From the NCBI RefSeq assembly GCF_900091455.1, contig NZ_LT607412.1, positions 4,712,001 to 4,776,000 on the forward strand: a stretch of 64,000 nt of DNA. The letters are read 5' to 3'. The notes beneath the pieces are model-generated. The model saw only the letters and a list, made by a program, of their open reading frames with translations. It searched no databases and had not been told where the DNA came from. Source of the DNA: Micromonospora coriariae. Its GTDB lineage: Bacteria; Actinomycetota; Actinomycetes; Mycobacteriales; Micromonosporaceae. A program made the position numbers and the translations under genes. This document shows, piece by piece, positions 1-64,000 of the stretch (position 1 is its first letter; the number at the start of each line of letters is the position of its first letter).

Positions 1-1
1 C

Positions 2-379
2 CTTGACGGCCCGACGGTGCCCACCGGCCTGCCCTCGGTCGACCGCGTCGGACCAACGGACAGCGCCGGCGTCGGCGAGCCGGGCGCGGACGGTGGGGCG
101 CTGCCCACCCGGGACGAGGCGGACCGAACGGACTCGGGCCTGCCGGTGCGGGTCCGGCAGGCGAGCATCGTGCCCGAGCTGCGCGACGACCCGGCGGCGA
201 CGGAGACCGACGAGGAGGACGTGGCGCGCCCGCCGGAGCAGGTGCGCCGGATGATGAGCTCCTACCAGAGCGGTACGCGGCGAGGTCGGACCGACGCGGC
301 GCGACTGGTCGGCGGCGCTTCCGGCGCCCCGCCGGCGGCGACGCCCGAGCCGACCGACGAGGACCCGCGCACTACCTGA
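2..379 (+). CDS. Conservon sensor histidine kinase, C-terminal fragment (CvnA-like)
   Basis: Only the last ~125 residues lie in the window; the gene enters from the left edge. The tail is low-complexity, rich in Gly, Pro, Asp and Glu, and carries LPVRVRQASIVPELR followed by MMSSYQSGTRRGR. The first segment matches the usual LPRRVRQASLAPQLR and the second the RSPEEVRxMMSSYQxGTxRGR signature found at the end of actinobacterial nitrate/sensor-type kinases that head conservons. The kinase and sensor domains are outside the window, so the call rests on these tail motifs and on the roadblock, DUF742 and GTPase genes that follow in the same direction. In this family the kinase is membrane-bound and thought to signal through the downstream GTPase module. 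Confidence 0.8.
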   Translation, partial: LDGPTVPTGLPSVDRVGPTDSAGVGEPGADGGALPTRDEADRTDSGLPVRVRQASIVPELRDDPAATETDEEDVARPPEQVRRMMSSYQSGTRRGRTDAARLVGGASGAPPAATPEPTDEDPRTT

Positions 380-469
380 CCGGGCGCCGGTGCTGCGGGT
401 TTCCGCGCGGCGTGATGGTCAGCCCCAGACGAGTACGGCGACAACAGCCGGGGGAGAAGAGGACGACGA

Positions 470-892
470 GTGGCCCAGAAGACGGCTTCGAGTGCCGACC
501 TGACGTGGTTGCTGGATGATCTTGTGGGCCGGGTGAAGCAGGCCGAGCATGCGGTCGCGCTCTCCACCGACGGGCTGTTGATGGCCTCCTCGCAGGGGCT
601 GAGCCGGGACGACGGCGAGCACCTCGCGGCGATGGCGGCCGGCATCCAGAGCCTGGCCCGGGGCGCCGGCAAGCGCTTCGGTGGCGGGCAGGTGCAGCAG
701 ACCATCATCGAGATGCAGTCGTCGTTCCTGTTCGTCACCGCTGCCGGGCGCAACGCCTGCCTGGCGGTGCTGGCCAGCGAGGACGCCGATGTCGGCCTGA
801 TCGCCTACGAGATGGCGATGCTGGTCACCCGGGTCGGCAAGTACGTCGCCTCCCCATCCCGCGCCGCCGACCAGCCGGCCGGCGAGAAGTAG
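470..892 (+). CDS. cvnB: Roadblock/LC7 (MglB-like) conservon protein CvnB
   Basis: A 140-residue cytoplasmic roadblock/LC7 domain protein. Residues ~8-125 (DLTWLLDDLVGRV, AVALSTDGLLMASSQGLSRD, LAAMAAGIQSLARGAG) are typical of the single-domain roadblock proteins of conservons, which resemble MglB and are thought to act as regulators or GTPase-activating partners of the CvnD GTPase. GTG start at 470 is chosen because a purine-rich ribosome site (GGGGAGAAGAGGA) lies just upstream and because the family begins at this point. It sits 90 bp after the kinase and 5 bp before the DUF742 gene, in an obvious operon. Confidence 0.93.
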   Translation: MAQKTASSADLTWLLDDLVGRVKQAEHAVALSTDGLLMASSQGLSRDDGEHLAAMAAGIQSLARGAGKRFGGGQVQQTIIEMQSSFLFVTAAGRNACLAVLASEDADVGLIAYEMAMLVTRVGKYVASPSRAADQPAGEK

Positions 893-897
893 CGGCC

Positions 898-1284
898 ATG
901 ACGGTGCAGGGAGAGTCCGCGGAACATCAGTGGGTGGATGACCATGCGGGCCCGGTGGTCCGCCCGTACGCGGTGACGCGTGGGCGGGCCCGCCCGGTCA
1001 CCGGCACGTTCGACCTGATCTCCCTGGTCACCGCGACCCGAGCCGACGTCACACCGGAGGTCGGCCTCGGTCCGGAGCACCTGGCGATCGTCGGACTGTG
1101 CCAACGAATACAGTCCGTCGCCGAGATCGCCGCCCATCTCGACCTGCCGGTGGGCACCATCCGGGTGCTCCTCGGCGACCTGGCGGCCCGCAGCCTGGTG
1201 CAGGTCCGCGAGCCACAGACCACGGCCGGTCTTCCCGACAACAGCATCTTCGAGGCGGTAATCAATGGACTACGGGCACTCTGA
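898..1284 (+). CDS. cvnC: DUF742 conservon protein CvnC
   Basis: 128 residues, the usual size of DUF742 proteins. Motifs seen are VRPYAVTRGRARP near residue 20, FDLISLV, and the C-terminal winged-helix-like stretch HLDLPVGTIRVLLGDLA with LVQVREP. The function of DUF742 is not settled; the C-terminal part resembles a helix-turn-helix, and the protein belongs to the membrane-associated complex formed by conservon products. Its 3' end overlaps the start of the GTPase gene by 20 bp, which suggests translational coupling. Confidence 0.93.
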   Translation: MTVQGESAEHQWVDDHAGPVVRPYAVTRGRARPVTGTFDLISLVTATRADVTPEVGLGPEHLAIVGLCQRIQSVAEIAAHLDLPVGTIRVLLGDLAARSLVQVREPQTTAGLPDNSIFEAVINGLRAL

Positions 1285-1876
1285 CCGGCCGGCGGGAGCG
1301 ACCCCACTGCCCACCGCGATCAAGATCCTGGTCGCCGGTGGCTTCGGCGTGGGCAAGACCACAATGGTCGGCGCGGTGAGCGAGACCCGGCCGTTGCGCA
1401 CCGAGGAGGTGCTGACCGAGTCCGGGGTCGGCATCGACGACCTGTCCGGGGTGGAGGAGAAGACCACCACCACAGTGGCGATGGACTTCGGTCGGATCAC
1501 CATCAGTGACGACCTGGTGCTCTACCTGTTCGGCACGCCGGGGCAGGACCGGTTCTGGTTCGTCTGGGACGAACTGGCGCTGGGCGCGATCGGCGCGGTG
1601 GTGCTGGCGGACACCCGCCGGCTGGCGGACTGCTTCCCGTCGATCGACTACTTCGAGGGCCGGGGCACCCCGTTCGTGGTCGCGGTGAACTGCTTCGAGG
1701 GGGCCCGGCAGTACCGGCTCGACGAGGTACAGTCCGCGCTGAACCTGGACCCGGGGGTCCCGGTGCTGCTCTGCGACGCGCGTCAGCGCGCCTCCAGCAA
1801 GGAGGTGCTCGTCACGCTGATGGAGCACGCCATGAAGACCCGGGAGGCCCGCCGCCGCGCCGCCGGCGCGAACTGA
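1265..1876 (+). CDS. cvnD: Conservon Ras-like GTPase CvnD
   Basis: 203-residue small GTP-binding protein of the MglA-related ATP/GTP-binding family found as the last conservon gene. The P-loop is GGFGVGKTT at residues 25-33, the switch region contains TPGQDR at 91-96, and KTTTTVAMDFGRI at ~66-78 is the family switch I signature. Catalysis is GTP hydrolysis, with the roadblock partner two genes upstream a likely regulator. The ATG at 1265 lies inside the DUF742 gene in another frame, as is common in conservons. Which process this conservon controls cannot be told from the sequence; characterised cases influence development and secondary metabolism. Confidence 0.95.
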   Translation: MDYGHSDRPAGATPLPTAIKILVAGGFGVGKTTMVGAVSETRPLRTEEVLTESGVGIDDLSGVEEKTTTTVAMDFGRITISDDLVLYLFGTPGQDRFWFVWDELALGAIGAVVLADTRRLADCFPSIDYFEGRGTPFVVAVNCFEGARQYRLDEVQSALNLDPGVPVLLCDARQRASSKEVLVTLMEHAMKTREARRRAAGAN

Positions 1877-1972
1877 CCGACCACCGGCGAGAATTTTCCG
1901 GCACCCGGTGTCCGGAACGTCCGCGGCCGATCGTCATGCTGGCGATACCCCGAGACACCAGGGAGCGCCCAG

Positions 1973-2308
1973 ATGAAGTACATGATGTTCGTCTGCACCG
2001 ACGCCGAGCCGGACACCGACCCGACCGACGTACCCGACATCCACGCGTGGGTGGCCGAGAACGACGCCCGTGGCCGCCGCCTTCAGGGCGACGAGTTGGC
2101 GCCGAGCACCGCGGCCACCACGGTCCGGGTGCGCGGCGGCGAACTGCTCATCTCCGAGGGACCGTTCGCCGAGACCACGGAGGTGATCGTGGGCTTCGAC
2201 CTGCTCGACTGCGCCGACCTCGACGAGGCGATCGAGGTGGCGCGGACCCACCCGATGGCCCGGCACGGACGACTGGAACTGCGCCCGTTCGCCGGCCTGC
2301 CCGGCTGA
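1973..2308 (+). CDS. YCII/DGPF-domain protein linked to ECF42 sigma factor
   Basis: 111-residue YciI-like alpha/beta protein. The start MKYMMFVC is typical, and ISEGPFAETTEVIVGFDLLDC is the DGPF-type core (here EGPFAE), followed by a helix DLDEAIEVARTHP. The biochemical role of these proteins is unknown, although ferredoxin-like folds of this family are often catalytic. The gene ends 4 bp before an ECF42-type sigma factor; the linkage of DGPF proteins with ECF42 sigma factors is well established in Actinobacteria, and the DGPF gene is normally the regulon target. A GGGAGCG ribosome site precedes the ATG. No clear ECF-type promoter could be fixed in the 96-bp upstream gap. Confidence 0.9.
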   Translation: MKYMMFVCTDAEPDTDPTDVPDIHAWVAENDARGRRLQGDELAPSTAATTVRVRGGELLISEGPFAETTEVIVGFDLLDCADLDEAIEVARTHPMARHGRLELRPFAGLPG

Positions 2309-2312
2309 TCGA

Positions 2313-3593
2313 GTGAACCGCACCGAGACGCCGGCCGGTGAGCGGCACGACGGCGCCGGCCGGGCGATCGGCACGGAGGCGGCTGCGGCGGCGGAGGCCG
2401 TCGCGGCCGCCGGCGCCGAGGCGTACCCACGGATCGTCGCGACCCTGATCCGGATCACCGGGGACTGGGCGCTGGCCGAGGACTGCGCCCAGGAGGCGCT
2501 GACCGTCGCCCTGGAGCGCTGGCCCGGCGACGGCGTGCCGGCCAACCCGGGCGGCTGGCTGATGACGGTGGCCCGCAACCGGGCGATCGACGTGCTGCGC
2601 CGGGCCGCCGTGGAACGCCGCAAGCTGCACGACCTGGCGGTGCTCACGCCAGCCGACGCGCAGCCCGCGCCCGGGGTGGGGGAGGACGTGGTGGACGACC
2701 GGCTGCGACTGATCTTCACGTGCTGCCACCCCGCGCTCGCGATCGAGGCCCGGGTGGCGTTGACGCTGCGCACCGTCTGCGGTGTGCCGACCGGCGCCAT
2801 CGCCCGGCTCCTCCTGGTCAGCGAGTCGACGATGACCCGACGGCTGACCCGGGCCCGGACCCGCATCGCGCAGGCCGGCATCCCCTACCGGGTGCCGAGC
2901 GGGCCGGCGCTGGCCGAGCGGCTGCCTGGCGTACTCGCCGTGCTGTACCTGCTCTTCACCCGGGGCTACGTCGCCGACGGTGAACCAGCCTTCGCCGACG
3001 AGGCGGTCCGGCTGGCCCGGTTGCTCGACCGGCTGATGCCGCAGCAGTCCGAGGTCGCCGCGCTGCTGGCGCTGTTCCTGTTCCAGCACTCGCGCGCCGA
3101 CGCGCGCCGCGACGCCACCGGCAACCTGCTGACCCTGGATCGGCAGGACCGCGCCCTCTGGAACCGGGTCGCCATCGCCGAGGGCCTGGAAGCACTGGCT
3201 CGGGTACGCCACGGCGGGCCGTACGCGTGGCAGGCCCGGATCGCCGCCTGCCACGCCACCGCCGCGTCCGCCGAGGCCACCGACTGGCCGGCGATCGCCC
3301 AGGCCTACGACGCGCTGGCCGGCATCCGGCCCTCGCCGGTGGTGGCGCTCAACCGCGCGGTCGCGCACGGCTACGCGTACGGTCCGGCGGCCGGGTTGGC
3401 GCTGCTCGACGTGGCCCGAGCCGGGGGCGCGTTGGACGGATACCCGCTGGCCGTCGCGGTGGAGGCGGACCTGGTGGCCCGGCAGGGCGACCGGGTCCGC
3501 GCCGCCGCCCTGTTCCGGAGGGCCGCGGCCGAGGTGACATCCGCCGCCGAGCGCCACGCCCTGCTCGACCGCGCCGCCGGCCTCGCCTCGTAG
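2313..3593 (+). CDS. ECF42-type RNA polymerase sigma factor with C-terminal TPR-like extension
   Basis: 426 residues, about twice the length of a plain ECF sigma factor. Region sigma2 is at ~40-105 (YPRIVATLIRITGDWALAED, NPGGWLMTVARNRAIDVLRR), sigma4 at ~140-190 (GVPTGAIARLLLVSESTMTRRLTRAR), and the remaining ~230 residues form the helical DUF6596/TPR-like extension with FTRGY, RLARLLDRLMP and SPVVALNRAVA. ECF42 proteins use this extension in place of a classical anti-sigma factor, and none is encoded beside it. GTG start at 2313, only 4 bp after the YCII gene, so the two are one transcript. The inducing signal is not evident. Confidence 0.93.
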   Translation: MNRTETPAGERHDGAGRAIGTEAAAAAEAVAAAGAEAYPRIVATLIRITGDWALAEDCAQEALTVALERWPGDGVPANPGGWLMTVARNRAIDVLRRAAVERRKLHDLAVLTPADAQPAPGVGEDVVDDRLRLIFTCCHPALAIEARVALTLRTVCGVPTGAIARLLLVSESTMTRRLTRARTRIAQAGIPYRVPSGPALAERLPGVLAVLYLLFTRGYVADGEPAFADEAVRLARLLDRLMPQQSEVAALLALFLFQHSRADARRDATGNLLTLDRQDRALWNRVAIAEGLEALARVRHGGPYAWQARIAACHATAASAEATDWPAIAQAYDALAGIRPSPVVALNRAVAHGYAYGPAAGLALLDVARAGGALDGYPLAVAVEADLVARQGDRVRAAALFRRAAAEVTSAAERHALLDRAAGLAS

Positions 3594-3676
3594 CCGGCTG
3601 GCGCGCGCACGCCCCCCGGGGCCGGCGGGATCGGCACGTCCTCCTCGCGAAGGGGATTCGTGAGAGGATTCCGCGC

Positions 3677-4201
3677 ATGATCGACCTGGATGTGCGGCCG
3701 ATGTCCCGTGCGGAATTCGACCGGTGGCAGAGCGACGTCGTGGCCGCCTACGCGCAGGACCAGGTCGAGGCCGGCACCTGGACGGCCGACGAGGCTCTCC
3801 GCCGCTCCGAGGAAGCCAACCGGGCCCTGCTGCCGCAGGGTATGGCCACGCCCGGCATGATCTTCCTGCTCGGCGTACTGGCCGACGGCACATCGGTCGG
3901 ACGCCTGTGGATCTCGCTGACGCATCCGCGCGGCGTCGCGCACTGCGCCTACCTCTACGACATCGAGGTGGTCGCCGAGCACCGCGGGCAGGGCCTGGGG
4001 CGGGCCCTGCTCACGGCCGCCGAGCGGACGACTCGCGACCAGGGCGCACACGCTCTCGAACTCAACGTGTTCGGGTACAACACGACGGCGCTCAACCTGT
4101 ACGGCTCGTCGGGGTACCAGGTGACGACCCAGCAGATGCGCAAGGACCTCCGCACGTCCACCCGCCAGGAGCCGGACGCGGAAGCGGCGACCGAGGGGTG
4201 A
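3677..4201 (+). CDS. GNAT-family N-acetyltransferase
   Basis: 174 residues. The acetyl-CoA pyrophosphate-binding loop EHRGQGLGRALL (Q/RxxGxG/A) is at ~101-112, preceded by the beta strand YLYDIEVV and followed by LELNVFGYNTTALNLYGSSGY, the usual motif B with an asparagine-rich turn. The N-terminal MSRAEFDRW, EGTWTAD-like region and QGMATPG resemble actinobacterial acetyltransferases of unknown substrate. ATG at 3677 is preferred over upstream in-frame codons because the protein then starts directly at the conserved LDVRPMS strand. It is a monocistronic gene convergent with the winged-helix gene that follows. Confidence 0.9.
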   Translation: MIDLDVRPMSRAEFDRWQSDVVAAYAQDQVEAGTWTADEALRRSEEANRALLPQGMATPGMIFLLGVLADGTSVGRLWISLTHPRGVAHCAYLYDIEVVAEHRGQGLGRALLTAAERTTRDQGAHALELNVFGYNTTALNLYGSSGYQVTTQQMRKDLRTSTRQEPDAEAATEG

Positions 4202-4267
4202 TCCTCGCGCAGGTGGGTGACGTTGGGTCCGTGTGCCGCACCTGGCCGCGACGCGTCCGGTCCGTCG

Positions 4268-5398
4268 TCAGTCCGGGAACTCGACGCCGGCGAGAGTAGC
4301 GGCGCGGTGCGCCGCGAGGCGCTCGGCCTGCTCGATGACGGCCCTGCGCCTGCTCTCGGGCAGCTTCTGCCAGGGCTGGACGGCGACCGTCATCCTGGCG
4401 CCCGACTTGCGGGGCCGCCAGGTGCCGACCAGCTCACCGTCGACCAGGACGGCGCCGGGGCGACCCAGCACCGGCCACAGCTCCTTGGCGCGCGCGGCGT
4501 CGGGCACCAGCGTCGCCCGGTCCCTGGCTTGCAGGAAGAGGTCGAAGGGGCCGAGCAGGCGGGTCGCCGCCGCTGCGGCCGACGCCAGCGACTGCTCGTC
4601 GGCGGCCAGCAGCGAGCGCTTCTCGCCGTCGACCGTCACCTCGATCACGTCCTCGGGCCACCGTGCCTTGACTTCCCGGACCGGGGCATCGAGGTAGGTG
4701 GCGACGTGGCCGGGGGTGGCCGGACCCATTAGCCGCAGGTACGCGCGCACGAGGTCGAACCGGTCGCCCGCGTCGGCCGCCGCGCGGAACCCGGGGATGC
4801 GCCGCAGCACCGGCGGCGACGTGTCGCGCTGCAATTCCAACCCGGCGCGCACCGCGGCCAGCCGCAACGGCATCTCGAAGATGTGCGTGGCGTCGCATGG
4901 GCGGCAGAACCGCAGGTAGGGCTCGGGCAGCACCGCGTTCAGGCGGCCCGACACGTCGCCCTTGACCATCGGCTCGGTGACGGTGGCCCGCAGCTCGGCG
5001 GCCACCGTGTCGAGGGCCTCCAGGTTGCCGATGCCGGCCGCCCTCAACGGCTTGGCGGCGTCGTAGATGCGCTTGCCCGCGTCGGCGTCGGACCAGGGTG
5101 CGACAGCGGACGCCACGCGCCCCGCGTCGGCGCGGCGGTAGAGGTGGGGCGCGCCGCGCACGGTCCACAGCAGCACCAGGTCGGCCCCGGACGACGCCGC
5201 CCGGTCGACCCCGCGCAGCGCCAGAGCCCAGCCGCCGCCGTCGGGGCCGGTGTCCTGCACACCGATGTCGAGCACGGCGGTGTCCACCAGCGTGCCGTGC
5301 GCCCGAGCGAGCTGCTGTGCCTGGACGCGGAACCTCATCACCTGACGCCGGTCGACCACCCCGACACCATAGGGGGTCACCCCGACAACGGGCAGCAC
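4268..5398 (-). CDS. Winged-helix DNA-binding domain protein (AlkZ/HTH_42-like)
   Basis: 376 residues as drawn. It resembles the large actinobacterial family of winged-helix proteins (HTH_42) related to the YcaQ/AlkZ DNA glycosylases: VMRFRVQAQQL near the N-terminus, LLWTVRGAPHLYRRAD at ~100, PGHVATYLDAP around the second winged helix, and a C-terminal strand EL(V)GTWRPRK. AlkZ members unhook interstrand crosslinks, but the Q-X-Q/D type catalytic motif cannot be assigned with certainty here (FRVQAQQL carries a QAQ that fits), so activity is inferred only. The start is uncertain: the first start codon at 5398 gives the longest protein, while an ATG at 5338 would begin at MRFRVQAQ. Confidence 0.8.
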   Translation of the reverse strand: MLPVVGVTPYGVGVVDRRQVMRFRVQAQQLARAHGTLVDTAVLDIGVQDTGPDGGGWALALRGVDRAASSGADLVLLWTVRGAPHLYRRADAGRVASAVAPWSDADAGKRIYDAAKPLRAAGIGNLEALDTVAAELRATVTEPMVKGDVSGRLNAVLPEPYLRFCRPCDATHIFEMPLRLAAVRAGLELQRDTSPPVLRRIPGFRAAADAGDRFDLVRAYLRLMGPATPGHVATYLDAPVREVKARWPEDVIEVTVDGEKRSLLAADEQSLASAAAAATRLLGPFDLFLQARDRATLVPDAARAKELWPVLGRPGAVLVDGELVGTWRPRKSGARMTVAVQPWQKLPESRRRAVIEQAERLAAHRAATLAGVEFPD

Positions 5399-5415
5399 GA
5401 CCGGCCAGGACGCCG

Positions 5416-5450
5416 CAGGGCCCCTCCCCGCCGAGCGGGAAGGGGCCCTG
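5416..5450 (-). terminator. Hairpin terminator after aconitase
   Basis: Inverted repeat with arms CAGGGCCCC (5416-5424) and GGGGCCCTG (5442-5450), plus inner pairing of TCCC with GGGA. It lies 15 bp beyond the aconitase stop codon and before the next minus-strand gene, so it most likely ends the aconitase transcript. No U-tract is obvious, as is usual in high-GC actinobacteria. Confidence 0.75.
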
Positions 5451-5464
5451 TTGGACGCGGTGCG

Positions 5465-8317
<2,853 letters not shown>

Positions 8318-8507
8318 ACCAGCGACCGTGAGTAGTCCTGAGCAGTGTGTCGCACCGGGCAGGGTGCCGCCGAGGTTAGGTGACACTTACCGCCGATTCC
8401 GCTCTCAACAAAACCGTACGTCCGTCTTGCTAGTTGCGCAACCCGACGGTGGGTTAGGGCGGCTGGCCGACGGTAGGGTTCGAGGCCGAACGGGGAAGGG
8501 GTCGACG
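8318..8507. promoter_or_regulatory. Divergent promoter region between acnA and dedA-like gene
   Basis: 190 bp shared by two divergent genes. The AT-richest part is 8400-8445, and it contains the perfect palindrome GTTGCGCAAC (8433-8442) next to TTGC (8427-8430), a possible operator. On the minus strand TTGTTG and TAAGTG 16 bp apart form a weak candidate -35/-10 for acnA. A GGGGAAGGG ribosome site at 8492-8500 serves the dedA-like gene. No AcnR-type site was recognised. The box positions are by eye only. Confidence 0.4.
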
Positions 8508-9164
8508 GTGTTCGACGTTCAGCACTGGCTCGTGTCGCTGCCGCCGATCGCGGTCTACCTGCTCGTCGCCGGAGTGATCGGCGTGGAGAGCATGGGTGTC
8601 CCCCTGCCCGGCGAGATCGTCCTGGTCAGCTCCGCCCTGCTCGCCGCCACCGGTGTGGTGGAACCGGAGTGGGTCGCCACCGCCGCTGCCGCCGGAGCGA
8701 TCATCGGCGATTCCGTCGGGTATGCGGTGGGCCGCCGGGGTGGCCGCCCGCTGCTGGCCCGGCTGGGCCGGCGCTTCCCCCGACATCTCGGCCCGGCACA
8801 ACTCGCCCGCGCCGAACAGAGCTTCGCCCGGTACGGCGTCTGGGCGGTCTTCTTCGGCCGGTTCGTGGCACTGCTGCGGATCCTGGCCGGGCCGCTCGCC
8901 GGGGCGCTGCACGTGCCGTACCGGCGGTTCCTGCTGGCCAACGCGGCCGGCGGCCTGGTCTGGGCGTTCGGCACCACCTACCTGCTCTTCACCGTGGGCC
9001 GCGCGGCCGAGCACTGGCTCAAGGACATCTCCTGGGCCGGGCTGGCCCTCGCGGTGCTCGCCGGTCTCGCCAGCACGTGGTGGCTGCGCCGACGGGCCCA
9101 CCGGTTCGAGGCGACCGAACCGACCCCGGACGCCGAGCCGGTCCGCGCGGGCAGCGAACACTGA
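8508..9164 (+). CDS. DedA-family integral membrane protein
   Basis: 218 residues. DedA/SNARE-associated fold: GVESMGVPLPGEIVL is the family E-x-x-G-x-P-x-P-G-E motif at ~25-39, followed by GAIIGDSVGYAVGRRGG and, after an amphipathic stretch, FARYGVWAVFFGRFVALLRILAGPLAG with the conserved G-R-F-x-P-like/arginine segment, then NAAGGLVWA. Four to five hydrophobic segments are evident. DedA proteins are polyprenyl-phosphate and phospholipid transporters (UptA and relatives) needed for envelope lipid recycling; the exact substrate here is unknown. GTG at 8508 follows a good ribosome site. Confidence 0.92.
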   Translation: MFDVQHWLVSLPPIAVYLLVAGVIGVESMGVPLPGEIVLVSSALLAATGVVEPEWVATAAAAGAIIGDSVGYAVGRRGGRPLLARLGRRFPRHLGPAQLARAEQSFARYGVWAVFFGRFVALLRILAGPLAGALHVPYRRFLLANAAGGLVWAFGTTYLLFTVGRAAEHWLKDISWAGLALAVLAGLASTWWLRRRAHRFEATEPTPDAEPVRAGSEH

Positions 9165-9178
9165 CCCGGGCGCGACGA

Positions 9179-9211
9179 AAGGGCCGGACCCCTGGTGGGG
9201 GTCCGGCCCTT
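9179..9211. terminator. Bidirectional hairpin terminator
   Basis: Perfect inverted repeat: arm AAGGGCCGGACCCC at 9179-9192 and arm GGGGTCCGGCCCTT at 9198-9211, loop of 5 nt. It lies between the convergent dedA-like gene and the C39-like protease gene and probably serves both. Confidence 0.85.
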
Positions 9212-9229
9212 GTCGGTGTTGGTTGGGTG

Positions 9230-9889
9230 TCAGCTGGTGGCGTAGCCGCGGGTGGCGATCCAGTCGGCGAGGTGTTCGATGGTGACCTCGTAGGAGGCGG
9301 TGTTGGCATCGGCGGAGTCGGCGATCTTGACGATGTTGCCGCCGTCGCGGTAGCCCACGACGCTGATGTAGTGCCCGCCCTCGAAGGAGTGCACGCCACC
9401 GTCGGTGTCGACGCTGGTGCCGGCGATGTTCGCGACCACGGCCCGGCCGTCGTTGACGGTGCGCACGACGTCGGCGCGCAGGGTGTCGGTCTGCTTGTCG
9501 TCAGCGTTGGGGCTGCTGATCTCGACCGAGTGGTAGGCGTTGTTCTTGCCGGTCTCCTTGTTCAGCACCGGGGTGATGTCGTTGATGGAGTTGGTGCCGG
9601 CCTCGGTGGTGCCCATCTCCTTGGCCATGGCGTCCACGCTGATGTCCTTGCCCTGCACGGACAGGGCGTTACGCGTGGCGGCGGGGCCGCAGTAGTAGAA
9701 GTTGGGCTGGGCCTCGTAGCGCACGCCGAGCTGACGTTCACCGGCGGGCTTACGGTCGGTCTGCGTCTGGGTGGTCGGCTTGGCGTCGGTGGCGGCGTAG
9801 GCGGCGGTGACGGGGCCGGCGATGGCGCCGCCGGTGAACGCGAGGCCGGCAGCGGTCAGGGCGGTCTTACGGATCAGATCGGTACGCAT
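9230..9889 (-). CDS. Secreted C39-like (papain-fold) peptidase
   Basis: 219 residues. A Sec-type signal peptide occupies residues ~1-33 (MRTDLIRKTALTAAG, cleavage near TAAYAA). The mature protein is a Peptidase_C39_2 domain: Cys67 in YYCGPAATRNAL, His in EGGHYISVVGY and an Asp in KIADSAD form a plausible catalytic triad. The family includes bacteriocin-processing and other papain-like enzymes, but no ABC transporter or bacteriocin precursor is nearby, so a stand-alone extracellular protease or peptidoglycan-modifying role is more likely. The ATG at 9889 is preceded by AGAGGAG. A 365-bp region upstream ends in a 40-bp palindrome. Confidence 0.85.
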   Translation of the reverse strand: MRTDLIRKTALTAAGLAFTGGAIAGPVTAAYAATDAKPTTQTQTDRKPAGERQLGVRYEAQPNFYYCGPAATRNALSVQGKDISVDAMAKEMGTTEAGTNSINDITPVLNKETGKNNAYHSVEISSPNADDKQTDTLRADVVRTVNDGRAVVANIAGTSVDTDGGVHSFEGGHYISVVGYRDGGNIVKIADSADANTASYEVTIEHLADWIATRGYATS

Positions 9890-10254
9890 GATGGCGTGCT
9901 CCTCTGCGATGGGGGATACGCGTGACACCCCAAGCGGGGGCGGGTGTCGCACGGGAAGTTCGAAAAGGGGATCTGCCCGGCGGCCGGGGGGCCTGCTCGG
10001 GTGTCCGGGGGATGTAACCGCGGCGGCCGGGCCGGTGTTCCCGGCGGCTGCCGCACCGGCCCCGACGGGGGGCGCGGTGATCTGCCAGGTATAACCACCC
10101 CGCCCGGCCCCCGATTCCAGCCCACGGGTGGCCCCGACCACGGGACGCCCACCCCAAAACCCGACACCACACCCCAGCCGGCCCCATCACGAACCGGACA
10201 TCAAACCCTCAAGGCCTCAACCCGCCCGGCCCCGGGGCAGTGGGCATTCGAGCC
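9890..10254 (-). promoter_or_regulatory. Upstream region of the C39-like peptidase gene
   Basis: 365 bp without a supported gene. On the minus strand a TATACCT box (10088-10094) could be a -10 element, which would give a ~190-nt 5' UTR. That UTR is GC-rich and contains several possible short helices but no riboswitch family that I could recognise. Weak evidence. Confidence 0.3.
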
Positions 10255-10294
10255 GTGATACCTCTGAGGCATACATATGACTCTCAGGTATCAC
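10255..10294. promoter_or_regulatory. 40-bp palindromic operator-like element
   Basis: Outer arms GTGATACCT (10255-10263) and AGGTATCAC (10286-10294) are perfect reverse complements. Inside, ATACCTCTGAGGCAT (10258-10272) is itself near-palindromic, and an inverted second copy, ATACCTGAGAGTCAT on the minus strand, occupies the other half. The element is AT-rich against a GC-rich background. It lies between the terminator of the upstream minus-strand gene and the C39-like peptidase gene, so a regulator controlling that gene is the simplest reading. The cognate regulator is unknown. Confidence 0.6.
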
Positions 10295-10324
10295 GCACTC
10301 CGGTGCGGATGCCGCTCGCGACCG

Positions 10325-10353
10325 GGCCGGTCTCCCGTCACGGGAGACCGGCC
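10325..10353 (-). terminator. Hairpin terminator of sigma/anti-sigma-like operon
   Basis: Arms GGCCGGTCTCCCG (10325-10337) and CGGGAGACCGGCC (10341-10353) are perfect complements with a 3-nt loop. It follows the stop codon at 10381 of the minus-strand membrane protein gene. Confidence 0.85.
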
Positions 10354-10380
10354 GTCGATCGTGCGGTTACCGTTCGGCGG

Positions 10381-11577
10381 TTACTGGGTTCGCACCCACC
10401 CGAGGACGTGATTGTTGGACTCGTCCGGGTCGGGCGTGTTGCTGCGGATGTCGGTCGTGAACCCGAACTTGTTCAGGCACGCGTCGGTCATGAACGAGTA
10501 GGTGAGCTGGACGCTCTCGCCGCGCTTCAGGCCGCGGTACCCGCTGTTCTCCGCCGGGTCTCCTGGGGTGTCCAGCCAGTAGGGCGAGTCGTACGTGCCG
10601 TTCGGCAGGTCTATGCCGCCGCGCCACTCCAGGTGGAACCGCCCCGAGGTTTCGGTGCTGTGGTTGATGACGGTGAAGATCACCGACATTTTCCGGTACT
10701 TCCCCTCGCAGGGCCCGGACACCGGCGCCGCCAGCGGGGTGGCCACGGTCAGGCCCAGGTCAGCCGCACGCACCCGCGGCGGAAACCCCGTCGGCCCGCC
10801 GACCTGCGCGAACCACGAGCCGTTCCAGGCGAACGACCGATCCTGGCGCCGCTGGTCGTCCCGGGCCCGGGTGTCGGCGACGGTGGCCGTCACGCCACCC
10901 CGCGACCGCGCGGTGATCTTCACGATGGCCTGCGTCAACAAGTCGGTCGCGACGACCTGACCGAGGGTGATGATCGTCCCGTGGTCGTCCCGGTCGAATG
11001 CCATCACCTGCTCCGCCCCGTAACCGCAGCGCAACAGGGCGGCGGTCTCCGCCTCCGGGTCGTCGTCCAGGTTGGTCCGGAGCAGGTCGACGACGCCGAC
11101 CCGGGCTCCGCTCACCTGCGCCGTCGGGCGTAGCGTGACCCGTCCGCTGGTGCAGTCGACCTCCGTCGAGCCGCTCCACGGCCACTTCGGTACGCCGACC
11201 GGCGCGGCGGTCAGCTGAGCGAGGCTGATGGAACGGTCGGGTGGCGCCGAGGTCGTCGGCGCGGCGGTCGGAGTCGGCGTCGGCGTCGGTGTCGGCGACG
11301 GGCTCGCTGCCGGCGTGCTCGGCCCCGCGGTCGCGCTCGCGGTGGCGTTCGCGCTCGCCCCGGTCGTGTCGGGCTGCCCGCGTCCGGTCCCCATGAACAC
11401 CCCGAGCGGCAGAACGGTCGCGAGTCCCGCGGAGACGAGCACCGTCGTGACCCGCATTCTGCGTCGTTGGCTCACCGTGTCCCGCACCCCGCCCGGCGCC
11501 TGAACAACGGCACCCGGGTCCGACGTGAAGCTCGCGAACGCCCGGTCGACGAGTTGCTCGTCGTCGTACTCGCTCAT
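10381..11577 (-). CDS. Membrane-anchored partner of SigE-family sigma factor (putative anti-sigma factor)
   Basis: 398 residues. The N-terminal ~40 residues (MSEYDDEQLVDRAFASF) are cytoplasmic and acidic, residues ~41-66 form a membrane segment (VLVSAGLATVLPLGVFMG), a Ser/Thr/Pro linker follows, and the remaining ~270 residues form an extracytoplasmic domain of unknown family with several Cys (EVDCTSG, LLRCGYG, GPCEGKY, DACLNKF). The ATG overlaps the sigma factor stop in an ATGA junction, so both are translated together. The arrangement is that of a sigma factor with its membrane anti-sigma/sensor protein, but a zinc-binding anti-sigma HxxxCxxC motif is absent; this partner role is inferred. 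Confidence 0.7.
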   Translation of the reverse strand: MSEYDDEQLVDRAFASFTSDPGAVVQAPGGVRDTVSQRRRMRVTTVLVSAGLATVLPLGVFMGTGRGQPDTTGASANATASATAGPSTPAASPSPTPTPTPTPTAAPTTSAPPDRSISLAQLTAAPVGVPKWPWSGSTEVDCTSGRVTLRPTAQVSGARVGVVDLLRTNLDDDPEAETAALLRCGYGAEQVMAFDRDDHGTIITLGQVVATDLLTQAIVKITARSRGGVTATVADTRARDDQRRQDRSFAWNGSWFAQVGGPTGFPPRVRAADLGLTVATPLAAPVSGPCEGKYRKMSVIFTVINHSTETSGRFHLEWRGGIDLPNGTYDSPYWLDTPGDPAENSGYRGLKRGESVQLTYSFMTDACLNKFGFTTDIRSNTPDPDESNNHVLGWVRTQ

Positions 11578-12086
11578 CACAGGTCTCCTCTCAGTTGCTC
11601 GGCCAGCGCCGCACGTCCGCGGCTCAGCCATGACTTGACGGTTCCTTCGGCCACGCCCTCCTGGACGGCGATCTCGCCGACGGACAACTCGGCCATGTGG
11701 TGCAGCACCACCGCGCGTCGATGCCGGGGCGGCAGCGTGGCGAGCGCCCGGACCAACGCGACCCGGTCGGGGTCCGGTCCGGACACGACCACCTGGCGCT
11801 GTCCATGGAGGAAGGTGCGGGCCGTCCGCCGTACCCGGAACCGGCTTTTCGCGAGGTTCCACGCCACCCGGCGCACCCAGCTCGTGGGGTCGTCGTAGGC
11901 GCCGATCCTCTTCCACCGCACGAAGGCGCGGCAGAAGGCCTCCTGTACCAGGTCCTGCGCCTCAGCCAGGTCACCGATGTAGGCGTACAGCTGGAGGGTG
12001 AGGCCCTGGAACCTGGCGCGGTAGAACTCGTCGAAGTCGGACGGTTGGGTGCCGTCCGGTGTCAGGACCATCGGTGGGGCCACCAT
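11577..12086 (-). CDS. SigE-family ECF RNA polymerase sigma factor
   Basis: 169 residues from ATG 12086, preceded by AGAGAGG. Region 2 is FDEFYRARFQGLTLQLYAYIGDLAEAQDLVQEAFCRAF with WVRRVAWNLAKSRFR, and region 4 is LATLPPRHRRAVVLHHMAELSVGEIA followed by VAEGTVKSWLSRGRAAL. This is the SigE-subfamily architecture of actinobacterial ECF factors (SigE70/ECF39-like). It is co-translated with the membrane protein downstream. A longer frame from 12143 exists, but family members begin near the FxxFY helix and the added residues look like noise. Confidence 0.93.
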   Translation of the reverse strand: MVAPPMVLTPDGTQPSDFDEFYRARFQGLTLQLYAYIGDLAEAQDLVQEAFCRAFVRWKRIGAYDDPTSWVRRVAWNLAKSRFRVRRTARTFLHGQRQVVVSGPDPDRVALVRALATLPPRHRRAVVLHHMAELSVGEIAVQEGVAEGTVKSWLSRGRAALAEQLRGDL

Positions 12087-12228
12087 GACATCACGCGCCT
12101 CTCTTCCCCGTTTGCGGCTCTGCGCGGCCGTTGCACCACACACGCCGGGGTATCGACGTCGGTTGCAGACGTCGTCGGCTCACGTCAGGTACCGGACAGC
12201 TTCGGGTCTCGCGCGCGCGAAAAAAACG

Positions 12229-12265
12229 GAACGCCTTCCCGACGCAGCGCGTCGGGAAGGCGTTC
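12229..12265. terminator. Strong bidirectional hairpin terminator
   Basis: 17-bp perfect stem: arm GAACGCCTTCCCGACGC (12229-12245) and arm GCGTCGGGAAGGCGTTC (12249-12265), with an A-tract just outside the left arm (12220-12226) that becomes a U-tract in minus-strand transcripts, and a short T-run on the plus side. It ends the small gene at 12308 (minus strand). Confidence 0.9.
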
Positions 12266-12307
12266 GGCAGGTTTCGGTTTTTGTCGGAGGAGTGTCGGGG
12301 CGGGTGG

Positions 12308-12496
12308 TCAGGCCGGGTCGGCGGGTCTCGCGGAGTCGCTCGCCTGGGCGTGCCGTTCGAGCAGCCGCTGCCGGATCTCCTCCGGGGTGTACGCGCGCCG
12401 ACGTCGTTCGGCCCGCGCGATCACCACACCGGTGGCCGCGACGCCGGCGAGGCCGGCCAACCCGAGGACCTTCCACCACCGCATTCGTTGCCGCAT
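12308..12496 (-). CDS. Small single-pass membrane protein, unknown function
   Basis: 62 residues: one hydrophobic segment at ~8-27 (VLGLAGLAGVAATGVVIA), then a positively charged stretch (RAERRRRAY) and a helix YTPEEIRQRLLERHAQA. A second ATG at residue 5 is an alternative start. Similar short actinobacterial membrane proteins with a C-terminal TPEEIRxRLxERxA motif are common, but no function is known. It is divergent from the C92-like hydrolase gene and is followed by a strong terminator, which supports its being a real gene. Confidence 0.7.
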   Translation of the reverse strand: MRQRMRWWKVLGLAGLAGVAATGVVIARAERRRRAYTPEEIRQRLLERHAQASDSARPADPA

Positions 12497-12515
12497 CGGC
12501 CTAGGCTAGACCCTC

Positions 12516-13193
12516 ATGAGCATCAGCCTGGACGAGGCCGTCGAGTTGACCCGCACCGGCGACGTGTGGGTGTTCCGGGGTCGCAGCGTGCCGGACCGGG
12601 CGATCCAGATCACCACCAACAGTCCGGTCAACCATGTGGGCATGGCCGTGGTGCTGGACGACATGCCGCCGCTGATGTGGCACGCGGAGCTGGGCAGGTC
12701 GCTGCGGGATCTGTGGTCCGGCACCCACCAGCGTGGTGTGCAGCTGCACGACCTGCGGGACGCGGTCTGCGTCTGGGCCAACCGGTACGGGCAACGGGCC
12801 TGGTTGCGGCAGCTGGATCCACCGGCGGACGGGGAGATGGAACGGGCGGTGCTGCGTACGATCGCGCGGCTGGACGGCACCCCGTTCCCGTCCACCGCGC
12901 AGTTGGCCTGGCGGTGGGTGCGTGGTCGGGTGCCGGCGTTACCGCGACCCGGTCGGCCCGCGCCGCCGTCGGCCTCGTCGTCGGGTGGGTCGCCGGCCGC
13001 GCGGGACCGGGCGCTGGAGACGGCGTACTGCGCCGAGGTGGTGGCGGTGACCTACGAGGCGATGGGGCTGCTGCCCGCCGGCCGGCGTCCGAACTGGTAC
13101 GACCCCGGGCGGTTCTGGAGTGGGGACGACCTGGGGCTGGCCGCCGACGCGCGGCTGGGTGCCGAGATCGAGGTCCACGTTCCGCCGCGCTGA
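12516..13193 (+). CDS. YiiX/YebB-like permuted papain-fold hydrolase (NlpC/P60 superfamily)
   Basis: 225 residues. The N-terminal block GDVWVFRGRS, then ITTNSPVNHVGMAVVLDD with the conserved His, and the C-terminal block ALETAYCAEVVAVTYEAMGLL carrying the Cys are the order expected of permuted NlpC/P60 (YiiX, LRAT-like) enzymes. The middle contains W-rich and Pro/Ser-rich segments. Substrate is unknown; family members act on acyl or peptide bonds. No ribosome site precedes the ATG at 12516 and a TAGGCT box sits just upstream, so this mRNA could be leaderless. Confidence 0.8.
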   Translation: MSISLDEAVELTRTGDVWVFRGRSVPDRAIQITTNSPVNHVGMAVVLDDMPPLMWHAELGRSLRDLWSGTHQRGVQLHDLRDAVCVWANRYGQRAWLRQLDPPADGEMERAVLRTIARLDGTPFPSTAQLAWRWVRGRVPALPRPGRPAPPSASSSGGSPAARDRALETAYCAEVVAVTYEAMGLLPAGRRPNWYDPGRFWSGDDLGLAADARLGAEIEVHVPPR

Positions 13194-13229
13194 GGTTTGA
13201 CCTGCCCGGAGACCGGCAACTGCTGGGCC

Positions 13230-13619
13230 GTGAAAGCCTCCACCGATCTCGACGCGCTCACCGACTTCTTCGACAGGTACGGCGTCGCGTTGATCTCCGG
13301 CGACCTGCCGGCCATCGCCAACTGCTACGCCCTGCCCGGCCTGGTGGTGGCCGACACCTACAGCTTCTCGTTCAACTCGCCGGCCGCGGTGGCGCTGTCC
13401 TTCGTGGGCGCCGCACCCGACTACCAGGACCGGGAACTGGTGGCGGCGCACGCCCGGATCGAGGATGTGCAGCCGATGTCCGCGCTGCTGACCATGGTGG
13501 CGGTGGAGTGGGAGTTCCTGGACAGCCGGGGGCACGCGGTGCCGGGGGAGCGGTACAGCTACCTGCTGCGCACCACCGGTGAGGGGCCGCTCATCTCCAC
13601 GGTTGTCCGGACGGCCTGA
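13230..13619 (+). CDS. SnoaL-like (NTF2-fold) protein
   Basis: 129 residues from GTG 13230; a TTG start at 13197 would add 11. Its shape is that of an NTF2/SnoaL-like protein: a first helix DALTDFFDRYGVALISGDLPAIANCY, a strand GLVVADTYSFSF, AHARIEDVQPMSALLTMVAVEWEFLD and RTTGEGPLISTVVRTA. Such proteins are cyclases, isomerases or ligand-binding proteins of unknown substrate. It follows the C92-like gene directly and may be cotranscribed. Confidence 0.75.
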   Translation: MKASTDLDALTDFFDRYGVALISGDLPAIANCYALPGLVVADTYSFSFNSPAAVALSFVGAAPDYQDRELVAAHARIEDVQPMSALLTMVAVEWEFLDSRGHAVPGERYSYLLRTTGEGPLISTVVRTA

Positions 13620-13686
13620 CCAACCGGTGCGATCGAGCCGTTTTCCGCGCCGGGTCGGCTGGTCGGCCCGATCAGTACCCGCCCGG

Positions 13687-13715
13687 TTCCTGGTCTGGCC
13701 TGCGCTGGCTACGCT
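13687..13715 (+). promoter_or_regulatory. Candidate promoter of the first CBM2-like membrane protein gene, shared with its paralogue
   Basis: Segment from TTCC (13687) to the -10-like TACGCT (13710-13715). It aligns with the region before the paralogue at 14480-14508: GGTCTGGCC and GGCTAC are identical and 20 of 25 upstream positions match. The distance to the ATG is 36 bp, and a GAGGGGAG ribosome site follows. Confidence 0.55.
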
Positions 13716-13745
13716 GGCGCGTCGGCGGGGACGAGGGGAGACCTG

Positions 13746-14438
13746 ATGGCGGTGCGGCCGGACGGTGCGGAGGGTGTGCGGGCGGCCCGGGTGCTTGCGT
13801 CTGTGCCGTGGATCGTGGTGCTGCTCGGCGTCTGCGCGCTTGTGGTGTTGTTGGTGGTCGCGCTGCTGTCGTTCCGTACCCGGGAGCCGGAGCCCATGTC
13901 GCAGGCTGGCCCGCCGGTGTTCCTGCCGACCGCGCCGGCCACCGCGTCGGCCACGGCGACTCCGACGCCGACGTCGACCGGGGTGGAGCGACGTACGCCG
14001 TCGCCGCGGCCGTCGCGCGGCAGCCGGACGCCGTCGCCGCGGGTCAGCACCAGCTCGCCGGCTCCGGGCCGGACGTCCGCCCCGGCGGCGTCGGCGGTGC
14101 CGCTGGGTCCGGCGGAGGGGACGGTCAACGCCCGGTACCAGGTCGGAACGGACGGGTGGGACGGGGACGAGGCGGTGCTGTCGGTCACGAACGCGTCGGG
14201 TGGGGCGCTGGACTGGCGGGTGGAGTTGTCGTACGACGACGACGTGCGGGGGCTGCGGGTCAGCGGCGACTCGGGAGTTTCGGTGTCGGCGCGCGGGGAC
14301 GGCGAGTTCGTGCTGCGCGGCACGCGTTCCCTGGCCCCGGGTGACAGCCGGACGCTGCGGCTGCGGCTCGGCTGGGACGACTCGGGGGAGCGGCCGGACC
14401 GGTGCACGGTCAACGGGGTCGACTGCCAGCTCGGTTGA
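13746..14438 (+). CDS. Single-pass membrane protein with CBM2-like extracellular domain (copy 1)
   Basis: 230 residues. A short basic N-terminus, then one membrane segment (PWIVVLLGVCALVVLLVVALLSF, residues ~21-43), a Ser/Thr/Pro linker, and from ~125 a beta-rich domain NARYQVGTDGWDGDEAVLSVTN with DWRVELSYDD, LRVSGDSG, RSLAPGDSRTLRLRLGW and a C-terminal CTVNGVDC pair of Cys. The domain resembles CBM2-type cellulose/chitin-binding modules, with the N and C Cys likely disulfide-bonded. Binding is inferred only: the exposed aromatics of CBM2 are not all obvious. GAGGGGAG precedes ATG 13746. Confidence 0.8.
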   Translation: MAVRPDGAEGVRAARVLASVPWIVVLLGVCALVVLLVVALLSFRTREPEPMSQAGPPVFLPTAPATASATATPTPTSTGVERRTPSPRPSRGSRTPSPRVSTSSPAPGRTSAPAASAVPLGPAEGTVNARYQVGTDGWDGDEAVLSVTNASGGALDWRVELSYDDDVRGLRVSGDSGVSVSARGDGEFVLRGTRSLAPGDSRTLRLRLGWDDSGERPDRCTVNGVDCQLG

Positions 14439-14479
14439 GCTGGTGACCGGCCGGCGCCGTGCGGGTCCGCCGCCGGAGC

Positions 14480-14508
14480 TTCCGGGTCTGGCCGCCGGTG
14501 GCTACCCT
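14480..14508 (+). promoter_or_regulatory. Candidate promoter of the second CBM2-like membrane protein gene
   Basis: TTCC (14480) to TACCCT (14503-14508), 33 bp before the ATG. It is aligned with the same segment of the preceding paralogue (13687-13715), so the tandem duplication included the promoter. Confidence 0.55.
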
Positions 14509-14535
14509 GCCCGGACGGCCCGCTGAGGGAGGTAC

Positions 14536-15225
14536 ATGTCCGGCATGCGTCGCGCCCCGCGACCGTCCCGTGGTCCGGCCGCTGTCGCGTCGTCGCCCTG
14601 GATCGTGGTGTTCGCCGGCGTCGTGGTGATGGTGGTCCTGCTCTTCATGGCCCTGGGCGCGTACCGGGGACGTAGTCCGGCGCCGGACGACGTATCGGCG
14701 CCGCCGCCGGCGCTGCCGCAGGGTCCGGTCCCGCCCACCGTCTCGGCGCCGACGCCCTCGGGATCGTCGGCGCCGCCGTTGCGGCCCGGGTTGTCCCCGC
14801 GCGCGAGCGGGCTGTCCCCGAGCGCGCCGGCCGGGTCGCGACCGCCGACGGCCGGCCGACCGGACGGGCCGGCGTCGAGCAGTCCGGCGACGCGGCCAAC
14901 CCAGGGCGCTCCCACGGTCAGTGGCCGGTACCGGGTCGTGCAGAGCTTCGACGGGGGTTTCATCGGCGAGGTGCTGATCGTCAACCGGGCCGCCGAGGAC
15001 CGGGGTTGGACGGTGCGGTTGGACTTCGGCGGTGGGCGCCTGGTGACCGCCTGGGTGGAGGGCGTGCCACAGGGGACTGTGCGGCAGACCGATGGCGGCT
15101 TCACGTACGTCAGTGGGGTGGACGTGCCGGCCGGCGGGTCGGCGACGTTGCGGTTCCACCTGGAGCGGGCGTCGACGAGCCCGCAGGCGTGCACGGTCGA
15201 CGGGGTGCGCTGCACCGGGTTGTGA
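14536..15225 (+). CDS. Single-pass membrane protein with CBM2-like extracellular domain (copy 2)
   Basis: 229 residues, paralogous and tandem to the preceding gene. Membrane segment PWIVVFAGVVVMVVLLFMALGAY (~21-43), a long Pro/Ser/Ala linker, and a C-terminal domain that matches CBM2 more clearly: GRYRVVQSFDGGFIGEVLIVNR, RGWTVRLDFGGGR, LVTAWVEGV, GVDVPAGGSATLRFHLERA and the terminal CTVDGVRC. Compare the CBM2 of the LPMO in this window: YKVVSAWQGGFQGEVMIMN and GWTASWTWPSG. Presumed role: a cell-surface carbohydrate-binding receptor. No enzyme domain is attached. GAGGGAGG precedes the ATG. Confidence 0.85.
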   Translation: MSGMRRAPRPSRGPAAVASSPWIVVFAGVVVMVVLLFMALGAYRGRSPAPDDVSAPPPALPQGPVPPTVSAPTPSGSSAPPLRPGLSPRASGLSPSAPAGSRPPTAGRPDGPASSSPATRPTQGAPTVSGRYRVVQSFDGGFIGEVLIVNRAAEDRGWTVRLDFGGGRLVTAWVEGVPQGTVRQTDGGFTYVSGVDVPAGGSATLRFHLERASTSPQACTVDGVRCTGL

Positions 15226-15297
15226 CCTGAGCGGTCGTCGGTGGACGCACGCCCGGTGAAGCGGGCTTCCGCAAGTCGTCTGCTCTGTTACGACTTT

Positions 15298-15315
15298 GTT
15301 TGCAAGGTATTGCAG
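15298..15315 (+). promoter_or_regulatory. Direct TTGCA repeats, MalR-type operator candidate
   Basis: TTGCA occurs at 15300-15304 and 15310-15314, one helical turn apart (TTGCAAGGTATTGCAG), 55-70 bp before the amylase-pullulanase start, in an AT-rich island. Direct TTGCA/CTTGCAG repeats are typical of starch gene promoters and are bound by MalR-type LacI regulators in Streptomyces. Repression of this gene in the absence of maltose is therefore likely, but inferred. Confidence 0.55.
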
Positions 15316-15369
15316 ATCGTTTCGGCAAGGGTTAGCGTGCGGCCAATCACGACCAGAGGAAGGCCGTCG

Positions 15370-18300
15370 ATGAAACCCCCGCCGACACCGCGCACCGCCC
15401 TGCTCGCCCTCGCCTCCCTGCTCACCCTCACACTCGTCGGCAGCCCGGTCGCGGTGCGTCCCGCCGCCGCGGACCCCCGGCCGTCCGGCACCGACCCCCT
15501 CGCCATCGCCGGCGCCGTCCAGTGGCGCGGTGAGCCCACCGCCGAGGAGCTGCTGAAGGCGGGCACCGACACCGCCCGCGCCGAGCAGTTCTACTTCGTC
15601 CTGCCGGACCGGTTCGCCAACGGCGATCCCCGTAACGACCGGGGCGGCCTCGCCGGTGACCGGCTGCGTACCGGCCTCGACCCGACCGACAAGGGCTTCT
15701 ACCACGGCGGCGACCTGAAGGGCGTCATCGACAAGCTGGACTACATCCAGGGGATGGGCACCACCGCAATCTGGCTCGCCCCGATCTTCAAGAACCGGCC
15801 GGTGCAGGGCGCCGGTGACGACATCTCGGCCGGCTACCACGGCTACTGGATCACCGACTTCACCCAGGTCGACCCGCACTTCGGCACGAACGAGGAGATG
15901 AAGCGGCTGGTCAAGCTCGCCCACCAGCGCGGCATCAAGATCTACCTCGATGTGATCGTCAACCACACGGCCGACGTCATCAAGTACGCCGAGAACAAGT
16001 ACGCCTACGTGGACAAGGCGACCTCGCCGTACACCGACGCGCAGGGGCGGGCGTTCGAGGACCGCAACTACGCCGACGGCACCCGCGCATTCCCGCGGGT
16101 GAACCAGTCGTCGTTCCCGTACACCCCGACGTTCGCCGAGCCGAAGGACGCCACGGTCAAGGTCCCGGCCTGGTTGAACGACGCCACCATGTACCACAAC
16201 CGGGGCGACTCCACGTTCGCCGGAGAGAACAGCGAGTACGGCGACTTCTTCGGCCTCGACGACCTGTGGACCGAACGCCCCGAGGTGGTCCAGGGTCTGA
16301 CCAGGGCGTACGGGGACTGGATCGGCGCGACCGGCGTCGACGGCTTCCGGCTGGACACCGTCAAGCACGTCAACATGGACTTCTGGCCGCAGTTCAGCCA
16401 GGGCATCGAGCGGGCCGCCGAGAAGGCCGGCAAGAAGGACTTCTTCATGTTCGGCGAGGTGTACAGCGCCGACCCGGAGGTCAGCTCCAGCTACGTCCGG
16501 CAGGGCGGTCTGCCAGCCACCCTCGACTTCGCGTTCCAGGAGGCCGCGCGGGGCTACACCGCCGGCGCCGGCTCGGCGAAGGCGCTGGCCGACGTGTACG
16601 CCCGCGACGACCTCTACGCCGCCCGGGACACCGACGCGGGCCGGCTCACCACCTTCCTCGGCAACCACGACATGGGCCGGATCGGCTCGTTCATCGCCGG
16701 TGGAGGCACCGACTCGGCCAGCCACCTGCGCCGCGACCAGCTCGCGCACCAGCTGATGTTCCTCACCCGTGGCCAGCCGGTGATCTACTCCGGCGACGAG
16801 CAGGGCTTCACCGGCCCCGGCGGGGACAAGGACGCCCGGCAGGACATGTTCGCGTCGAAGGTCACCGACTACCTCGACGACGACCTGCTCGGCACGGACC
16901 GCACCCACGCCAGTGACCAGTTCGACCCCACCCACCCGCTGTACCGGACCATCGCCGAGCTGGGCAGGCTGCGCCAGGCGCACCCCGCGCTGCGCGACGG
17001 CGTGCAGGTCACCCGGTACGCCGCCGACGGCCCGGGAGTCTTCGCCGCCTCCCGGATCGCAGCCGCCGACCGCATCGAGTACGTGGTGGCCGTGAACAAC
17101 GCCGACACCACGCAGACTGTCACCGTGGACACCTGGTCGGCCGGCGCCACCTTCACCGGCATCTACGGCTCGACCGGTGCCGCCGCCGCGGGCGCCGACG
17201 GCAAGCTGACCCTGACCGTGCCACCGCTGTCCGCGGTGGTGCACCGGGCCGGCACGCCCGTCCCGCAGCCCGCCGGCAAACCGACAATCACCATCACCGC
17301 TCCCGCGCCGGACGCGCCGGTGGCCACCCGAGCCGCGGTCACCGCCCAGGTGACCGGTGACCCGCTGGCCACCGTCACCATGGCGGCCCGGGTCGCCGGC
17401 GGTCGGTGGACCCTGCTGGGCAGCGCTGACCACGCGCCGTACACCGTGCGGCACGACCTCACCGGGCTGGCCGGTGGGACGCCCGTGGAGTACAAGGCGG
17501 TGGTCCGCGACGGGCGGGGCCGCACCGCGACCGCCCGGTCCGCCGCCATCGTGGGCACGCCGGAGCAGGGCGGGTCCCGGGAGTGGGCGGTGGTGCACTA
17601 CCAGCGCCCCGCCGGCGGATACGACGACTGGGGCCTGTACGCATGGGGCGACATCGACCCGGCGTACGTCACCGAGTGGCCGAAGGGTCAGCCCTTCGCC
17701 GGGGAGGACTCCTACGGCCGGTTCGCCTGGGTGAAGCTCAAGCCGGGCGCGAAGTCGGTGAGCTTCCTGGTGGTCGACAAGAACGGCACCAAGGACGTCG
17801 CCCAGGACCGTAGCGTCGACGTCACGCAGACCGGCGAGGTCTGGCTCAAGCAGGGCGACCCGGCGATCTACCCGACCCGGCAGGCGGCCACCGGTCAACC
17901 GGACCCGCCTGTCGAGGAGGGCACCGCGGTGATCCACTACCGCCGGGCCGACGGCACCTACGACGGCTGGGGCCTGCACCTGTGGGACGGCGCGGCCAAC
18001 CCGACCGAATGGTCCACGCCGCTCACGCCGACCTCCGTCGACACGTTCGGCGCGGTGTTCCGGGTGCCGCTGGCGGCCGGCGCCACCGGGCTGAACTACA
18101 TCATCCACCACGGCGACACGAAGGACCTGCCGGACGACCAGCGGCTCGACTTCGCCAGCGCCGGCCGGGAGGTGTGGCTGCTCGCCGCCACCCCGGGCCG
18201 GCTGCTGCCCTCGACCGTGACCGGCGCCGGCCGGGACACCGACATCGCCAAGCAGAAGGCGCACTGGATCGACAGGTCCACCGTCGCGTGGCAGACCGGC

Positions 18301-20865
18301 CCGACCGACGGCAGGACGTACGCGCTGGTCACCGCGCCGGCCGGCGGGGTGAGCGTGGTCGACGGGGAGCTGACCGGGACGTACACCACCCTGCCGCTGC
18401 GGGCGCAACGCAACGGGCTGACCGAGGCCCAGCGCGCCGCGTTCCCGCACCTGTGGTCGTACCGCGGCTTCACCCTCGACCGGGGTGACCTGGCCCGGGT
18501 GCCGGCGGCGCTGCGTGGACAGCTGCTGGTCACCGAGCGCGACGCCGAGGGGGCCCTGCTCGCCGCCACCGGCGTGCAGATCCCCGGTGTACTCGACGAC
18601 GTGTACGCCCGGGCCACCGACGCCACCCTCGGGCCGACGTTCGCCGGTCGGACGCCGAGCCTGGCGCTCTGGGCGCCGACCGCCCGGACGGTGGCGCTGC
18701 AACTGTTCGACTCGCCCACCGCGCAGCCGAGGACGGTGTCGATGCGCCGGGACGACCGCACCGGGGTCTGGTCGGTGCGCGGTAGCCACGCCTGGACCGG
18801 GAAGTACTACCGGTACCAGGTGCAGGCGTGGCAGCCGGCGGCGCAGCGGATGGTCACCGCCTCGGTGACCGACCCGTACTCGGTGGCCCTGTCGGCGGAT
18901 TCGACGCACAGTCAGCTGGTCGACCTGAACGACCCGGCGCTGGCCCCGGCGGGCTGGCGGACGCTGCGCAAGCCGGCCGCGGTGCCGGCGGCGCAGGCGC
19001 AGGTCTCCGAGCTGTCGGTGCGCGACTTCTCCATCGCCGACGACAGCGTGCCGGCCGAGCGGCGGGGCACCTTCCTCGCCTTCACCGACCCGAAGACCGC
19101 CGGCATGACCCACCTGAAGGCGCTCGGCGACGCCGGGGTCACCCACCTGCACCTGCTACCGGCGTTCGACTTCGCGACCATCCTGGAGAAGCGGGCCGAC
19201 CAGCGCCAGCCGGCCTGTGACCTGGCGGCCCTGCCGCCGGACTCCGCGGAGCAGCAGAAGTGCGTGGCGGCGGTCGCCGAGGCCGACGGCTACAACTGGG
19301 GCTACGACCCGCTGCACTACACGGTGCCGGAGGGCGGCTACGCGGTCGACCCGGCCGGCGCGGCGCGGACCGCCGAGTTCCGCCGGATGGTGGCCGGGGT
19401 GAACGGCGCCGGCCTGCGGGTGGTCATGGACGTGGTCTACAACCACACGTCGGCGGCCGGCACCGACGCGAAGTCGGTGCTCGACCAGGTGGTGCCCGGC
19501 TACTACCAGCGGCTGCTGGACGACGGCACGGTGGCCAACTCCACCTGCTGCGCCAACACCGCCCCCGAGCACGCCATGATGGGCAAGCTGGTGGTCGACT
19601 CGCTGGTCACCTGGGCCAGGCAGTACAAGGTGGACGGCTTCCGGTTCGACCTGATGGGCCACCACCCGAAGGCGAACATCCTGGCCGTACGCAGGGCGCT
19701 GGACCGGCTGACCGTCGCCCGCGACGGCGTGGACGGCCGGTCGATCCTGGTCTACGGCGAGGGCTGGAACTTCGGCGAGGTCGCCAACGACGCCCGGTTC
19801 GTGCAGGCCACCCAGGCCAACATGGCCGGCACCGGTATCGGCACCTTCAACGACCGACTGCGCGACGCGGTGCGCGGCGGCGGACCGTTCGACGCCAACC
19901 CTCGGGCGCAGGGCTTCGCCTCCGGGCTCTACACCGACCCGAACGGCGATCCGGTCAACGGGTCACCGGCCGAGCAGAAGGCCCGGCTGCTGCACGCCCA
20001 CGACCTGATCAGGGTGGGACTCACCGGCAACCTGCGCGGGTACCGGTTCACCGACTCCGCCGGGCGGCAGGTCACCGGCGCGCAGGTGGACTACAACGGC
20101 TCGCCGGCCGGCTACACCGCCGCGCCCGGCGAGGCGGTCACCTACGTCGACGCGCACGACAACGAGATCCTGTACGACGCGCTGGCGTACAAGCTGCCGC
20201 AGGCCACCGCCGCGCCGGACCGCGCCCGGATGCAGGTGCTGGCGCTGGGCACTGTGGTGCTGGGCCAGGGCACCGGCTTCGTCACCGCCGGCACCGAGCG
20301 GCTGCGGTCGAAGTCGCTGGACCGCAACTCGTACAACTCCGGTGACTGGTTCAACCAGATCCGCTGGGGCTGCGCCAACGGCAACGGGTTCGGCGCCGGC
20401 CTGCCGCCGGCGCAGGACAACGAGGACAAGTGGCCGTACGCGAAGCCGCTGCTGGCCGACCCCGCGCTGGTGCCGGACTGCGCGGCGATCAACACCACCG
20501 ACGCCCGGTACGCCGAGCTGCTGCGCATCCGGGCGTCCTCGCCGGTGTTCGGGCTGAGCACCGCCGAGCAGGTGCAGCAGCGGGTGGCGTTCCCGCTGTC
20601 CGGGGAGCGGGAGACCCCGGGCGTGCTGACGATGACCCTGGACGCCCGTGGGCTGGGCGGTACGTGGAAGTCGATCACCGTCGTCTTCAACAGCACGCCG
20701 ACGGCGGCGAAGCAGACGCTGACCGGTCTGCGTGGCGCGGACGTGGCCCTGCACCCGGTGTTGGTGAACTCGGCCGACCCGGTGCTGCGTACGGCCTCGT
20801 TCGACCGGGCGTCCGGCACGTTCACGGTGCCGGCACGCAGCGTGGCGGTCTTCGTGCAGAGGTAA
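15370..20865 (+). CDS. Secreted amylase-pullulanase (two GH13 modules, two CBM41-like domains)
   Basis: 1831 residues. Signal peptide 1-~34. Module 1, a GH13 alpha-amylase (~60-620), has nucleophile Asp329 (FRLDTVKH), acid/base Glu363 (MFGEVYS) and Asp434 (GNHDMGR). An Ig-like segment (~637-730) follows, then two CBM41/PUD domains (~739-840 and ~850-950, both with YDxWGL). Module 2 is a pullulanase (GH13_14) with its N-domain, YNWGYDP signature, Asp1427 (FRFDLMGH), Glu1464 (VYGEGWN) and Asp1597 (DAHDNE). It hydrolyses alpha-1,4 and alpha-1,6 glucosidic bonds in starch and pullulan. Both catalytic sets are intact. It is monocistronic and of the same order as the long actinobacterial amylase-pullulanases. 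ATG 15370 is followed by the signal peptide. Confidence 0.96.
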
Positions 20866-20881
20866 CCGGTCCGGGCGTGAA

Positions 20882-20916
20882 CCGGCCCCCTTCCGCGTGT
20901 TGCGGAAGGGGGCCGG
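20882..20916. terminator. Hairpin terminator between convergent genes
   Basis: Arms CCGGCCCCCTTCCGC (20882-20896) and GCGGAAGGGGGCCGG (20902-20916) are perfect complements. It follows the amylase-pullulanase stop and precedes the end of the beta-helix gene on the other strand. Confidence 0.85.
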
Positions 20917-20970
20917 CCCGGTGCTGGCCGTCGTGCCGCCGTCATCGGCCGCACGTCACCCTCAGGGTGA

Positions 20971-22620
20971 TCAGGCGAAGCAGTTCTCGATGGTGCCGCC
21001 CGGGATGGCCAGGCAGTTCGTCGGACGGTTCGCGGTGATGGCGGACTTGTCGTCCACGTTCACGTCTCCGAAGAAGGTGAACACACCGCCCGGAGCGAAG
21101 GTGGAGAAGTTGTGGGCGACCTTCGTCTTCGACAGGTTGACCTCGCCGAAGATGTTGAAGATGCCGCCGCCGACCCCGAACGGGCCGATGGCCCGGTTCC
21201 CGACGACCTCGCTGTCGCGCAGCGTGGTGACGCTGAGCGTGTTGAAGACACCGCCGCCGAAGAAGCCGGCGGTGTTGTCCTTGATGGAGCTCTTCTCGAC
21301 GGTCACCGCGCTGTCGAAGGCGATGGCCAGGCCACCACCGACGCCGACGGTGCTGTTCTTCTCCACCGAGACCTTGTGCAGGTTCAGCTGGCTGTCCGCC
21401 GCGGCGATGCCACCACCTGCGAGGAACGCGGTGTTCGAGACGAACTTGGTCTCGTACGCTGTGGTGTTGCCCTCGATGTCGAGGAGGCCACCGCCGAAGC
21501 CCAGCGTCTCGTTGTCGCTGATCTCGGTCTTCTTCAGCTCGACGGTCCCGCCGTCGACGTCATCGGTGAAGATCCTCGCGGCGCCGTTCGAGATACCGCC
21601 ACCGCCGATGATGGCGGTGTTGTCCTTGATCTTCGACTCCTCGACCTTGAGCAGGCCGGCGTTGAAGACGCCGCCACCGAAGAAGAAGGCGGTGTTGCGG
21701 GTGATTGTGCTGTGCCAGATCTTCGTGGTACCGAAGTTGGCCACGCCACCGCCGTTCCCGCCCGACTGGTTGAGGACGACCTCGGACTCCAGGATGTCGG
21801 CTGAGCCGCCCGGCTGGACCAGGATGCCGGCGCCGTCGCTGAAGCCCGGGTGCTCGACGAGCGGCGTGACGACCCCGTCCTGAGCGGTCGGCGCGGCCTT
21901 GGGCGTGGCCTTCGGCGCGGCCTTCAGGGCCGCCTTCGGGTTGGCCTGTCGCGTGGTGAGCGCCTGGTTCAGCGGTACGCCGGCCTTCACCTGCGCGGCG
22001 ATCGCCTCGGAGTCCGAGTAGGCCCCCCAGACCTCCGCCGGCTGGACGGGCAGGTACCGCTCGAGGGTCTGACCGCCCTTGATGGTCAGGCCCTTCACCG
22101 TGAGGTGCCCACCGCTGCCGACGTTGAGGATCCGGAAGTAGTCGGCGGTGGCGTCCCGGCTGATCGTCGTGTGGTCACCCTTCAGCGTGATCCGCTCGGT
22201 GATGATCGGCAGGCCGTTGCCGTAGTAGTCGTTGCGGGTCAGGTTGTAGGTGCAGCCCTTGGCCAGTTCCAGCACACCGCCGTGCTTGTTGTTGGCGAAC
22301 GTGATCGCCTGAATCAGCTTGTCGGTGTCGCAGGGCACCTCCTTCCCGCGCTCGTGGTCCTTGTCCTTGTCCCGGTCCTTGTCCCGGTCCTTGTCCTTGT
22401 CCCACTCGCGACCCTCGTCACCGCGCTGGTCGCCGTCCTTGCTGACCTGTGCGGTGTTCCAGTTCAGGCTGCCGACCGCGCCGGCGCTGCCCGCGACGCC
22501 CACCGCCGCGAGACTGATCACGCCCGTCAATCCGGCTACGCCACTGGCGAGCCAGAGCTTGCGGCGGCGCTTGGCCGTCGCCTGCCCGGAGGCTTCGTTG
22601 TTCGTTAGGTAGTTGGACAT
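20971..22620 (-). CDS. Secreted right-handed beta-helix protein (copy A)
   Basis: 549 residues. Basic N-terminus with KRRRK, a hydrophobic segment ~22-48, then a 20-residue region of alternating Lys/Arg and Asp (~77-96). Next come CDTDKLIQAITFANNKHGG and a long series of beta-helix coils, each with a [GG]G[IVL]xN or NTAxxxGGG motif (for example NTAFFFGGGVFN, NTAIIGGGGISN, NETLGFGGGLLD, NSTVGVGGGLAI, NTAGFFGGGVFN). This is the pattern of parallel beta-helix adhesins, lyases and Pmp-like surface proteins; no catalytic residue set was recognised. The paralogue upstream at 22921 shares the same coils. The gene is headed by a 144-bp leader also found before the paralogue. Confidence 0.85.
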   Translation of the reverse strand: MSNYLTNNEASGQATAKRRRKLWLASGVAGLTGVISLAAVGVAGSAGAVGSLNWNTAQVSKDGDQRGDEGREWDKDKDRDKDRDKDKDHERGKEVPCDTDKLIQAITFANNKHGGVLELAKGCTYNLTRNDYYGNGLPIITERITLKGDHTTISRDATADYFRILNVGSGGHLTVKGLTIKGGQTLERYLPVQPAEVWGAYSDSEAIAAQVKAGVPLNQALTTRQANPKAALKAAPKATPKAAPTAQDGVVTPLVEHPGFSDGAGILVQPGGSADILESEVVLNQSGGNGGGVANFGTTKIWHSTITRNTAFFFGGGVFNAGLLKVEESKIKDNTAIIGGGGISNGAARIFTDDVDGGTVELKKTEISDNETLGFGGGLLDIEGNTTAYETKFVSNTAFLAGGGIAAADSQLNLHKVSVEKNSTVGVGGGLAIAFDSAVTVEKSSIKDNTAGFFGGGVFNTLSVTTLRDSEVVGNRAIGPFGVGGGIFNIFGEVNLSKTKVAHNFSTFAPGGVFTFFGDVNVDDKSAITANRPTNCLAIPGGTIENCFA

Positions 22621-22764
22621 CGGAGCTCTCTGCCCTCTCCTCGTACCAGACAGGGTCGCCGCCCTCAGGCGGGCGTCCCCTGCTACAAATCGGTTGTAGC
22701 TCCCAAAACCACCGTATGAGAAGGATCCTCGCCTCGCGGGCTTATCCGAAAGAAGCCCACATTC
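22621..22764 (-). promoter_or_regulatory. Conserved structured leader/promoter of beta-helix gene A
   Basis: The 144 bp before ATG 22620 align base by base, with only small indels, to the 144 bp before the paralogue (24727-24870). Shared blocks (minus strand) are GGATAAG, CGAGGAT, TTCTCATACGGTGG, CAACCGATTTGTAGC and GTCTGG. Elements: inverted repeat GGGCTT...AAGCCC; stem-loop GCTACAA/TTGTAGC with loop ATCGG (plus strand 22682-22700); a GC stem; and pairing of AGCTCC (22698-22703) with GGAGCT (22622-22627) right at the start codon. Interpreted as promoter plus a 5' UTR that can fold. No known riboswitch was recognised. Confidence 0.6.
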
Positions 22765-22858
22765 GGTTCGTGTTCGCCGTGGGCGGCCCGGACACCCCGG
22801 TCGGGCACAGGCTCACCCAAGGCGATCGTCGGCCCCTGTGACCTGCCCAAACAGGTAC

Positions 22859-22891
22859 GCCCCTCCGCCGCCGTCACCGGCTCGGAGGGGC
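22859..22891 (-). terminator. Hairpin terminator of beta-helix gene B
   Basis: Arms GCCCCTCCG (22859-22867) and CGGAGGGGC (22883-22891). It lies 30 bp past the stop codon at 22921 of the minus-strand gene. Confidence 0.75.
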
Positions 22892-22920
22892 GCACCCTCT
22901 ATGTGGATCAGCCCCACCGA

Positions 22921-24726
22921 TCAGGCGAAGCAGTCCGGAACGTTGAAGCAGTTGGTGGGGCGGTTGGCGGTGACGGCGGACTTGTCGTCCAGCGTCACGG
23001 TGCTGCCGAGGTTGTTGAAGATGCCCCCGGGCGGGAGGGTGGCGAAGTTGTGCGCCACCTTCGTCCGGTGGAGCGTGACCTCGCCCCTGTCGGTGTTGAA
23101 GATGCCGCCGGCACGGGCGAACGGACCGACGGCCCGGTTGCCCACCACCTCGCTGTCGCGCAACGTGGTGACGCTGTCCTCGTTGAAGAGGCCGGCGCCG
23201 AAGAACCCTGCCGTGTTGTCCTTGATCCAGCTGTTCTCCACAGTCGCGGCGCTGTCGAAGGCCACCGCCAGGCCACCACCCACGCCGGCGGTGCTGTTCC
23301 CGGCCACCGTGGCGTGCTTGAGGGTGAGCTGGCTGTCGGCCACCGCGACGCCGCCACCGGCGAGCAGCGCGGTGTTGTCGCTGACCTTCGTCTCGTGCAG
23401 GGTCGTGGTGCCCTCGACGTCCAGGACGCCGCCGCCGAAGCCGAGCGTCCGGTTGTTGGCGACCTCGCTCTTGTAGACCCAGACCGAGCCGCCGTCGACG
23501 TCGTCGGTGAAGATCCTCGCAGCGCCGTTGGCGATGCCGCCACCACCGATGATGGCGTTGTTGTCCTTGATCTTCGACTCGTTGACCTCGAGTACGCCGG
23601 CGTTGAAGACGCCGCCGCCGAAGAAGAAGGCGGTGTTGTGCGCCACGGTGGTCTTGATGAGCCGGGCGGTGCCGAAGTTCGCCAGCCCGCCGCCGTTGCC
23701 GCCGGACTGGTTGTACAGCAGCTCGCTGTCCAGGATGTCCGCCCGGCCGCCGGGCTGCACCAGCACCCCGGCACCGTCGTTGAACCCGGGCTCCTCCACC
23801 AGCGGTACCGCCGCGGGCCCAGCCGTCGCCGGCTTCGCCGCCGCGGCGGCGGGGTCGGAGCTCGCCGCTGCGGGCTTGGCCGCTGCAGGCTTCGCCGCCG
23901 CGGCTGCCGGCTTGGCTGCCGGAGCTGCGGGTTTGGCCGCCGGGGCCGCCGACTTGGCCACCGTGGGCTTGGTCGCTGCCGGTTCGGCCACGGCGCCCGG
24001 CTTCGGCGTCGCCGTCGTGGCAGGCTTGGCCGCCGAGGTCGTCCGGACCGACGGCGAGTACGGCGCCCAGACCGCCGCCGGGTCCATGGTCATCGCCCGC
24101 TGGAGGGTCTGGCCGCCCTTGATGCTCAGGCCCTTGAGGGTGAGGTGCCCGCCGGGGCCCACGTTGAGGATCCGGAAGTGATCGGCGGTGGCGTCGCGGC
24201 CGATGGTGGTGTGCTCGCCCTTGAGCGTGATCCGCTCGGTGATGATCGGCAGGCCGTTGCCGTAGTAGTCGTTGCGCGTGAGGTTGTAGGTGCAGCCCTT
24301 GGCCAGCTCCAGCACGCCGCCGTGCTTGTTGTTGGCGAACGTGATGGCCTGGATCAGCTTGTCGGTGTCACAGGGGACCTGCTTGGTGCGGTCCTTGGCG
24401 TCGTGCTTGTCGTCCTTGCCCGACGCGTCGTCGAAGCCGCTCCAGTCGCCGCCGCTCCACTCGTCGCCCGGGTCCTGGCCGCTGTTCTCCTTGGCGTTGT
24501 CGCCCGCGCCACCGTCGTCGCTGACGTTCTGCCGGTTGGTTGACGGCTGCGCGTCGGACACCTGGTTCGAGTTGGGCTTGTCGTCCCGGGCGGCCAGGCC
24601 GCCGAGGGCCGCCAGCCCGACCACGCCGGTCAGCCCGGCCACGCCGGCGACCCAGAGAGCCCGCCGTCGTCGTGTCGGCGGAGCCGTCGAGGCCCCGCCG
24701 TCGGTACTCGTTACGTCGTTGGACAT
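22921..24726 (-). CDS. Secreted right-handed beta-helix protein (copy B) with Ala/Pro/Lys repeat
   Basis: 601 residues from ATG 24726, which is preceded by GGAAGG. The architecture is that of copy A: arginine-rich N-terminus (RRRRALWVAGVAGLTG) and hydrophobic segment, a linker, CDTDKLIQAITFANN, NLTRNDYYGNGLPIITERITLKG and a beta-helix of NTAxxxGGG coils (NTAFFFGGGVFN, NAIIGGGGIAN, NTALLAGGGVAV, NTAGFFGAGLFN). Differences: residues ~231-307 are a repetitive Ala/Pro/Lys segment (AAKPAAPAAKP type), replacing the short charged region of copy A. Such a segment could span or bind the cell wall. No catalytic motif was seen. It is next to copy A on the same strand, so the pair arose by tandem duplication. 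Confidence 0.85.
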   Translation of the reverse strand: MSNDVTSTDGGASTAPPTRRRRALWVAGVAGLTGVVGLAALGGLAARDDKPNSNQVSDAQPSTNRQNVSDDGGAGDNAKENSGQDPGDEWSGGDWSGFDDASGKDDKHDAKDRTKQVPCDTDKLIQAITFANNKHGGVLELAKGCTYNLTRNDYYGNGLPIITERITLKGEHTTIGRDATADHFRILNVGPGGHLTLKGLSIKGGQTLQRAMTMDPAAVWAPYSPSVRTTSAAKPATTATPKPGAVAEPAATKPTVAKSAAPAAKPAAPAAKPAAAAAKPAAAKPAAASSDPAAAAAKPATAGPAAVPLVEEPGFNDGAGVLVQPGGRADILDSELLYNQSGGNGGGLANFGTARLIKTTVAHNTAFFFGGGVFNAGVLEVNESKIKDNNAIIGGGGIANGAARIFTDDVDGGSVWVYKSEVANNRTLGFGGGVLDVEGTTTLHETKVSDNTALLAGGGVAVADSQLTLKHATVAGNSTAGVGGGLAVAFDSAATVENSWIKDNTAGFFGAGLFNEDSVTTLRDSEVVGNRAVGPFARAGGIFNTDRGEVTLHRTKVAHNFATLPPGGIFNNLGSTVTLDDKSAVTANRPTNCFNVPDCFA

Positions 24727-24870
24727 CAGAGCCTTCCGCCCTTTCCTGCTACCAGACGGGATCGCACCGCCCAAGGCGCGCGACCAGCTACAAATCGGTT
24801 GCAGCCTCTGATCCCCACCGTATGAGAACCATCCTCGCGATGCGGACTTATCCGAGAAAAGCCCGCATTC
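24727..24870 (-). promoter_or_regulatory. Conserved structured leader/promoter of beta-helix gene B
   Basis: Counterpart of the leader of copy A. The distance from GTATGAG to the start codon is 94 bp in both. The stem-loop here is GCTACAA (24787-24793) with TTGCAGC (24799-24805), which keeps pairing through a G-U in the RNA. Around the start codon, ATCAGAG (24725-24731) pairs with CTCTGAT (24806-24812), in place of the GGAGCT/AGCTCC pair of copy A. Confidence 0.6.
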
Positions 24871-24944
24871 ACCTCAGGTTAGGGCAGGTGCCGGCGAACT
24901 GGGCCGGGGCGGCAGGAAGGGGCGCGACCAGCACAAACACCGAC

Positions 24945-25000
24945 GGACCCCGCCGCCGGACGCGCGGACGTCGAAACGTCGCGCCCCGGCGGCGGGGTCC
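24945..25000. terminator. Long hairpin terminator after aminopeptidase P
   Basis: 15-bp perfect arms GGACCCCGCCGCCGG (24945-24959) and CCGGCGGCGGGGTCC (24986-25000), with inner pairing GACGT/ACGTC. It lies 27 bp beyond the aminopeptidase stop on the minus strand. Confidence 0.85.
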
Positions 25001-25026
25001 GTCGCGGGTCGTGCCGGTGCTGCCGG

Positions 25027-26508
25027 TCAGCCGGGCAGGCGCGGCCCTGCCTCGCGCTGCTCGGCCAGCCAGGTCTCCACCTCGTCGGAGGTGCGCGGCA
25101 GGCCGGCCGACAGGTTCACCGCGCCGGTCGCGGTGACCAGCACGTCGTCCTCGATCCGCACGCCGACGCCACGCAGCTCGGCGGGGACCAGCTCGTCCTC
25201 CGGCTGGAAGTACAGCCCCGGCTCGACGGTGAGCACGTAGCCCTCGCCCAGCGTGCCGTCGCGGTACGTCTCCTTGCGGGCGTTCGAGCAGTCGTGCACG
25301 TCGATGCCGAGCATGTGGCCGAAGCCGTGCAGCGTCCACCGCCGGTAGACCGAGGACTTCTCGTCCATCGCCTCGTCCACGCTCACCGGCAGCAGGCCCA
25401 GCTCCGACAGGCCCTCCGCGAGCACCCGCATGCAGGTCAGGTGGACATCCTTGAACTTCACCCCGGGCCGGATGGCCTCGATGCCGGCCTGCTGCGAGGC
25501 GTACACGATGTCGTAGACCTGGCGTTGCAGGGCGGTGAACCGGCCGCTCACCGGCAGCACCCGGGTCACGTCGGCGGTGTAGAGGTTGCGGCCCTCGACA
25601 CCCATGTCCATCAGCAGAAGCTCGCCCGGCCGGGTCGCGCCGTGGTTGTGCACCCAGTGCAGGATCGTGGCGTGCTCGCCGGCGCCGACGATGGAGCCGT
25701 ACCCGACGTCGTTGCCGTCGTGCCGGGCCCGCAGCGCGAAGATCCCCTCAAGGAGCCGCTCGGAAACGGCGCGGTCGGCCGGCAGGATCCGGGCCACGTC
25801 CTCGAAGCCGCGCACAGTGGCGTCGATCGCGTCCTGGAGCTGACCGATCTCCCACTCGTCCTTGACGAGCTTCTGCTCCGAGATGGCGATCGCCAGCTCC
25901 CGGTCGCGGGGCGGCTGCCCCTCGGCACGGACCCCGTCGTACGGGCGGACCGCCGCGTCCACCTGGGCGTCGAACCCGCGCAGCACCCGGGTCCGCCCCG
26001 GCGGCAGGTCGGCCAGCGTCGCCTCCAGGCCGGTCAGGTCGGCGGTGGGCAGGCCCAGCTCGGTGGACTTCTCGCTGAGCGTGTGTCGCCGGCCCACCCA
26101 CAGCTCGCCGTGCCGGCTGCGGAAGAACTCGTCGGTCTCCCGGGACGAGCGCGGCCGCATGAACAGCGTGGCGTCGTGCCCGGAGCCGTTCGGGCGCAGC
26201 ACCAGCACGCTGTCCGGGTCGTGGTCGCCGGTCAGGTAGGCGAAGTCACTGCCCGGCCGGAACGGGTAGGCGGTGTCGTTGGCCCGGACCTTCTCGGGGC
26301 CGGTCGGGATCACCAGCGTCTCGCCGGGGAAGGCCGCCGAGAGCGCAGCCCGCCGCTTGGCGTAGTTGGGGGCCTCCGGCCGGGGCGCCACCGGGAGCGC
26401 GCTGTCCCGCCAGCCCTGCCGCATGAAGGACAGGAACGCCTCCGGGAAGTCCGGATCGTGCGATTCCGTACCGTCCGTCGGCGTACCGTCGGTGCGTCCC
26501 TCGGTCAT
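25027..26508 (-). CDS. pepP: Xaa-Pro aminopeptidase (aminopeptidase P)
   Basis: 493 residues from ATG 26508, which follows GGAGGGAGC. Cleaves N-terminal residues next to proline. The N-domain (AMP_N) includes YAKRRAALSAAFPGETLVIPTGPE and RPGSDFAYLTGDHDPDSVLVL. The pita-bread catalytic domain has metal-site motifs HNHGATRPGELLLMDMGVEG (Asp), ADVTRVLPVSG (Asp), HGFGHMLGIDVHD (His), VLTVEPGLYF (Glu) and GVRIEDDVLVT (Glu); all five ligands are present. Cytoplasmic, probably monocistronic, role in peptide recycling. Confidence 0.95.
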   Translation of the reverse strand: MTEGRTDGTPTDGTESHDPDFPEAFLSFMRQGWRDSALPVAPRPEAPNYAKRRAALSAAFPGETLVIPTGPEKVRANDTAYPFRPGSDFAYLTGDHDPDSVLVLRPNGSGHDATLFMRPRSSRETDEFFRSRHGELWVGRRHTLSEKSTELGLPTADLTGLEATLADLPPGRTRVLRGFDAQVDAAVRPYDGVRAEGQPPRDRELAIAISEQKLVKDEWEIGQLQDAIDATVRGFEDVARILPADRAVSERLLEGIFALRARHDGNDVGYGSIVGAGEHATILHWVHNHGATRPGELLLMDMGVEGRNLYTADVTRVLPVSGRFTALQRQVYDIVYASQQAGIEAIRPGVKFKDVHLTCMRVLAEGLSELGLLPVSVDEAMDEKSSVYRRWTLHGFGHMLGIDVHDCSNARKETYRDGTLGEGYVLTVEPGLYFQPEDELVPAELRGVGVRIEDDVLVTATGAVNLSAGLPRTSDEVETWLAEQREAGPRLPG

Positions 26509-26639
26509 TGCGCGCTCCCTCCGTGTCATTGCTGGTCCCGACGGTACCGCGCGCCCGGTTCGCGGTGGCGCCGGCCGGAGCGCTCCGGATCGACGGACGG
26601 CTGCGACGGGCCCCCGGCGCGCGTGGGAAGATGACCACC

Positions 26640-28601
26640 ATGTGCGGACTCCTGGCCTTCTTCAGCGCGAACGGCAACGCCGCCGCGCACCGCGACCACA
26701 TCGCCGGAGCGTTGGAATGCCTGCACCACCGCGGCCCCGACGAGACAGGGGTCGAGGTGGTCGGCGACGCCTCCGGGCGGTACGCGGACGGAGTGTTCGC
26801 CCACAAGCGGCTCGCCATCATCGACGTCGCGTCGAGCCACGAGCCGTTGCCCTACGCGAACGGTCGTTACCTGCTCACCTTCAACGGTGAGATCTACAAC
26901 TACATCGAGCTGCGCGACGAGCTGGTCCGGAACTTCGGCGCCCAGTTCGCCACCGCCGGCGACGGCGAGGTGATCGTCGCCGGCTACCACTTCTGGGGTG
27001 AGCAGGTGCTCACCCGGTTGCGCGGCATGTTCGCCTTCGTCATCTGGGACCGGCAGGAGCGGCTCGCGTTCGGTGCCCGCGACTACTTCGGCATCAAGCC
27101 GATGCACTACCTGGAGACCGCCGACGGGCTCTACCTGGCCTCGGAGAAGAAGGCGCTGCTGCCGTTCGCGCACAGCAGCTACCAGGGCGACGCGGGTGTC
27201 GACGCGGCCAACCTCAGTCACTACCTGACCCTGCAGTACGTCCCCGAGCCCGGCACCCTGCACAAGGGCATCAACCGGATCGGCTCCGGGGAGTACCTGA
27301 CCTGGACCCCGGGTGGGCGGATCGACGTACGCCGCTGGTACCGGCCGGTGTTCCGGCCGGCGGCGGTCGACGACGAGCAGAAGCTGTACCACGAGATCCG
27401 GGAGACGTTGCGGGAGAGCGTGCGCATGCACATGCGCTCCGACGTGCCGGTCGGCTCGTTCCTGTCCAGCGGCATCGACTCCACAGCGGTGGTCGCGCTG
27501 GCGCGGGAGTTCAACCCGAACATCCTCACCTTCACAGTCGGCTACGACGTGCCGGGCTACTCGGAGATCGACGTCGCCCAGGATTCGGCCCGGCACCTGG
27601 ACGTCACCACGATCCCCACCAAGATCGGTCCGCAGGACATGATCGACGCGCTGCCGAAGATCGTCTGGCACCTGGACGATCCGGTGGCCGACCCGGCGCT
27701 GGTGCCGCTCTACTTCGTGGCGAAGAAGGCCGCCGAGCACGTCACTGTGGTGCTGTCCGGTGAGGGGGCCGACGAGTTCTTCGGCGGCTACACCATCTAC
27801 CGGGAGCCCCTGTCGCTGAGCGGCGTGAACGGCCTGCCCGGCGGGGTGCAGAAGGGGCTGCGCGCGGTCTCCAAGGCGATCCCGCAGGGGGTCAAGGGCA
27901 AGAGCTTCCTGGAGCGGGGCACCACCCCGATCGAGGAGCGCTACTACGGCAACGCCCGGATGTTCACCGAGGAGGAGAAGCAGCAGCTGCTGCGCCGCTA
28001 CGACCCCTCGGTGCGCTACACCGACGTGACCGCCCCGATCTACGCCGAGTGCACCGAGCTGGACGACGTCACCAAGATGCAGTACGTCGACCTCTACACC
28101 TGGCTGCGCGGAGACATCCTGGTCAAGGCCGACCGGATCTCGATGGCCCACTCGCTGGAGGTGCGGGTGCCGTTCCTCGACCGCGCGGTGTTCGACGTCG
28201 CGGCGAAGATCCCGGTGGACCTCAAGCTGCCGCCGCGCTCGGACGCCACGAAGTACGCGATGCGCCAGGCGTTGCAGGGCGTCGTCCCGCCGGCCATCGT
28301 CAACCGCAAGAAGCTGGGTTTCCCGACCCCCACCCGGGTCTGGCTGCGCGGCGAGATGTACGAGTGGGCCCGGCACGTGCTGAGCACCTCGGGTGCCGGC
28401 GACCTGCTCGACCTGTCGTACGCGCTGCGGCTGCTCGACGAGCACAAGCGGGAGGAGGCCGACCACTCCCGCAAGGTGTGGACGGTGCTGATCTTCTGCA
28501 TCTGGCACGCCATCTTCGTGGCCAAGACCCTCGACCCCGGCATCCAGCGCAACCAGTCCGCCCTGCTCACCAAGCCCGTCGTCGGCTCCATGGTCCGCTG
28601 A
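26640..28601 (+). CDS. asnB: Asparagine synthetase (glutamine-hydrolysing)
   Basis: 653 residues. ATG at 26640 is chosen because Cys2 (MCGLLAFF) must become the N-terminal nucleophile of the glutaminase domain. The class-II amidotransferase domain (~1-220) has HHRGPDETG, HKRLAIID and FNGEIYNY; the synthetase domain (~230-600) has the PP-loop SFLSSGIDSTA (variant SSGIDS) and VVLSGEGADEFFGGY, and PFLDRAVFDVA. Aspartate plus glutamine and ATP gives asparagine. The length equals the long actinobacterial AsnB/AsnB2 type. An upstream in-frame ATG (26631) would be a poor start. A repeated hairpin element follows the stop. Confidence 0.95.
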   Translation: MCGLLAFFSANGNAAAHRDHIAGALECLHHRGPDETGVEVVGDASGRYADGVFAHKRLAIIDVASSHEPLPYANGRYLLTFNGEIYNYIELRDELVRNFGAQFATAGDGEVIVAGYHFWGEQVLTRLRGMFAFVIWDRQERLAFGARDYFGIKPMHYLETADGLYLASEKKALLPFAHSSYQGDAGVDAANLSHYLTLQYVPEPGTLHKGINRIGSGEYLTWTPGGRIDVRRWYRPVFRPAAVDDEQKLYHEIRETLRESVRMHMRSDVPVGSFLSSGIDSTAVVALAREFNPNILTFTVGYDVPGYSEIDVAQDSARHLDVTTIPTKIGPQDMIDALPKIVWHLDDPVADPALVPLYFVAKKAAEHVTVVLSGEGADEFFGGYTIYREPLSLSGVNGLPGGVQKGLRAVSKAIPQGVKGKSFLERGTTPIEERYYGNARMFTEEEKQQLLRRYDPSVRYTDVTAPIYAECTELDDVTKMQYVDLYTWLRGDILVKADRISMAHSLEVRVPFLDRAVFDVAAKIPVDLKLPPRSDATKYAMRQALQGVVPPAIVNRKKLGFPTPTRVWLRGEMYEWARHVLSTSGAGDLLDLSYALRLLDEHKREEADHSRKVWTVLIFCIWHAIFVAKTLDPGIQRNQSALLTKPVVGSMVR

Positions 28602-28605
28602 CCGG

Positions 28606-28657
28606 TAAGGAAGGGCCCCCTGTTATCGCATTCCGCATAGCAGGGGGCCCTTCCTAA
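28606..28657. repeat. GGAAGGGCCCC-type hairpin repeat element (copy 1), terminator-like
   Basis: TAAGGAAGGGCCCCCTG (28606-28622) and CAGGGGGCCCTTCCTAA (28641-28657) pair over 16 of 17 positions. A near-identical element occurs at 47084-47136, with a similar loop (TTA..CGC..CG.TAGAG). It lies just beyond asnB and before the convergent LPMO gene and can serve as terminator. Repeats of this kind recur in Micromonospora genomes, so it is probably a REP-like dispersed element. Confidence 0.75.
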
Positions 28658-28700
28658 CGCCCGGTTCTCCGGTCCGCGCCAGCGGCCCGGGTCCGCTGGG

Positions 28701-29819
28701 TCAGCGGCGGGCGCAGGTGACCGTGGGCAGAGTGTTGGTGCCTGTGGTGCTGCCCAGGAAGCCGAAGGTCGTGGTGCCCTCCGGTGCGACCGTGCCGTTG
28801 TGTGCGACGTTGGTGGCCGTCACCGAGGCGCCGGACGAGGTCTGGGTGGCGTTCCAGATCTGACTGATCGACTGCCCGCTGGGCCAGGTCCAGCTCGCGG
28901 TCCAGCCGTTGAACGGCGTACTGCCGTGATTCATGATCATGACTTCGCCCTGGAAGCCGCCCTGCCACGCGCTGACGACCTTGTAGACCGCCATGCAGTC
29001 ACCACCGCTCGGCGGCGGCGTGGTCGGGTTCGGCGGGGGAGTCGTCGGGTTCGGCGGCGGGGTGGTCGGGTTCGGCGGGGGAGTCGTCGGGTTCGGCGGC
29101 GGCGTGCCGCCCGGACCCACGCCGGTCACCTGGCCGTTGCCGCCGTCGAAGGTCACGTCGGAGCAGCCGAAGAAGTTCTCCTGCGAATCCGAGCGCACCC
29201 AGCGGGAGTAGATGATGTGCCGGCCGCTCTTGCCCGACGGCAGGTTTCCGCTGAAGTAGTAGTGCCCCTCGTTGGTGCCGACCCCGCCGCGCTGCGGCGG
29301 GTTGGTCACCGTCAGGAACGGCTGCTCCTCCAGGTCGCCCCACGCCAGCGCCCGGGTCGGGCTCCAACTGTTCTTGGTCACGTAGAAGTAGAACGTGCCC
29401 GGGTGGTGCGCCCAGTTGCTGTACCGGAAGTCCAACCGGGCACCGGCGGTCAGGTGGGTCAACGGCCAGTCGGTACGGGGCAGGTCGTAGCCGCGGTAGC
29501 CCGGGTTGCCGCCGCTGCACAGCTGCCCGTCCGGAATGAAGCCGACCGTCCGGCCGCCCGCGTCCGAGCGCAGCACGCTGAACCAGTTGTAGAGCGAGTT
29601 CGCGCCGCTCTGCGCCACGGCGGCGGAGCACGCGGGGTTGTTCGGCCTGATCTCGCCGGTCTGGCTCAGGCCGTCCTGCCAGCACAGGAACGTACGGCTG
29701 CCGGGGGTCATCGCGGCGCCGTGCGCGGCGGCCGGCTCCGGGCTGGACGCCAGGGCGACGGCGCCAAGGGTGAGGGTCACGGCCGCGGTGAGCAACGCGG
29801 CCGTACGGGAACGGTTCAC
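28701..29819 (-). CDS. Secreted LPMO (AA10) with C-terminal CBM2
   Basis: 372 residues, GTG 29819 after AGGAGAACCC. Signal peptide 1-32; the mature protein would start at His33 (HGAAMTPGSRTF), the first ligand of the copper histidine brace. The second His is in SNWAHHPGTFYFYV, and DVTF is the conserved end of the AA10 domain (~33-240). A linker of four PPPNPTT repeats (~245-275) leads to a CBM2 (~275-372; CMAVYKVVSAWQGGFQGEV, GWTASWTWPSGQ, CARR). LPMO AA10 enzymes oxidatively cleave crystalline cellulose or chitin; substrate and C1/C4 preference cannot be read from the sequence. Cellulose is suggested by the CBM2. The mature N-terminus is intact. Confidence 0.95.
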   Translation of the reverse strand: MNRSRTAALLTAAVTLTLGAVALASSPEPAAAHGAAMTPGSRTFLCWQDGLSQTGEIRPNNPACSAAVAQSGANSLYNWFSVLRSDAGGRTVGFIPDGQLCSGGNPGYRGYDLPRTDWPLTHLTAGARLDFRYSNWAHHPGTFYFYVTKNSWSPTRALAWGDLEEQPFLTVTNPPQRGGVGTNEGHYYFSGNLPSGKSGRHIIYSRWVRSDSQENFFGCSDVTFDGGNGQVTGVGPGGTPPPNPTTPPPNPTTPPPNPTTPPPNPTTPPPSGGDCMAVYKVVSAWQGGFQGEVMIMNHGSTPFNGWTASWTWPSGQSISQIWNATQTSSGASVTATNVAHNGTVAPEGTTTFGFLGSTTGTNTLPTVTCARR

Positions 29820-30269
29820 GGGTTCTCCTGACTCGCGGGGCGCGCCGCCCGAGCCGCCCCGCCGCAATCGGGTGGGATGTGGCCTTGTCGCCCCGCTGCA
29901 AGGAGCGGAAGCGATGATCACGGTCAGTGCCCCGGCGGGAATCGGCCGGTGGACACGTGCCGTCAACGGTCCCTGTCGTGGACCGGCGCCCTCGCGTCGA
30001 ACGAACCCGGCAACCGGCGGCGCGGCAGCCCTCGCACCGCCCGGTACGCGTCATCCCACCACGCCCTCCGGCCGTTGCGCAATAGCCCGTTCTCGATGTG
30101 TCAGGCCACCCTCTCCAGGTTGTCGGACGCTCGTACGGCCCACGGCCCGTGCCGTGGCACATATTCTTCGCATGCGGCCGCCTACGGCTTCGTGGCGATG
30201 CCACCGGGCCGGGCGGCTCGACCGGTACCCGGCGGCCGCTGCGGCGGCGAGACGGAGAGGCGACCGAGC
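29820..30269. other. 450-bp intergenic region between LPMO and XdhC-like genes
   Basis: Divergent promoter region. I see an AGGAGA ribosome site for the LPMO gene, a palindrome GTGCCGTGGCAC (30149-30160) and an AT-rich CACATATTCTTCG just beyond it, a possible -10 area for the XdhC-like gene. A 14-bp CebR box (TGGGAGCGCTCCCA) is not present. No gene is supported. Confidence 0.4.
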
Positions 30270-31421
30270 GTGCCCGACGTGTTCGAGGAGCTGCACCGCC
30301 GCTGCCGCGCCGGCGAGGCGGTCGCCCTGGCCACCGTCGTGGCCACCTGGCGGTCCGCGCCGCAGCCGCCCGGCGCCAGCATGCTGGTCGCGGCCGACGG
30401 CACGGTCACCGGCAGCGTCTCCGGCGGCTGCGTCGAGGCCGACCTCTATGAACGGGCCCGCATCGTGCTCGACACCGGCGCCCCGGAGTTGACCCGCTAC
30501 GGAGTCAGCGACGACGCCGCGTACGCCGCGGGCCTGACCTGCGGCGGTGAGCTCGACGTGTTCGTGGAGCGGATCGACGGCGGCGACCTCATGGAGCTGG
30601 ACGCGGTCGACGCGGCGCGCCGGGCCGGCCAACCGGTGGCGGTGGCCACCTGCGTGGCGGCCGACGCCGGCGATCCGCCGAGAGCGGTGCCGATCGACCC
30701 GGCGGGGCGGCTGGGCCGGCGGCTGGTGCTGACCGGGCAGCGGGTGACCGGCTCACTCGGCGACGACCGGCTGGACGCCGCCGCCACCGCCGACGCCCTC
30801 GGCCTGCTCGTCGCCGGGCACAGCGGGGTGCTCCGGTACGGCTACCACGGGCAGCGCCGGGGCGTCGGCCTGAGTCTCTTCGTGGCCGCGTACGCCACCC
30901 CGCCCCGGATGATCGTCTTCGGGGCCATCGACTTCGCCGGCGCGGTGGCCCGGATCGGCGCGTTCCTCGGCTACCGGGTGACCGTCTGCGACGCCCGTCC
31001 GGTCTTCGCCACCGCTCGACGCTTTCCGGAGGCGGACGAGGTGGTGGTGCGGTGGCCGCACCGCTACCTGGCGGCGGAGCTGGACGCCGGCCGTGTCGAC
31101 GGGCGGACCGTGGTCTGCGTGCTGACCCACGACCCGAAGTTCGACGTGCCGCTGCTGGCGCTGGCGCTGCGCCACCCGCTGGCGTACGTCGGCGCGATGG
31201 GGTCGCGGCGGACCCACGACGAGCGGCACAAGCTGCTACGCGAGGCGGGGCTGAGCGCGGAGCAGCTCGCTCGGCTCGCCTCGCCGATCGGGCTGGACCT
31301 CGGTGGGCGTACCCCGGAGGAGACCGCGGTGAGCGTGGCCGCGCAGATCGTCGCGGCCCGCTGGGGCGGGACCGGTCGCCCGCTGACGGCACTAGCCGGG
31401 CCGATCCACCAGGCGGGGTAG
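30270..31421 (+). CDS. XdhC/CoxI-family protein
   Basis: 383 residues, GTG 30270. The N-terminal XdhC_CoxI domain shows VALATVVATWRSAPQPPGASMLV and VTGSVSGGCVEADLY; the C-terminal Rossmann domain shows RMIVFGAIDFAGAVARIGAFLGYRVTVCDAR and LAYVGAMGSRRTHDERHKLL, as in XdhC. XdhC proteins insert or sulfurate the molybdenum cofactor of xanthine dehydrogenase-type enzymes. No molybdenum hydroxylase gene is nearby, so its partner is elsewhere. The usual G-x-G-x-x-G nucleotide motif is a variant here (FGAIDFAGAVA). Confidence 0.9.
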   Translation: MPDVFEELHRRCRAGEAVALATVVATWRSAPQPPGASMLVAADGTVTGSVSGGCVEADLYERARIVLDTGAPELTRYGVSDDAAYAAGLTCGGELDVFVERIDGGDLMELDAVDAARRAGQPVAVATCVAADAGDPPRAVPIDPAGRLGRRLVLTGQRVTGSLGDDRLDAAATADALGLLVAGHSGVLRYGYHGQRRGVGLSLFVAAYATPPRMIVFGAIDFAGAVARIGAFLGYRVTVCDARPVFATARRFPEADEVVVRWPHRYLAAELDAGRVDGRTVVCVLTHDPKFDVPLLALALRHPLAYVGAMGSRRTHDERHKLLREAGLSAEQLARLASPIGLDLGGRTPEETAVSVAAQIVAARWGGTGRPLTALAGPIHQAG

Positions 31422-31560
31422 CACCCCGGACGCCTCGTCGGTGGCCCGGTCGGTCGGACCCGCGCCTTCGGCGCCCGCCGGGTCGTGCGCTGTGCCAGCC
31501 TGGTGCCACGCGGACCGCACACGTGGGTGGTGGGTGGCTGGCGACGACGAAGGGACCGGC

Positions 31561-32496
31561 ATGGGATACGCGGTGGTGCTCGGCGAGGCGCTCGTCGATC
31601 TGCTCGACACCGAGCGGGACGGCGAGCGGGTCTACCGGCAGGCGATCGGCGGCGCGCCGCTCAACGTCGCCGTCGGGGTGGCCCGGCTCGGCGGCGCGGC
31701 GCAGTTCGTCGGCTCACTCGGCGACGACGTGCTGGCCGGCCGGATTCGCGCCTTTTTGACCGCGGCCGACGTCGGGCTGGCCGGCGCGGTCACCGTGCCG
31801 GCGCCGACCACCCTCGCGGTGGTCACCTTCGCCGGCCCGGAACCCGACTTCCGCTTCTACGGGGAGCCGCCCTCCTACGGCCTGCTCGCCCCGGAGGATC
31901 TCGACCTGGCGCTGCTGGAGGGCGCCGACGTGGTCTACTGCGGCTCGGTCGTGCTGCTCCACCCCGGCACGCTGGCGGCCGCCCGGCGTGCCTGGGCGCT
32001 CGCCGCCGGCCTGCGGGTCTTCGACCCGAACGTGCGCCCCCGGCTCCTGGACGGGCCGGGCGCGTTGGCCGGGCTGCGCGAGGTGGTGGCCGAGTTCGCC
32101 GCCGGCGCCCACCTGGTCAAGCTGAGCACCGCCGACGCCGAACTGCTCTACCCGGGCGAGCCGGTCGAGGGGGTGGCCGCGTACCTGCGGGAGCTGGGCG
32201 CCGCGACGGTGGTGGTGACGCTCGGCGCGGCCGGCGCGGTGCTGGCCGCCGCCGACGCCGACCCGGTCCGGGTGCCGGCCTCGCGGGTCGACGCGGTCGA
32301 CGCCACAGGCGCCGGCGACTCGGTGATGGCGGCGTTGATCGCCGATCTGCTCCTCGACGGCGAGCCGGCCAACCCGGCGGGCTGGGTGGAGCGGGTGGCG
32401 TTCGCGCTGCGGGTGGCCGGCCTGGTCTGCGAGTCCCCCGGCGGCGCCACCGCCATGCCCACCCGCGCCGACGTCGAACGTCGCTTCCGGAGCTAG
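31561..32496 (+). CDS. PfkB-family carbohydrate kinase (fructokinase-like)
   Basis: 311 residues. Ribokinase fold: VVLGEALVDLL at the start, GGAPLNVAVGVARLGG (substrate-binding G-G-x-x-x-N), FVGSLGDDVLAGRI, and the catalytic C-terminal motif DATGAGDSVMAAL with the anion hole and catalytic Asp. It phosphorylates a sugar, most likely fructose, at the expense of ATP; the exact sugar is not certain. It ends in a 4-bp overlap with the convergent MBL gene. No transporter or sugar-catabolic gene is adjacent. Confidence 0.9.
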   Translation: MGYAVVLGEALVDLLDTERDGERVYRQAIGGAPLNVAVGVARLGGAAQFVGSLGDDVLAGRIRAFLTAADVGLAGAVTVPAPTTLAVVTFAGPEPDFRFYGEPPSYGLLAPEDLDLALLEGADVVYCGSVVLLHPGTLAAARRAWALAAGLRVFDPNVRPRLLDGPGALAGLREVVAEFAAGAHLVKLSTADAELLYPGEPVEGVAAYLRELGAATVVVTLGAAGAVLAAADADPVRVPASRVDAVDATGAGDSVMAALIADLLLDGEPANPAGWVERVAFALRVAGLVCESPGGATAMPTRADVERRFRS

Positions 32497-33323
32497 GGCG
32501 TGCCGTCCAGTTCGAGGTAGCCGCGGCGGGCGGCGATGAGGGCGGCGCGGGCGCCGAAGGGCGCCTCGGCGGCGACCCGTTCCGGCGGTGCGCCGCCGGT
32601 ATGCCCGGCCCGGATCAGCCACGCCAGCTTCGCCAGCTCGGCGTGCTGGGCACGGACGAACTCCACGTCCACCGGGTCGCCGTGGCCCGGCACCACCACC
32701 GTGCCCGTGGTGGTCAGCCGGAGCAGGTCGGCGACCGCGTCCGGCCACTGCAGGGGGTACGAGTCCTCGAACGCGGGCGGCCCGCTCTGCTCCACCAGGT
32801 CCCCGGCGACCAGCACGTCCGCGTCGGGTACGTGCACCACCAGGTCGGCGTCGGTGTGCCCCCGCCCGGGGTGACGCAGCAGCACCCGCCGGCCGCCCAG
32901 GTCGAGTGCCGTCTCGGTGTGCACGGTGTGGGTCGGTGCGAGCAGTGGTGTGTCGGTCAGCTCGGCGGCGAGCGCCGGGTGCTCCTCGCGCACCTCGTCG
33001 TACGCCTCCCGGCGCAGCCGCTCCGGCTGCTCGCGCAGGGCCGCGGCGGCCAGCGCGTGCGCGTACACCGGGCGGGGCGGGTCGCCGGCCAGCACGGCGT
33101 TGCCGAAGCAGTGGTCGTAGTGGTGGTGGGTGTTCACCAGCGTCAGCGGACGGTCGGTGACCGCCCGGACGGCGGCGGCCAGCTCGGTGGCCTGGGCCGC
33201 CGAGGAGAGGGTGTCCACCAGCAGCGCCTCGTCGTCGCCGACGACCAGGGTGACGTTGATCCGCAGCAGCGGCTCGCGCAGCACGTGCACCCGGTCGGCG
33301 ACCTTGACGAAACCGCCGATCAT
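32493..33323 (-). CDS. MBL-fold metallo-hydrolase
   Basis: 276 residues. The zinc motif HxHxDH is present as THHHYDH at ~65-71, followed by HPGRGHTDADLVVHV, a third His and LVAGDLV (Asp), and VVPGHGDPVD with the last His. Metal ligands are complete, so activity is expected. Substrate unknown; the glyoxalase-II/lactonase-like grouping is the closest feel. The start MIGGFVKVADRVHVL overlaps the thioesterase stop by 4 bp (ATGA), so they form a two-gene operon. Confidence 0.9.
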   Translation of the reverse strand: MIGGFVKVADRVHVLREPLLRINVTLVVGDDEALLVDTLSSAAQATELAAAVRAVTDRPLTLVNTHHHYDHCFGNAVLAGDPPRPVYAHALAAAALREQPERLRREAYDEVREEHPALAAELTDTPLLAPTHTVHTETALDLGGRRVLLRHPGRGHTDADLVVHVPDADVLVAGDLVEQSGPPAFEDSYPLQWPDAVADLLRLTTTGTVVVPGHGDPVDVEFVRAQHAELAKLAWLIRAGHTGGAPPERVAAEAPFGARAALIAARRGYLELDGTP

Positions 33324-33724
33324 GACGCCCGCCCGGCGCGGTCGACGAAGCGTTGCCGGTCCACCAGGATCCGGTCCACCCGACCCCGGGCCACCGTCTC
33401 GGCACCATCGGTGACGGTGACCTCGAACGACAGCCGGCGACCGTCGACGGCCGCCAGCAGGGCCTGCGCCCGGACCGTCCGGCCGACCACGGTCGGCGCC
33501 AGGTGCTCCAGCTCGACCCGGGTCCCCACGGTGGTCGACCCGGACGGCATCGCGGTCGCCGTCGCCGCGACGGTGGCCGCCTCGGCCAGCGCGAGCACCC
33601 GGGGTGTGCCGAGCACCGGTACGTCCCCGGAACCGACCGCCTGGGCGGTGTCCGCGTCGGTGACGGTCAACTCGACCCGGGCGGTCAGACCCGGCGCGAA
33701 GGCCGGCTCGGGCTGCTCCTGCAT
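33320..33724 (-). CDS. Hotdog-fold thioesterase (FlK-like)
   Basis: 134 residues. Features of the fluoroacetyl-CoA thioesterase/hotdog family: PGLTARVELTVTDADTAQAVGSGDVPVLGTPRVLALAEAATVAA, where VPVLGTPRVLALAE is the family signature (a Thr and Glu near the active site), THV-like strand (VGTRVELEHLAPTVVGRTV) and a long beta tail. It hydrolyses an acyl-CoA thioester; the natural substrate is unknown. It is the first gene of a two-gene minus-strand unit with the MBL hydrolase and is divergent from the PAP2 gene. Confidence 0.88.
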   Translation of the reverse strand: MQEQPEPAFAPGLTARVELTVTDADTAQAVGSGDVPVLGTPRVLALAEAATVAATATAMPSGSTTVGTRVELEHLAPTVVGRTVRAQALLAAVDGRRLSFEVTVTDGAETVARGRVDRILVDRQRFVDRAGRAS

Positions 33725-33862
33725 GGTCGCCAGCCTAGGTGCTCGCCGAGCCCGCCGAGCACGCGCCCGGCGATCCGGCCGTACCCGCCGCGCTACCTGT
33801 GGACCGGCCCGGCGGGTGGTCGCCGTCGGTCGATGCCGCCCCCGTCGTTAACCTTGACCGCG

Positions 33863-34969
33863 ATGGCCGTCGTGACTGACCCCCAAACCCCCGCCCGGAC
33901 CGACCCGCCCGCGTCCCCGGACGGGGGCCGTCGGCGCATCGTCGCCATGACGATCTGGGCGGTCGCCTTCGTGGCCGCCTGGCTGGGCATCGGACTACCC
34001 ACCGACCCCGCGTACGCCTTCGTGTGGATCTGGGCCGGGACCATCGCCTGGAACAGCGACCGGCCGTGGCGCAGTCATCTGCGCTTCGCCCGGGACTGGG
34101 TGCCGGTGGTGCTCCTGCTCGCCGCGTACAACCTCTCCCGGGGGTTCGCCGACAACGGGGCCACCCCGCACGCGATGGAGTTGATCGTCGCGGACCGGTT
34201 CATGTTCGGCTGGGCCACCGGCGGTGAGGTGCCCACCATCTGGTTGCAGCAGCACCTCTACCACCCGCAGCTGCACTGGTGGGACGTCGCGGCGAGCTGG
34301 GTGTACTTCTCGCACTTCGTGGTGGCGCTGGCCGCCGCCGCGGTGCTCTGGCTGCGGGACCGGCACCGCTGGGCGGCGTACATGCGGCGCTGGGGCTTCC
34401 TCTGCGCCGCCGGTCTGGCCACCTACTTCATCTACCCGGCGGCGCCGCCGTGGTGGGCGGCACAGAACGGCCTGCTCACCGAGGTCGCCCGGATCTCCAC
34501 CCGGGGCTGGAAGGCGTTCGGCATGCACGGCGCCGGCAACGTGCTCAACGCCGGTCAGATCGCCTCGAACCCGGTCGCCGCGATGCCGTCGCTGCACACC
34601 GCTTGGGCGCTGTTCGTGGTGCTCTTCTTCCTGCACACCACCCGCCGCCGCTGGTGGCCGCTGCTGCTCGCGTACCCGCTGGCGATGACCTTCACCCTGG
34701 TCTACTCGGGTGAGCACTACGTGATCGACGTGCTGGTCGGCTGGACGTACGTCGGGATGACCTTCCTGGTGGTCGGCCTGGCCGAGCGTGGGTGGGCGGC
34801 GCTGCGAGCCCGTCGCGCCGGGCCCGCCAAAGCCGCCGCCGAACCGCCACCGGGAGGTATCACCGGCCCCGACGGCGCCACCGACCCCCCGGGTCGGCCG
34901 GCCAACGGGCAGCCGGCACCGGTCGGCCCGAGCACCGCCGACGAGCCCGCAGTCCCAGCCGACCGCTGA
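33863..34969 (+). CDS. PAP2-family (Ipt1/Aur1-like) integral membrane protein
   Basis: 368 residues with about six membrane segments. The phosphatase C-terminal motifs are AAMPSLHTAWALF (PSLHT, ~240) and YSGEHYVIDVLVGW (H and D), with RDRHRWAAYMRRWGF before them. WTYVG is in the last segment. These features match actinobacterial inositolphosphotransferase/PAP2 enzymes that move or remove phospho-alcohol groups on membrane lipids; the exact lipid is unknown. The C-terminal ~65 residues are a hydrophilic Pro/Ala-rich tail. ATG 33863; it is monocistronic and divergent from the thioesterase gene. Confidence 0.88.
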   Translation: MAVVTDPQTPARTDPPASPDGGRRRIVAMTIWAVAFVAAWLGIGLPTDPAYAFVWIWAGTIAWNSDRPWRSHLRFARDWVPVVLLLAAYNLSRGFADNGATPHAMELIVADRFMFGWATGGEVPTIWLQQHLYHPQLHWWDVAASWVYFSHFVVALAAAAVLWLRDRHRWAAYMRRWGFLCAAGLATYFIYPAAPPWWAAQNGLLTEVARISTRGWKAFGMHGAGNVLNAGQIASNPVAAMPSLHTAWALFVVLFFLHTTRRRWWPLLLAYPLAMTFTLVYSGEHYVIDVLVGWTYVGMTFLVVGLAERGWAALRARRAGPAKAAAEPPPGGITGPDGATDPPGRPANGQPAPVGPSTADEPAVPADR

Positions 34970-35014
34970 CACCGTCAGCCCCGGCCCGGCCCCGGCCGGG
35001 TGGGGCCGGGTGGG

Positions 35015-36511
35015 TCAGGCCGGGCGGCGGGCGGCGTGCGCGCGGAAGGTCAGCTCGGCTGCCAGGCCCCACGCCTCCGACAGATCCCGGTCCTGTGCCG
35101 CCGCGCCCGAACCGCCCGCGGTGTCCGCGTAGACGGTGGCCAGCCCGAGCCGGCGCTGCGCCGGCCCCTGCACCACCCGCACGCTCTGGATCCGGGCGTA
35201 CGGCACGATCGCCACCTGCCGGGTGAGCAGCCCGGACCGGGTGGCGAAGACCCGCTCGAACAGGCCGGCGCCGAGCGCGCCCCGGCCCAGTGGGTGCAGC
35301 CAGCGGGCCCGGGGTGGCGGTGGGGCCAGCGCCAGCGCGTCGAGGCGTACCCCTGGCAGCACCTCGGTGACGATCATCGTCGCGGTCGGCAGGTCACCGA
35401 CCGGCAGCAGGCGGTCCGGCCGGTTGCGGTCGTCGGCCTCGGCGACGGAGTAACCGGCAACCTCCAGCCGCAGCCGCAGCCAGCCCTTCACCCGCCAGAG
35501 CAGCGGCCAGGTGGCCCGTACGGTCTGAACCCGGTCCAGCGGCACGGTCTGCGCCCGGGTCTCCAGCAGGCCGTTGTGCACCCGCAGCGTGCCGTCGTCG
35601 CGGGCCAGCCGGAAGTTCCAGTCGTCGAGGACCCGGCGGATCGGTTGCAGCAGCACACCGGCCATCGCGGTCAGCGTGCTCGCCACCGCGACGAACGACC
35701 ACGACCCCGCGGTGAGGAACTGCACCACGACGAAGGCCACGCCGAACGGGAGCAGGAATGCCTGCGGGGTGAGCAGTTGGCTGACCAGCAGGCTCTGGTT
35801 GCGTACCGCGTGCAGCGGGCGGCCCGGTGCGGCCAGCGGCGGCGCCGTCCCGGGGGCCGCCGCGGACGGCGCGAGGCCCGGCGCGGGCGGTTGTGACGCG
35901 CGGCCGGCGAGCGCCAGCAGCCGCTCGCGCAGCCGGGCCGCGTCGGCCACCCCGAGGTACGCCAGCGGCGCCTCGGTCTTGCCCCCGCCGACCACCTCGA
36001 GCCGCAACTCGGCCAGGCCGGTGAGCTGGGCGAGCAGCGGCCGGACCACCTCCACGGCCTGCAACCGCTCCAGGGGAATCGCCCGGGTACGCCGCCAGAG
36101 CAGCCCCTCGTACACCCGCAGTTCGCGGCCCACCACGTGGTAGCCGGTGTTGTACCAGCTGATCACTGACAGCACGGTCGCGCCGAGCGCCAGTACCACC
36201 ACCATGGCCGCGAACCAGCCGAAGCCGACCCGGGACAGCGTCGACCAGGACAGCCCGGCGATCACCACGACCAGCGACTTGGCCCCGTGCAACAGCGGGC
36301 TGAGCGGGTGCAGTCGCTGACGCGGCTCGCCGTCGCCGCCCGTTGCCGGCAGCGGCCAGGGATAGGGCACCCCGGGCGGCACCGCCGCGTAGGGCACCGC
36401 TCCGCCGGGCGCGTAGGGCGGCACCGCGCCGCCGGGGGGCGGGCCGGTGGGAGGCGCGCCACCGGGCGGCCGGGGCGGGCCGGTGCCAGGCTCGGCGGGA
36501 TGGTCGGTCAT
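35015..36511 (-). CDS. PH-domain membrane protein (YdbT-like)
   Basis: 498 residues. The N-terminal ~65 residues are a Pro/Gly-rich disordered stretch. Two to three bPH2/YdbT domains follow: YHVVGRELRVYEGLLWRRTRAIPLERLQAVEVVRP, DDGTLRVHNGLLETRAQTVPLDRVQTV and RSGLLTRQVAIVPYARIQSVRVVQG, with membrane segments between them (AAMVVVLALGATVLSVISW, AFLLPFGVAFVVVQFLTAG). Function unknown; YdbS/YdbT pairs are membrane proteins proposed to protect against antimicrobial peptides. It lies downstream of the YdbS-like gene (40-bp gap), in the same operon. Confidence 0.9.
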   Translation of the reverse strand: MTDHPAEPGTGPPRPPGGAPPTGPPPGGAVPPYAPGGAVPYAAVPPGVPYPWPLPATGGDGEPRQRLHPLSPLLHGAKSLVVVIAGLSWSTLSRVGFGWFAAMVVVLALGATVLSVISWYNTGYHVVGRELRVYEGLLWRRTRAIPLERLQAVEVVRPLLAQLTGLAELRLEVVGGGKTEAPLAYLGVADAARLRERLLALAGRASQPPAPGLAPSAAAPGTAPPLAAPGRPLHAVRNQSLLVSQLLTPQAFLLPFGVAFVVVQFLTAGSWSFVAVASTLTAMAGVLLQPIRRVLDDWNFRLARDDGTLRVHNGLLETRAQTVPLDRVQTVRATWPLLWRVKGWLRLRLEVAGYSVAEADDRNRPDRLLPVGDLPTATMIVTEVLPGVRLDALALAPPPPRARWLHPLGRGALGAGLFERVFATRSGLLTRQVAIVPYARIQSVRVVQGPAQRRLGLATVYADTAGGSGAAAQDRDLSEAWGLAAELTFRAHAARRPA

Positions 36512-36551
36512 CGGGCCGGCCTCCAGCGTGGCCGGTCGACCGGTCGCGCGC

Positions 36552-37337
36552 TCACAGCCCCTCCGCCCGGTCCTCGCCGAGCGCGGTGAGCCGGTCGCGC
36601 AGCCGGGACGCCTCCGCCGGGCGCAGCCCCGGAACCCGGGCGTCGCTCGCCGCCGCCGCGGTGTGCAACTGCACGGTGGCCAGGTCGAAGGCGCGCTCCA
36701 GCGGCCCGGCGCTGACGTCGACGAACTGCATCCGGGAATACGGCACGATGGAGAGCCGCCGGACCAGCAGCCCGTGCCGGACCAGCAGGTCGTCCTCCCG
36801 CTCGGCGTAGCCCCAGGCCCGGACCGCGCGGACGATCGCCACGGCCCGCCACGCGCCGAACACCAGCACGGCGGCGAGGGCGAGCCCGAACAGGCCCTGA
36901 CCGCTCAGTGCCCAGCCGATCGCCGTCACCGCCAGCCCGATGGCGAGCACCACGGCCAGCCGGATCAGCTCCACCCAGATCAGGTCGGAGGAGATCGGCT
37001 GCCAGTGGACAGTGTCCGGCCAGGGCTCCAGTGGACCCCGCCCCGCGGACCCGTCCGTCAACAGCGGCCCGGGTGCGCCGGAGGCGGGCGACGGGCCGGG
37101 GGGCAGCAGGCCGGGCGCCGGCAGGTCGGGCGGGCGCGGGTCCCCGTCGTACCCGCCGGATCTCGGTAGGGCGCTCGGCGGCAGCGGGGCGGGCGATGAC
37201 GCGTCGGGCGGGGTGGGATCCGGGCCGAGCGTGCCGGGCGCCGGGAACGCTCCGGGCGGTGGGGCTGTGGTGCGGGGCCGGGACGGGGAGGCGGGCCCGG
37301 GGGAGGCCGGTGGGTCGACGCGGTCGTCCGCGCTCAC
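36552..37337 (-). CDS. PH-domain membrane protein (YdbS-like)
   Basis: 261 residues from GTG 37337. A Pro/Ser/Ala-rich N-terminal half of ~110 residues, then two membrane segments (LIRLAVVLAIGLAVTAIGWAL, GLALAAVLVFGAWRAVAIV) and a bPH2 domain: YAEREDDLLVRHGLLVRRLSIVPYSRMQFVDVSAGPLERAFDLATVQLHT. It is the usual first member of the YdbS-YdbT pair. An open frame extends further upstream to 37568, but the added residues are not family-like, so the GTG is preferred. Confidence 0.88.
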   Translation of the reverse strand: MSADDRVDPPASPGPASPSRPRTTAPPPGAFPAPGTLGPDPTPPDASSPAPLPPSALPRSGGYDGDPRPPDLPAPGLLPPGPSPASGAPGPLLTDGSAGRGPLEPWPDTVHWQPISSDLIWVELIRLAVVLAIGLAVTAIGWALSGQGLFGLALAAVLVFGAWRAVAIVRAVRAWGYAEREDDLLVRHGLLVRRLSIVPYSRMQFVDVSAGPLERAFDLATVQLHTAAAASDARVPGLRPAEASRLRDRLTALGEDRAEGL

Positions 37338-37413
37338 CGATGGGATCCGTTCTGCGCGGCAGCGGCGCGAGGCGTCACGCTGCTGTGCCCACTTGTTCGC
37401 CCGCTGCGCTCGC

Positions 37414-37644
37414 TCACATGTCGAGGGTAGGCGATCCGGGCACCGGATTGACGGCACGCAGGAAGCCGCGTGCGTCCAGGAAGTCGCCGAGGCTGCCCCG
37501 GTGCTCGCCGCAGGCCAGCCACGTCTTGCGCCGCTCGGCGTTGTGCAGACGGGGGTTGTTCCACTCAAGCGCCCAGACAGCGGGGGCGCGGCAGCCGCGT
37601 GCCGAGCAGATCAGGGCCTCGCCGGCGGGGGAGGGGTTGCTCAT
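37414..37644 (-). CDS. Small conserved hypothetical protein with Cys motifs
   Basis: 76 residues from ATG 37644. CSARGCRAPAVWALEWNNPRLH and ERRKTWLACGEHRGSLGDFLDARGFLR are highly conserved-looking among Actinobacteria. The Cys/His arrangement C-x4-C...C-x2-H suggests a small zinc site, but this is inference. Function unknown. It lies upstream of the PH-domain genes on the same strand and may be in their operon. Confidence 0.82.
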   Translation of the reverse strand: MSNPSPAGEALICSARGCRAPAVWALEWNNPRLHNAERRKTWLACGEHRGSLGDFLDARGFLRAVNPVPGSPTLDM

Positions 37645-37681
37645 CCCGGCCAGTCTAGGGCGGCGGGACGGAGGGCTTGAG

Positions 37682-37713
37682 CGCCGGGCGGCCACGGGGG
37701 GAGCCGCCCGGCG
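37682..37713. other. GC-rich perfect hairpin
   Basis: Arms CGCCGGGCGGC (37682-37692) and GCCGCCCGGCG (37703-37713), loop of 10 nt. It lies between two divergent genes, where a terminator is not expected, so it could be a leader structure, an insulator or an operator. Confidence 0.4.
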
Positions 37714-37886
37714 ACGGGGTGAATGGTACACGCGGCGAGCCGGTCCCTGTCCACCCCGTGAAGGGCGATTCGGCTGCCGGGGACGGCGCGGCGAAAATCG
37801 GCTTCTCCCCACCTCGACACTCAGGAAGGCGTGCGAGTCTTGATACCGCACCAGCCGCGACGACCGACCAACGCTGTGGAGGACCG

Positions 37887-38993
37887 GTGGCCCAGCCGAC
37901 CATGCCCGATGCCCCGACGCCGAACGGGGCGGCCCCGGCGGACCCCGCGCCGGTGACCACACCCGCGCAGGACGCCACCCTGCTGGAACGGGCGCTGTTC
38001 GAGATCAAACGGGTCATCGTCGGGCAGGACCGGATGGTGGAGCGGATGTTCGTCGCGCTGCTCGCCCGCGGCCACTGCCTGCTCGAAGGGGTGCCCGGGG
38101 TGGCCAAGACCCTGGCCGTGGAGACCCTCGCCAAGGTTGTCGGCGGATCCTTCGCCCGGGTGCAGTTCACCCCGGACCTGGTGCCCGCCGACATCATGGG
38201 CACCCGGATCTACCGGCAGTCGAGCGAGAAGTTCGATGTCGAGCTGGGCCCGGTCTTCGTCAACTTCCTGCTCGCCGACGAGATCAACCGGGCTCCGGCC
38301 AAGGTGCAGTCGGCGCTGCTGGAGGTGATGAGCGAGCGGCAGGTGTCCATCGGCGGGGAGAGCCACCGGGTGCCCGACCCGTTCCTGGTGATGGCCACCC
38401 AGAACCCGATCGAGCAGGAGGGCGTCTACCCGCTGCCGGAGGCGCAGCGGGACCGGTTCCTCATGAAGATCGTGGTGGGCTACCCGACCGACGCCGAGGA
38501 GCGGGAGATCGTCTACCGGATGGGCGTCGCCGCGCCGGAGCCGAGTGCGGTCTTCGACACGCCCGACCTGATCGCCCTGCAACGCAAGGCGGACCAGGTC
38601 TTCGTGCACAACGCCCTGGTCGACTACGCGGTCCGGCTGGTGCTGGCCACCCGCGCGCCGGCCGAGCACGGCATGCCCGACGTCGCCCAGCTGATCCAGT
38701 ACGGGGCGAGCCCGCGCGCCTCGCTCGGCCTGGTCCGGGCAACCCGCGCGCTGGCGCTGCTGCGCGGTCGGGACTACGCGCTGCCGCAGGACGTGCAGGA
38801 CATCGCCCCGGACATCCTGCGGCACCGGCTGGTGCTCAGCTACGACGCGCTCGCCGACGACGTGCCGGCCGACCACATCGTGCACCGGGTGATGTCCACC
38901 ATTCCGCTCCCGGCGGTCGCCCCCCGGCAGCAGGCCAGCCCGTCGTCGACCACCACGCCGCCGGGCGCCGGCTGGCCCGGGCAGCGGCCGTGA
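37887..38993 (+). CDS. MoxR-family AAA+ ATPase
   Basis: 368 residues. GTG 37887, just after TGGAGGACC. Walker A is HCLLEGVPGVAKTLAVE (GVPGVAKT, ~75-82), Walker B is FLLADEINRAPAK, sensor 1 MATQNPIEQEGVYPLPEAQRDRF. The C-terminal lid carries RASLGLVRATRALALLRGRDYALPQDV. MoxR ATPases act as chaperones that mature or assemble complexes with VWA proteins. It is followed by DUF58 and a VWA/BatA-like protein with 4-bp overlaps, the standard operon. N-terminal ~25 residues and last ~25 are low-complexity. Confidence 0.95.
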   Translation: MAQPTMPDAPTPNGAAPADPAPVTTPAQDATLLERALFEIKRVIVGQDRMVERMFVALLARGHCLLEGVPGVAKTLAVETLAKVVGGSFARVQFTPDLVPADIMGTRIYRQSSEKFDVELGPVFVNFLLADEINRAPAKVQSALLEVMSERQVSIGGESHRVPDPFLVMATQNPIEQEGVYPLPEAQRDRFLMKIVVGYPTDAEEREIVYRMGVAAPEPSAVFDTPDLIALQRKADQVFVHNALVDYAVRLVLATRAPAEHGMPDVAQLIQYGASPRASLGLVRATRALALLRGRDYALPQDVQDIAPDILRHRLVLSYDALADDVPADHIVHRVMSTIPLPAVAPRQQASPSSTTTPPGAGWPGQRP

Positions 38994-39973
38994 CCTCACC
39001 CACCCCTCGACCCGCCCCCGTCCCCGACCGCAGCGAGGCCGTGCTGTCCCGGCTCCAGTTGCTGGTCACCCGCAAGCTCGACGGTCTGCTCCAGGGCGAC
39101 TACGCCGGCCTGCTGCCCGGCCCGGGCAGCGAGGCGGGTGAGTCACGGGAGTACCGGGCCGGCGACGACGTACGCCGGATGGACTGGCCGGTCACGGCAC
39201 GGACCACAACGCCGCACGTGCGACGTACGGTGGCTGACCGGGAGTTGGAGACCTGGCTGGCGCTGGACCTCTCGGCCAGCCTGGACTTCGGCACCGGGCA
39301 GTGGCTCAAGCGGGAGGTGGTGGTGGCCGCCGCCGCCGCGATCACCCACCTGACCGTGCGCGGCGGTAACCGGATCGGCGCGGTGATCGGCACCGGCGGC
39401 GGCGCGTCCGCCCCGGCCCGGCGCTGGCGGGGTGGGCCACCGCCGACCGGGCCCGGGGTGTTCACCCGCCTTCCGGCGCGCTCCGGCCGCAAGGAGGCGC
39501 AGGGCCTGCTGCGCGCCGTCGCCGGCGCCGCGATCCAGCCCGGCCGGGGTGACCTGGGCGCCCTGATCGAGATGCTCAACCGCCCACCCCGGCGGCGAGG
39601 GGTGGCGGTGGTGGTCTCGGACTTCCTCGCGCCGGCCGAGCAGTGGGCCCGGCCGATGCGCAAGCTGCGGGTCCGGCACGACGTGCTGGCGATCGAGGTG
39701 GTCGACCCGCGGGAGCTGGAGCTGCCCGACGTGGGTGTGCTGCCGGTGGTCGACCCCGAGAGTGGCGAGCTGCACGAGGTGCAGACCGCCGACCCGCGGC
39801 TTCGGCAGCGCTACGCCGAGGCCGCCGCCGCCCAGCGGGCCACGATCGCCGCCGCGCTGCGTAGCGCCGGCGCGGCCCACCTGCGACTGCGTACCGACCG
39901 AGACTGGCTGCTGGACATGGTGCGTTTCGTGGCCGCGCAGCGGCACGCCCGCACCCGGGGGACGACACGATGA
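38990..39973 (+). CDS. DUF58 protein of MoxR operon
   Basis: 327 residues. The DUF58 signature DYAGLLPGPGSEAGESREYRAGDDVRRMDW is at ~40-70 (G-x-R/E-Y-x-x-G-D-D-x-R-x-I-D-W), followed by ARTTTPHVRRTVADRELETWLALDLSASLDFG (VWA-like) and VVVVSDFLAP. Function not settled; it accompanies MoxR and VWA proteins. GTG start overlaps the MoxR stop (GTGA). Confidence 0.95.
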   Translation: MTSPTPRPAPVPDRSEAVLSRLQLLVTRKLDGLLQGDYAGLLPGPGSEAGESREYRAGDDVRRMDWPVTARTTTPHVRRTVADRELETWLALDLSASLDFGTGQWLKREVVVAAAAAITHLTVRGGNRIGAVIGTGGGASAPARRWRGGPPPTGPGVFTRLPARSGRKEAQGLLRAVAGAAIQPGRGDLGALIEMLNRPPRRRGVAVVVSDFLAPAEQWARPMRKLRVRHDVLAIEVVDPRELELPDVGVLPVVDPESGELHEVQTADPRLRQRYAEAAAAQRATIAAALRSAGAAHLRLRTDRDWLLDMVRFVAAQRHARTRGTTR

Positions 39974-40920
39974 TCCGTTTCATGCAACCGTGGTGGCTGC
40001 TGGCCGTGCTGCCGGTGCTCGCCCTCGCCGCGTTCTACCTGTGGCGGCAGCTGCACCGCCGGGCGTACGCGATGCGCTTCACCAACGTGGATCTGCTGCG
40101 CACCGTGGCACCGAAGGGGCTTGGCTGGCGCCGGCACGTTTCGGCGACCGCGTTCCTGCTCTGCCTGCTGGTGCTGGCCACCGCGCTGGCCCGTCCCGCG
40201 GTGGACACCAAGGAGCCGCTGGAGCGGGCGACAGTGATGCTCGCCATCGACGTGTCGCTGTCCATGCAGGCCGACGATGTGGCGCCGAACCGTCTGGAGG
40301 CGGCCCAGGAGGCGGCGAAGCAGTTCGTCGGCGAGTTGCCGAGGAGCTACAACCTGGGGCTGGTGTCGTTCGCCAAGGCGGCAAACGTGCTGGTGCCACC
40401 GGGCAAGGACCGGGCGGCGGTGACAAGTGCGATCGACGGGCTGGTGCTGGCCGAGGCGACCGCGACCGGCGAGGCGGTGTTCACCTGCCTGGAGGCGATC
40501 CGGTCGGTGCCGGCCGACGGGGCGGCGGGTATTCCACCGGCCCGGATCGTGCTGCTCTCCGACGGGTTCCGCACGTCCGGCCGGTCGGTGGAGGAGGCGG
40601 CGGCGGCCGCGCAGGCGGCCAACGTGCCGGTCTCCACCATCGCCTTCGGCACCGACACCGGCCAGGTCGACATCGGCGGCCAGCTCCAGCGGGTGCCGGT
40701 GGACCGGATGGCCCTGGCCGAGCTGGCCGAGACCACCGAGGGCTACTTCTACGAGGCGGCCTCGGTGAGCGAGCTGAAGCAGGTCTACCAGGACATGGGC
40801 AGCTCGATCGGGTTCCGCACGGAGCCGCGCGAGGTGACCCAGTGGTACGCCGGGGTGGCGCTGCTGCTGGCGCTCTGCGCCGGTGCGCTCAGCCTGCTCT
40901 GGTCGTCCCGGATGCTGTGA
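39970..40920 (+). CDS. BatA-like VWA-domain membrane protein
   Basis: 316 residues. N-terminal membrane segments (WWLLAVLPVLALAAFYLW; SATAFLLCLLVLATALA), then a VWA domain with MIDAS DVSLSMQ (D-x-S-x-S) at ~96-101, with downstream MIDAS Thr/Asp candidates (EATATGE, VLLSDGF), and a C-terminal membrane helix VTQWYAGVALLLALCAGALSLLW. Aerotolerance/BatA type. Role: substrate or adaptor of MoxR. ATG overlaps the DUF58 stop by 4 bp (ATGA). Confidence 0.93.
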   Translation: MIRFMQPWWLLAVLPVLALAAFYLWRQLHRRAYAMRFTNVDLLRTVAPKGLGWRRHVSATAFLLCLLVLATALARPAVDTKEPLERATVMLAIDVSLSMQADDVAPNRLEAAQEAAKQFVGELPRSYNLGLVSFAKAANVLVPPGKDRAAVTSAIDGLVLAEATATGEAVFTCLEAIRSVPADGAAGIPPARIVLLSDGFRTSGRSVEEAAAAAQAANVPVSTIAFGTDTGQVDIGGQLQRVPVDRMALAELAETTEGYFYEAASVSELKQVYQDMGSSIGFRTEPREVTQWYAGVALLLALCAGALSLLWSSRML

Positions 40921-40924
40921 GGCC

Positions 40925-40955
40925 GGCGGTGCCCGGGCTGGTCCCGGGCGCCGCC
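40925..40955. terminator. Hairpin terminator at MoxR operon end
   Basis: GGCGG-T-GCCCGGG (40925-40937) pairs with CCCGGGC-G-CCGCC (40943-40955). It lies just after the VWA gene stop and faces the small minus-strand gene at 40996, so it is bidirectional. Confidence 0.75.
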
Positions 40956-40995
40956 ACCAGTGGCCGGGTGACGAGATCGGGCGCGAGCGGTGGGG

Positions 40996-41082
40996 TCAGT
41001 GCCCGCCGCCGGCGAGCACGAAGACGATGGCCACCCAGACGGCGGCGAGGGTGAAGCCCAGCGGGGCGACGTAGCGGCTCAT
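40996..41082 (-). CDS. 28-residue membrane peptide
   Basis: ATG 41082 with GGAG 7 nt upstream gives 28 residues: MSRYVAPLGF, TLAAVWVAIV, FVLAGGGH. It is almost all hydrophobic (TM ~6-25), with a basic start and Gly-Gly-Gly-His end. The convergent terminator at 40925-40955 also supports a real minus-strand transcript. Function unknown. Confidence 0.5.
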   Translation of the reverse strand: MSRYVAPLGFTLAAVWVAIVFVLAGGGH

Positions 41083-41274
41083 GGACGGCTCCGGGTGGCG
41101 GCTGGACGGTCCGCGTGCGGGGGCGGACCGCAGGGGGTGGGGACGCGCACACGAAGTCGTGACCGGGCGGCTCCCGGCGACCGTCCGGATTCGGACGGCG
41201 CGGCACGCGCACCTCGGCGTGGGCCGGGTGACGGGGGAGCGGAGCGGGGTCAGCTCACCAGACTGAGTCGTGGC

Positions 41275-41328
41275 TCAGCGGGGCTGACCATCGGCCCGGC
41301 CACGACTGGGAGGATCGCTATCTCGCAC
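41275..41328 (-). CDS. Possible 17-residue coupled microORF
   Basis: GTG 41328 lies 8 nt beyond AGGAGGTGA, a perfect anti-16S site formed by the last codons and stop of the acyltransferase gene. The frame encodes 17 residues (start VRDSDPPSRG) and ends at TGA. The strong ribosome site may be a coincidence of the Arg-Arg-stop codons; there is no independent support. Confidence 0.2.
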   Translation of the reverse strand: MRDSDPPSRGRADGQPR

Positions 41329-41333
41329 AGCGA

Positions 41334-42518
41334 TCACCTCCTGACGTCGGGCGGGCCGGAACGTCGATCATCGTACACCCGCGCCGCCGACGGGACGTAC
41401 TCGGCCGACCGGCTGGCGGCTCCTCCACCGCCCGGCCGTCGCCACCCGGTCCGACGGGCCGGCCGGCGGCCCGCCCGTGCCAGCGTGACAAGCACCGCGG
41501 CGAACAGGGGCAGCCAGCAGAACCGGGCGAGCACCCAGCCCGGACCGTCCGGCGCGGTGTGCAACCCCGGCAGGGCCACCCCACCCCGGGCGACGAGCGC
41601 GGTCACCGCGACCAGGACGGGCTGGTGCCACAGGTAGATCCGCACCGCGTTCCGGTTCACCTCGGTCACCGCCCGGCCCGGCAACCGACGGGCCAGCAGC
41701 CGTTCCAGCCCCGGCCGGGCGAGCAGGCCCACCCCGACCTGGGTGACCGCGAGCGCCACCGCCAGCAACGACGGCGGGTTCAGGTTCGACACCCCGGCCC
41801 CGGGCACCCCGACCGCGCTGACCGGATAGCCCAGCGCCAGCAGCGCGGCCAGCGCGACGGCGCCGCCGCCGGCCAGCGCGCCGGCCACCCGCCGGCCGGC
41901 CAGCCGCCCCTCGGCGTGCGCCAGGCCGAGCAGGTACGGCACCGCCCAGGCCGCCACCACGGTGACCGGCGCCAGGCTGGTGCCGGTCGGCAGCAGGCGG
42001 CCCGCCAGGTCGGCCGCAGCCACCACGGCCACCGCCGGTGCGGCGCAGCGCACCAGCCCCCACCTCGCGACGGCGGCCCGCAGCGGGCCGGTCGACGCGA
42101 CGAGGAGCAGCAGCGGTAGCAGGAACCACAGGGGACTGACCGCGAGCCGCAGCGCGACGGCGAGGGTGTCGTCCGGGATGCCGGCGACGGTGGCGGCGAG
42201 CAGCACTGCGGCTCCCGCACCGAGCAGCGCCAGCGCGGGCAGCGCCAGCCGGCGCAGCCGACGGGCCAGCCATCCGCCCGGCCCGCCCCGGTGGCGTGCC
42301 AGCGACCGGGCCGAGCCGAATCCGGCGGTGAAGAAGAACAACCCGAGGGTCTGCAACACCCACGTCACCGGGGCCAGGCCGGGCAGTGCGGTCAGCGGGC
42401 TGGACTGGTGCAGCTCGCCGTCGGCGGTCAGCACCAGGCCGGTGACCAGCCAGTGCCCGAGCACCACCCCGCCGATGGCGTACGCCCGCAGCGCGTCGAC
42501 CGCGCGGTCGCGGCTCAC
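41334..42518 (-). CDS. Multi-pass membrane acyltransferase (Acyl_transf_3)
   Basis: 394 residues with about ten membrane segments. The N-terminal MSRDRAVDALRAYAIGGVVLGHWLVTG, with R-x-x-D-x-x-R-A-x-A and a H in the first helix, is the family start. FFTAGFGSARS, LWFLLPLLLLVAS and NRNAVRIYLWHQPVLV are further family blocks. It transfers an acyl group to an extracytoplasmic acceptor, unknown here. The last ~45 residues are a hydrophilic tail. The start overlaps the upstream alpha/beta hydrolase by 4 bp (42515-42518), so both are in an operon. Confidence 0.88.
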   Translation of the reverse strand: MSRDRAVDALRAYAIGGVVLGHWLVTGLVLTADGELHQSSPLTALPGLAPVTWVLQTLGLFFFTAGFGSARSLARHRGGPGGWLARRLRRLALPALALLGAGAAVLLAATVAGIPDDTLAVALRLAVSPLWFLLPLLLLVASTGPLRAAVARWGLVRCAAPAVAVVAAADLAGRLLPTGTSLAPVTVVAAWAVPYLLGLAHAEGRLAGRRVAGALAGGGAVALAALLALGYPVSAVGVPGAGVSNLNPPSLLAVALAVTQVGVGLLARPGLERLLARRLPGRAVTEVNRNAVRIYLWHQPVLVAVTALVARGGVALPGLHTAPDGPGWVLARFCWLPLFAAVLVTLARAGRRPARRTGWRRPGGGGAASRSAEYVPSAARVYDDRRSGPPDVRR

Positions 42519-43423
42519 CGGGCGTTCCCGGCCCGGTCGGCGTCGGCGCCGCCCAGCACGACCGTCGCCACCGCGACCAGCGTGGCGCTGCCCGGCACCA
42601 GGTAGTCGTCGTGCCCGGCGACCCCATCCACCGGCAACGGCCGGGCGCCGAACGCCGGGTCGCCGGGGCGCCGGCCGTACCCGAGGCCGGGCAGCCGCAC
42701 CGACGGCACCCGCCGGATCCAGTCGGTGGGCGCCTCGGCCGCCCAGAACCGCCGCCCGCCGCGCAGCTCGTCGGCGTGCTGCACCCCGGCGCCGATCCCG
42801 CCGAGGCTGACCACGTCACTGACCTGCGGCGGGGCGTCCGCCGCGGCCAGCGACACCACCAGCGCCCCGTAGCTGTGCCCGACCAGTGTGATGGTCGCGG
42901 CGGGGAGGCGCCCGGCCAACTCCCGCAGCAGTGCGGCCAGGCCGTCCCCGCCCCGCCGGGCGCTCGCGCCCGAAACGGCGGCCAACACCCCGTCGGGTGG
43001 GTCGTAGCCGAGCCAGGCCAGCACCGCGACCCGCGCCGCCGGGTCGGCCCCCCGCAGCTCCCGGTACACCTGCCGGGCCTGCGCCGCCGGCGCCCGGCGC
43101 GCCACACCGCCCAGCCCACGGTCGAAGTCGGCGAGGGTGCTGCCGACACCGGGCACCAGCACCGCGATCCGGTCGGCGTGGGCCAGGTCGCCGAACACCT
43201 CGACGGCACGACCGTCGCCGTGCGGGTCGAACGCCAGGAACCGGCGCCCGCCGGCCGCCCAGTCCGCGTACGGCGGACCGGCCGCGCGCATCGCCGCCGC
43301 CGTGACCGGGTACGCCTCGACGAACCCGGCCGCCGCGACGGGCTCGGGTCGGGTCGGCAGAACCAGGTTCACGCCGAGCAGCGCGGCCAGGGCCAGCCGG
43401 CCGGCACCTCGTGGTCGCATCAT
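42515..43423 (-). CDS. DUF1023-type alpha/beta hydrolase, secreted or membrane-anchored
   Basis: 302 residues. N-terminal hydrophobic segment (~8-22, LALAALLGVNLVLP), probably a signal. The nucleophile elbow is GHSYGAL (~150), preceded by strand TITLVGHS, with DVVSLGGIG and a likely terminal His in AGHDDYLVP. The family has serine hydrolase activity on unknown substrates. In actinobacteria DUF1023 genes are frequent. It is translated together with the membrane acyltransferase downstream, which suggests a linked role in modifying surface or lipid acyl groups. Confidence 0.88.
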   Translation of the reverse strand: MMRPRGAGRLALAALLGVNLVLPTRPEPVAAAGFVEAYPVTAAAMRAAGPPYADWAAGGRRFLAFDPHGDGRAVEVFGDLAHADRIAVLVPGVGSTLADFDRGLGGVARRAPAAQARQVYRELRGADPAARVAVLAWLGYDPPDGVLAAVSGASARRGGDGLAALLRELAGRLPAATITLVGHSYGALVVSLAAADAPPQVSDVVSLGGIGAGVQHADELRGGRRFWAAEAPTDWIRRVPSVRLPGLGYGRRPGDPAFGARPLPVDGVAGHDDYLVPGSATLVAVATVVLGGADADRAGNAR

Positions 43424-43519
43424 GTTCCCCCTCCGGAATGTTGTCCGAAGGGACAGTGCGCCGGTGGGCAGCGCTCGCGCGTCGTCCCGGGGAGCCGTTC
43501 CCGTGCTGGCTCCGTGGAG

Positions 43520-44182
43520 CTACTCGCCCGCGGCGACCAGACCCGTCTCGTACGCCAGCACCACGGCCTGGACCCGGTCGCGCAGCCCGAGCTTGGCCAG
43601 GATCCGCCCGACGTGCGTCTTGACCGTCTGCTCGGCCACCACCAGGTCGCCGGCGATCTCCGTGTTGTTGCGGCCCCGGGCGATCAACCGCAGCACCTCG
43701 GTCTCCCGCGGAGTGAGCCCGGCCAGGTCGGTGGGGCGGGGCCGGTGGCGGTCCGGGCGGGCCGCGAACTCGGCGATCAGCCGGCGGGTGACCGCCGGGG
43801 CGAGCAGCGCGTCCCCGGCCGCCACCACCCGCACCGCCTGCACCAGGTCGGCCGCCGGGGCGTCCTTGAGCAGGAAGCCGCTGGCCCCGGCGCGCAGTGC
43901 CTCGTACACGTAGTCGTCCAGGTCGAAGGTGGTGAGGATGAGCACCCGGGGGCGCTGCGCCGACCGGTCGCCGAGCAGCTTGCGGGTGGCGGCCAGCCCG
44001 TCCAGCACGGGCATCCGCACGTCCATCAGCACCACGTCCGGGTCGAGCCGGCGGGCCGCGGCGACGGCCTGCGCGCCGTCGGCGGCGTCACCGACCACCA
44101 GCAGGTCCGGCTGGGCGGCGAGCAGCGCCCCGAAGCCCTGCCGGACCATCGCCTGGTCGTCGGCGATCAGCACCTTGATCAT
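43520..44182 (-). CDS. NarL/FixJ-family response regulator
   Basis: 220 residues. Receiver: acidic pair Asp8-Asp9, phosphoacceptor Asp54 (VVLMDVRMP), Thr in LILTTFD and Lys in FLLKDA. LuxR-type HTH at ~150-215: LTPRETEVLRLIARGRNNTEIAGDLVVAEQTVKTHVGRILAKLGLRDR. Regulates transcription on phosphorylation by the partner kinase, which overlaps it by 4 bp on the same strand. Target genes are not evident. Confidence 0.95.
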   Translation of the reverse strand: MIKVLIADDQAMVRQGFGALLAAQPDLLVVGDAADGAQAVAAARRLDPDVVLMDVRMPVLDGLAATRKLLGDRSAQRPRVLILTTFDLDDYVYEALRAGASGFLLKDAPAADLVQAVRVVAAGDALLAPAVTRRLIAEFAARPDRHRPRPTDLAGLTPRETEVLRLIARGRNNTEIAGDLVVAEQTVKTHVGRILAKLGLRDRVQAVVLAYETGLVAAGE

Positions 44183-45417
44183 CGGTCCGCGTCCTCCACG
44201 TCGTACGGCAGCTCGACCGCCACCGCGTAACCCCCGTCGGGCAGCGTCCCGGCGGTGAACGTACCGCCGAGCGAGACGGCCCGCTCCCGCATGCCGGTCA
44301 ACCCGTGCCCGGCTCCGGCCTCGGTGCCCGGCCGGGCGTCGGTCGAGTCGGGCGGTGCGTTCTGCACGCGTACCCCCAGGCTGGAGCGGCCGGCGCGGAC
44401 GGTGACCCGCACCGCGGCGCCGCCCGCGTGCCGGGCCGCGTTGGCCAGGCCTTCCTGCACGATCCGGTACGCGGCCAGCCCGACCGGCGTGGGCACCCGC
44501 TCGACCTGCACCTGTTCGGCGTCCAGGGTCACCGGCAGCCCAGCCCTGCGCGCCGCCTCCACCATCGTTTCCAGGTCGGCCAGGTCGGGTTGCGGCGCGG
44601 TCTGCGGGCCGGTCGACTCGCTGCGCAGCACGCCGAGGAGCCGTCGCATGTCGGTGAGCGCGTCGCGGGCCGAACCGGCGATGGCGGTGAACTCCGCCGC
44701 GACCGGCGCCGGCACGTCGGTCAGCCGGTACGGCGCGGTCTCCGCCTGCACGGCGATCAGCGACATGTGGTGGGCCACCACGTCGTGCAGTTCCCGGGCG
44801 ATCCGGGTGCGTTCCTCCAGCACCGCGCGGCGCTCGTGCTCCCGCTCGCTCAGTTCGGTCTGCTCGGCCAGCGCGCGCCGGGACATCCTGTTGCGCCGGA
44901 TCAGGTCGCCGACGATCGCCAGCGCGCCGAGCAGCGCCAGGACAGCGGCCCGGTTCTCGGCGCGGACCAGGGTGAACACCGGCACTGTGGTGATCGCCAC
45001 CACCCAGACCAGCACCGGCCGGTCGACCCGCGCGACGACCACCGCGACCACCGCGATCGACCCGAGCGCCAGCGGCGGGGTCCACGGGCCGGGCGTGTCG
45101 GCGGGCGCGTTGAACGTGCACACCAGCAGGGCCAGCACGGTCAGCCGCCAGGCCAGCAGCGGACGCCGGGGCAGCGCCAGCAGCGGCGCCACGGTCATCG
45201 CCGCGAACAGCACCGCGATCGGCGTCGGCAGGCCCCAGTCGCTCTCCACGGCCACCGTGATCCAGAAGAGGCCGAGCGCGGCGAGCAGCCCGACCGGGGC
45301 GGCGTGACGGGCCAGCCTGGGCCAGCGGGCCAGCAGCGGCCGCCCGGGCGGGGCGTCCGGGCCCAGCAGGGTTTGCCGCAGGGCCCGCAGGGCCACGGCG
45401 ATCGGTTGCCGGTTCAC
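44179..45417 (-). CDS. Two-component sensor histidine kinase (NarX/DesK-like)
   Basis: 412 residues from GTG 45417; a GTG at 45459 is an alternative. The N-terminal half has about six membrane segments. The HisKA_3 dimerisation motif is RTRIARELHDVVAHHMSLIAVQAE, with the phospho-His in ELHDV. HATPase N-box: AYRIVQEGLANAARHAGG; G1: GAGHGLTGMRERA (degenerate G-x-G). The input domain is not recognised. Divergent from fabG with a 155-bp gap. The kinase and regulator form a standard operon. Confidence 0.94.
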   Translation of the reverse strand: MNRQPIAVALRALRQTLLGPDAPPGRPLLARWPRLARHAAPVGLLAALGLFWITVAVESDWGLPTPIAVLFAAMTVAPLLALPRRPLLAWRLTVLALLVCTFNAPADTPGPWTPPLALGSIAVVAVVVARVDRPVLVWVVAITTVPVFTLVRAENRAAVLALLGALAIVGDLIRRNRMSRRALAEQTELSEREHERRAVLEERTRIARELHDVVAHHMSLIAVQAETAPYRLTDVPAPVAAEFTAIAGSARDALTDMRRLLGVLRSESTGPQTAPQPDLADLETMVEAARRAGLPVTLDAEQVQVERVPTPVGLAAYRIVQEGLANAARHAGGAAVRVTVRAGRSSLGVRVQNAPPDSTDARPGTEAGAGHGLTGMRERAVSLGGTFTAGTLPDGGYAVAVELPYDVEDADR

Positions 45418-45572
45418 CACCGGGAGGCTACGGGCCGGCACCTCCGAGGGGCGTGCCACCAGGGGTTGATCCCCATGTCGTACCCCAGTGTGACGCGACT
45501 CCCGTTAGCGCTTACCTGCCGGTAACGCCTAGGCTCCGACGCGTCCGTGCTGACCATTCGCAAGGGGGAATC

Positions 45573-46277
45573 GTGGCCCGTACCGTGCTGGTGACCGGGG
45601 GGAACCGGGGAATCGGCCTGGCCATCGCGCAGGCCTTCGCCAAGCAGGGCGACCGGGTTGCGGTGACCCACCGCAGCGGCGAGGCGCCCGACGGTCTGTT
45701 CGGGGTGCGGGCCGACGTCACCGACGCCGACTCGATCGACGCCGCCTTCACCGCGGTGGAGGCCGAGCTGGGGCCGGTCGAGGTGCTGGTCTCCAACGCC
45801 GGTATCACCGACGACACGCTGCTGCTGCGGATGTCCGAGGAGCAGTTCACCGGCGTGCTGGACACCAACCTCACCGGCGCGTTCCGGTGCGCCAAGCGGG
45901 CCTCCGGAAAGATGCTCCGGGCCAGGTGGGGGCGCATGATCTTCGTCTCGTCGGTGGTCGCGCTCTCCGGCGGCGCAGGTCAGGTCAACTACGCCGCCAG
46001 CAAGGCCGGCCTGGTCGGCGTGGCCCGCTCGATCACCCGGGAGCTGGGCAGCCGCAACATCACCGCGAACGTGGTGGCGCCCGGCTTCATCGACACGGAC
46101 ATGACCGCCGGCCTGTCCGACGACCGCAAGGCGGAGATCCGCAAGTCCATCCCGGCTGGCCGGATGGCCCACCCGGACGAGGTCGCCGCGGTCGTCACCT
46201 GGCTGGCCGGCGACGCCGCCGGGTACGTCTCCGGGGCCGTGATCCCGGTCGACGGTGGCCTCGGTATGGGCCACTGA
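45573..46277 (+). CDS. fabG: 3-oxoacyl-[ACP] reductase
   Basis: 234 residues, GTG 45573 after AAGGGGG. Rossmann motif TGGNRGIG (T-G-x3-G-x-G), NNAG-type SNAG, catalytic Ser in VSSVVALSGGAG, and Tyr-x3-Lys in NYAASKAG. APGFIDTDM is the FabG signature. It reduces beta-ketoacyl-ACP in fatty acid synthesis. It is next to fabI (35 bp gap), the same order as mabA-inhA in mycobacteria. Monocistronic with fabI. Confidence 0.95.
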   Translation: MARTVLVTGGNRGIGLAIAQAFAKQGDRVAVTHRSGEAPDGLFGVRADVTDADSIDAAFTAVEAELGPVEVLVSNAGITDDTLLLRMSEEQFTGVLDTNLTGAFRCAKRASGKMLRARWGRMIFVSSVVALSGGAGQVNYAASKAGLVGVARSITRELGSRNITANVVAPGFIDTDMTAGLSDDRKAEIRKSIPAGRMAHPDEVAAVVTWLAGDAAGYVSGAVIPVDGGLGMGH

Positions 46278-46312
46278 CCAGCGCTATCTGACTACGTACG
46301 GAGGAACCCTGC

Positions 46313-47080
46313 ATGTCCGGACTGCTCGCCGGTAAGCGGCTGCTGGTCACCGGTGTCATCACCGACGCCTCGATCGCCTTCTCGGTGGCGAAGCTCGCCC
46401 AGGAGAACGGCGCGCAGGTCGTGCTGACCGGCTTCGGACGGCTCTCCCTGGTCGAGCGGATCGCCAAGCGACTGCCCGAGCCGGCCCCGGTGATCGAGGT
46501 GGACGTGACCAACACGGAGCACCTGGCCAGCCTCGCCGACCGCGTCCGCGAGCACGTCGACGGGCTCGACGGCGTAGTGCACTCCATCGGCTTCGCCCCG
46601 CAGAGCTGCCTGGGCGGCGGCTTCCTCGACGCCCCCTGGGAGGACGTGGCGACCGCGCTGCACGTCTCCACCTACTCGTACAAGTCGCTCGCCATGGCGG
46701 CGCTGCCGCTGATGTCCGCCGGCGGCGCGGTGGTCGGCCTGACCTTCGACGCCACGAAGGCGTGGCCGGTCTACGACTGGATGGGCGTGGCCAAGGCCGG
46801 CCTGGAGTCCGCGTCCCGCTACCTGGCGCTGCACCTGGGCAAGCAGGGCATCCGCAGCAACCTGGTCGCCGCCGGGCCGCTGCGCACCATCGCCGCCAAG
46901 TCGATCCCCGGTTTCGACCAGTTCGAGGACGCCTGGACCCAGCGGGCTCCGCTCGGCTGGAGCCTCACCGACCAGGAGCCCGCCGCGCGGGCCTGCCTGG
47001 CGCTGCTGTCCGACTGGTTCCCCGCCACCACCGGCGAGATCGTGCACGTCGACGGCGGCTACCACGCCATCGGCGCCTGA
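46313..47080 (+). CDS. fabI: Enoyl-[ACP] reductase (InhA-like)
   Basis: 255 residues. SDR variant with the G-x5-S-I-A motif GVITDASIAFSVA, a Tyr-x6-Lys active site in YDWMGVAKAG, and FAPQSCLGGGF and AGPLRTIAAKSIPGF (the substrate-loop block). The conserved catalytic loop and the InhA-like GPLRT-AAKSIPGF support NADH-dependent reduction of enoyl-ACP. ATG 46313 follows GGAGGAAC. Ends the fatty acid pair; the next element is a hairpin repeat. Confidence 0.96.
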   Translation: MSGLLAGKRLLVTGVITDASIAFSVAKLAQENGAQVVLTGFGRLSLVERIAKRLPEPAPVIEVDVTNTEHLASLADRVREHVDGLDGVVHSIGFAPQSCLGGGFLDAPWEDVATALHVSTYSYKSLAMAALPLMSAGGAVVGLTFDATKAWPVYDWMGVAKAGLESASRYLALHLGKQGIRSNLVAAGPLRTIAAKSIPGFDQFEDAWTQRAPLGWSLTDQEPAARACLALLSDWFPATTGEIVHVDGGYHAIGA

Positions 47081-47083
47081 CGT

Positions 47084-47136
47084 TTAAGGAAGGGCCCCTT
47101 GTTAACGCCTGCGGTAGAGCAGGGGGCCCTTCTTAA
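47084..47136. repeat. GGAAGGGCCCC-type hairpin repeat element (copy 2), terminator-like
   Basis: TTAAGGAAGGGCCCC (47084-47098) pairs with GGGGCCCTTCTTAA (47123-47136), with one bulge. Near-copy of the element at 28606-28657, including the loop (TTAACGCCTGCGGTAGAG against TTATCGCATTCCGCATAG). It lies directly after the fabI stop and can terminate the fabG-fabI transcript. Confidence 0.75.
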
Positions 47137-47203
47137 CACCGTGGACCACTCCGGAGCAGGGGCCGTCGCCGGATCGTTCCGGCCGACCGGCAAGAATGGA
47201 CCC

Positions 47204-48232
47204 ATGGCGTACGACGCGGTGGTGCTGGTGTCCTTCGGTGGGCCGGAGCGGCCCGAGGACGTGATGCCGTTCCTGCAGAACGTGACCCGGGGCCGCGGCG
47301 TGCCGCCCGAACGGCTGGCCGAGGTCGCCGAGCACTACCAGCACTTCGGCGGGGTGTCCCCGATCAACCAGCAGTGCCGTGACCTGCTGGCCGCCGTCCG
47401 CGCCGACTTCGCCGCACACGGTCTCGACCTGCCCGTCTACTGGGGCAACCGCAACTGGGACCCGCTGCTCGCGGACACCGTGACCCAGATGCGCGACGAC
47501 GGCGTCACCAGGGCGCTCGCCTTCGTCACCAGCGCGTACGGCGGCTACTCGTCCTGCCGGCAGTACCAGGAGGACATCGCCGCAGCCCGGGCCGCGGTCG
47601 GCCCGGACGCCCCGGTCATCGAGAAGCTGCGCCAGTTCTGGGACCATCCCGGCTTCGTCGAGCCGCACGTCGACGCGGTCCGTGCCGCCCTGGGGCAGCT
47701 CGACCCGGCGAAGCGGGACACCACCCGGCTGGTCTTCAGCGCCCACTCGGTCCCTACCTCGATGGCCGCCAACGCCGGCCCGCACGGCGGCCGGTACGAG
47801 GCGCAGCTGCGCGAGACCGCCCGGCTGGTGGCCGCGGCCGCCGCTCCCGACCTGCCGTACGACCTGGTGTGGCAGAGCCGCTCCGGCCCGCCGCAGGTGC
47901 CGTGGCTGGAGCCGGACATCAACGACCACCTGGCGACCCTCGCGCAGGGCGGCACCACCGGCGTGGTGGTCAGCCCGATCGGGTTCGTCTCGGACCACCT
48001 GGAGGTGGTGTGGGACCTGGACACCGAGGCGTTGGAGACCGCCAAGCAGCTCGGCCTGGACTTCGTCCGGGCCGGCACCCCGGGCACCGACCCGCGCTTC
48101 GTGGCCATGGTGCGGGAGTTGGTCACCGAGCGGACCGACCCGGACGGCGCGCAGCTGCGCCGCCGCCTGGGCGACCTGCCGATGTGGGACACCTGCCCCA
48201 CCGTCTGCTGCGTGCCGACCCGCCGCCCCTGA
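47204..48232 (+). CDS. hemH: Ferrochelatase (coproporphyrin ferrochelatase type)
   Basis: 342 residues, ATG 47204. VVLVSFGGPERPEDVMPFLQNVTRGRGVPPERL is the family N-terminal block; VFSAHSVPTSM carries the metal-binding His, and PIGFVSDHLEVVWDLDTEA the second conserved block. The C-terminal CPTVCCVP is the Cys-rich segment that ligates a [2Fe-2S] cluster in actinobacterial enzymes. It inserts Fe2+ into coproporphyrin III (CpfC) in the heme pathway of Actinobacteria. No other heme gene is near. The gene is followed by the HAD phosphatase. Confidence 0.95.
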   Translation: MAYDAVVLVSFGGPERPEDVMPFLQNVTRGRGVPPERLAEVAEHYQHFGGVSPINQQCRDLLAAVRADFAAHGLDLPVYWGNRNWDPLLADTVTQMRDDGVTRALAFVTSAYGGYSSCRQYQEDIAAARAAVGPDAPVIEKLRQFWDHPGFVEPHVDAVRAALGQLDPAKRDTTRLVFSAHSVPTSMAANAGPHGGRYEAQLRETARLVAAAAAPDLPYDLVWQSRSGPPQVPWLEPDINDHLATLAQGGTTGVVVSPIGFVSDHLEVVWDLDTEALETAKQLGLDFVRAGTPGTDPRFVAMVRELVTERTDPDGAQLRRRLGDLPMWDTCPTVCCVPTRRP

Positions 48233-48269
48233 CCGTCCACCCGCCCACCGACACCCCGGGGATCACCTA

Positions 48270-49049
48270 ATGCATGACCGCAAGCCCGTCGAGAGCTGGC
48301 TGACCGACATGGACGGCGTGCTCGTGCACGAGGGCCAGCCGGTGCCCGGCGCGCCGGAGTTCATCAACCGGCTGCGCTCCTCGGGCAAGCCGTTCCTGGT
48401 GCTGACCAACAACTCGATCTACACCCCGCGCGACCTGACCGCCCGGCTGAGCCGGATGGGGCTGGACGTGCCGGAGGAGTCGATCTGGTCCTCCGCGCTG
48501 GCCACCGGCCAGTTCCTCGCCGACCAGCGGCCGGGCGGCACCGCGTACGTGATCGGGGAGGCGGGGCTGACCACGGCGCTGCACGCGGTCGGTTACGTGC
48601 TCACCGACTTCGCCCCGGACTACGTGGTGCTCGGTGAGACCCGCACCTACAGCTTCGAGGCGATCACCAAGGCGGTCCGGTTGATCAACGACGGGGCCCG
48701 GTTCATCTGCACCAACCCCGATGTCACCGGCCCGTCGGTGGAGGGCGCGCTGCCCGCCGCCGGCTCGGTCGCCGCCATGATCTCCAAGGCGACCGGGGTG
48801 GAGCCGTACTTCGTCGGCAAGCCGAACCCGATGATGATGCGCTCGGCGCTGAACACCATCAACGCGCACTCCGAGAGCACCGCGATGATCGGTGACCGGA
48901 TGGACACCGACATCCTGTGCGGGCTGGAGGCCGGGCTGGAGACCATCCTGGTGCTCACCGGGATCAGCAGCCGCACCGAGGCGGAGCGCTACCCGTACCG
49001 CCCGTCCCGGATCATCAACTCGGTGGCGGACCTGCTCGACGAGGTCTGA
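48270..49049 (+). CDS. HAD-IIA-family phosphatase (NagD-like)
   Basis: 259 residues, ATG 48270. Catalytic motif I is LTDMDGVLVHEG (Asp nucleophile and Asp+2), motif II is LVLTNNS, motif III Lys is in GKPNPMMM, and motif IV is MIGDRMDTDI. The C2-type cap lies between them. Dephosphorylates small phosphorylated metabolites; specificity unknown. It is 37 bp after hemH and on the same strand, maybe cotranscribed. Confidence 0.93.
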   Translation: MHDRKPVESWLTDMDGVLVHEGQPVPGAPEFINRLRSSGKPFLVLTNNSIYTPRDLTARLSRMGLDVPEESIWSSALATGQFLADQRPGGTAYVIGEAGLTTALHAVGYVLTDFAPDYVVLGETRTYSFEAITKAVRLINDGARFICTNPDVTGPSVEGALPAAGSVAAMISKATGVEPYFVGKPNPMMMRSALNTINAHSESTAMIGDRMDTDILCGLEAGLETILVLTGISSRTEAERYPYRPSRIINSVADLLDEV

Positions 49050-49064
49050 CCCGCTTGCCTCCCG

Positions 49065-49859
49065 TCAGGGGCGCAGTGGGGCGTTGCAGGCGGCCACCAG
49101 CGCCTGCCGGCAGGCCGTGGTGAGCGGGCGGAGCGCGGCGTCGCGCTGCTGCGCCTCGTAGTTGTTGATCGCGCCACCGGGCGCGGCGTGCCCGGCCAGC
49201 GCGAGCACCCGGTCGAGCACCGCGGCGCGGGCGAAGAGTCGACGGGCCCGGGGGTCGAAGCCGGGCGGCAGGTCGGTGGCGCCGTCCGGGCGGCGCAGCG
49301 CGGCCAGCGCCCCGGCCAGCTCGGGCCGCCACTGGGCGACGTCCAGACGGGTCAGCGCGGCGGTCGTCTCGGCGAGCGCGGCAGCCAGCTCGGCCTCCGC
49401 CTCGGCGGCTCCGGGCAGCGACAGTGACGCGGCGGGCGCGTTGGCCGGCAGCGGGTAGACCCGCCAGAGCACCGTCTCGAAACAGTCCCCCGAGCCGGAG
49501 GTGTGCAGCCGGACCTGCGGGATCAACCCGAGCCCACCGGCCACCACCGCCTCGCCCGCGACCAGCGCCGCACCGGCGAAGTCACCGGGGCCGGGCAGCC
49601 CCCGCGGGTCGCCCGGCGCGGGCAGCACCAGACGGATCTCGTCCGGGGAGAGCTTGGCCAGGGTGGGCAGCGCGGCACCCAGCGGGACGTCGGTCCAGGT
49701 GCCGGGGGCGTCCGCCACGAGGTGCTCCTCGTCGCCGGCGATGGCGTCGGCGACCTCGTCGTACGGCACCAACCCGGCGCGCCACGCGCGCACCCAGGCG
49801 ACAAACCGGCTCGACCGGCGCGGCGTGAGTGTGGCCGCGCCCGCTGTGGGGGTGGACAT
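49065..49859 (-). CDS. Conserved hypothetical protein
   Basis: 264 residues from ATG 49859 (MSTPTAGAATLTPRR). Features: SSRFVAWVRAWRAGLVPYDEVADAIAGDEEHLVAD at the start, ALPTLAKLSPDEIRLVLPAPGDPRGLPGPGDFAGAALVAGEAVV in the middle and a helical C-terminus with NNYEAQQRDAALRPLTTACRQALVAA. Such proteins of unknown function are conserved in Actinobacteria near hemH/NagD-like genes. No catalytic motif was recognised. Confidence 0.78.
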   Translation of the reverse strand: MSTPTAGAATLTPRRSSRFVAWVRAWRAGLVPYDEVADAIAGDEEHLVADAPGTWTDVPLGAALPTLAKLSPDEIRLVLPAPGDPRGLPGPGDFAGAALVAGEAVVAGGLGLIPQVRLHTSGSGDCFETVLWRVYPLPANAPAASLSLPGAAEAEAELAAALAETTAALTRLDVAQWRPELAGALAALRRPDGATDLPPGFDPRARRLFARAAVLDRVLALAGHAAPGGAINNYEAQQRDAALRPLTTACRQALVAACNAPLRP

Positions 49860-49979
49860 GCCGAAAGGGTACGTGGTCACCGCCGGCCCTGTCTCGACTG
49901 CCGCTCCGGCCGCCCTGCCTGACCCGAACTGCCCCCTTCGCCCCACTCCCGGCCCCGCCCCCAGCCCGCTCTCTACTCA

Positions 49980-50057
49980 CGTCGATCATGGCGCCGCCGT
50001 GGGCGGTCCATCCTGATTCGTGACGTTTCGCGAGGCACCACAATTCCATGATCGACG
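49980..50057. repeat. Inverted repeat with 12-bp perfect termini
   Basis: CGTCGATCATGG (49980-49991) and CCATGATCGACG (50046-50057) are exact reverse complements 54 bp apart. The interior (about 54 bp) shows no gene. The GTCGATCATG motif is frequent in Micromonospora-like dispersed repeats, which suggests a small MITE/REP-like element or a stem-loop. It lies between divergent genes. Confidence 0.55.
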
Positions 50058-50132
50058 GGGTGCGGGGTGGGGGTGGAGGGTCGGCGGTGTGTCGAGGTGG
50101 TGGTCGGGGGTGGCGGGGTTAGCGTGATCGAC

Positions 50133-50945
50133 ATGGCGGGGCGATACGGCGAGGACGTGTTGGCGGGCGACTGGCGGCGGCGGAAGGTCACCCCCGAGGT
50201 GGACGCCGAGCCGGATCTCGTGGTGGAGGACGCCGACTCCGGGTTCTGCGGGGCGGTGGTGGGCTTCGAATCGGGCGCGGTGGTGCTGGAGGACCGGCAC
50301 GGCCGGCGGCGCAACTTCCCCCTGCTGCCGGCGGCGTTCCTGCTCGACGGTCGCCCGGTGACGCTGCGCCGCCCGACCCGCGCGCCGGTGCCGACGGCCC
50401 GCCGGCGCACCGCGTCCGGCTCGGTGGCGGTGGACAACGTCCGCGCCCAGGTGGCCAGGGCCAGCCGGATCTGGGTGGAGGGCATCCACGACGCGGCGCT
50501 GGTCGAGCGGATCTGGGGTGACGACCTGCGGATCGAGAGCGTGGTCGTGGAGCCGCTGGACGGCATCGACGCCCTCGACGCCGAGGTGCGCGACTTCGGC
50601 CCGGCCCCGACCCGGCGACTCGGCGTACTCGTCGACCACCTGGTGCCGGGCAGCAAGGAGAGCCGGATCGTGGCCCGGGTGACCTCGCCGTACGTGCTGG
50701 TGACCGGGCATCCGTACGTGGACGTCTGGCAGGCGGTCAAGCCGGCGGCGCTGGGCATCGCGGCGTGGCCGGTGGTACCGCCGGGGCGGCCGTGGAAGGA
50801 GGGGGTCTGCGCGGCCCTCGGGGTGGCCGAGCCGGCCGACATGTGGCGGCACATCCTGTCCCGGGTGAACACCTTCGCCGACGTGGAGACCCCCCTGATC
50901 AACGCCATGGAACGCCTCATCGACTTCGTCACCGAAGCCCCCTGA
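50133..50945 (+). CDS. DUF3097 domain protein
   Basis: 270 residues. Motifs YGEDVLAGDWRRRKVTPEVDAEPDLVVEDADSGFCGAVVG, VDNVRAQVARASRIWVEGIHDAALVERIWGDDLRIESVVVEPLDGID and LGVLVDHLVPGSKESRIVARVTSPYVLVTGHPYVDVWQAVKP are typical DUF3097 blocks, a family confined mainly to Actinobacteria. The central part resembles a Toprim-like nucleotidyl fold (VEGIHD with acidic residues), but activity is unknown. ATG 50133 is preferred over upstream GTG codons. Confidence 0.9.
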   Translation: MAGRYGEDVLAGDWRRRKVTPEVDAEPDLVVEDADSGFCGAVVGFESGAVVLEDRHGRRRNFPLLPAAFLLDGRPVTLRRPTRAPVPTARRRTASGSVAVDNVRAQVARASRIWVEGIHDAALVERIWGDDLRIESVVVEPLDGIDALDAEVRDFGPAPTRRLGVLVDHLVPGSKESRIVARVTSPYVLVTGHPYVDVWQAVKPAALGIAAWPVVPPGRPWKEGVCAALGVAEPADMWRHILSRVNTFADVETPLINAMERLIDFVTEAP

Positions 50946-51002
50946 CGGCCTGAGCCCCGGATCCCCTGAGCCCCCTGATCCCCTGATCCACCGGGCGGCG
51001 GG

Positions 51003-52304
51003 TCAGGGGACCTCGTCGGGGCTGCGCGTGAAGACGAACGTGGCGATGTCGACCGCCACCGCCCGTCCGCTGTCGTCGCGTAGCACCGACAGGATCTCGC
51101 CGGTCTCCGGGCCGGAGCGTCCCCGCCAGCGGTCCGTCCCCTCGGCGACGAACCGGCTCACCCGCTCACCGCGTACGTGGGCCACCAGGTCACCCGCGTC
51201 CCAGTTCAGGTCCAGCGAGGTGCCCATCCACCACCAGCGGCCGGTCAGCTCGGCCAGCTCGGCCAAAGGCGCGTCGGTGGCCGGCCGCCACGGCTGCGGG
51301 AACGCCGGCTCGGCGTCCAGCACGGTGGTCAGCAGCCGGCGGCCGAGCCCGGTGATCGGGAAGCCGTACGCGTTGGCGAAGCCGACCACGGCGGTACGGG
51401 TGGGCCGGTGCACCGCGAGGGCGGCCACGTACCCGGGCATCGAGCCGCCGTGCCCGACGTACACGCGTTCGCCGTCCCGGTAGAGCTCCAGCCCCAGGCC
51501 GTGCCCGCCGGTCCAGGAGTCGAGGTCGCTGATCACCACGGGCGCGCACATCTCGGTCAGCGTCTCGGCGGCCAGCACCGACGGGTCCGGGTCGGCCAGG
51601 AACGCCGCCCACCGGCCCAGGTCCTCGATCGTCGACCAGAGCTGCCCGGCCGGGGCCATCGCCCCGGTGTCGGTGCGGGGCTCCTCGCGCAGCGTGTCGT
51701 GCCACGGGTGGACGACGTAGCCGCGGGCGAACGGTTCAGTGGCCGCGTAGGTGGTGCGGTGCAGGCCCAGCGGGGTGAGGATCCGTTCGTCGAGCAGGTC
51801 GGCCCACGGCTTGCCGGTGTGTCGTTCGAGCACCCCGCCGAGCAGCCCGTACGCCAGGTTGGAGTAGTGGTACGTGGCGTGCGGCGGGTAGGCGATCTTG
51901 TCGGCGTCGACGTCGGCGAGCAGAGTGCTCAGGTCGACGCCCGCCGCCCGCTCCCACCAGTCACCCTCGGGTTCACGCTGGATGCCGCTGGCGTGCCCGA
52001 GCAGTTGGCGCAGGGTGAGCCTGCCCACGCCGGTGCCCGGCAGGTGCTGCTCCAGCCGGTCATCGAGGGCCAGTCGGCCGGCGTCGCGCAACTGCATGAT
52101 CAGGGTGGCGGTCATCGTCTTGCTGATCGAGCCGAGCCGGTACTGCAGGTCGACGTCCGGGCGGGGGTGCTCGCCGGCGGCGGCGACGTGCGCCAGCGTG
52201 CCGTCGCGGACCACGCCCAGCACCAGCGACGGGGCGCGGCCGTCGGCCTGTGCCTGGGCCACCTGGGCGTCGATCTGTCGGGCGGTTTCCGGCAGCAGGG
52301 TCAA
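51003..52304 (-). CDS. Serine hydrolase (class C beta-lactamase/penicillin-binding fold)
   Basis: 433 residues with a TTG start at 52304, preceded by GGAGATCCCG. Serine motif is Ser59-Ile-Ser-Lys62 (GSISKTM), the second motif is YSN (YHYSNLAYG) and the third HGG (GHGGSMPG). All three active-site motifs are present. C-terminal ~110 residues form an extra beta-rich domain with WW and RWRGRSGPETG. No signal peptide, so probably cytoplasmic. Substrate unknown: esterase, aminohydrolase or beta-lactamase. Confidence 0.9.
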   Translation of the reverse strand: MTLLPETARQIDAQVAQAQADGRAPSLVLGVVRDGTLAHVAAAGEHPRPDVDLQYRLGSISKTMTATLIMQLRDAGRLALDDRLEQHLPGTGVGRLTLRQLLGHASGIQREPEGDWWERAAGVDLSTLLADVDADKIAYPPHATYHYSNLAYGLLGGVLERHTGKPWADLLDERILTPLGLHRTTYAATEPFARGYVVHPWHDTLREEPRTDTGAMAPAGQLWSTIEDLGRWAAFLADPDPSVLAAETLTEMCAPVVISDLDSWTGGHGLGLELYRDGERVYVGHGGSMPGYVAALAVHRPTRTAVVGFANAYGFPITGLGRRLLTTVLDAEPAFPQPWRPATDAPLAELAELTGRWWWMGTSLDLNWDAGDLVAHVRGERVSRFVAEGTDRWRGRSGPETGEILSVLRDDSGRAVAVDIATFVFTRSPDEVP

Positions 52305-52434
52305 CGGGATCTCCTCGCTCGTCGGCTCGGGCGGGCCACCGGTGTGGGGTGTTTCGGTGGGGCCAGGCGGTTGCGCCGAGCCTACTGATCATCACGGGTC
52401 GGCTGCTCGTGCATTCGCGTGTCACGATTGGGGT

Positions 52435-52908
52435 GTGGACGCCGTGGTGTGGATCGTTTTGGGTGTGCTGCTGGTTGTCGCCGAGGTCTTCACGACGACG
52501 CTTTTTCTGATCATGTTCGGGGTCGGCGCGTTCGCCGCCGCGGGCGCTGCCGCTCTGGGCGCGCCGGTGGCGGTGCAGGCGTTGGTGTTCGCGGTGGTGT
52601 CGGCGCTGAGTCTGGTGGTGGTCCGGCCGGTCATCCGGCGGCACCAGCGGTCGGCACTGGACAGCGGCGAGCAGCCGTTCGGCGTGGAGGCCATCGAGGG
52701 CTCCATGGCGTTGGTGCTGGAGCGGGTGGACGCCGAGCGTGGCCTCGTCAAGATTGACGGGGAGATGTGGAGCGCCCGGTCGTACGACACGACGCAGACG
52801 TACGCGCCCGGTGAACGGGTGCGAGTGATAAAGGTCCGGGGCGCGACCGCCCTGGTCTGGCAGGACGACGTTTCTTCCGCCGGCGAGCTGCCGGAAGCGA
52901 GAGGGTGA
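52435..52908 (+). CDS. NfeD-family membrane protein
   Basis: 157 residues from GTG 52435. Two to three membrane helices (AVVWIVLGVLLVVAEVFTTTLFLIMFG; ALVFAVVSALSLVVVRP) then the NfeD OB-fold domain with GSMALVLERVDAERGLVKIDGEMWSARS and YAPGERVRVIKVRGATALVW. NfeD works with SPFH/stomatin partners, which follow at once with a 4-bp overlap (GTGA). The pair is the classical NfeD-stomatin operon. Confidence 0.93.
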   Translation: MDAVVWIVLGVLLVVAEVFTTTLFLIMFGVGAFAAAGAAALGAPVAVQALVFAVVSALSLVVVRPVIRRHQRSALDSGEQPFGVEAIEGSMALVLERVDAERGLVKIDGEMWSARSYDTTQTYAPGERVRVIKVRGATALVWQDDVSSAGELPEARG

Positions 52909-54020
52909 ACGGGATGACGGCCATAGGCGTACTGCTGATCGCAGTGGCGTTGATCGCGGTGGTGACCCTGGCGAAGGCGGTGCGGATCGTGCCGCAGCAG
53001 CGCCAGGACGTGGTGGAACGGCTCGGCAAGTACAAGCGCACGCTCAGCCCTGGCCTCAACCTGTTGGTGCCGTTCGTCGATGCGGTGCGCACCAAGGTCG
53101 ACATGCGGGAGCAGGTGGTCAGCTTCCCGCCGCAGCCGGTGATCACCTCGGACAACCTGGTGGTCTCGATCGACACGGTCCTCTACTTCAAGGTGGTCGA
53201 CTCGGTCCGGGCGACGTACGAGATCTCCAGCTTCCTGCAGGCCATCGAGCAGCTCACCGTCACCACGCTGCGTAACGTGATCGGCTCGCTTGACCTGGAG
53301 CGGGCGCTGACCAGCCGGGACGAGATCAACCGGCACCTCTCCGGCGTGCTGGACGAGACCACCGGCCGCTGGGGCATCAAGGTGACCCGGGTGGAGATCA
53401 AGGCGATCGAGCCGCCGGCCAGCATCCGCGACTCGATGGAGAAGCAGATGCGCGCCGAGCGGGACCGTCGCGCGGCGATCCTCACCGCCGAGGGCCACAA
53501 GCAGTCGGTGATCCTCACCGCCGAGGGTGACAAGCAGTCGGCGGTGCTGCGCGCCGACGGTGACCGGCAGGCCCGGATCCTGCAGGCCGAGGGTCAGGCG
53601 AAGGCGATTCGGACCGTCTTCGACGCGATCCACCAGGCGAACCCGAGCCAGAAGGTGCTCGCCTACCAGTACCTGCAGGCCCTGCCGCAGATCGCCCAGG
53701 GCAGCGCCAACAAGGTCTGGATCATCCCGGCCGAGCTGACCAAGGCACTGGAGGGGATGGGTGGCGCGCTCGGCGGGCTGAGCCAGATGGTGGGGGACCT
53801 GCCCGCGCCGGAGGCCGCCGACCAGGCGAGCCAGGTCGAGCGCGAGGCCGCGGAGGCCGCGCAGGCCGCGGCGGACGCCGCCCAGCAGATCCACGACGAG
53901 GTACGCGTCGCCGAGGCGCAGGCCACCGGTACCAAGGGACCGCAGGGGCTGCCGGCGCCGGAGCCGGTCTCGCCGGCCAGCCTGGTCAGCGACCCGACCG
54001 ACCAGCGCGAGCGCGAGTGA
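52905..54020 (+). CDS. SPFH/band-7 (stomatin-like) protein
   Basis: 371 residues. N-terminal membrane anchor (AIGVLLIAVALIAVVTLAKA), SPFH domain ~30-200 (VPQQRQDVVERLGKYKRTLSPGLNLLVPFVDAVRTKVDMREQVVSFPPQPVIT, ...VKVTRVEIKAI), a coiled coil with repeated AEGxKQSVILTAEGDKQSAVLRADG, and an Ala/Glu/Gln-rich helical tail. QmcA/stomatin family: organises membrane microdomains and regulates partner enzymes such as NfeD. The tail after ~300 is more divergent than in typical members. GTG start overlaps the NfeD stop; ATG 52914 is an alternative. Confidence 0.93.
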   Translation: MNGMTAIGVLLIAVALIAVVTLAKAVRIVPQQRQDVVERLGKYKRTLSPGLNLLVPFVDAVRTKVDMREQVVSFPPQPVITSDNLVVSIDTVLYFKVVDSVRATYEISSFLQAIEQLTVTTLRNVIGSLDLERALTSRDEINRHLSGVLDETTGRWGIKVTRVEIKAIEPPASIRDSMEKQMRAERDRRAAILTAEGHKQSVILTAEGDKQSAVLRADGDRQARILQAEGQAKAIRTVFDAIHQANPSQKVLAYQYLQALPQIAQGSANKVWIIPAELTKALEGMGGALGGLSQMVGDLPAPEAADQASQVEREAAEAAQAAADAAQQIHDEVRVAEAQATGTKGPQGLPAPEPVSPASLVSDPTDQRERE

Positions 54021-54171
54021 TCCAGTACGCCGGCCGTCCGGCCGGATAAATGCGAGAAAGGCTCATGGGGCGCTCCGACGCCTGCCACGATCGGTCCTAG
54101 GACGGGTGGTGACCAGGCAATCGGGGCGCCCCGGCGCGTCCCGCACCGCTCGTGGACGAGCGAGGTGACGC

Positions 54172-54939
54172 ATGAAGGATCCGGCGAATCGGATGTGGTC
54201 CTCGGCCCCGGTGCCCGGCGCGCACGACCCGGCCGGCCCGCTGGGCTCCCGGCGCAGCGGCGGCGGGTTCGGCGTACTGCCGTTCGTCGGCGAGCCGACC
54301 CCGGCCGGGCCGGCAACGAACGCCAGTTGGGCCTGGTCGGTGCGCCGGTTCGCGCGGGCGGCGGTGTGGCTGCTGCCCGCGTACGCCATCCTCTACGGCG
54401 CGGTGGCGATGGCCAGCGACGGAGGGGTGGGCAACGACCCGTATCCGGCCGACGGCCAGGCGGCGTACCTCATCGGCTGGGTGGCCGCGGTCTGGCTCGG
54501 CCTGCTCGCGCTGCTGGCCCTCACCGGGCTGCTGGCCGCGACCCGCAGCCGCCTGGTGGCCACCGCCGGGCTGCTGGTCAGCATCGCCGGCACCGTGCTG
54601 ATGCTGCCCTTCGCCGGGCTCGCCGAACAGACGCCGGTCTTCAGCACCACCGCGCGGTCGCTGGTCCTGCTCGGCGCCACCTTCTACAGCGTGGGTTGGG
54701 TCCTCACCGGGTGGGCGGTGGCCCGCTCGGGCACCTTCAGTCTCGGCGACGGGATCATGCTGATCATCGCCGCGCCACTTCTCGGACTGGGAGGTGCCCT
54801 GGTCGGCTCGTTGCAGACGTTCGGCGCGATCTTCGTGTTGATCGCCGGCATCGGCATCGGCTACCGCTCCGGTCGCCTGATGCCCCGCGAAACCGCCCGC
54901 GACGCAGCCAGCGCCAGCCTCAGTACCCCAACCCCCTAA
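54172..54939 (+). CDS. Hypothetical multi-pass membrane protein
   Basis: 255 residues from ATG 54172. A hydrophilic N-terminus of ~55 residues (Pro/Gly-rich) is followed by about six membrane segments: AVWLLPAYAILYGAVAMA, AAYLIGWVAAVWLGLLALLAL, LLVSIAGTVLML, SLVLLGATFYSVGWVLTG, GIMLIIAAPLLGLGGAL and TFGAIFVLIAGIGIGYRSG. No catalytic motif seen. Function unknown. Confidence 0.75.
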   Translation: MKDPANRMWSSAPVPGAHDPAGPLGSRRSGGGFGVLPFVGEPTPAGPATNASWAWSVRRFARAAVWLLPAYAILYGAVAMASDGGVGNDPYPADGQAAYLIGWVAAVWLGLLALLALTGLLAATRSRLVATAGLLVSIAGTVLMLPFAGLAEQTPVFSTTARSLVLLGATFYSVGWVLTGWAVARSGTFSLGDGIMLIIAAPLLGLGGALVGSLQTFGAIFVLIAGIGIGYRSGRLMPRETARDAASASLSTPTP

Positions 54940-55097
54940 GCCACCACCCGGCCGCCACCGAGGTCGCGCGGGTCACTTCGATCGGACCTGGTCACAGCCG
55001 CCCGCGCGGCACGTTCGTACGATCCTGGCGGCGAAGGGCGTGATCTGCCTGGACCGCCGGGTTCGCCTACCGCGAACGGCCTTGCGCGGAGGTGACT

Positions 55098-55706
55098 GTG
55101 ATCAGGGTGCTGTTGGCTGAGGACATGCATCTCATTCGGGGTGCGTTGGCCGCGCTGATCGCGTTGGAAGCGGATATGCACGTGGCCGGGGAGGTCGCGA
55201 CGGGCGAGGCGGCGGTGGCACTGGCCATCGAGGTGCGGCCCGAGGTGGTGGTCCTGGACATTCAGATGCCGGGTCGACTGGACGGCCTGGACGCGGCCCG
55301 CGAGTTGCGGGAGCGGGCACCGGAGTGCGGGCTTCTGATGCTGACCTCCGCGGGGAATCCGGATCTCCTCCGGCGGGCGTTGGCGATCGGTGCGCGGGGG
55401 TTCATGGTGAAGGACGCGCCGCCGGTGCGGTTGGCTGAGGCCATCCGCCGGGTGGCGGCGGGCGAGACGGTGGTGGACCCTGACCTGGCTGCCGCCGCGA
55501 TCGCCGGTCGACCCAATCCGCTGAGCCCGCGCGAGGCGGAGGTGCTGCGCCGGGCGGGTGAGGGGGCGGACCTGGCCGAGATCGCGGCGGAGTTCTTTCT
55601 CAGCAAGGGGACGGTACGCAACTACCTGGGCGCGATCGTCACGAAGTTAGCCGCGCGTAACCGGCTCGACGCGGTCCGGATCGCGGTCGAAAAGGGCTGG
55701 ATATAG
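55098..55706 (+). CDS. NarL-family response regulator
   Basis: 202 residues from GTG 55098, which has GGAGG 6 nt upstream (an upstream GTG at 55092 is possible). Receiver with Glu8-Asp9, phospho-Asp54 (VVVLDIQMP), Thr (LMLTSAG) and Lys (FMVKDAP). HTH is LSPREAEVLRRAGEGADLAEIAAEFFLSKGTVRNYLGAIVTKLAARNR, a DesR-type LuxR domain. The last 60 bp overlap, tail-to-tail, the histidine kinase gene on the other strand. Confidence 0.94.
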   Translation: MIRVLLAEDMHLIRGALAALIALEADMHVAGEVATGEAAVALAIEVRPEVVVLDIQMPGRLDGLDAARELRERAPECGLLMLTSAGNPDLLRRALAIGARGFMVKDAPPVRLAEAIRRVAAGETVVDPDLAAAAIAGRPNPLSPREAEVLRRAGEGADLAEIAAEFFLSKGTVRNYLGAIVTKLAARNRLDAVRIAVEKGWI

Positions 55707-57335
55707 GACGGCCAACCGGTAGACCCCGGGCTCACCGCCGATGCTGAGCGTGCCGCCGGCGGCGGTCACTCGAGCGATCAGGTTCGCCGTTCCGCTTCCG
55801 CTGCCGCGGGCAGCGAGGGCTCCGTCGTTGACGATGACGAGGCCGTCCGGCGTGATCTCGATCAGACAGTACGTGGCGGCGCTGTGCCGAAGTACGTTGG
55901 TCACGCCTTCGCGCAGGACGATCGCCAGCAGGGCGTCGTCGCGTTCCGACGTGCGGCGTAGGTCCGTTCGGATTCCGGCCGACTCGAGCAGGGACCGCGC
56001 CGAGTCCAGCTCGGCGGTGAGGGACAGCCGTATGTCCGGGTCGTCCGGGATGGCGCGCAGCGCGGCCAGGGACTGGCGGGCGACCCCGGCAATCTCGCCG
56101 AGCTGCTCGCGGGCCGCTTCCGGTGTGAGCCGGTCGGCCAGTTCGGCCTTGACAGTGATGGCGGAGAGCCCGTATCCCAACAGGTCGTGGACGTCGCGGG
56201 AGATGCGGCGGCGTTCGTCGGCCACGGCGATCGCGGCCAACGCCTGGCGGGCCTCGCGGGCCTCGAGGACCAGCGCGGTCTGCACGGCCAGGCCGGCGAA
56301 CATGGCGGCGACGGCGATCGTGTTGAACGTCCAGTAGGCATTCTCGCTCGCGGAATAACCGCGGACGGCGAGCACCGCCGGCGTGGCCAGGACGACCATC
56401 GCGACCACCGGCCACCATGCCCGGCCGGCGATCAGGAACGCGGCCGCGGCGAACCCGGCGGCCTGCGGATAGCCCTGCCCGGGGTAGAGCAGGGCGGCGG
56501 CGGAGGCGGGCAGAAGCGCGAGGGCGATCCAGGGACGGCGCCGCGGCGTCGGTTCGGACTGGCGGGGCAACGCATGGAGCAGGTGCAGCCCCAGGATGCC
56601 CGCGAAGAGGATGGACGGCGCTGGGCGTCCCTCCACGTAGATCAGTCCGGTCACGAAGAACCCCGCGTGTACGGCGACGAGAATCGGCACGGCGAGCCGG
56701 GGCGGCAGGTCCGGCTCGGGCAGCGGTCGCGCCGAGTTCAGCGGGACCGCACGGGCACTGGCCGCCGCGGACCGGGAAACCTCCGCGATCCGCGCGGTGT
56801 CGGCACGTACCGCCAGGGTGATGATCGACGACAGGGCAGTCCCGACCGCGGTTTCCAGCTGACCGGCGGCGCGCGTTCGTTCGGCTTCGACCGATCGCGC
56901 TGCGAGTTCGGCGCGGGTGGCGCTGACCGCGGCGCGGGTGTCTCCCAGTCGGGTCACCCCGAACAGAATCAGGCCCTGGGCGGCGGCGTTGAACATCGCG
57001 AGCGCGATCTCGAAGGGAGTGGCGGGCGAGATCACCGCCGCCATCACAGTCACCGTCACGAAGAGTATCCATCTGACCACACCACGCGTCATCAAGAGCG
57101 TGGACGCCGCCACCATCCCCGCAGCTCCCGGCCCGGCCCAGGGCAGGAGGACGACCTGCGCCGCGAGCGTCCAGCGGTTGCGCCACGGAGTCAGGCAGTG
57201 CAGCAGTTGCAGGCCCAGCACGAGCGCGAAGGGCAGGCTCGGCACCGGATGGAGCGGATCGAAGGCGACTCCGGCGAGGACCACCGCAACGATCAACGCA
57301 TTGTGCACCAGATGTCCCAACCATGCATTTTCCAT
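55647..57335 (-). CDS. Sensor histidine kinase with duplicated sensor and pseudo-DHp module
   Basis: 562 residues from ATG 57335. Residues 9-200 and 220-430 are similar in order: membrane segments with LVLGLQLLHCL (~38-48) and GILGLHLLHAL (~246-256), then a DHp helix pair. The second copy has the phospho-His383 in RDVHDLLGYGLSA; in the first the equivalent position is Glu161 (GQLETAVGTALSS). A HATPase-like domain follows (~430-545) with EGVTNVLRHSAATYCLIEI (N-box) and a short GSGSGTANL (G-box-like). So it is an internal duplication in which the first catalytic helix is degenerate. The 3' end overlaps the response regulator gene by 60 bp. It is divergent from the serine hydrolase gene with a 58-bp gap. 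Confidence 0.9.
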   Translation of the reverse strand: MENAWLGHLVHNALIVAVVLAGVAFDPLHPVPSLPFALVLGLQLLHCLTPWRNRWTLAAQVVLLPWAGPGAAGMVAASTLLMTRGVVRWILFVTVTVMAAVISPATPFEIALAMFNAAAQGLILFGVTRLGDTRAAVSATRAELAARSVEAERTRAAGQLETAVGTALSSIITLAVRADTARIAEVSRSAAASARAVPLNSARPLPEPDLPPRLAVPILVAVHAGFFVTGLIYVEGRPAPSILFAGILGLHLLHALPRQSEPTPRRRPWIALALLPASAAALLYPGQGYPQAAGFAAAAFLIAGRAWWPVVAMVVLATPAVLAVRGYSASENAYWTFNTIAVAAMFAGLAVQTALVLEAREARQALAAIAVADERRRISRDVHDLLGYGLSAITVKAELADRLTPEAAREQLGEIAGVARQSLAALRAIPDDPDIRLSLTAELDSARSLLESAGIRTDLRRTSERDDALLAIVLREGVTNVLRHSAATYCLIEITPDGLVIVNDGALAARGSGSGTANLIARVTAAGGTLSIGGEPGVYRLAVLYPALFDRDPDRVEPVTRG

Positions 57336-57393
57336 GGCGGATCGAGGTGCCTGGCACTGATACGGGAGGGGTCCCGTTCGGCACGCTGAGCAC

Positions 57394-59241
57394 GTGAAAA
57401 TAGCGCTGATCTCCGCCCTTGCCCTGGTCACCCTACATTCGAGCCCCGCGCACGCCGCCGACGCCGAGGACATTGGCGCGACCCTCGACCGGATCGTGCC
57501 GGCGATGCTCGCCGCAGACCGGATCCCCGGCGCGGCCGTCGTCATCGTGCAGAACGGGCAGACAGTCTTCAGCCAGGGCTACGGAGTCGCCGACGTCACC
57601 ACCGGCTATCCCGTGGACGCCACGACGCCGTTCCTGACCGGTTCGCTGGCCAAGGTTTTCACCGCCGAGGCCGTACTGCGCCTGGTTGGCGAGGGCCGCC
57701 TCGACCTGGACACCGACGTCAACCGCTACCTCACCGACTTCCAGATCAAGGACACCTATCCGGGGCACCCGGTGACAGTGGAAAATCTGCTCACCCACAC
57801 CGCCGGTTTCGACGACGACATCGTCGGCCTGGCCGAGGAGGATCCGTCCGGCCTCCCGTCACTGGCCGAGAGCGTCAAGGACCGCCAGCCGCGCCGGGTA
57901 CGTCCGCCCGGAACCCGGATCGCGTACGACAACTACGCCCTGGCCCTCGCCGGCCGTATCGTCGAGATCGCATCTGGTCAGCCGTACGCCAGCTACGTCG
58001 CCGACCACGTGTTCGCCGCCCACGGAATGACCGGTTCCACCGCCGCGCTGCCACATCCCGCACCCGTGGCGGAGCGACTTGCCCACGGGTACCGACCGGA
58101 CGGCGACGGTTACGCCGAACAGAGAGGCCAGTACGCGCCCTGGACGCCATCCGGCACGGGTCCTGCGGTCACGACGCGCGACATGGGCCGGTACCTGATC
58201 GACCAGACGAATGGCGACCCGATCGCGGCGCAGATGCAGCAGCGTCACTTCACGGCCGATGACCGTATGCCCGGCATGGGGTACGTCCTCGAAGAGCGCC
58301 CGCGCAACGGACAGCGGGTCCTCTACAAGGACGGCGACGTTCCCGGCTATCACTCCGCCATGGCGCTCCTGCCGGGCCAGAAGTCCGGCATCTACGTCGC
58401 CGTCAACGGAGACGGTGTCGCCGGGGCCGCCACCTGGGACATCCAGAAGATCGTCAATGCGATCATCAGCGAGCGCCTCCCGGCCGCCTCGACGCCCTCG
58501 CCCACGCCGCTCACCAGCGACGTCTCCCGTTACGCTGGCTCCTACCGCTCGGCCCGCGCCAGCCAGACCAGTCTGATGAAGGCATCGGCCCTGTTCTCCG
58601 TACCGACCGTCACGGCCAGCCCGGACGGGACGCTGACCACCACCGGGTTGTCCCCGGATCCCGACCGGTCCACCCAGCACTGGTTCCAGATCGAACCTGG
58701 CCTGTTCCAGGAACGCGACGGTCAGGCCCGCATCTCCTTCCCCGAGGACGGCCTCCTGGTCAGCTCCGCGCTCCCCTCCGAGGTCTATGAGAAGCTGCCC
58801 TGGTACGACACCCCGACTGTGAATGTGCCCCTGTTCGCCCTCGGGGCGCTTGCCCTCATCCTCGCCGCCCTTGGTCTGCCCATCGCCGCCCTCGTCCGCC
58901 GGCGCCGCCAGGTCCGGTCGTCGCGCCCGGCTCGCCTGGCCGCTCACACCGCCTGGGTCAGCGCCGCCCTGAGCACCGGGTTCCTCGTGGGGTTCGCCCT
59001 GGTGATGGCCGACCCGAATGTCCTCATGGCGGCGGTAGCGCTCGGCTCACCGAGCCTCACCGTCCTTCCGATCCTGGCCACGCTCTCCCTGTTGTTCGCC
59101 ATTCCCATGGTCCCGGCCACTGTCCTGGCCTGGCGGCTCCACTGGTGGGGTCGTGCCGGGCGGATCTCCTACACGCTGCTCACCGTGACGGCAGCGGGGT
59201 TTTTCACCGTAGCCTTCGGCTACCGCCTCCTGCTCTTCTAG
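57394..59241 (+). CDS. Serine hydrolase (beta-lactamase fold) with C-terminal membrane domain
   Basis: 615 residues from GTG 57394. Signal peptide ~1-21 (IALISALALVTLHSSPAHA). Catalytic motif Ser84-Leu-Ala-Lys87 in TGSLAKVFT, second Tyr motif YDNY (YxN), and the third motif is degenerate (KDGDVPGYHS). After the enzyme domain (~22-370) there is a beta-rich segment, then three to four membrane helices (PLFALGALALILAALGLPIAALV, AAVALGSPSLTVLPILATLSLLFAI and more). So it is a membrane-anchored extracytoplasmic hydrolase. It shares a 58-bp divergent promoter with the duplicated kinase; it may be its target, but this is inference. Confidence 0.9.
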   Translation: MKIALISALALVTLHSSPAHAADAEDIGATLDRIVPAMLAADRIPGAAVVIVQNGQTVFSQGYGVADVTTGYPVDATTPFLTGSLAKVFTAEAVLRLVGEGRLDLDTDVNRYLTDFQIKDTYPGHPVTVENLLTHTAGFDDDIVGLAEEDPSGLPSLAESVKDRQPRRVRPPGTRIAYDNYALALAGRIVEIASGQPYASYVADHVFAAHGMTGSTAALPHPAPVAERLAHGYRPDGDGYAEQRGQYAPWTPSGTGPAVTTRDMGRYLIDQTNGDPIAAQMQQRHFTADDRMPGMGYVLEERPRNGQRVLYKDGDVPGYHSAMALLPGQKSGIYVAVNGDGVAGAATWDIQKIVNAIISERLPAASTPSPTPLTSDVSRYAGSYRSARASQTSLMKASALFSVPTVTASPDGTLTTTGLSPDPDRSTQHWFQIEPGLFQERDGQARISFPEDGLLVSSALPSEVYEKLPWYDTPTVNVPLFALGALALILAALGLPIAALVRRRRQVRSSRPARLAAHTAWVSAALSTGFLVGFALVMADPNVLMAAVALGSPSLTVLPILATLSLLFAIPMVPATVLAWRLHWWGRAGRISYTLLTVTAAGFFTVAFGYRLLLF

Positions 59242-59258
59242 TCACCGCCGACGCGACC

Positions 59259-59288
59259 GTCCCGGATCCGCTCCGGCGGATTCGGGAC
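59259..59288 (+). terminator. Imperfect hairpin terminator
   Basis: GTCCCG-g-ATCCG (59259-59270) with CGGAT-t-CGGGAC (59277-59288), loop of 6 nt, just after the serine hydrolase stop codon at 59241. Confidence 0.65.
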
Positions 59289-59444
59289 ATACGCCCCTTT
59301 CCCGCGTCATCGTCATCGGATCCGGCGCGGCCGGGGTGGGCGGGCGTGATTGGGTGGGTGTTGGCTGGTGGGGGGCCGTGAAGTTGCTGACAATCCGGGG
59401 TTGGGGGTGGTCGGTTGGCGGCTTTCGTGGCAATCCTGGGGACC

Positions 59445-61649
59445 ATGGCCGCCTCTCGCTCGCCGCTGTCGCGGCTGTTCACCGTGCTGCTCGCCGGCTT
59501 GCTGGCCGGGCTCGCCCTGGCAGTCGCCGCGTTGCCGGGCAACCTGCTGCTCGGGTTCGCCACCCGCTCCGCGATCGGGTCGTACGCCGCGTTGCCCGCC
59601 TCGCTGCGCACCCCGGCCACGCCGCAGCGCTCGTACCTCTACGCCAACGACGGCAAGACGCTGATCACGACGTTCTACGACGTGAACCGCACAGATGTGC
59701 CGCTGTCGGAGATCGCACCCGTGATGCGGCAGGCGATCGTGGCGGCCGAGGACCGGCGCTTCTACGAGCACGGCGGCGCCGACCTGCGCGGCCTCGCCCG
59801 CGCGCTGGTGGCCAATGTCAAGGGCGGCGGCACCGAGCAGGGTGGCTCGACGCTGACCATGCAGTACGTCCGTAACGTGCTCAAGACCGACCCCACCCGC
59901 ACCGCCGAGGAGCGCGCCGCCGCCACCGATCCCACCATCGGGCGCAAGCTCCAGGAGATCCGGTACGCGGGCGCGCTGGAGCAGAGCCTCGGCAAGGACG
60001 AGATCCTCAACCGGTACCTGAACATCGCCTACTTCGGCTCCGGCGCGTACGGGATCGCGGCGGCCAGCCAGAAGTACTTCGGCAAGCCGCCGGCGAAGTT
60101 GACCCTCGCCGAGTCGGCCCTGCTCGCCGGCCTGGTGCAGTCCCCGGACGCGTACAGCCCGATCGACGGGGACAAGGACGCGGCGCTGGCCCGCCGGTCG
60201 TACGTGCTGGACTCGATGGCCGCCACCGGGGCGATCACCGCCGGCCAGGCCGCGCAGGCCAAGGCCGAGCCGCTGACCCTGCACCCGACCCAGCAGCCCA
60301 ACGGTTGCACCGCGGTGGCCCAGGGCCACGACGACTGGGGCTACTTCTGCGACTACCTGCGCCGGTGGTGGGTGACCCAGCCGGCGTTCGGGGCCACAGT
60401 GCCGGAGCGCGAGCAGGCCCTGCGCGCGGGTGGCTACACCGTGGTCACCTCGCTGGACCCGAAGGTGCAGGCCACCGCGCAGCAGCAGGCCACCAAGGTC
60501 TACGGGTACGACAACAAGCGCGCCCTGCCGATCGCCGCCGTGCAGCCGGGCACCGGTCAGGTGCTGGCGATGGCGGTCAACCGGCACTACAGCCTCGCCG
60601 ACAACCCGAATGGGCAGGCCAACTACCCGAACACCGTCAACCCGCTGATCTCCGGCGGCGCCAGCGTCAACGGGTACCAGGCCGGCTCCACGTTCAAGCT
60701 GTTCACCATGCTCGCGGCGCTGGAGTCGGGTCGTACCCTCTCGACCGGCTTCGACGCGCCCGCCAAACTGCCCACCCGGTACCCCGCCGAAGGGCCCGGG
60801 AGCTGTGACGGCCGCTGGTGCCCGGCCAACGCCAACCCGGACTGGATGGACGGGTACCGGATGATGTGGGACGGCTTCGGCCGCTCGGTGAACACCTACT
60901 TCGTCTGGCTGGCCGAGCAGGTCGGCCAGGACAAGGTGGTGGAGATGGCGCAGCGCCTCGGCATCACCTTCCGCGCCGGCCCGGACGCCGACTTCGCCAG
61001 GAACGATGCCGCCAACTGGGGTTCCTTTACGCTCGGCGTGGCTGCCACCACCCCCTTGGACCTGGCCAACGCGTACGCCACCGTGGCCGCCGAGGGCACC
61101 TACTGCACGCCCGTGCCGGTGATCTCGGTGACCGCCGCGAACGGCGACAAGGTGCCTGTCGGGCAGCCGTCCTGCAAGCGCGTGCTCGACGCCGACGTGG
61201 CCCGCGCCGCGACCGACGCCGCCCGCTGCCCGGTCGGGCAGCAGTCACCGTACGGGCAGTGCAACGGCGGTACGGCCACCGGCGTGAACGACATCCTCGA
61301 CGGCCGCCCGGCGGCCGGCAAGACCGGCAGCTCGGAGGAGAACGCCACCGAGACGTTCGTCGGCTTCACCCCGCAGGTCGCGGTCGCCGGCATCGCCGCC
61401 AACCCGGACGACACCACCGACTCGGTGGGTTCCGCGGTGCAGGCCAAGGTGATCGACGCGGTTGCCCGGGTCATCGCCACGGCCGTCAAGGGTCAGCCGG
61501 AGAAGGCGTTCGTCGCACCGAGCCGCGAGCTGGCCGGCGAACCCCGCCGCCCGGTCGAGCGCGCCCCCGTCCCGGACCGCCGATCGACCCGGGAGAACGA
61601 CGACGACCCCCGCTCGCTCCTGCAACGCTGGCTCGACCGCCGCGGCTGA
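59445..61649 (+). CDS. Class A penicillin-binding protein (bifunctional PBP1)
   Basis: 734 residues from ATG 59445 (a TTG at 59415 is an alternative). One N-terminal membrane helix (LLAGLLAGLALAVAALPGNLLLG). The glycosyltransferase domain has AAEDRRFYEHGG (E-D-x-x-F-x-x-H-G-G) and GGSTLTMQYVRN; the transpeptidase has Ser415 in GSTFKLFTML, GRSVNTYF (SxN) and KTGSSEEN (KTG). Both activities are intact. It polymerises and crosslinks peptidoglycan. The C-terminus is Pro/Arg-rich. Its neighbours (serine hydrolase, kinase) fit an envelope theme. Confidence 0.95.
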   Translation: MAASRSPLSRLFTVLLAGLLAGLALAVAALPGNLLLGFATRSAIGSYAALPASLRTPATPQRSYLYANDGKTLITTFYDVNRTDVPLSEIAPVMRQAIVAAEDRRFYEHGGADLRGLARALVANVKGGGTEQGGSTLTMQYVRNVLKTDPTRTAEERAAATDPTIGRKLQEIRYAGALEQSLGKDEILNRYLNIAYFGSGAYGIAAASQKYFGKPPAKLTLAESALLAGLVQSPDAYSPIDGDKDAALARRSYVLDSMAATGAITAGQAAQAKAEPLTLHPTQQPNGCTAVAQGHDDWGYFCDYLRRWWVTQPAFGATVPEREQALRAGGYTVVTSLDPKVQATAQQQATKVYGYDNKRALPIAAVQPGTGQVLAMAVNRHYSLADNPNGQANYPNTVNPLISGGASVNGYQAGSTFKLFTMLAALESGRTLSTGFDAPAKLPTRYPAEGPGSCDGRWCPANANPDWMDGYRMMWDGFGRSVNTYFVWLAEQVGQDKVVEMAQRLGITFRAGPDADFARNDAANWGSFTLGVAATTPLDLANAYATVAAEGTYCTPVPVISVTAANGDKVPVGQPSCKRVLDADVARAATDAARCPVGQQSPYGQCNGGTATGVNDILDGRPAAGKTGSSEENATETFVGFTPQVAVAGIAANPDDTTDSVGSAVQAKVIDAVARVIATAVKGQPEKAFVAPSRELAGEPRRPVERAPVPDRRSTRENDDDPRSLLQRWLDRRG

Positions 61650-61667
61650 CCGCAGCCGCCGCTGCGG

Positions 61668-62021
61668 TCAGCGAAAGCGCGGGTCGGACCAGTCGACGAA
61701 GCGGGCGAACAGCGCGTGCGGGCGCGGCGTGTCGTAGGGGTTGAGCGTGTACAGGTCACGGGCGGCCTGGGCGAAGACGCCCGTGAGCAGGACGTAGAGC
61801 CGTACCCGGTCCGTTTCGTGGCGGGCCCGCAGCAGCAGCCGGGCCACCGCGCACGGCCACGGGTCGCCGCACCCGGCGCACACCCAGAGCGGCTTCAACG
61901 GCCGGTGCGGTTCCAGCCACGCCGGTAGCTCACCGACCGCCGCCGGCCGGCACCGATCCGGGGGTACGCGGCCAGCCGCGTCGCGCCCGCCACCGCCGTC
62001 GTTGGGTTCTGCTGCGTCCAC
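61668..62021 (-). CDS. Conserved hypothetical protein linked to XRE regulator
   Basis: 117 residues from GTG 62021, preceded by GAGGAGA. WVCAGCGDPWPCAVARLLL contains a Cys cluster (C-x2-C-x5-C), and the C-terminal half is ETDRVRLYVLLTGVFAQAARDLYTLNPYDTPRPHALFARFVDWSDPRF. Such short proteins often lie divergently next to XRE-DUF397 pairs in Actinobacteria. Function unknown; a zinc site is possible. Confidence 0.8.
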   Translation of the reverse strand: MDAAEPNDGGGGRDAAGRVPPDRCRPAAVGELPAWLEPHRPLKPLWVCAGCGDPWPCAVARLLLRARHETDRVRLYVLLTGVFAQAARDLYTLNPYDTPRPHALFARFVDWSDPRFR

Positions 62022-62217
62022 GATGTCTCCTCGTCTGCGGGGGAGCGGCGCCGGGGCGTACCGGGGGAATGGCCGCCGACCCGGCGCCGCGTGCTTCACA
62101 GTCTGCTGACCAGGCCACTACGCTCGGAAGCTTCCGCAGGTGGGCGGGGAGCACCGGACCGGCACCCGAGAGCGCTTGGGAACCGGCCCGGCCCGCCGTA
62201 GAGGAGGTGGAGAGCCG

Positions 62218-63015
62218 GTGAGCGTGTCCGCGTCGGAGTTCCTGGTCCGCGAGCTGCGCAGGCAGCGCACCCTGGCCGGGCTGACCCAGGACGAGCTGGG
62301 CGAGCGGGCGCACTTCTCCGGGAAGCAGGTCAGCGCGGTCGAGCTGGGCACCCGCCCGCCCCGCGAGGACTATCTCGCCGCCGTCGACCGGGCACTGGAC
62401 ACCGGCGGGCTCTTCGTGCGGCTCTGGGCCGATCTGGTCAAGGACGACGCCGCGCCGGTCTGGCTACGCGAATGGATCGAGTTCGAACGCGAAGCCGTCC
62501 TGCTCCGCTGGTACGAGCCGCTGTACGTTCCGGGGCTCCTCCAGACGGAGGACTATGCGAGAGCCACATTGGCCGGTGGGCGGTTCACCGTTGAGGAGAT
62601 CGACCGGGCCGTCGCCTCGCGCCTCGACCGCCAGGTGATCCTGACGCGGGAGAAGCCGCCGCAACTCGTGGCCGTGGTCGACGAGGCGGTGATCCGTCGG
62701 CCGGTCGACCGACCTGGGTTGATGGCCGCCCAGCTTGCCAGGCTGGTGGCGCTGGCGGAACTGGACCACGTGCAGTTGCAGGTCGTGCCAGCCGAGACGG
62801 GCATGTATCTGGGGATGGCCGGCCAGTTCATCATCGCCGAACTGCCGGACGGCGATCGGGTCGCGCACGCCGACAACCAGCTCACCGCGCAGATCGTGGA
62901 GCAGGCCGCAGACGTTGCTAGGCTGTCGGGCACCTGGGAGATCGTGCGGAACGAGGCCCTCTCCCGGCGACAGTCACTCGACTTGATCAAGGAAGTGGCG
63001 AAGACATGGACCTGA
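62218..63015 (+). CDS. XRE-family regulator (WhiJ/AbaA-orfA-like, DUF5753)
   Basis: 265 residues from GTG 62218, with GGAGG upstream. HTH at ~8-60: ELRRQRTLAGLTQDELGERAHFSGKQVSAVELGTRPP. The C-terminal DUF5753 domain has WIEFEREAVLLRWYEPLYVPGLLQTEDYAR, LTREKPPQLVAVVDEAVIRRPV and HVQLQVVP. Members regulate development and antibiotic production in Streptomyces (WhiJ, AbaA cluster). Paired with a DUF397 gene that overlaps it by 10 bp, the standard arrangement. Confidence 0.94.
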   Translation: MSVSASEFLVRELRRQRTLAGLTQDELGERAHFSGKQVSAVELGTRPPREDYLAAVDRALDTGGLFVRLWADLVKDDAAPVWLREWIEFEREAVLLRWYEPLYVPGLLQTEDYARATLAGGRFTVEEIDRAVASRLDRQVILTREKPPQLVAVVDEAVIRRPVDRPGLMAAQLARLVALAELDHVQLQVVPAETGMYLGMAGQFIIAELPDGDRVAHADNQLTAQIVEQAADVARLSGTWEIVRNEALSRRQSLDLIKEVAKTWT

Positions 63016-63194
63016 CGGGTGCCCAGTGGCGCAAGTCGAGCCGGTCCGGCGGCAACGGCGGCTCCTGTGTGGAGGTGGCGGACAACCTGCCGGGTGTGGT
63101 GCTGGTCCGGGACACGAAGGACCGTTCCGGCGGCACCCTCGCCTTCGCGCCGGCCGCCTGGCGGGCCTTCGTCGGCTTCGCCCGCCAACGCTGA
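63006..63194 (+). CDS. DUF397 protein (AbaA-orfD/BldB-like neighbour of WhiJ-type regulator)
   Basis: 62 residues. The DUF397 pattern is clear: WRKSSRSGGNGGSCVEVAD (S-x-C-V-E-V-A), VLVRDTKDRSGGTLAFAPAAWRAFV. The family antagonises or supports the XRE regulator next to it. ATG 63006 overlaps the XRE gene end by 10 bp. Confidence 0.95.
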   Translation: MDLTGAQWRKSSRSGGNGGSCVEVADNLPGVVLVRDTKDRSGGTLAFAPAAWRAFVGFARQR

Positions 63195-63241
63195 CCCCAC
63201 CAACGCCGACCCCGCGACGCTGACCCTGCCCGGGCCGGCGG

Positions 63242-64000
63242 TCAGCCCTTCCGGCGACGCGGCCGGTAGCTCGCCACGGTGGCGGGCAGCCCGCGCCGGA
63301 TGATCCCGGCCCAGTCGGTGTCGCCACGCAGCACCGCCGCCGCGGTGTTGCGCGCCTGCTCGGCGGTGAAGTGCGGTGGCAGCATCAGCTCGGCCGGGTC
63401 CACCAGTGCGTTGATCACCGTCGGCCGGTCGGCGGCGAGCGCCCGGTCCCAGAGACCCGGCACCTGGTCGGGAGAGTCGACCAGCTCGCCGTGCAGCCCG
63501 AGCACCTGGGCCCACTGGTGGTAGCCGATGTCCGGCAGCTGCTGACTGTCCGGGAACATCGGCGTCCCCTCGCTGGAGCGCTGCTCCCAGCTGACGAACG
63601 CCAGGTCCCGGTTGTTGAGCACCAGCACCACGAACCGCGGGTCGGCCCAGCTCCGCCAGTACTTGGCCACGGTGATCAGCTCGTTGACGCCGTTCATCTG
63701 CATCGCCCCGTCGCCGATCAGCGCGACCAGGGGTCGGTCGGGGTGGGCGAACTTGGCGCTCAGCGCGTACGGCATGGCGCCGCCCATGGACAGCAGCGTG
63801 CCGGAGAGGCTGGCCAGCATCCCCGGGCGGACCTGCACGTGTCGGGCGTACCAGGCGGTGGCGGTGCCGCAGTCCACGGCGAGCATCACGTTGTCGGGCA
63901 GCCGCTCGCTGAGCGTGCTGAACAGCAGTTGCGGGTTGACCGGGTCGGCGTCCTGCTCGGCCAGGTCGCGCTGCACCCGGCGCCACGTCGAGGTGGCCTC
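63242..64000 (-). CDS. ThDP-dependent enzyme (pyruvate oxidase-like), C-terminal part
   Basis: C-terminal ~252 residues; the N-terminus lies beyond the right edge. The ThDP-binding motif GDGAMQMNGVNELITVAKYW...LNNRDL (G-D-G-x26-28-N) is present, with VDCGTATAWYARH at the start of the domain and LSGTLLSMGGAMPYALSAK in the middle. This is the C-terminal ThDP domain of the pyruvate oxidase/acetolactate synthase superfamily (AcoA/PoxB-like). The exact substrate is unclear. Most likely an ubiquinone-linked pyruvate oxidase. The stop at 63242 lies close after the DUF397 gene, so they are convergent. Confidence 0.9.
   Translation of the reverse strand, partial: EATSTWRRVQRDLAEQDADPVNPQLLFSTLSERLPDNVMLAVDCGTATAWYARHVQVRPGMLASLSGTLLSMGGAMPYALSAKFAHPDRPLVALIGDGAMQMNGVNELITVAKYWRSWADPRFVVLVLNNRDLAFVSWEQRSSEGTPMFPDSQQLPDIGYHQWAQVLGLHGELVDSPDQVPGLWDRALAADRPTVINALVDPAELMLPPHFTAEQARNTAAAVLRGDTDWAGIIRRGLPATVASYRPRRRKG

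Follow-up and report, generated by a model that had tools for sequence, protein, structure and literature searches.

A duplicated and probably structured mRNA leader upstream of paralogous beta-helix genes in Micromonospora coriariae

Translational riboswitches hide the ribosome-binding site or the start codon of an mRNA, fourU and ROSE are RNA thermometers, and long-lived mRNAs of the ompA type carry 5' stabilising stem-loops, in which RNases that depend on the 5' end are blocked by a hairpin placed right at that end. For Actinobacteria, comparative genomics has catalogued cis-regulatory structured RNA leaders, among them Actino-pnp, msiK and mraW (PMC2864571). In the window analysed here (64,000 nucleotides of Micromonospora coriariae, contig NZ_LT607412.1, positions 4,712,001 to 4,776,000; coordinates below are those of the window), two adjacent genes are each preceded by a copy of the same leader, which is very probably a real structured RNA.

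The two genes, A and B, are paralogues whose proteins are 64% identical. Their family was left unnamed by sequence searches of Pfam (gene B without a match), NCBIfam (two matches far below the cut-off) and the PDB, and its identity as a beta-helix family comes from the predicted fold: the AlphaFold2 model of the gene A product (mean pLDDT 76; residues ~91-190 and ~261-540 mostly confident) consists of three-strand coils, and its Foldseek matches are right-handed beta-helices, for example AlgE6 (5lw3, E = 1.9e-4, TM 0.33/0.44). The GGGIxNxG repeats of the gene B protein are also kept in relatives. The features of the two copies are as follows.

20971..22620, minus strand: gene A, beta-helix protein of 549 amino acids (MSNYLTNN...), paralogue of gene B (open reading frame)
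22622..22627, minus strand: copy A, P1 3' arm AGCUCC, one base 5' of the AUG at 22618-22620 (sequence, folds)
22633..22642, minus strand: copy A, ribosome-binding region GAGGAGAGGG (alignment)
22653..22680, minus strand: copy A, GC-rich hairpin P3, GGGGACGCC...GGCGACCC (sequence and folds)
22682..22688, minus strand: copy A, P2 3' arm UUGUAGC (covariation, alignment)
22694..22700, minus strand: copy A, P2 5' arm GCUACAA (covariation, alignment)
22698..22703, minus strand: copy A, P1 5' arm GGAGCU, three bases in common with P2 (sequence, folds)
22711..22716, minus strand: copy A, TACGGT, -10-like box (conservation)
22736..22764, minus strand: copy A, upstream DNA element GAATGTGGGCTTCTTTCGGATAAGCCCGC (ungapped conservation, leader alignment)
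22921..24726, minus strand: gene B, secreted or membrane-anchored (TM) right-handed beta-helix protein, 601 amino acids from its ATG (MSNDVTST...) (open reading frame, GGGIxNxG repeats)
24724..24731, minus strand: copy B, P1 3' arm CUCUGAU at 24725-24731, overlapping the AUG at 24724-24726 (sequence, B-lineage support)
24732..24747, minus strand: copy B, ribosome-binding region AGGAAAGGGCGGAAGG, part of a proposed, unconfirmed stem P4 (conserved in alignment A1)
24759..24785, minus strand: copy B, hairpin P3, GGUCGCGC...GUGCGAUC (both-side changes, swap test)
24787..24793, minus strand: copy B, P2 3' arm UUGUAGC (covariation)
24799..24805, minus strand: copy B, P2 5' arm GCUGCAA (covariation)
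24806..24812, minus strand: copy B, P1 5' arm AUCAGAG (sequence, B-lineage support)
24817..24822, minus strand: copy B, TACGGT, -10-like box (TAnnnT in the clades examined; conservation)
24840..24870, minus strand: copy B, upstream DNA element GAATGCGGGCTTTTCTCGGATAAGTCCGCAT, at a fixed distance from TACGGTG (ungapped conservation across clades)

An earlier note, made from the letters alone, had described the 144 bp 5' of each ATG as matching and GTATGAG as equally spaced; indeed the leaders align over their full length with only two one-base gaps, and GTATGAG starts 94 bp from the start codon in both copies. The complementary segments that it had picked out (AGCTCC/GGAGCT in A, CTCTGAT/ATCAGAG in B, the P1 arms listed above) lie where it located them, as do its second stem with a G-U pair (GCUACAA/UUGUAGC in A, GCUGCAA/UUGUAGC in B) and the GC stem between. 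The P1 3' arm ends one base before the ATG in A and takes in two ATG bases in B, and the start-adjacent sequence, said to be not conserved, differs less than claimed (GGCTCTG-ATG versus AGCTCCG-ATG). Set against dinucleotide shuffles, the minimum free energies of the 111-nt leaders had z-scores of -2.48 (B) and -2.26 (A); for longer leaders of 148-150 nt the values drop to -1.98 (B) and -0.17 (A).

The leader is present in 157 of 160 Micromonospora genomes. A covariance model (R2) found it in 118 of the 300 genomes of a family sample, in 6 of 44 genera, and in a class sample of 246 genomes the matches were confined to its own genus, under stricter filters by which weak matches are lost. All 10 weak R2 matches inspected stop where a beta-helix gene begins, and so do 21 of the 24 lower-scoring ones that were inspected out of 25 stretches taken. 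When loci were found by the protein alone (the best 80 of 126 relatives, at 74 loci), 51 of the 74 had an R2 match, which in 50 cases, including all 40 of the loci L219-L258, lay directly upstream of the gene. The leader marks one beta-helix protein family and stands at a fixed position before its genes; homologous leaders with covariation are found in other genera and in the paralogue clades C and D.

The earlier note had recognised no known riboswitch family, in agreement with Rfam 15, none of whose models attains its gathering score at any point of the window; sub-threshold searches with the copy A leader and ten related loci returned implausible families only, the copy B leader being covered by the gathering-score search alone. 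A search of a phage collection gave no match. Among the top titles of full-text searches none describes such a leader, and among the matches listed for a mapped transcription start in Micromonospora, Actinoplanes or Salinispora nothing was usable.

For the comparison between leaders, 111 sequences were reduced to 99 distinct rows, 90 of B (alignment A1, made with MAFFT) and 9 of A (A2). Sets of 97 and 89 loci were hand-picked to thin near-identical ones, the smaller leaving out L201, L216 and L217, which do not stand before a beta-helix gene; a further set of 12 loci was cut to 8 by a filter. Leaders were sorted by hand into 11 clades, of which five consist of one sequence and one of two, and clades of paralogues from a single genus are only partly independent. 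When pairing halves were exchanged between these clades, own partners paired better in P2 (p = 0.0001) and in P3 (p = 0.00075), in columns of alignment A4, which like A3 leans towards the structure of the covariance model because it was aligned with it. The earlier note had proposed a structured RNA leader for a surface protein, and this covariation across homologues, upstream of a secreted or surface-type family, bears it out, with weak significance for single pairs.

In a 98-row alignment both sides had changed at 14 of 25 pairs (86 cells), a level reached by 0 of 500 shuffles, which ignore relatedness. A phylogeny-preserving null with branch-length weights gave aggregate z values of 9.4 and 7.7 on A4 and, on A1 as aligned by MAFFT, of 2.1 and 3.5. 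Taken singly, hardly any column pair was significant against this null, the best being a P2 pair with E = 0.02, and the test in its earlier version yielded no significant pair. From A1, RNAalifold returned P2 alone; P3 is thought to slip out of register there. P3 pairs had changed on both sides in 9 of 11 cases in A1 and in 10 of 11 in A3. Compared with shuffles, without use of the model's alignment, the P2 window was more stable (p = 1.5e-4 over clade medians; not significant singly in clades B, median 0.17, or C, 0.34), and the P3 window gave p = 0.058 overall. Swaps within clades A, D and g32 lent no support to P2 or P3 (P3 in A, p = 0.77); in clade C, where P2 is largely re-drawn yet still pairs, the within-clade swap gave 0/3000. 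On this comparative evidence P2 and P3 are RNA helices, and the two hairpins, the best covarying elements, are the robust conserved core. The strongest covariation may sit in the stems noticed second, not in the start-codon stem.

P4, considered as a covarying Shine-Dalgarno stem, was unsupported (swap p = 0.54; stability of the ribosome-binding window p = 0.80), and no conserved thermometer-type stem over the Shine-Dalgarno sequence was found; CCUUU/AAAGG hairpins over this region occur in part of the B leaders only. Pairing of the P2 loop with TACGGT as a pseudoknot was weighed by eye and discarded, since the bases of this loop are variable in B and not the same in clade C.

The start-codon stem P1 is supported in the B lineage, weaker in C and weak in A. 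Its complementarity lies above 95% of composition shuffles in 26 of 47 B leaders, 7 of 16 C, 1 of 8 A and 0 of 8 D leaders; permutation within the B lineage gave p = 0.025 (p = 0.042 on 69 distinct arm combinations) and the clade swap p = 0.0195. Combined over the 11 clade medians p was 0.29, and D and the four single-sequence clades g36, g21, g20 and g32y gave no support. The compensatory start-codon pair of the earlier note therefore stands for the B lineage but not as a general rule. Predicted pairing of the AUG exceeded 0.5 in 33/47 B, 1/8 A, 1/8 D and 3/16 C leaders, and the B leaders are predicted to form a multibranch fold closed by P1. That two stems compete in copy A, as also noted before, agrees with the energy model, in which they are mutually exclusive (P(P1) = 0.95, P(P2) = 0.01; best folds -41.8 kcal/mol with P1 and -37.6 kcal/mol with P2). 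The two states are 1.4-4.2 kcal/mol apart in four of five A-type leaders tested; the fifth (L101) has lost P1 and favours P2.

Just upstream of P2 and P3 lies the near-invariant TACGGTG, which shares with the upstream element an ungapped conservation of the DNA type. It is probably the -10 box of a promoter (one set of loci behind it leaves out eight, L002-L009), and we infer that the upstream element is a promoter or activator site. Between the box and the P1 5' arm there are only 4 nt in B and 7 nt in A, so that transcription may start on or inside this arm.

We tentatively propose, as quite possible if short of probable, that the leader is a cis-acting structured 5'UTR specific to Micromonosporaceae that tunes the translation of the secreted beta-helix family. 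Transcription would start just 3' of the TACGGTG box, which would put hairpin P2 nearly at the 5' end of the mRNA; P3 would come next, and a short linker carrying the ribosome-binding site would lead to the AUG. In leaders of the B lineage, pairing of the first transcribed bases with the start codon region (P1) would close the multi-branched fold, and translation would remain low until the fold is opened, be it by temperature, a ligand, a protein or competition from ribosomes. In copy A the two stems, with bases in common, are predicted alternatives, so that the open state would have P2 and the closed state P1. As the fold covers the start codon in one branch, the leader probably helps to set the amount of protein. 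It seems unlikely to us that one may go further and speak of a new family-specific class of RNA switch, in which the first bases of the mRNA lie either in P1 (off) or in P2 (on) and the paralogue clades re-drew both stems by compensatory change without altering the topology, one outcome being a second version in Salinispora paralogues that is unrelated in sequence. If true, the proposal would add to the antibiotic-producing actinomycetes a post-transcriptional control element tied to a large secreted beta-helix family unnamed by Pfam and NCBIfam, and the two copies in one genome would offer a natural comparison of compatible (B) versus mutually exclusive (A) stems.

It is conceivable, though doubtful, that P2 and P3 merely stabilise the mRNA, a 5'-end hairpin keeping off the RNases that depend on this end, and that P1 of the B lineage is a by-product without switching. 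The two best supported hairpins do lie right behind the putative start, the AUG is mostly unpaired in the predicted A, C and D leaders, pairing that covers the ribosome-binding site is not general, and P4 does not covary. A stabilising hairpin would not, however, need a P2 that is mostly invariant in sequence within Micromonospora A and B, nor would it explain the P1 5' arm of the B lineage, of which 4 of 7 positions are at least 90% conserved and whose complementarity to the start region exceeds that due to composition.

The same conservation of P2, the P1-closed multibranch fold in B, and the exclusive stems of copy A with their energy differences would suit a switch that responds to a ligand or to temperature, be it an RNA thermometer or a riboswitch of a new class, in which P2/P3 would sense and P1 would serve as expression platform. 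We consider this decidedly unlikely, as only 3 of the 34 lower-scoring loci inspected have a target outside the one protein family, with no metabolic theme, and L101 does without P1. Stem and loop of P2 are changed in clade C and several other genera, and no unpaired aptamer-like core common to the clades was seen; with these changes and the matches in its own genus only in the more strictly filtered class sample, no ligand-binding core conserved in distant taxa was found.

That the P2 inverted repeat with its surroundings is a DNA operator or promoter, RNA structure not being selected, is most improbable: a 7-5-7 repeat shortly after a -10-like box does resemble an operator, and the conservation further upstream is of the DNA type, but an operator should be indifferent to G-U versus A-C, whereas the non-Watson-Crick cells of P2 in A3 are 70 G-U, 0 A-C and 4 other, P2 of clade C pairs although re-drawn, and P3 keeps pairing through changes on both sides. 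A recent tandem duplication alone, with complementarities due to chance, would fit two adjacent, similar paralogues and is contradicted by the cross-clade covariation of homologous leaders in other genera and in clades C and D, which leaves it next to no credence.

The proposed leader, which would tune translation in cis, can be set beside the known systems. It resembles RNA thermometers such as fourU and ROSE in that some B leaders carry a CCUUU/AAAGG hairpin over the ribosome-binding region, and differs from them in that this hairpin is limited to a subset of the B leaders and P4 lacks covariation. With the ompA-type stem-loops it has in common hairpins directly behind the presumed transcription start; unlike these, P2 in Micromonospora A and B is conserved beyond the need of stability. 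Like the catalogued Actinobacteria leaders (PMC2864571) it was found by conservation and covariation as a structured 5' leader before one gene family, and unlike the entries named there it has no Rfam 15 match at the gathering score, precedes other genes and occupies a narrower taxon. In contrast to translational riboswitches it serves one protein family and shows no conserved unpaired core across clades; like them, it is predicted to pair its 5'-most bases with the start codon in the B lineage, closing a multi-branched fold, and to form two mutually exclusive stems in copy A.

The 144 bp before the two paralogous beta-helix genes, leaders A and B, had been described as a duplication, and they align end to end with just two one-base gaps. 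GTATGAG starts 94 bp from the start codon in A and B alike, as the earlier note had it, and the complementary segments that it quoted were found in place when checked in the sequence. The features of the window discussed here are:

before ATG 22620, minus strand: leader of copy A
before ATG 24726, minus strand: leader of copy B
22736-22764 (A) and 24840-24870 (B), minus strand: upstream DNA element GAATgtGGgcTTttTTCgnATAAgncC, at a fixed ungapped distance from TACGGTG
25027-26529, minus strand: aminopeptidase P (PF05195/PF00557)
29877-31421, plus strand: XdhC family protein
35015-36511, minus strand: bacterial PH (bPH_2) domain protein

Folded at 111 nt, both leaders beat their dinucleotide shuffles in stability, with z = -2.48 (B) and -2.26 (A); lengthening them to 148-150 nt lowers the effect (z = -1.98 and -0.17, respectively).

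A 160-nt query from copy B matched 157 of 160 Micromonospora genomes, with 1-3 matches per genome, and one of the three genomes left over (G046) matches the covariance model. Eighty further stretches, 30 loci and copy A yielded 111 leaders, 99 of them distinct. A first covariance model, built from 90 B-type leaders, found the leader in 46/200 genomes of the family (3/44 genera). A second model (R2), built from 98 matches, found it at E<=0.1 in 118/300 family genomes (6/44 genera) and in 3/246 genomes of a class sample, all three Micromonospora, the filters in both large searches being stricter, with loss of weak matches.

Ten weak matches, with E from 2e-4 to 0.34, all run up to the start codon of a gene for a beta-helix protein, and the proteins behind them have a common N-terminal plan. 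A further 24 lower-scoring matches (E 2.7e-6 to 1.9) include 21 that likewise end at a beta-helix start; the three without such a gene are L201 (E=0.003), which is unrelated sequence, L216 (E 1.6) and L217 (E 1.9). When the search started from the protein (74 loci from the best 80 of 126 relatives), R2 matched 51 loci, including 40/40 of L219-L258; 50 matches lie directly upstream of the gene and the remaining one (L281) on the opposite strand. The 23 loci without an R2 match are paralogues from Salinispora and Actinopolymorpha; in two of them, L284 and L285, the gene start is too close to the edge of the DNA to judge. By this comparison of sequences the leader marks one gene family. In L211 and L197, two of the 21 loci above, it precedes a beta-helix gene with an early stop (186 and 95 codons, respectively), apparently a decaying or frameshifted copy.

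The beta-helix protein has no match in Pfam and none by PDB sequence search. AlphaFold2 predicts a repeating three-strand coil (mean pLDDT 76), for which the top Foldseek matches are right-handed beta-helices (for example mannuronan epimerases and tailspikes) with low TM-scores.

Twelve Salinispora paralogues (L261, L265, L267, L268, L271, L278-L281, L286-L288), whose proteins begin MN or MH, have a different leader built on the same plan as that of A and B, aligned for 8 of the 12 loci. It sits about 110 nt before the start codon in the order hairpin GGCUACCG..GGUAGCC, hairpin GAGGAA..UUCCUC, GGGGAAGGA, ATG; R2 gives no match upstream of these genes. The TACGGTG-type leader was not found at the Actinopolymorpha paralogues L259, L266, L273, L275, L276 and L291, and an upstream GAGTTGATT is common to L266, L273 and L276.

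The covariation test on homologous leaders that the earlier note had called for was favourable for the GCUACAA/UUGUAGC hairpin (P2) and the GC-rich hairpin (P3). Each pairs better with the arm of its own clade, swaps among 11 clades weakening the pairing (P2, p=0.0001; P3, p=0.00075). Inside clades, swaps also had an effect in B (P2, p=0.006; P3, 0/3000) and C (0/3000; 0.005), and none for either stem in A, D and g32. The 98-row model-guided alignment has both-side changes in 14/25 pairs (86 cells; matched by 0/500 shuffles) and a plain MAFFT alignment of 90 B-type leaders in 11 of 31 pairs (reached by 2/500) with 40 cells (0/500), both shuffle tests taking no account of kinship. The aggregate score for the structure, set against a phylogeny-preserving null, was far above simulation in a model-guided alignment (z=9.4 and 7.7) and in moderate excess in the plain one (z=2.1, reached by 7/200 simulations, and 3.5). 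Individual pairs seldom pass this null (best E=0.02, a P2 pair), and an earlier version of the test gave no significant pairs.

In the 98-row alignment P2 holds 70 G-U and no A-C cells, which argues for an RNA rather than a DNA palindrome. Over clade medians, with the model's alignment unused, the P2 window beats shuffles in stability (p=1.5e-4), driven by A, D, g32 and g36, with no significance in B (0.17) or C (0.34) alone; the P3 window gave p=0.058 and the ribosome-binding-site window no excess (p=0.80). Comparison across the clades shows P2 and P3 as RNA stems.

The compensatory start-codon stem (P1) held up in the B lineage and not as a general rule. Pairing with the start region was better than 95% of composition shuffles in 26/47 B leaders, 7/16 C, 1/8 A, 1/5 g32, 1/2 g10x, 0/8 D and 0/5 single-sequence clades. 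Over 11 clade medians p was 0.29 (0.91 for a control arm lying 5' of the -10-like box), and the arm swap among clades gave p=0.0195. Permutation inside lineages gave p=0.025 for B, 0.044 for C, 0.20 for g32, 0.54 for D and 1.0 for A. In g32, arm and target are unlike those of B yet paired (in L152, GACGUUAAGU with GCUUGAUGUC), and in C and D the 5' arm, judged by eye and for D without statistical support, pairs with the Shine-Dalgarno stretch, not AUG. On this comparative evidence we regard P1 as genuine in the B lineage and, in leaders outside it, as a plausible candidate theme.

The Micromonospora paralogues of clades C (L188, L191, L192, L198, L200, L203-L209, L212-L215) and D (L156, L190, L194, L195, L197, L199, L202, L210) keep the leader plan of A and B with P2 re-drawn, as GGUGACCGAC/GUCGGUCACC in L191.

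AUG pairing above 0.5 is predicted in 33/47 B leaders. In L043 and L050, two of six B leaders folded, the 5' arm prefers codons 2-4 and leaves AUG open; these genes start ATGTCTGATGAC, codons 2-4 holding a second UCUGAUG copy able to capture the arm. The competition proposed for copy A is borne out in the predicted folds, where three bases common to P1 and P2 make the stems exclusive (best folds -41.8 kcal/mol with P1, -37.6 kcal/mol with P2). The two folds differ by 1.4 to 2.5 in three further A-type leaders; in a fifth, L101, P1 has been lost and P2 is favoured by 6.5.

The leader's left edge is marked by TACGGTG, or by a TAnnnT variant, in all clades examined, and in most of them a GAAT..TTC..ATAAG element lies upstream at constant ungapped distance, a pattern typical of promoter DNA. 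The GAATgtGGgcTTttTTCgnATAAgncC element, which includes an inverted repeat in copies A and B and is present in most other clades, is probably a promoter or activator site. With TACGGT as the -10 box, transcription would begin at or inside the 5' arm of P1, just before P2; the literature, among the matches listed, held no mapped start for Micromonospora, Actinoplanes or Salinispora.

We propose that the leader, with its transcript beginning at this putative start, is a cis-acting 5' UTR element that would set translation of the beta-helix protein. P2-P3 would be its conserved body and P1, in the B lineage, a lid over the start codon; in copy A P2 may represent the open and P1 the closed state. 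The chief alternative is that the 5' hairpins serve purely to stabilise the mRNA.

The view in the earlier note that the leader belongs to no known riboswitch family agrees with Rfam 15, which gave no match at gathering score in the whole window; sub-threshold searches with the copy A leader and ten related loci returned implausible families only. No title among the open-access matches listed describes this leader, and the part of PMC2864571 consulted names other actinobacterial motifs. The leader adds to the structured cis-acting leaders, an already known class.
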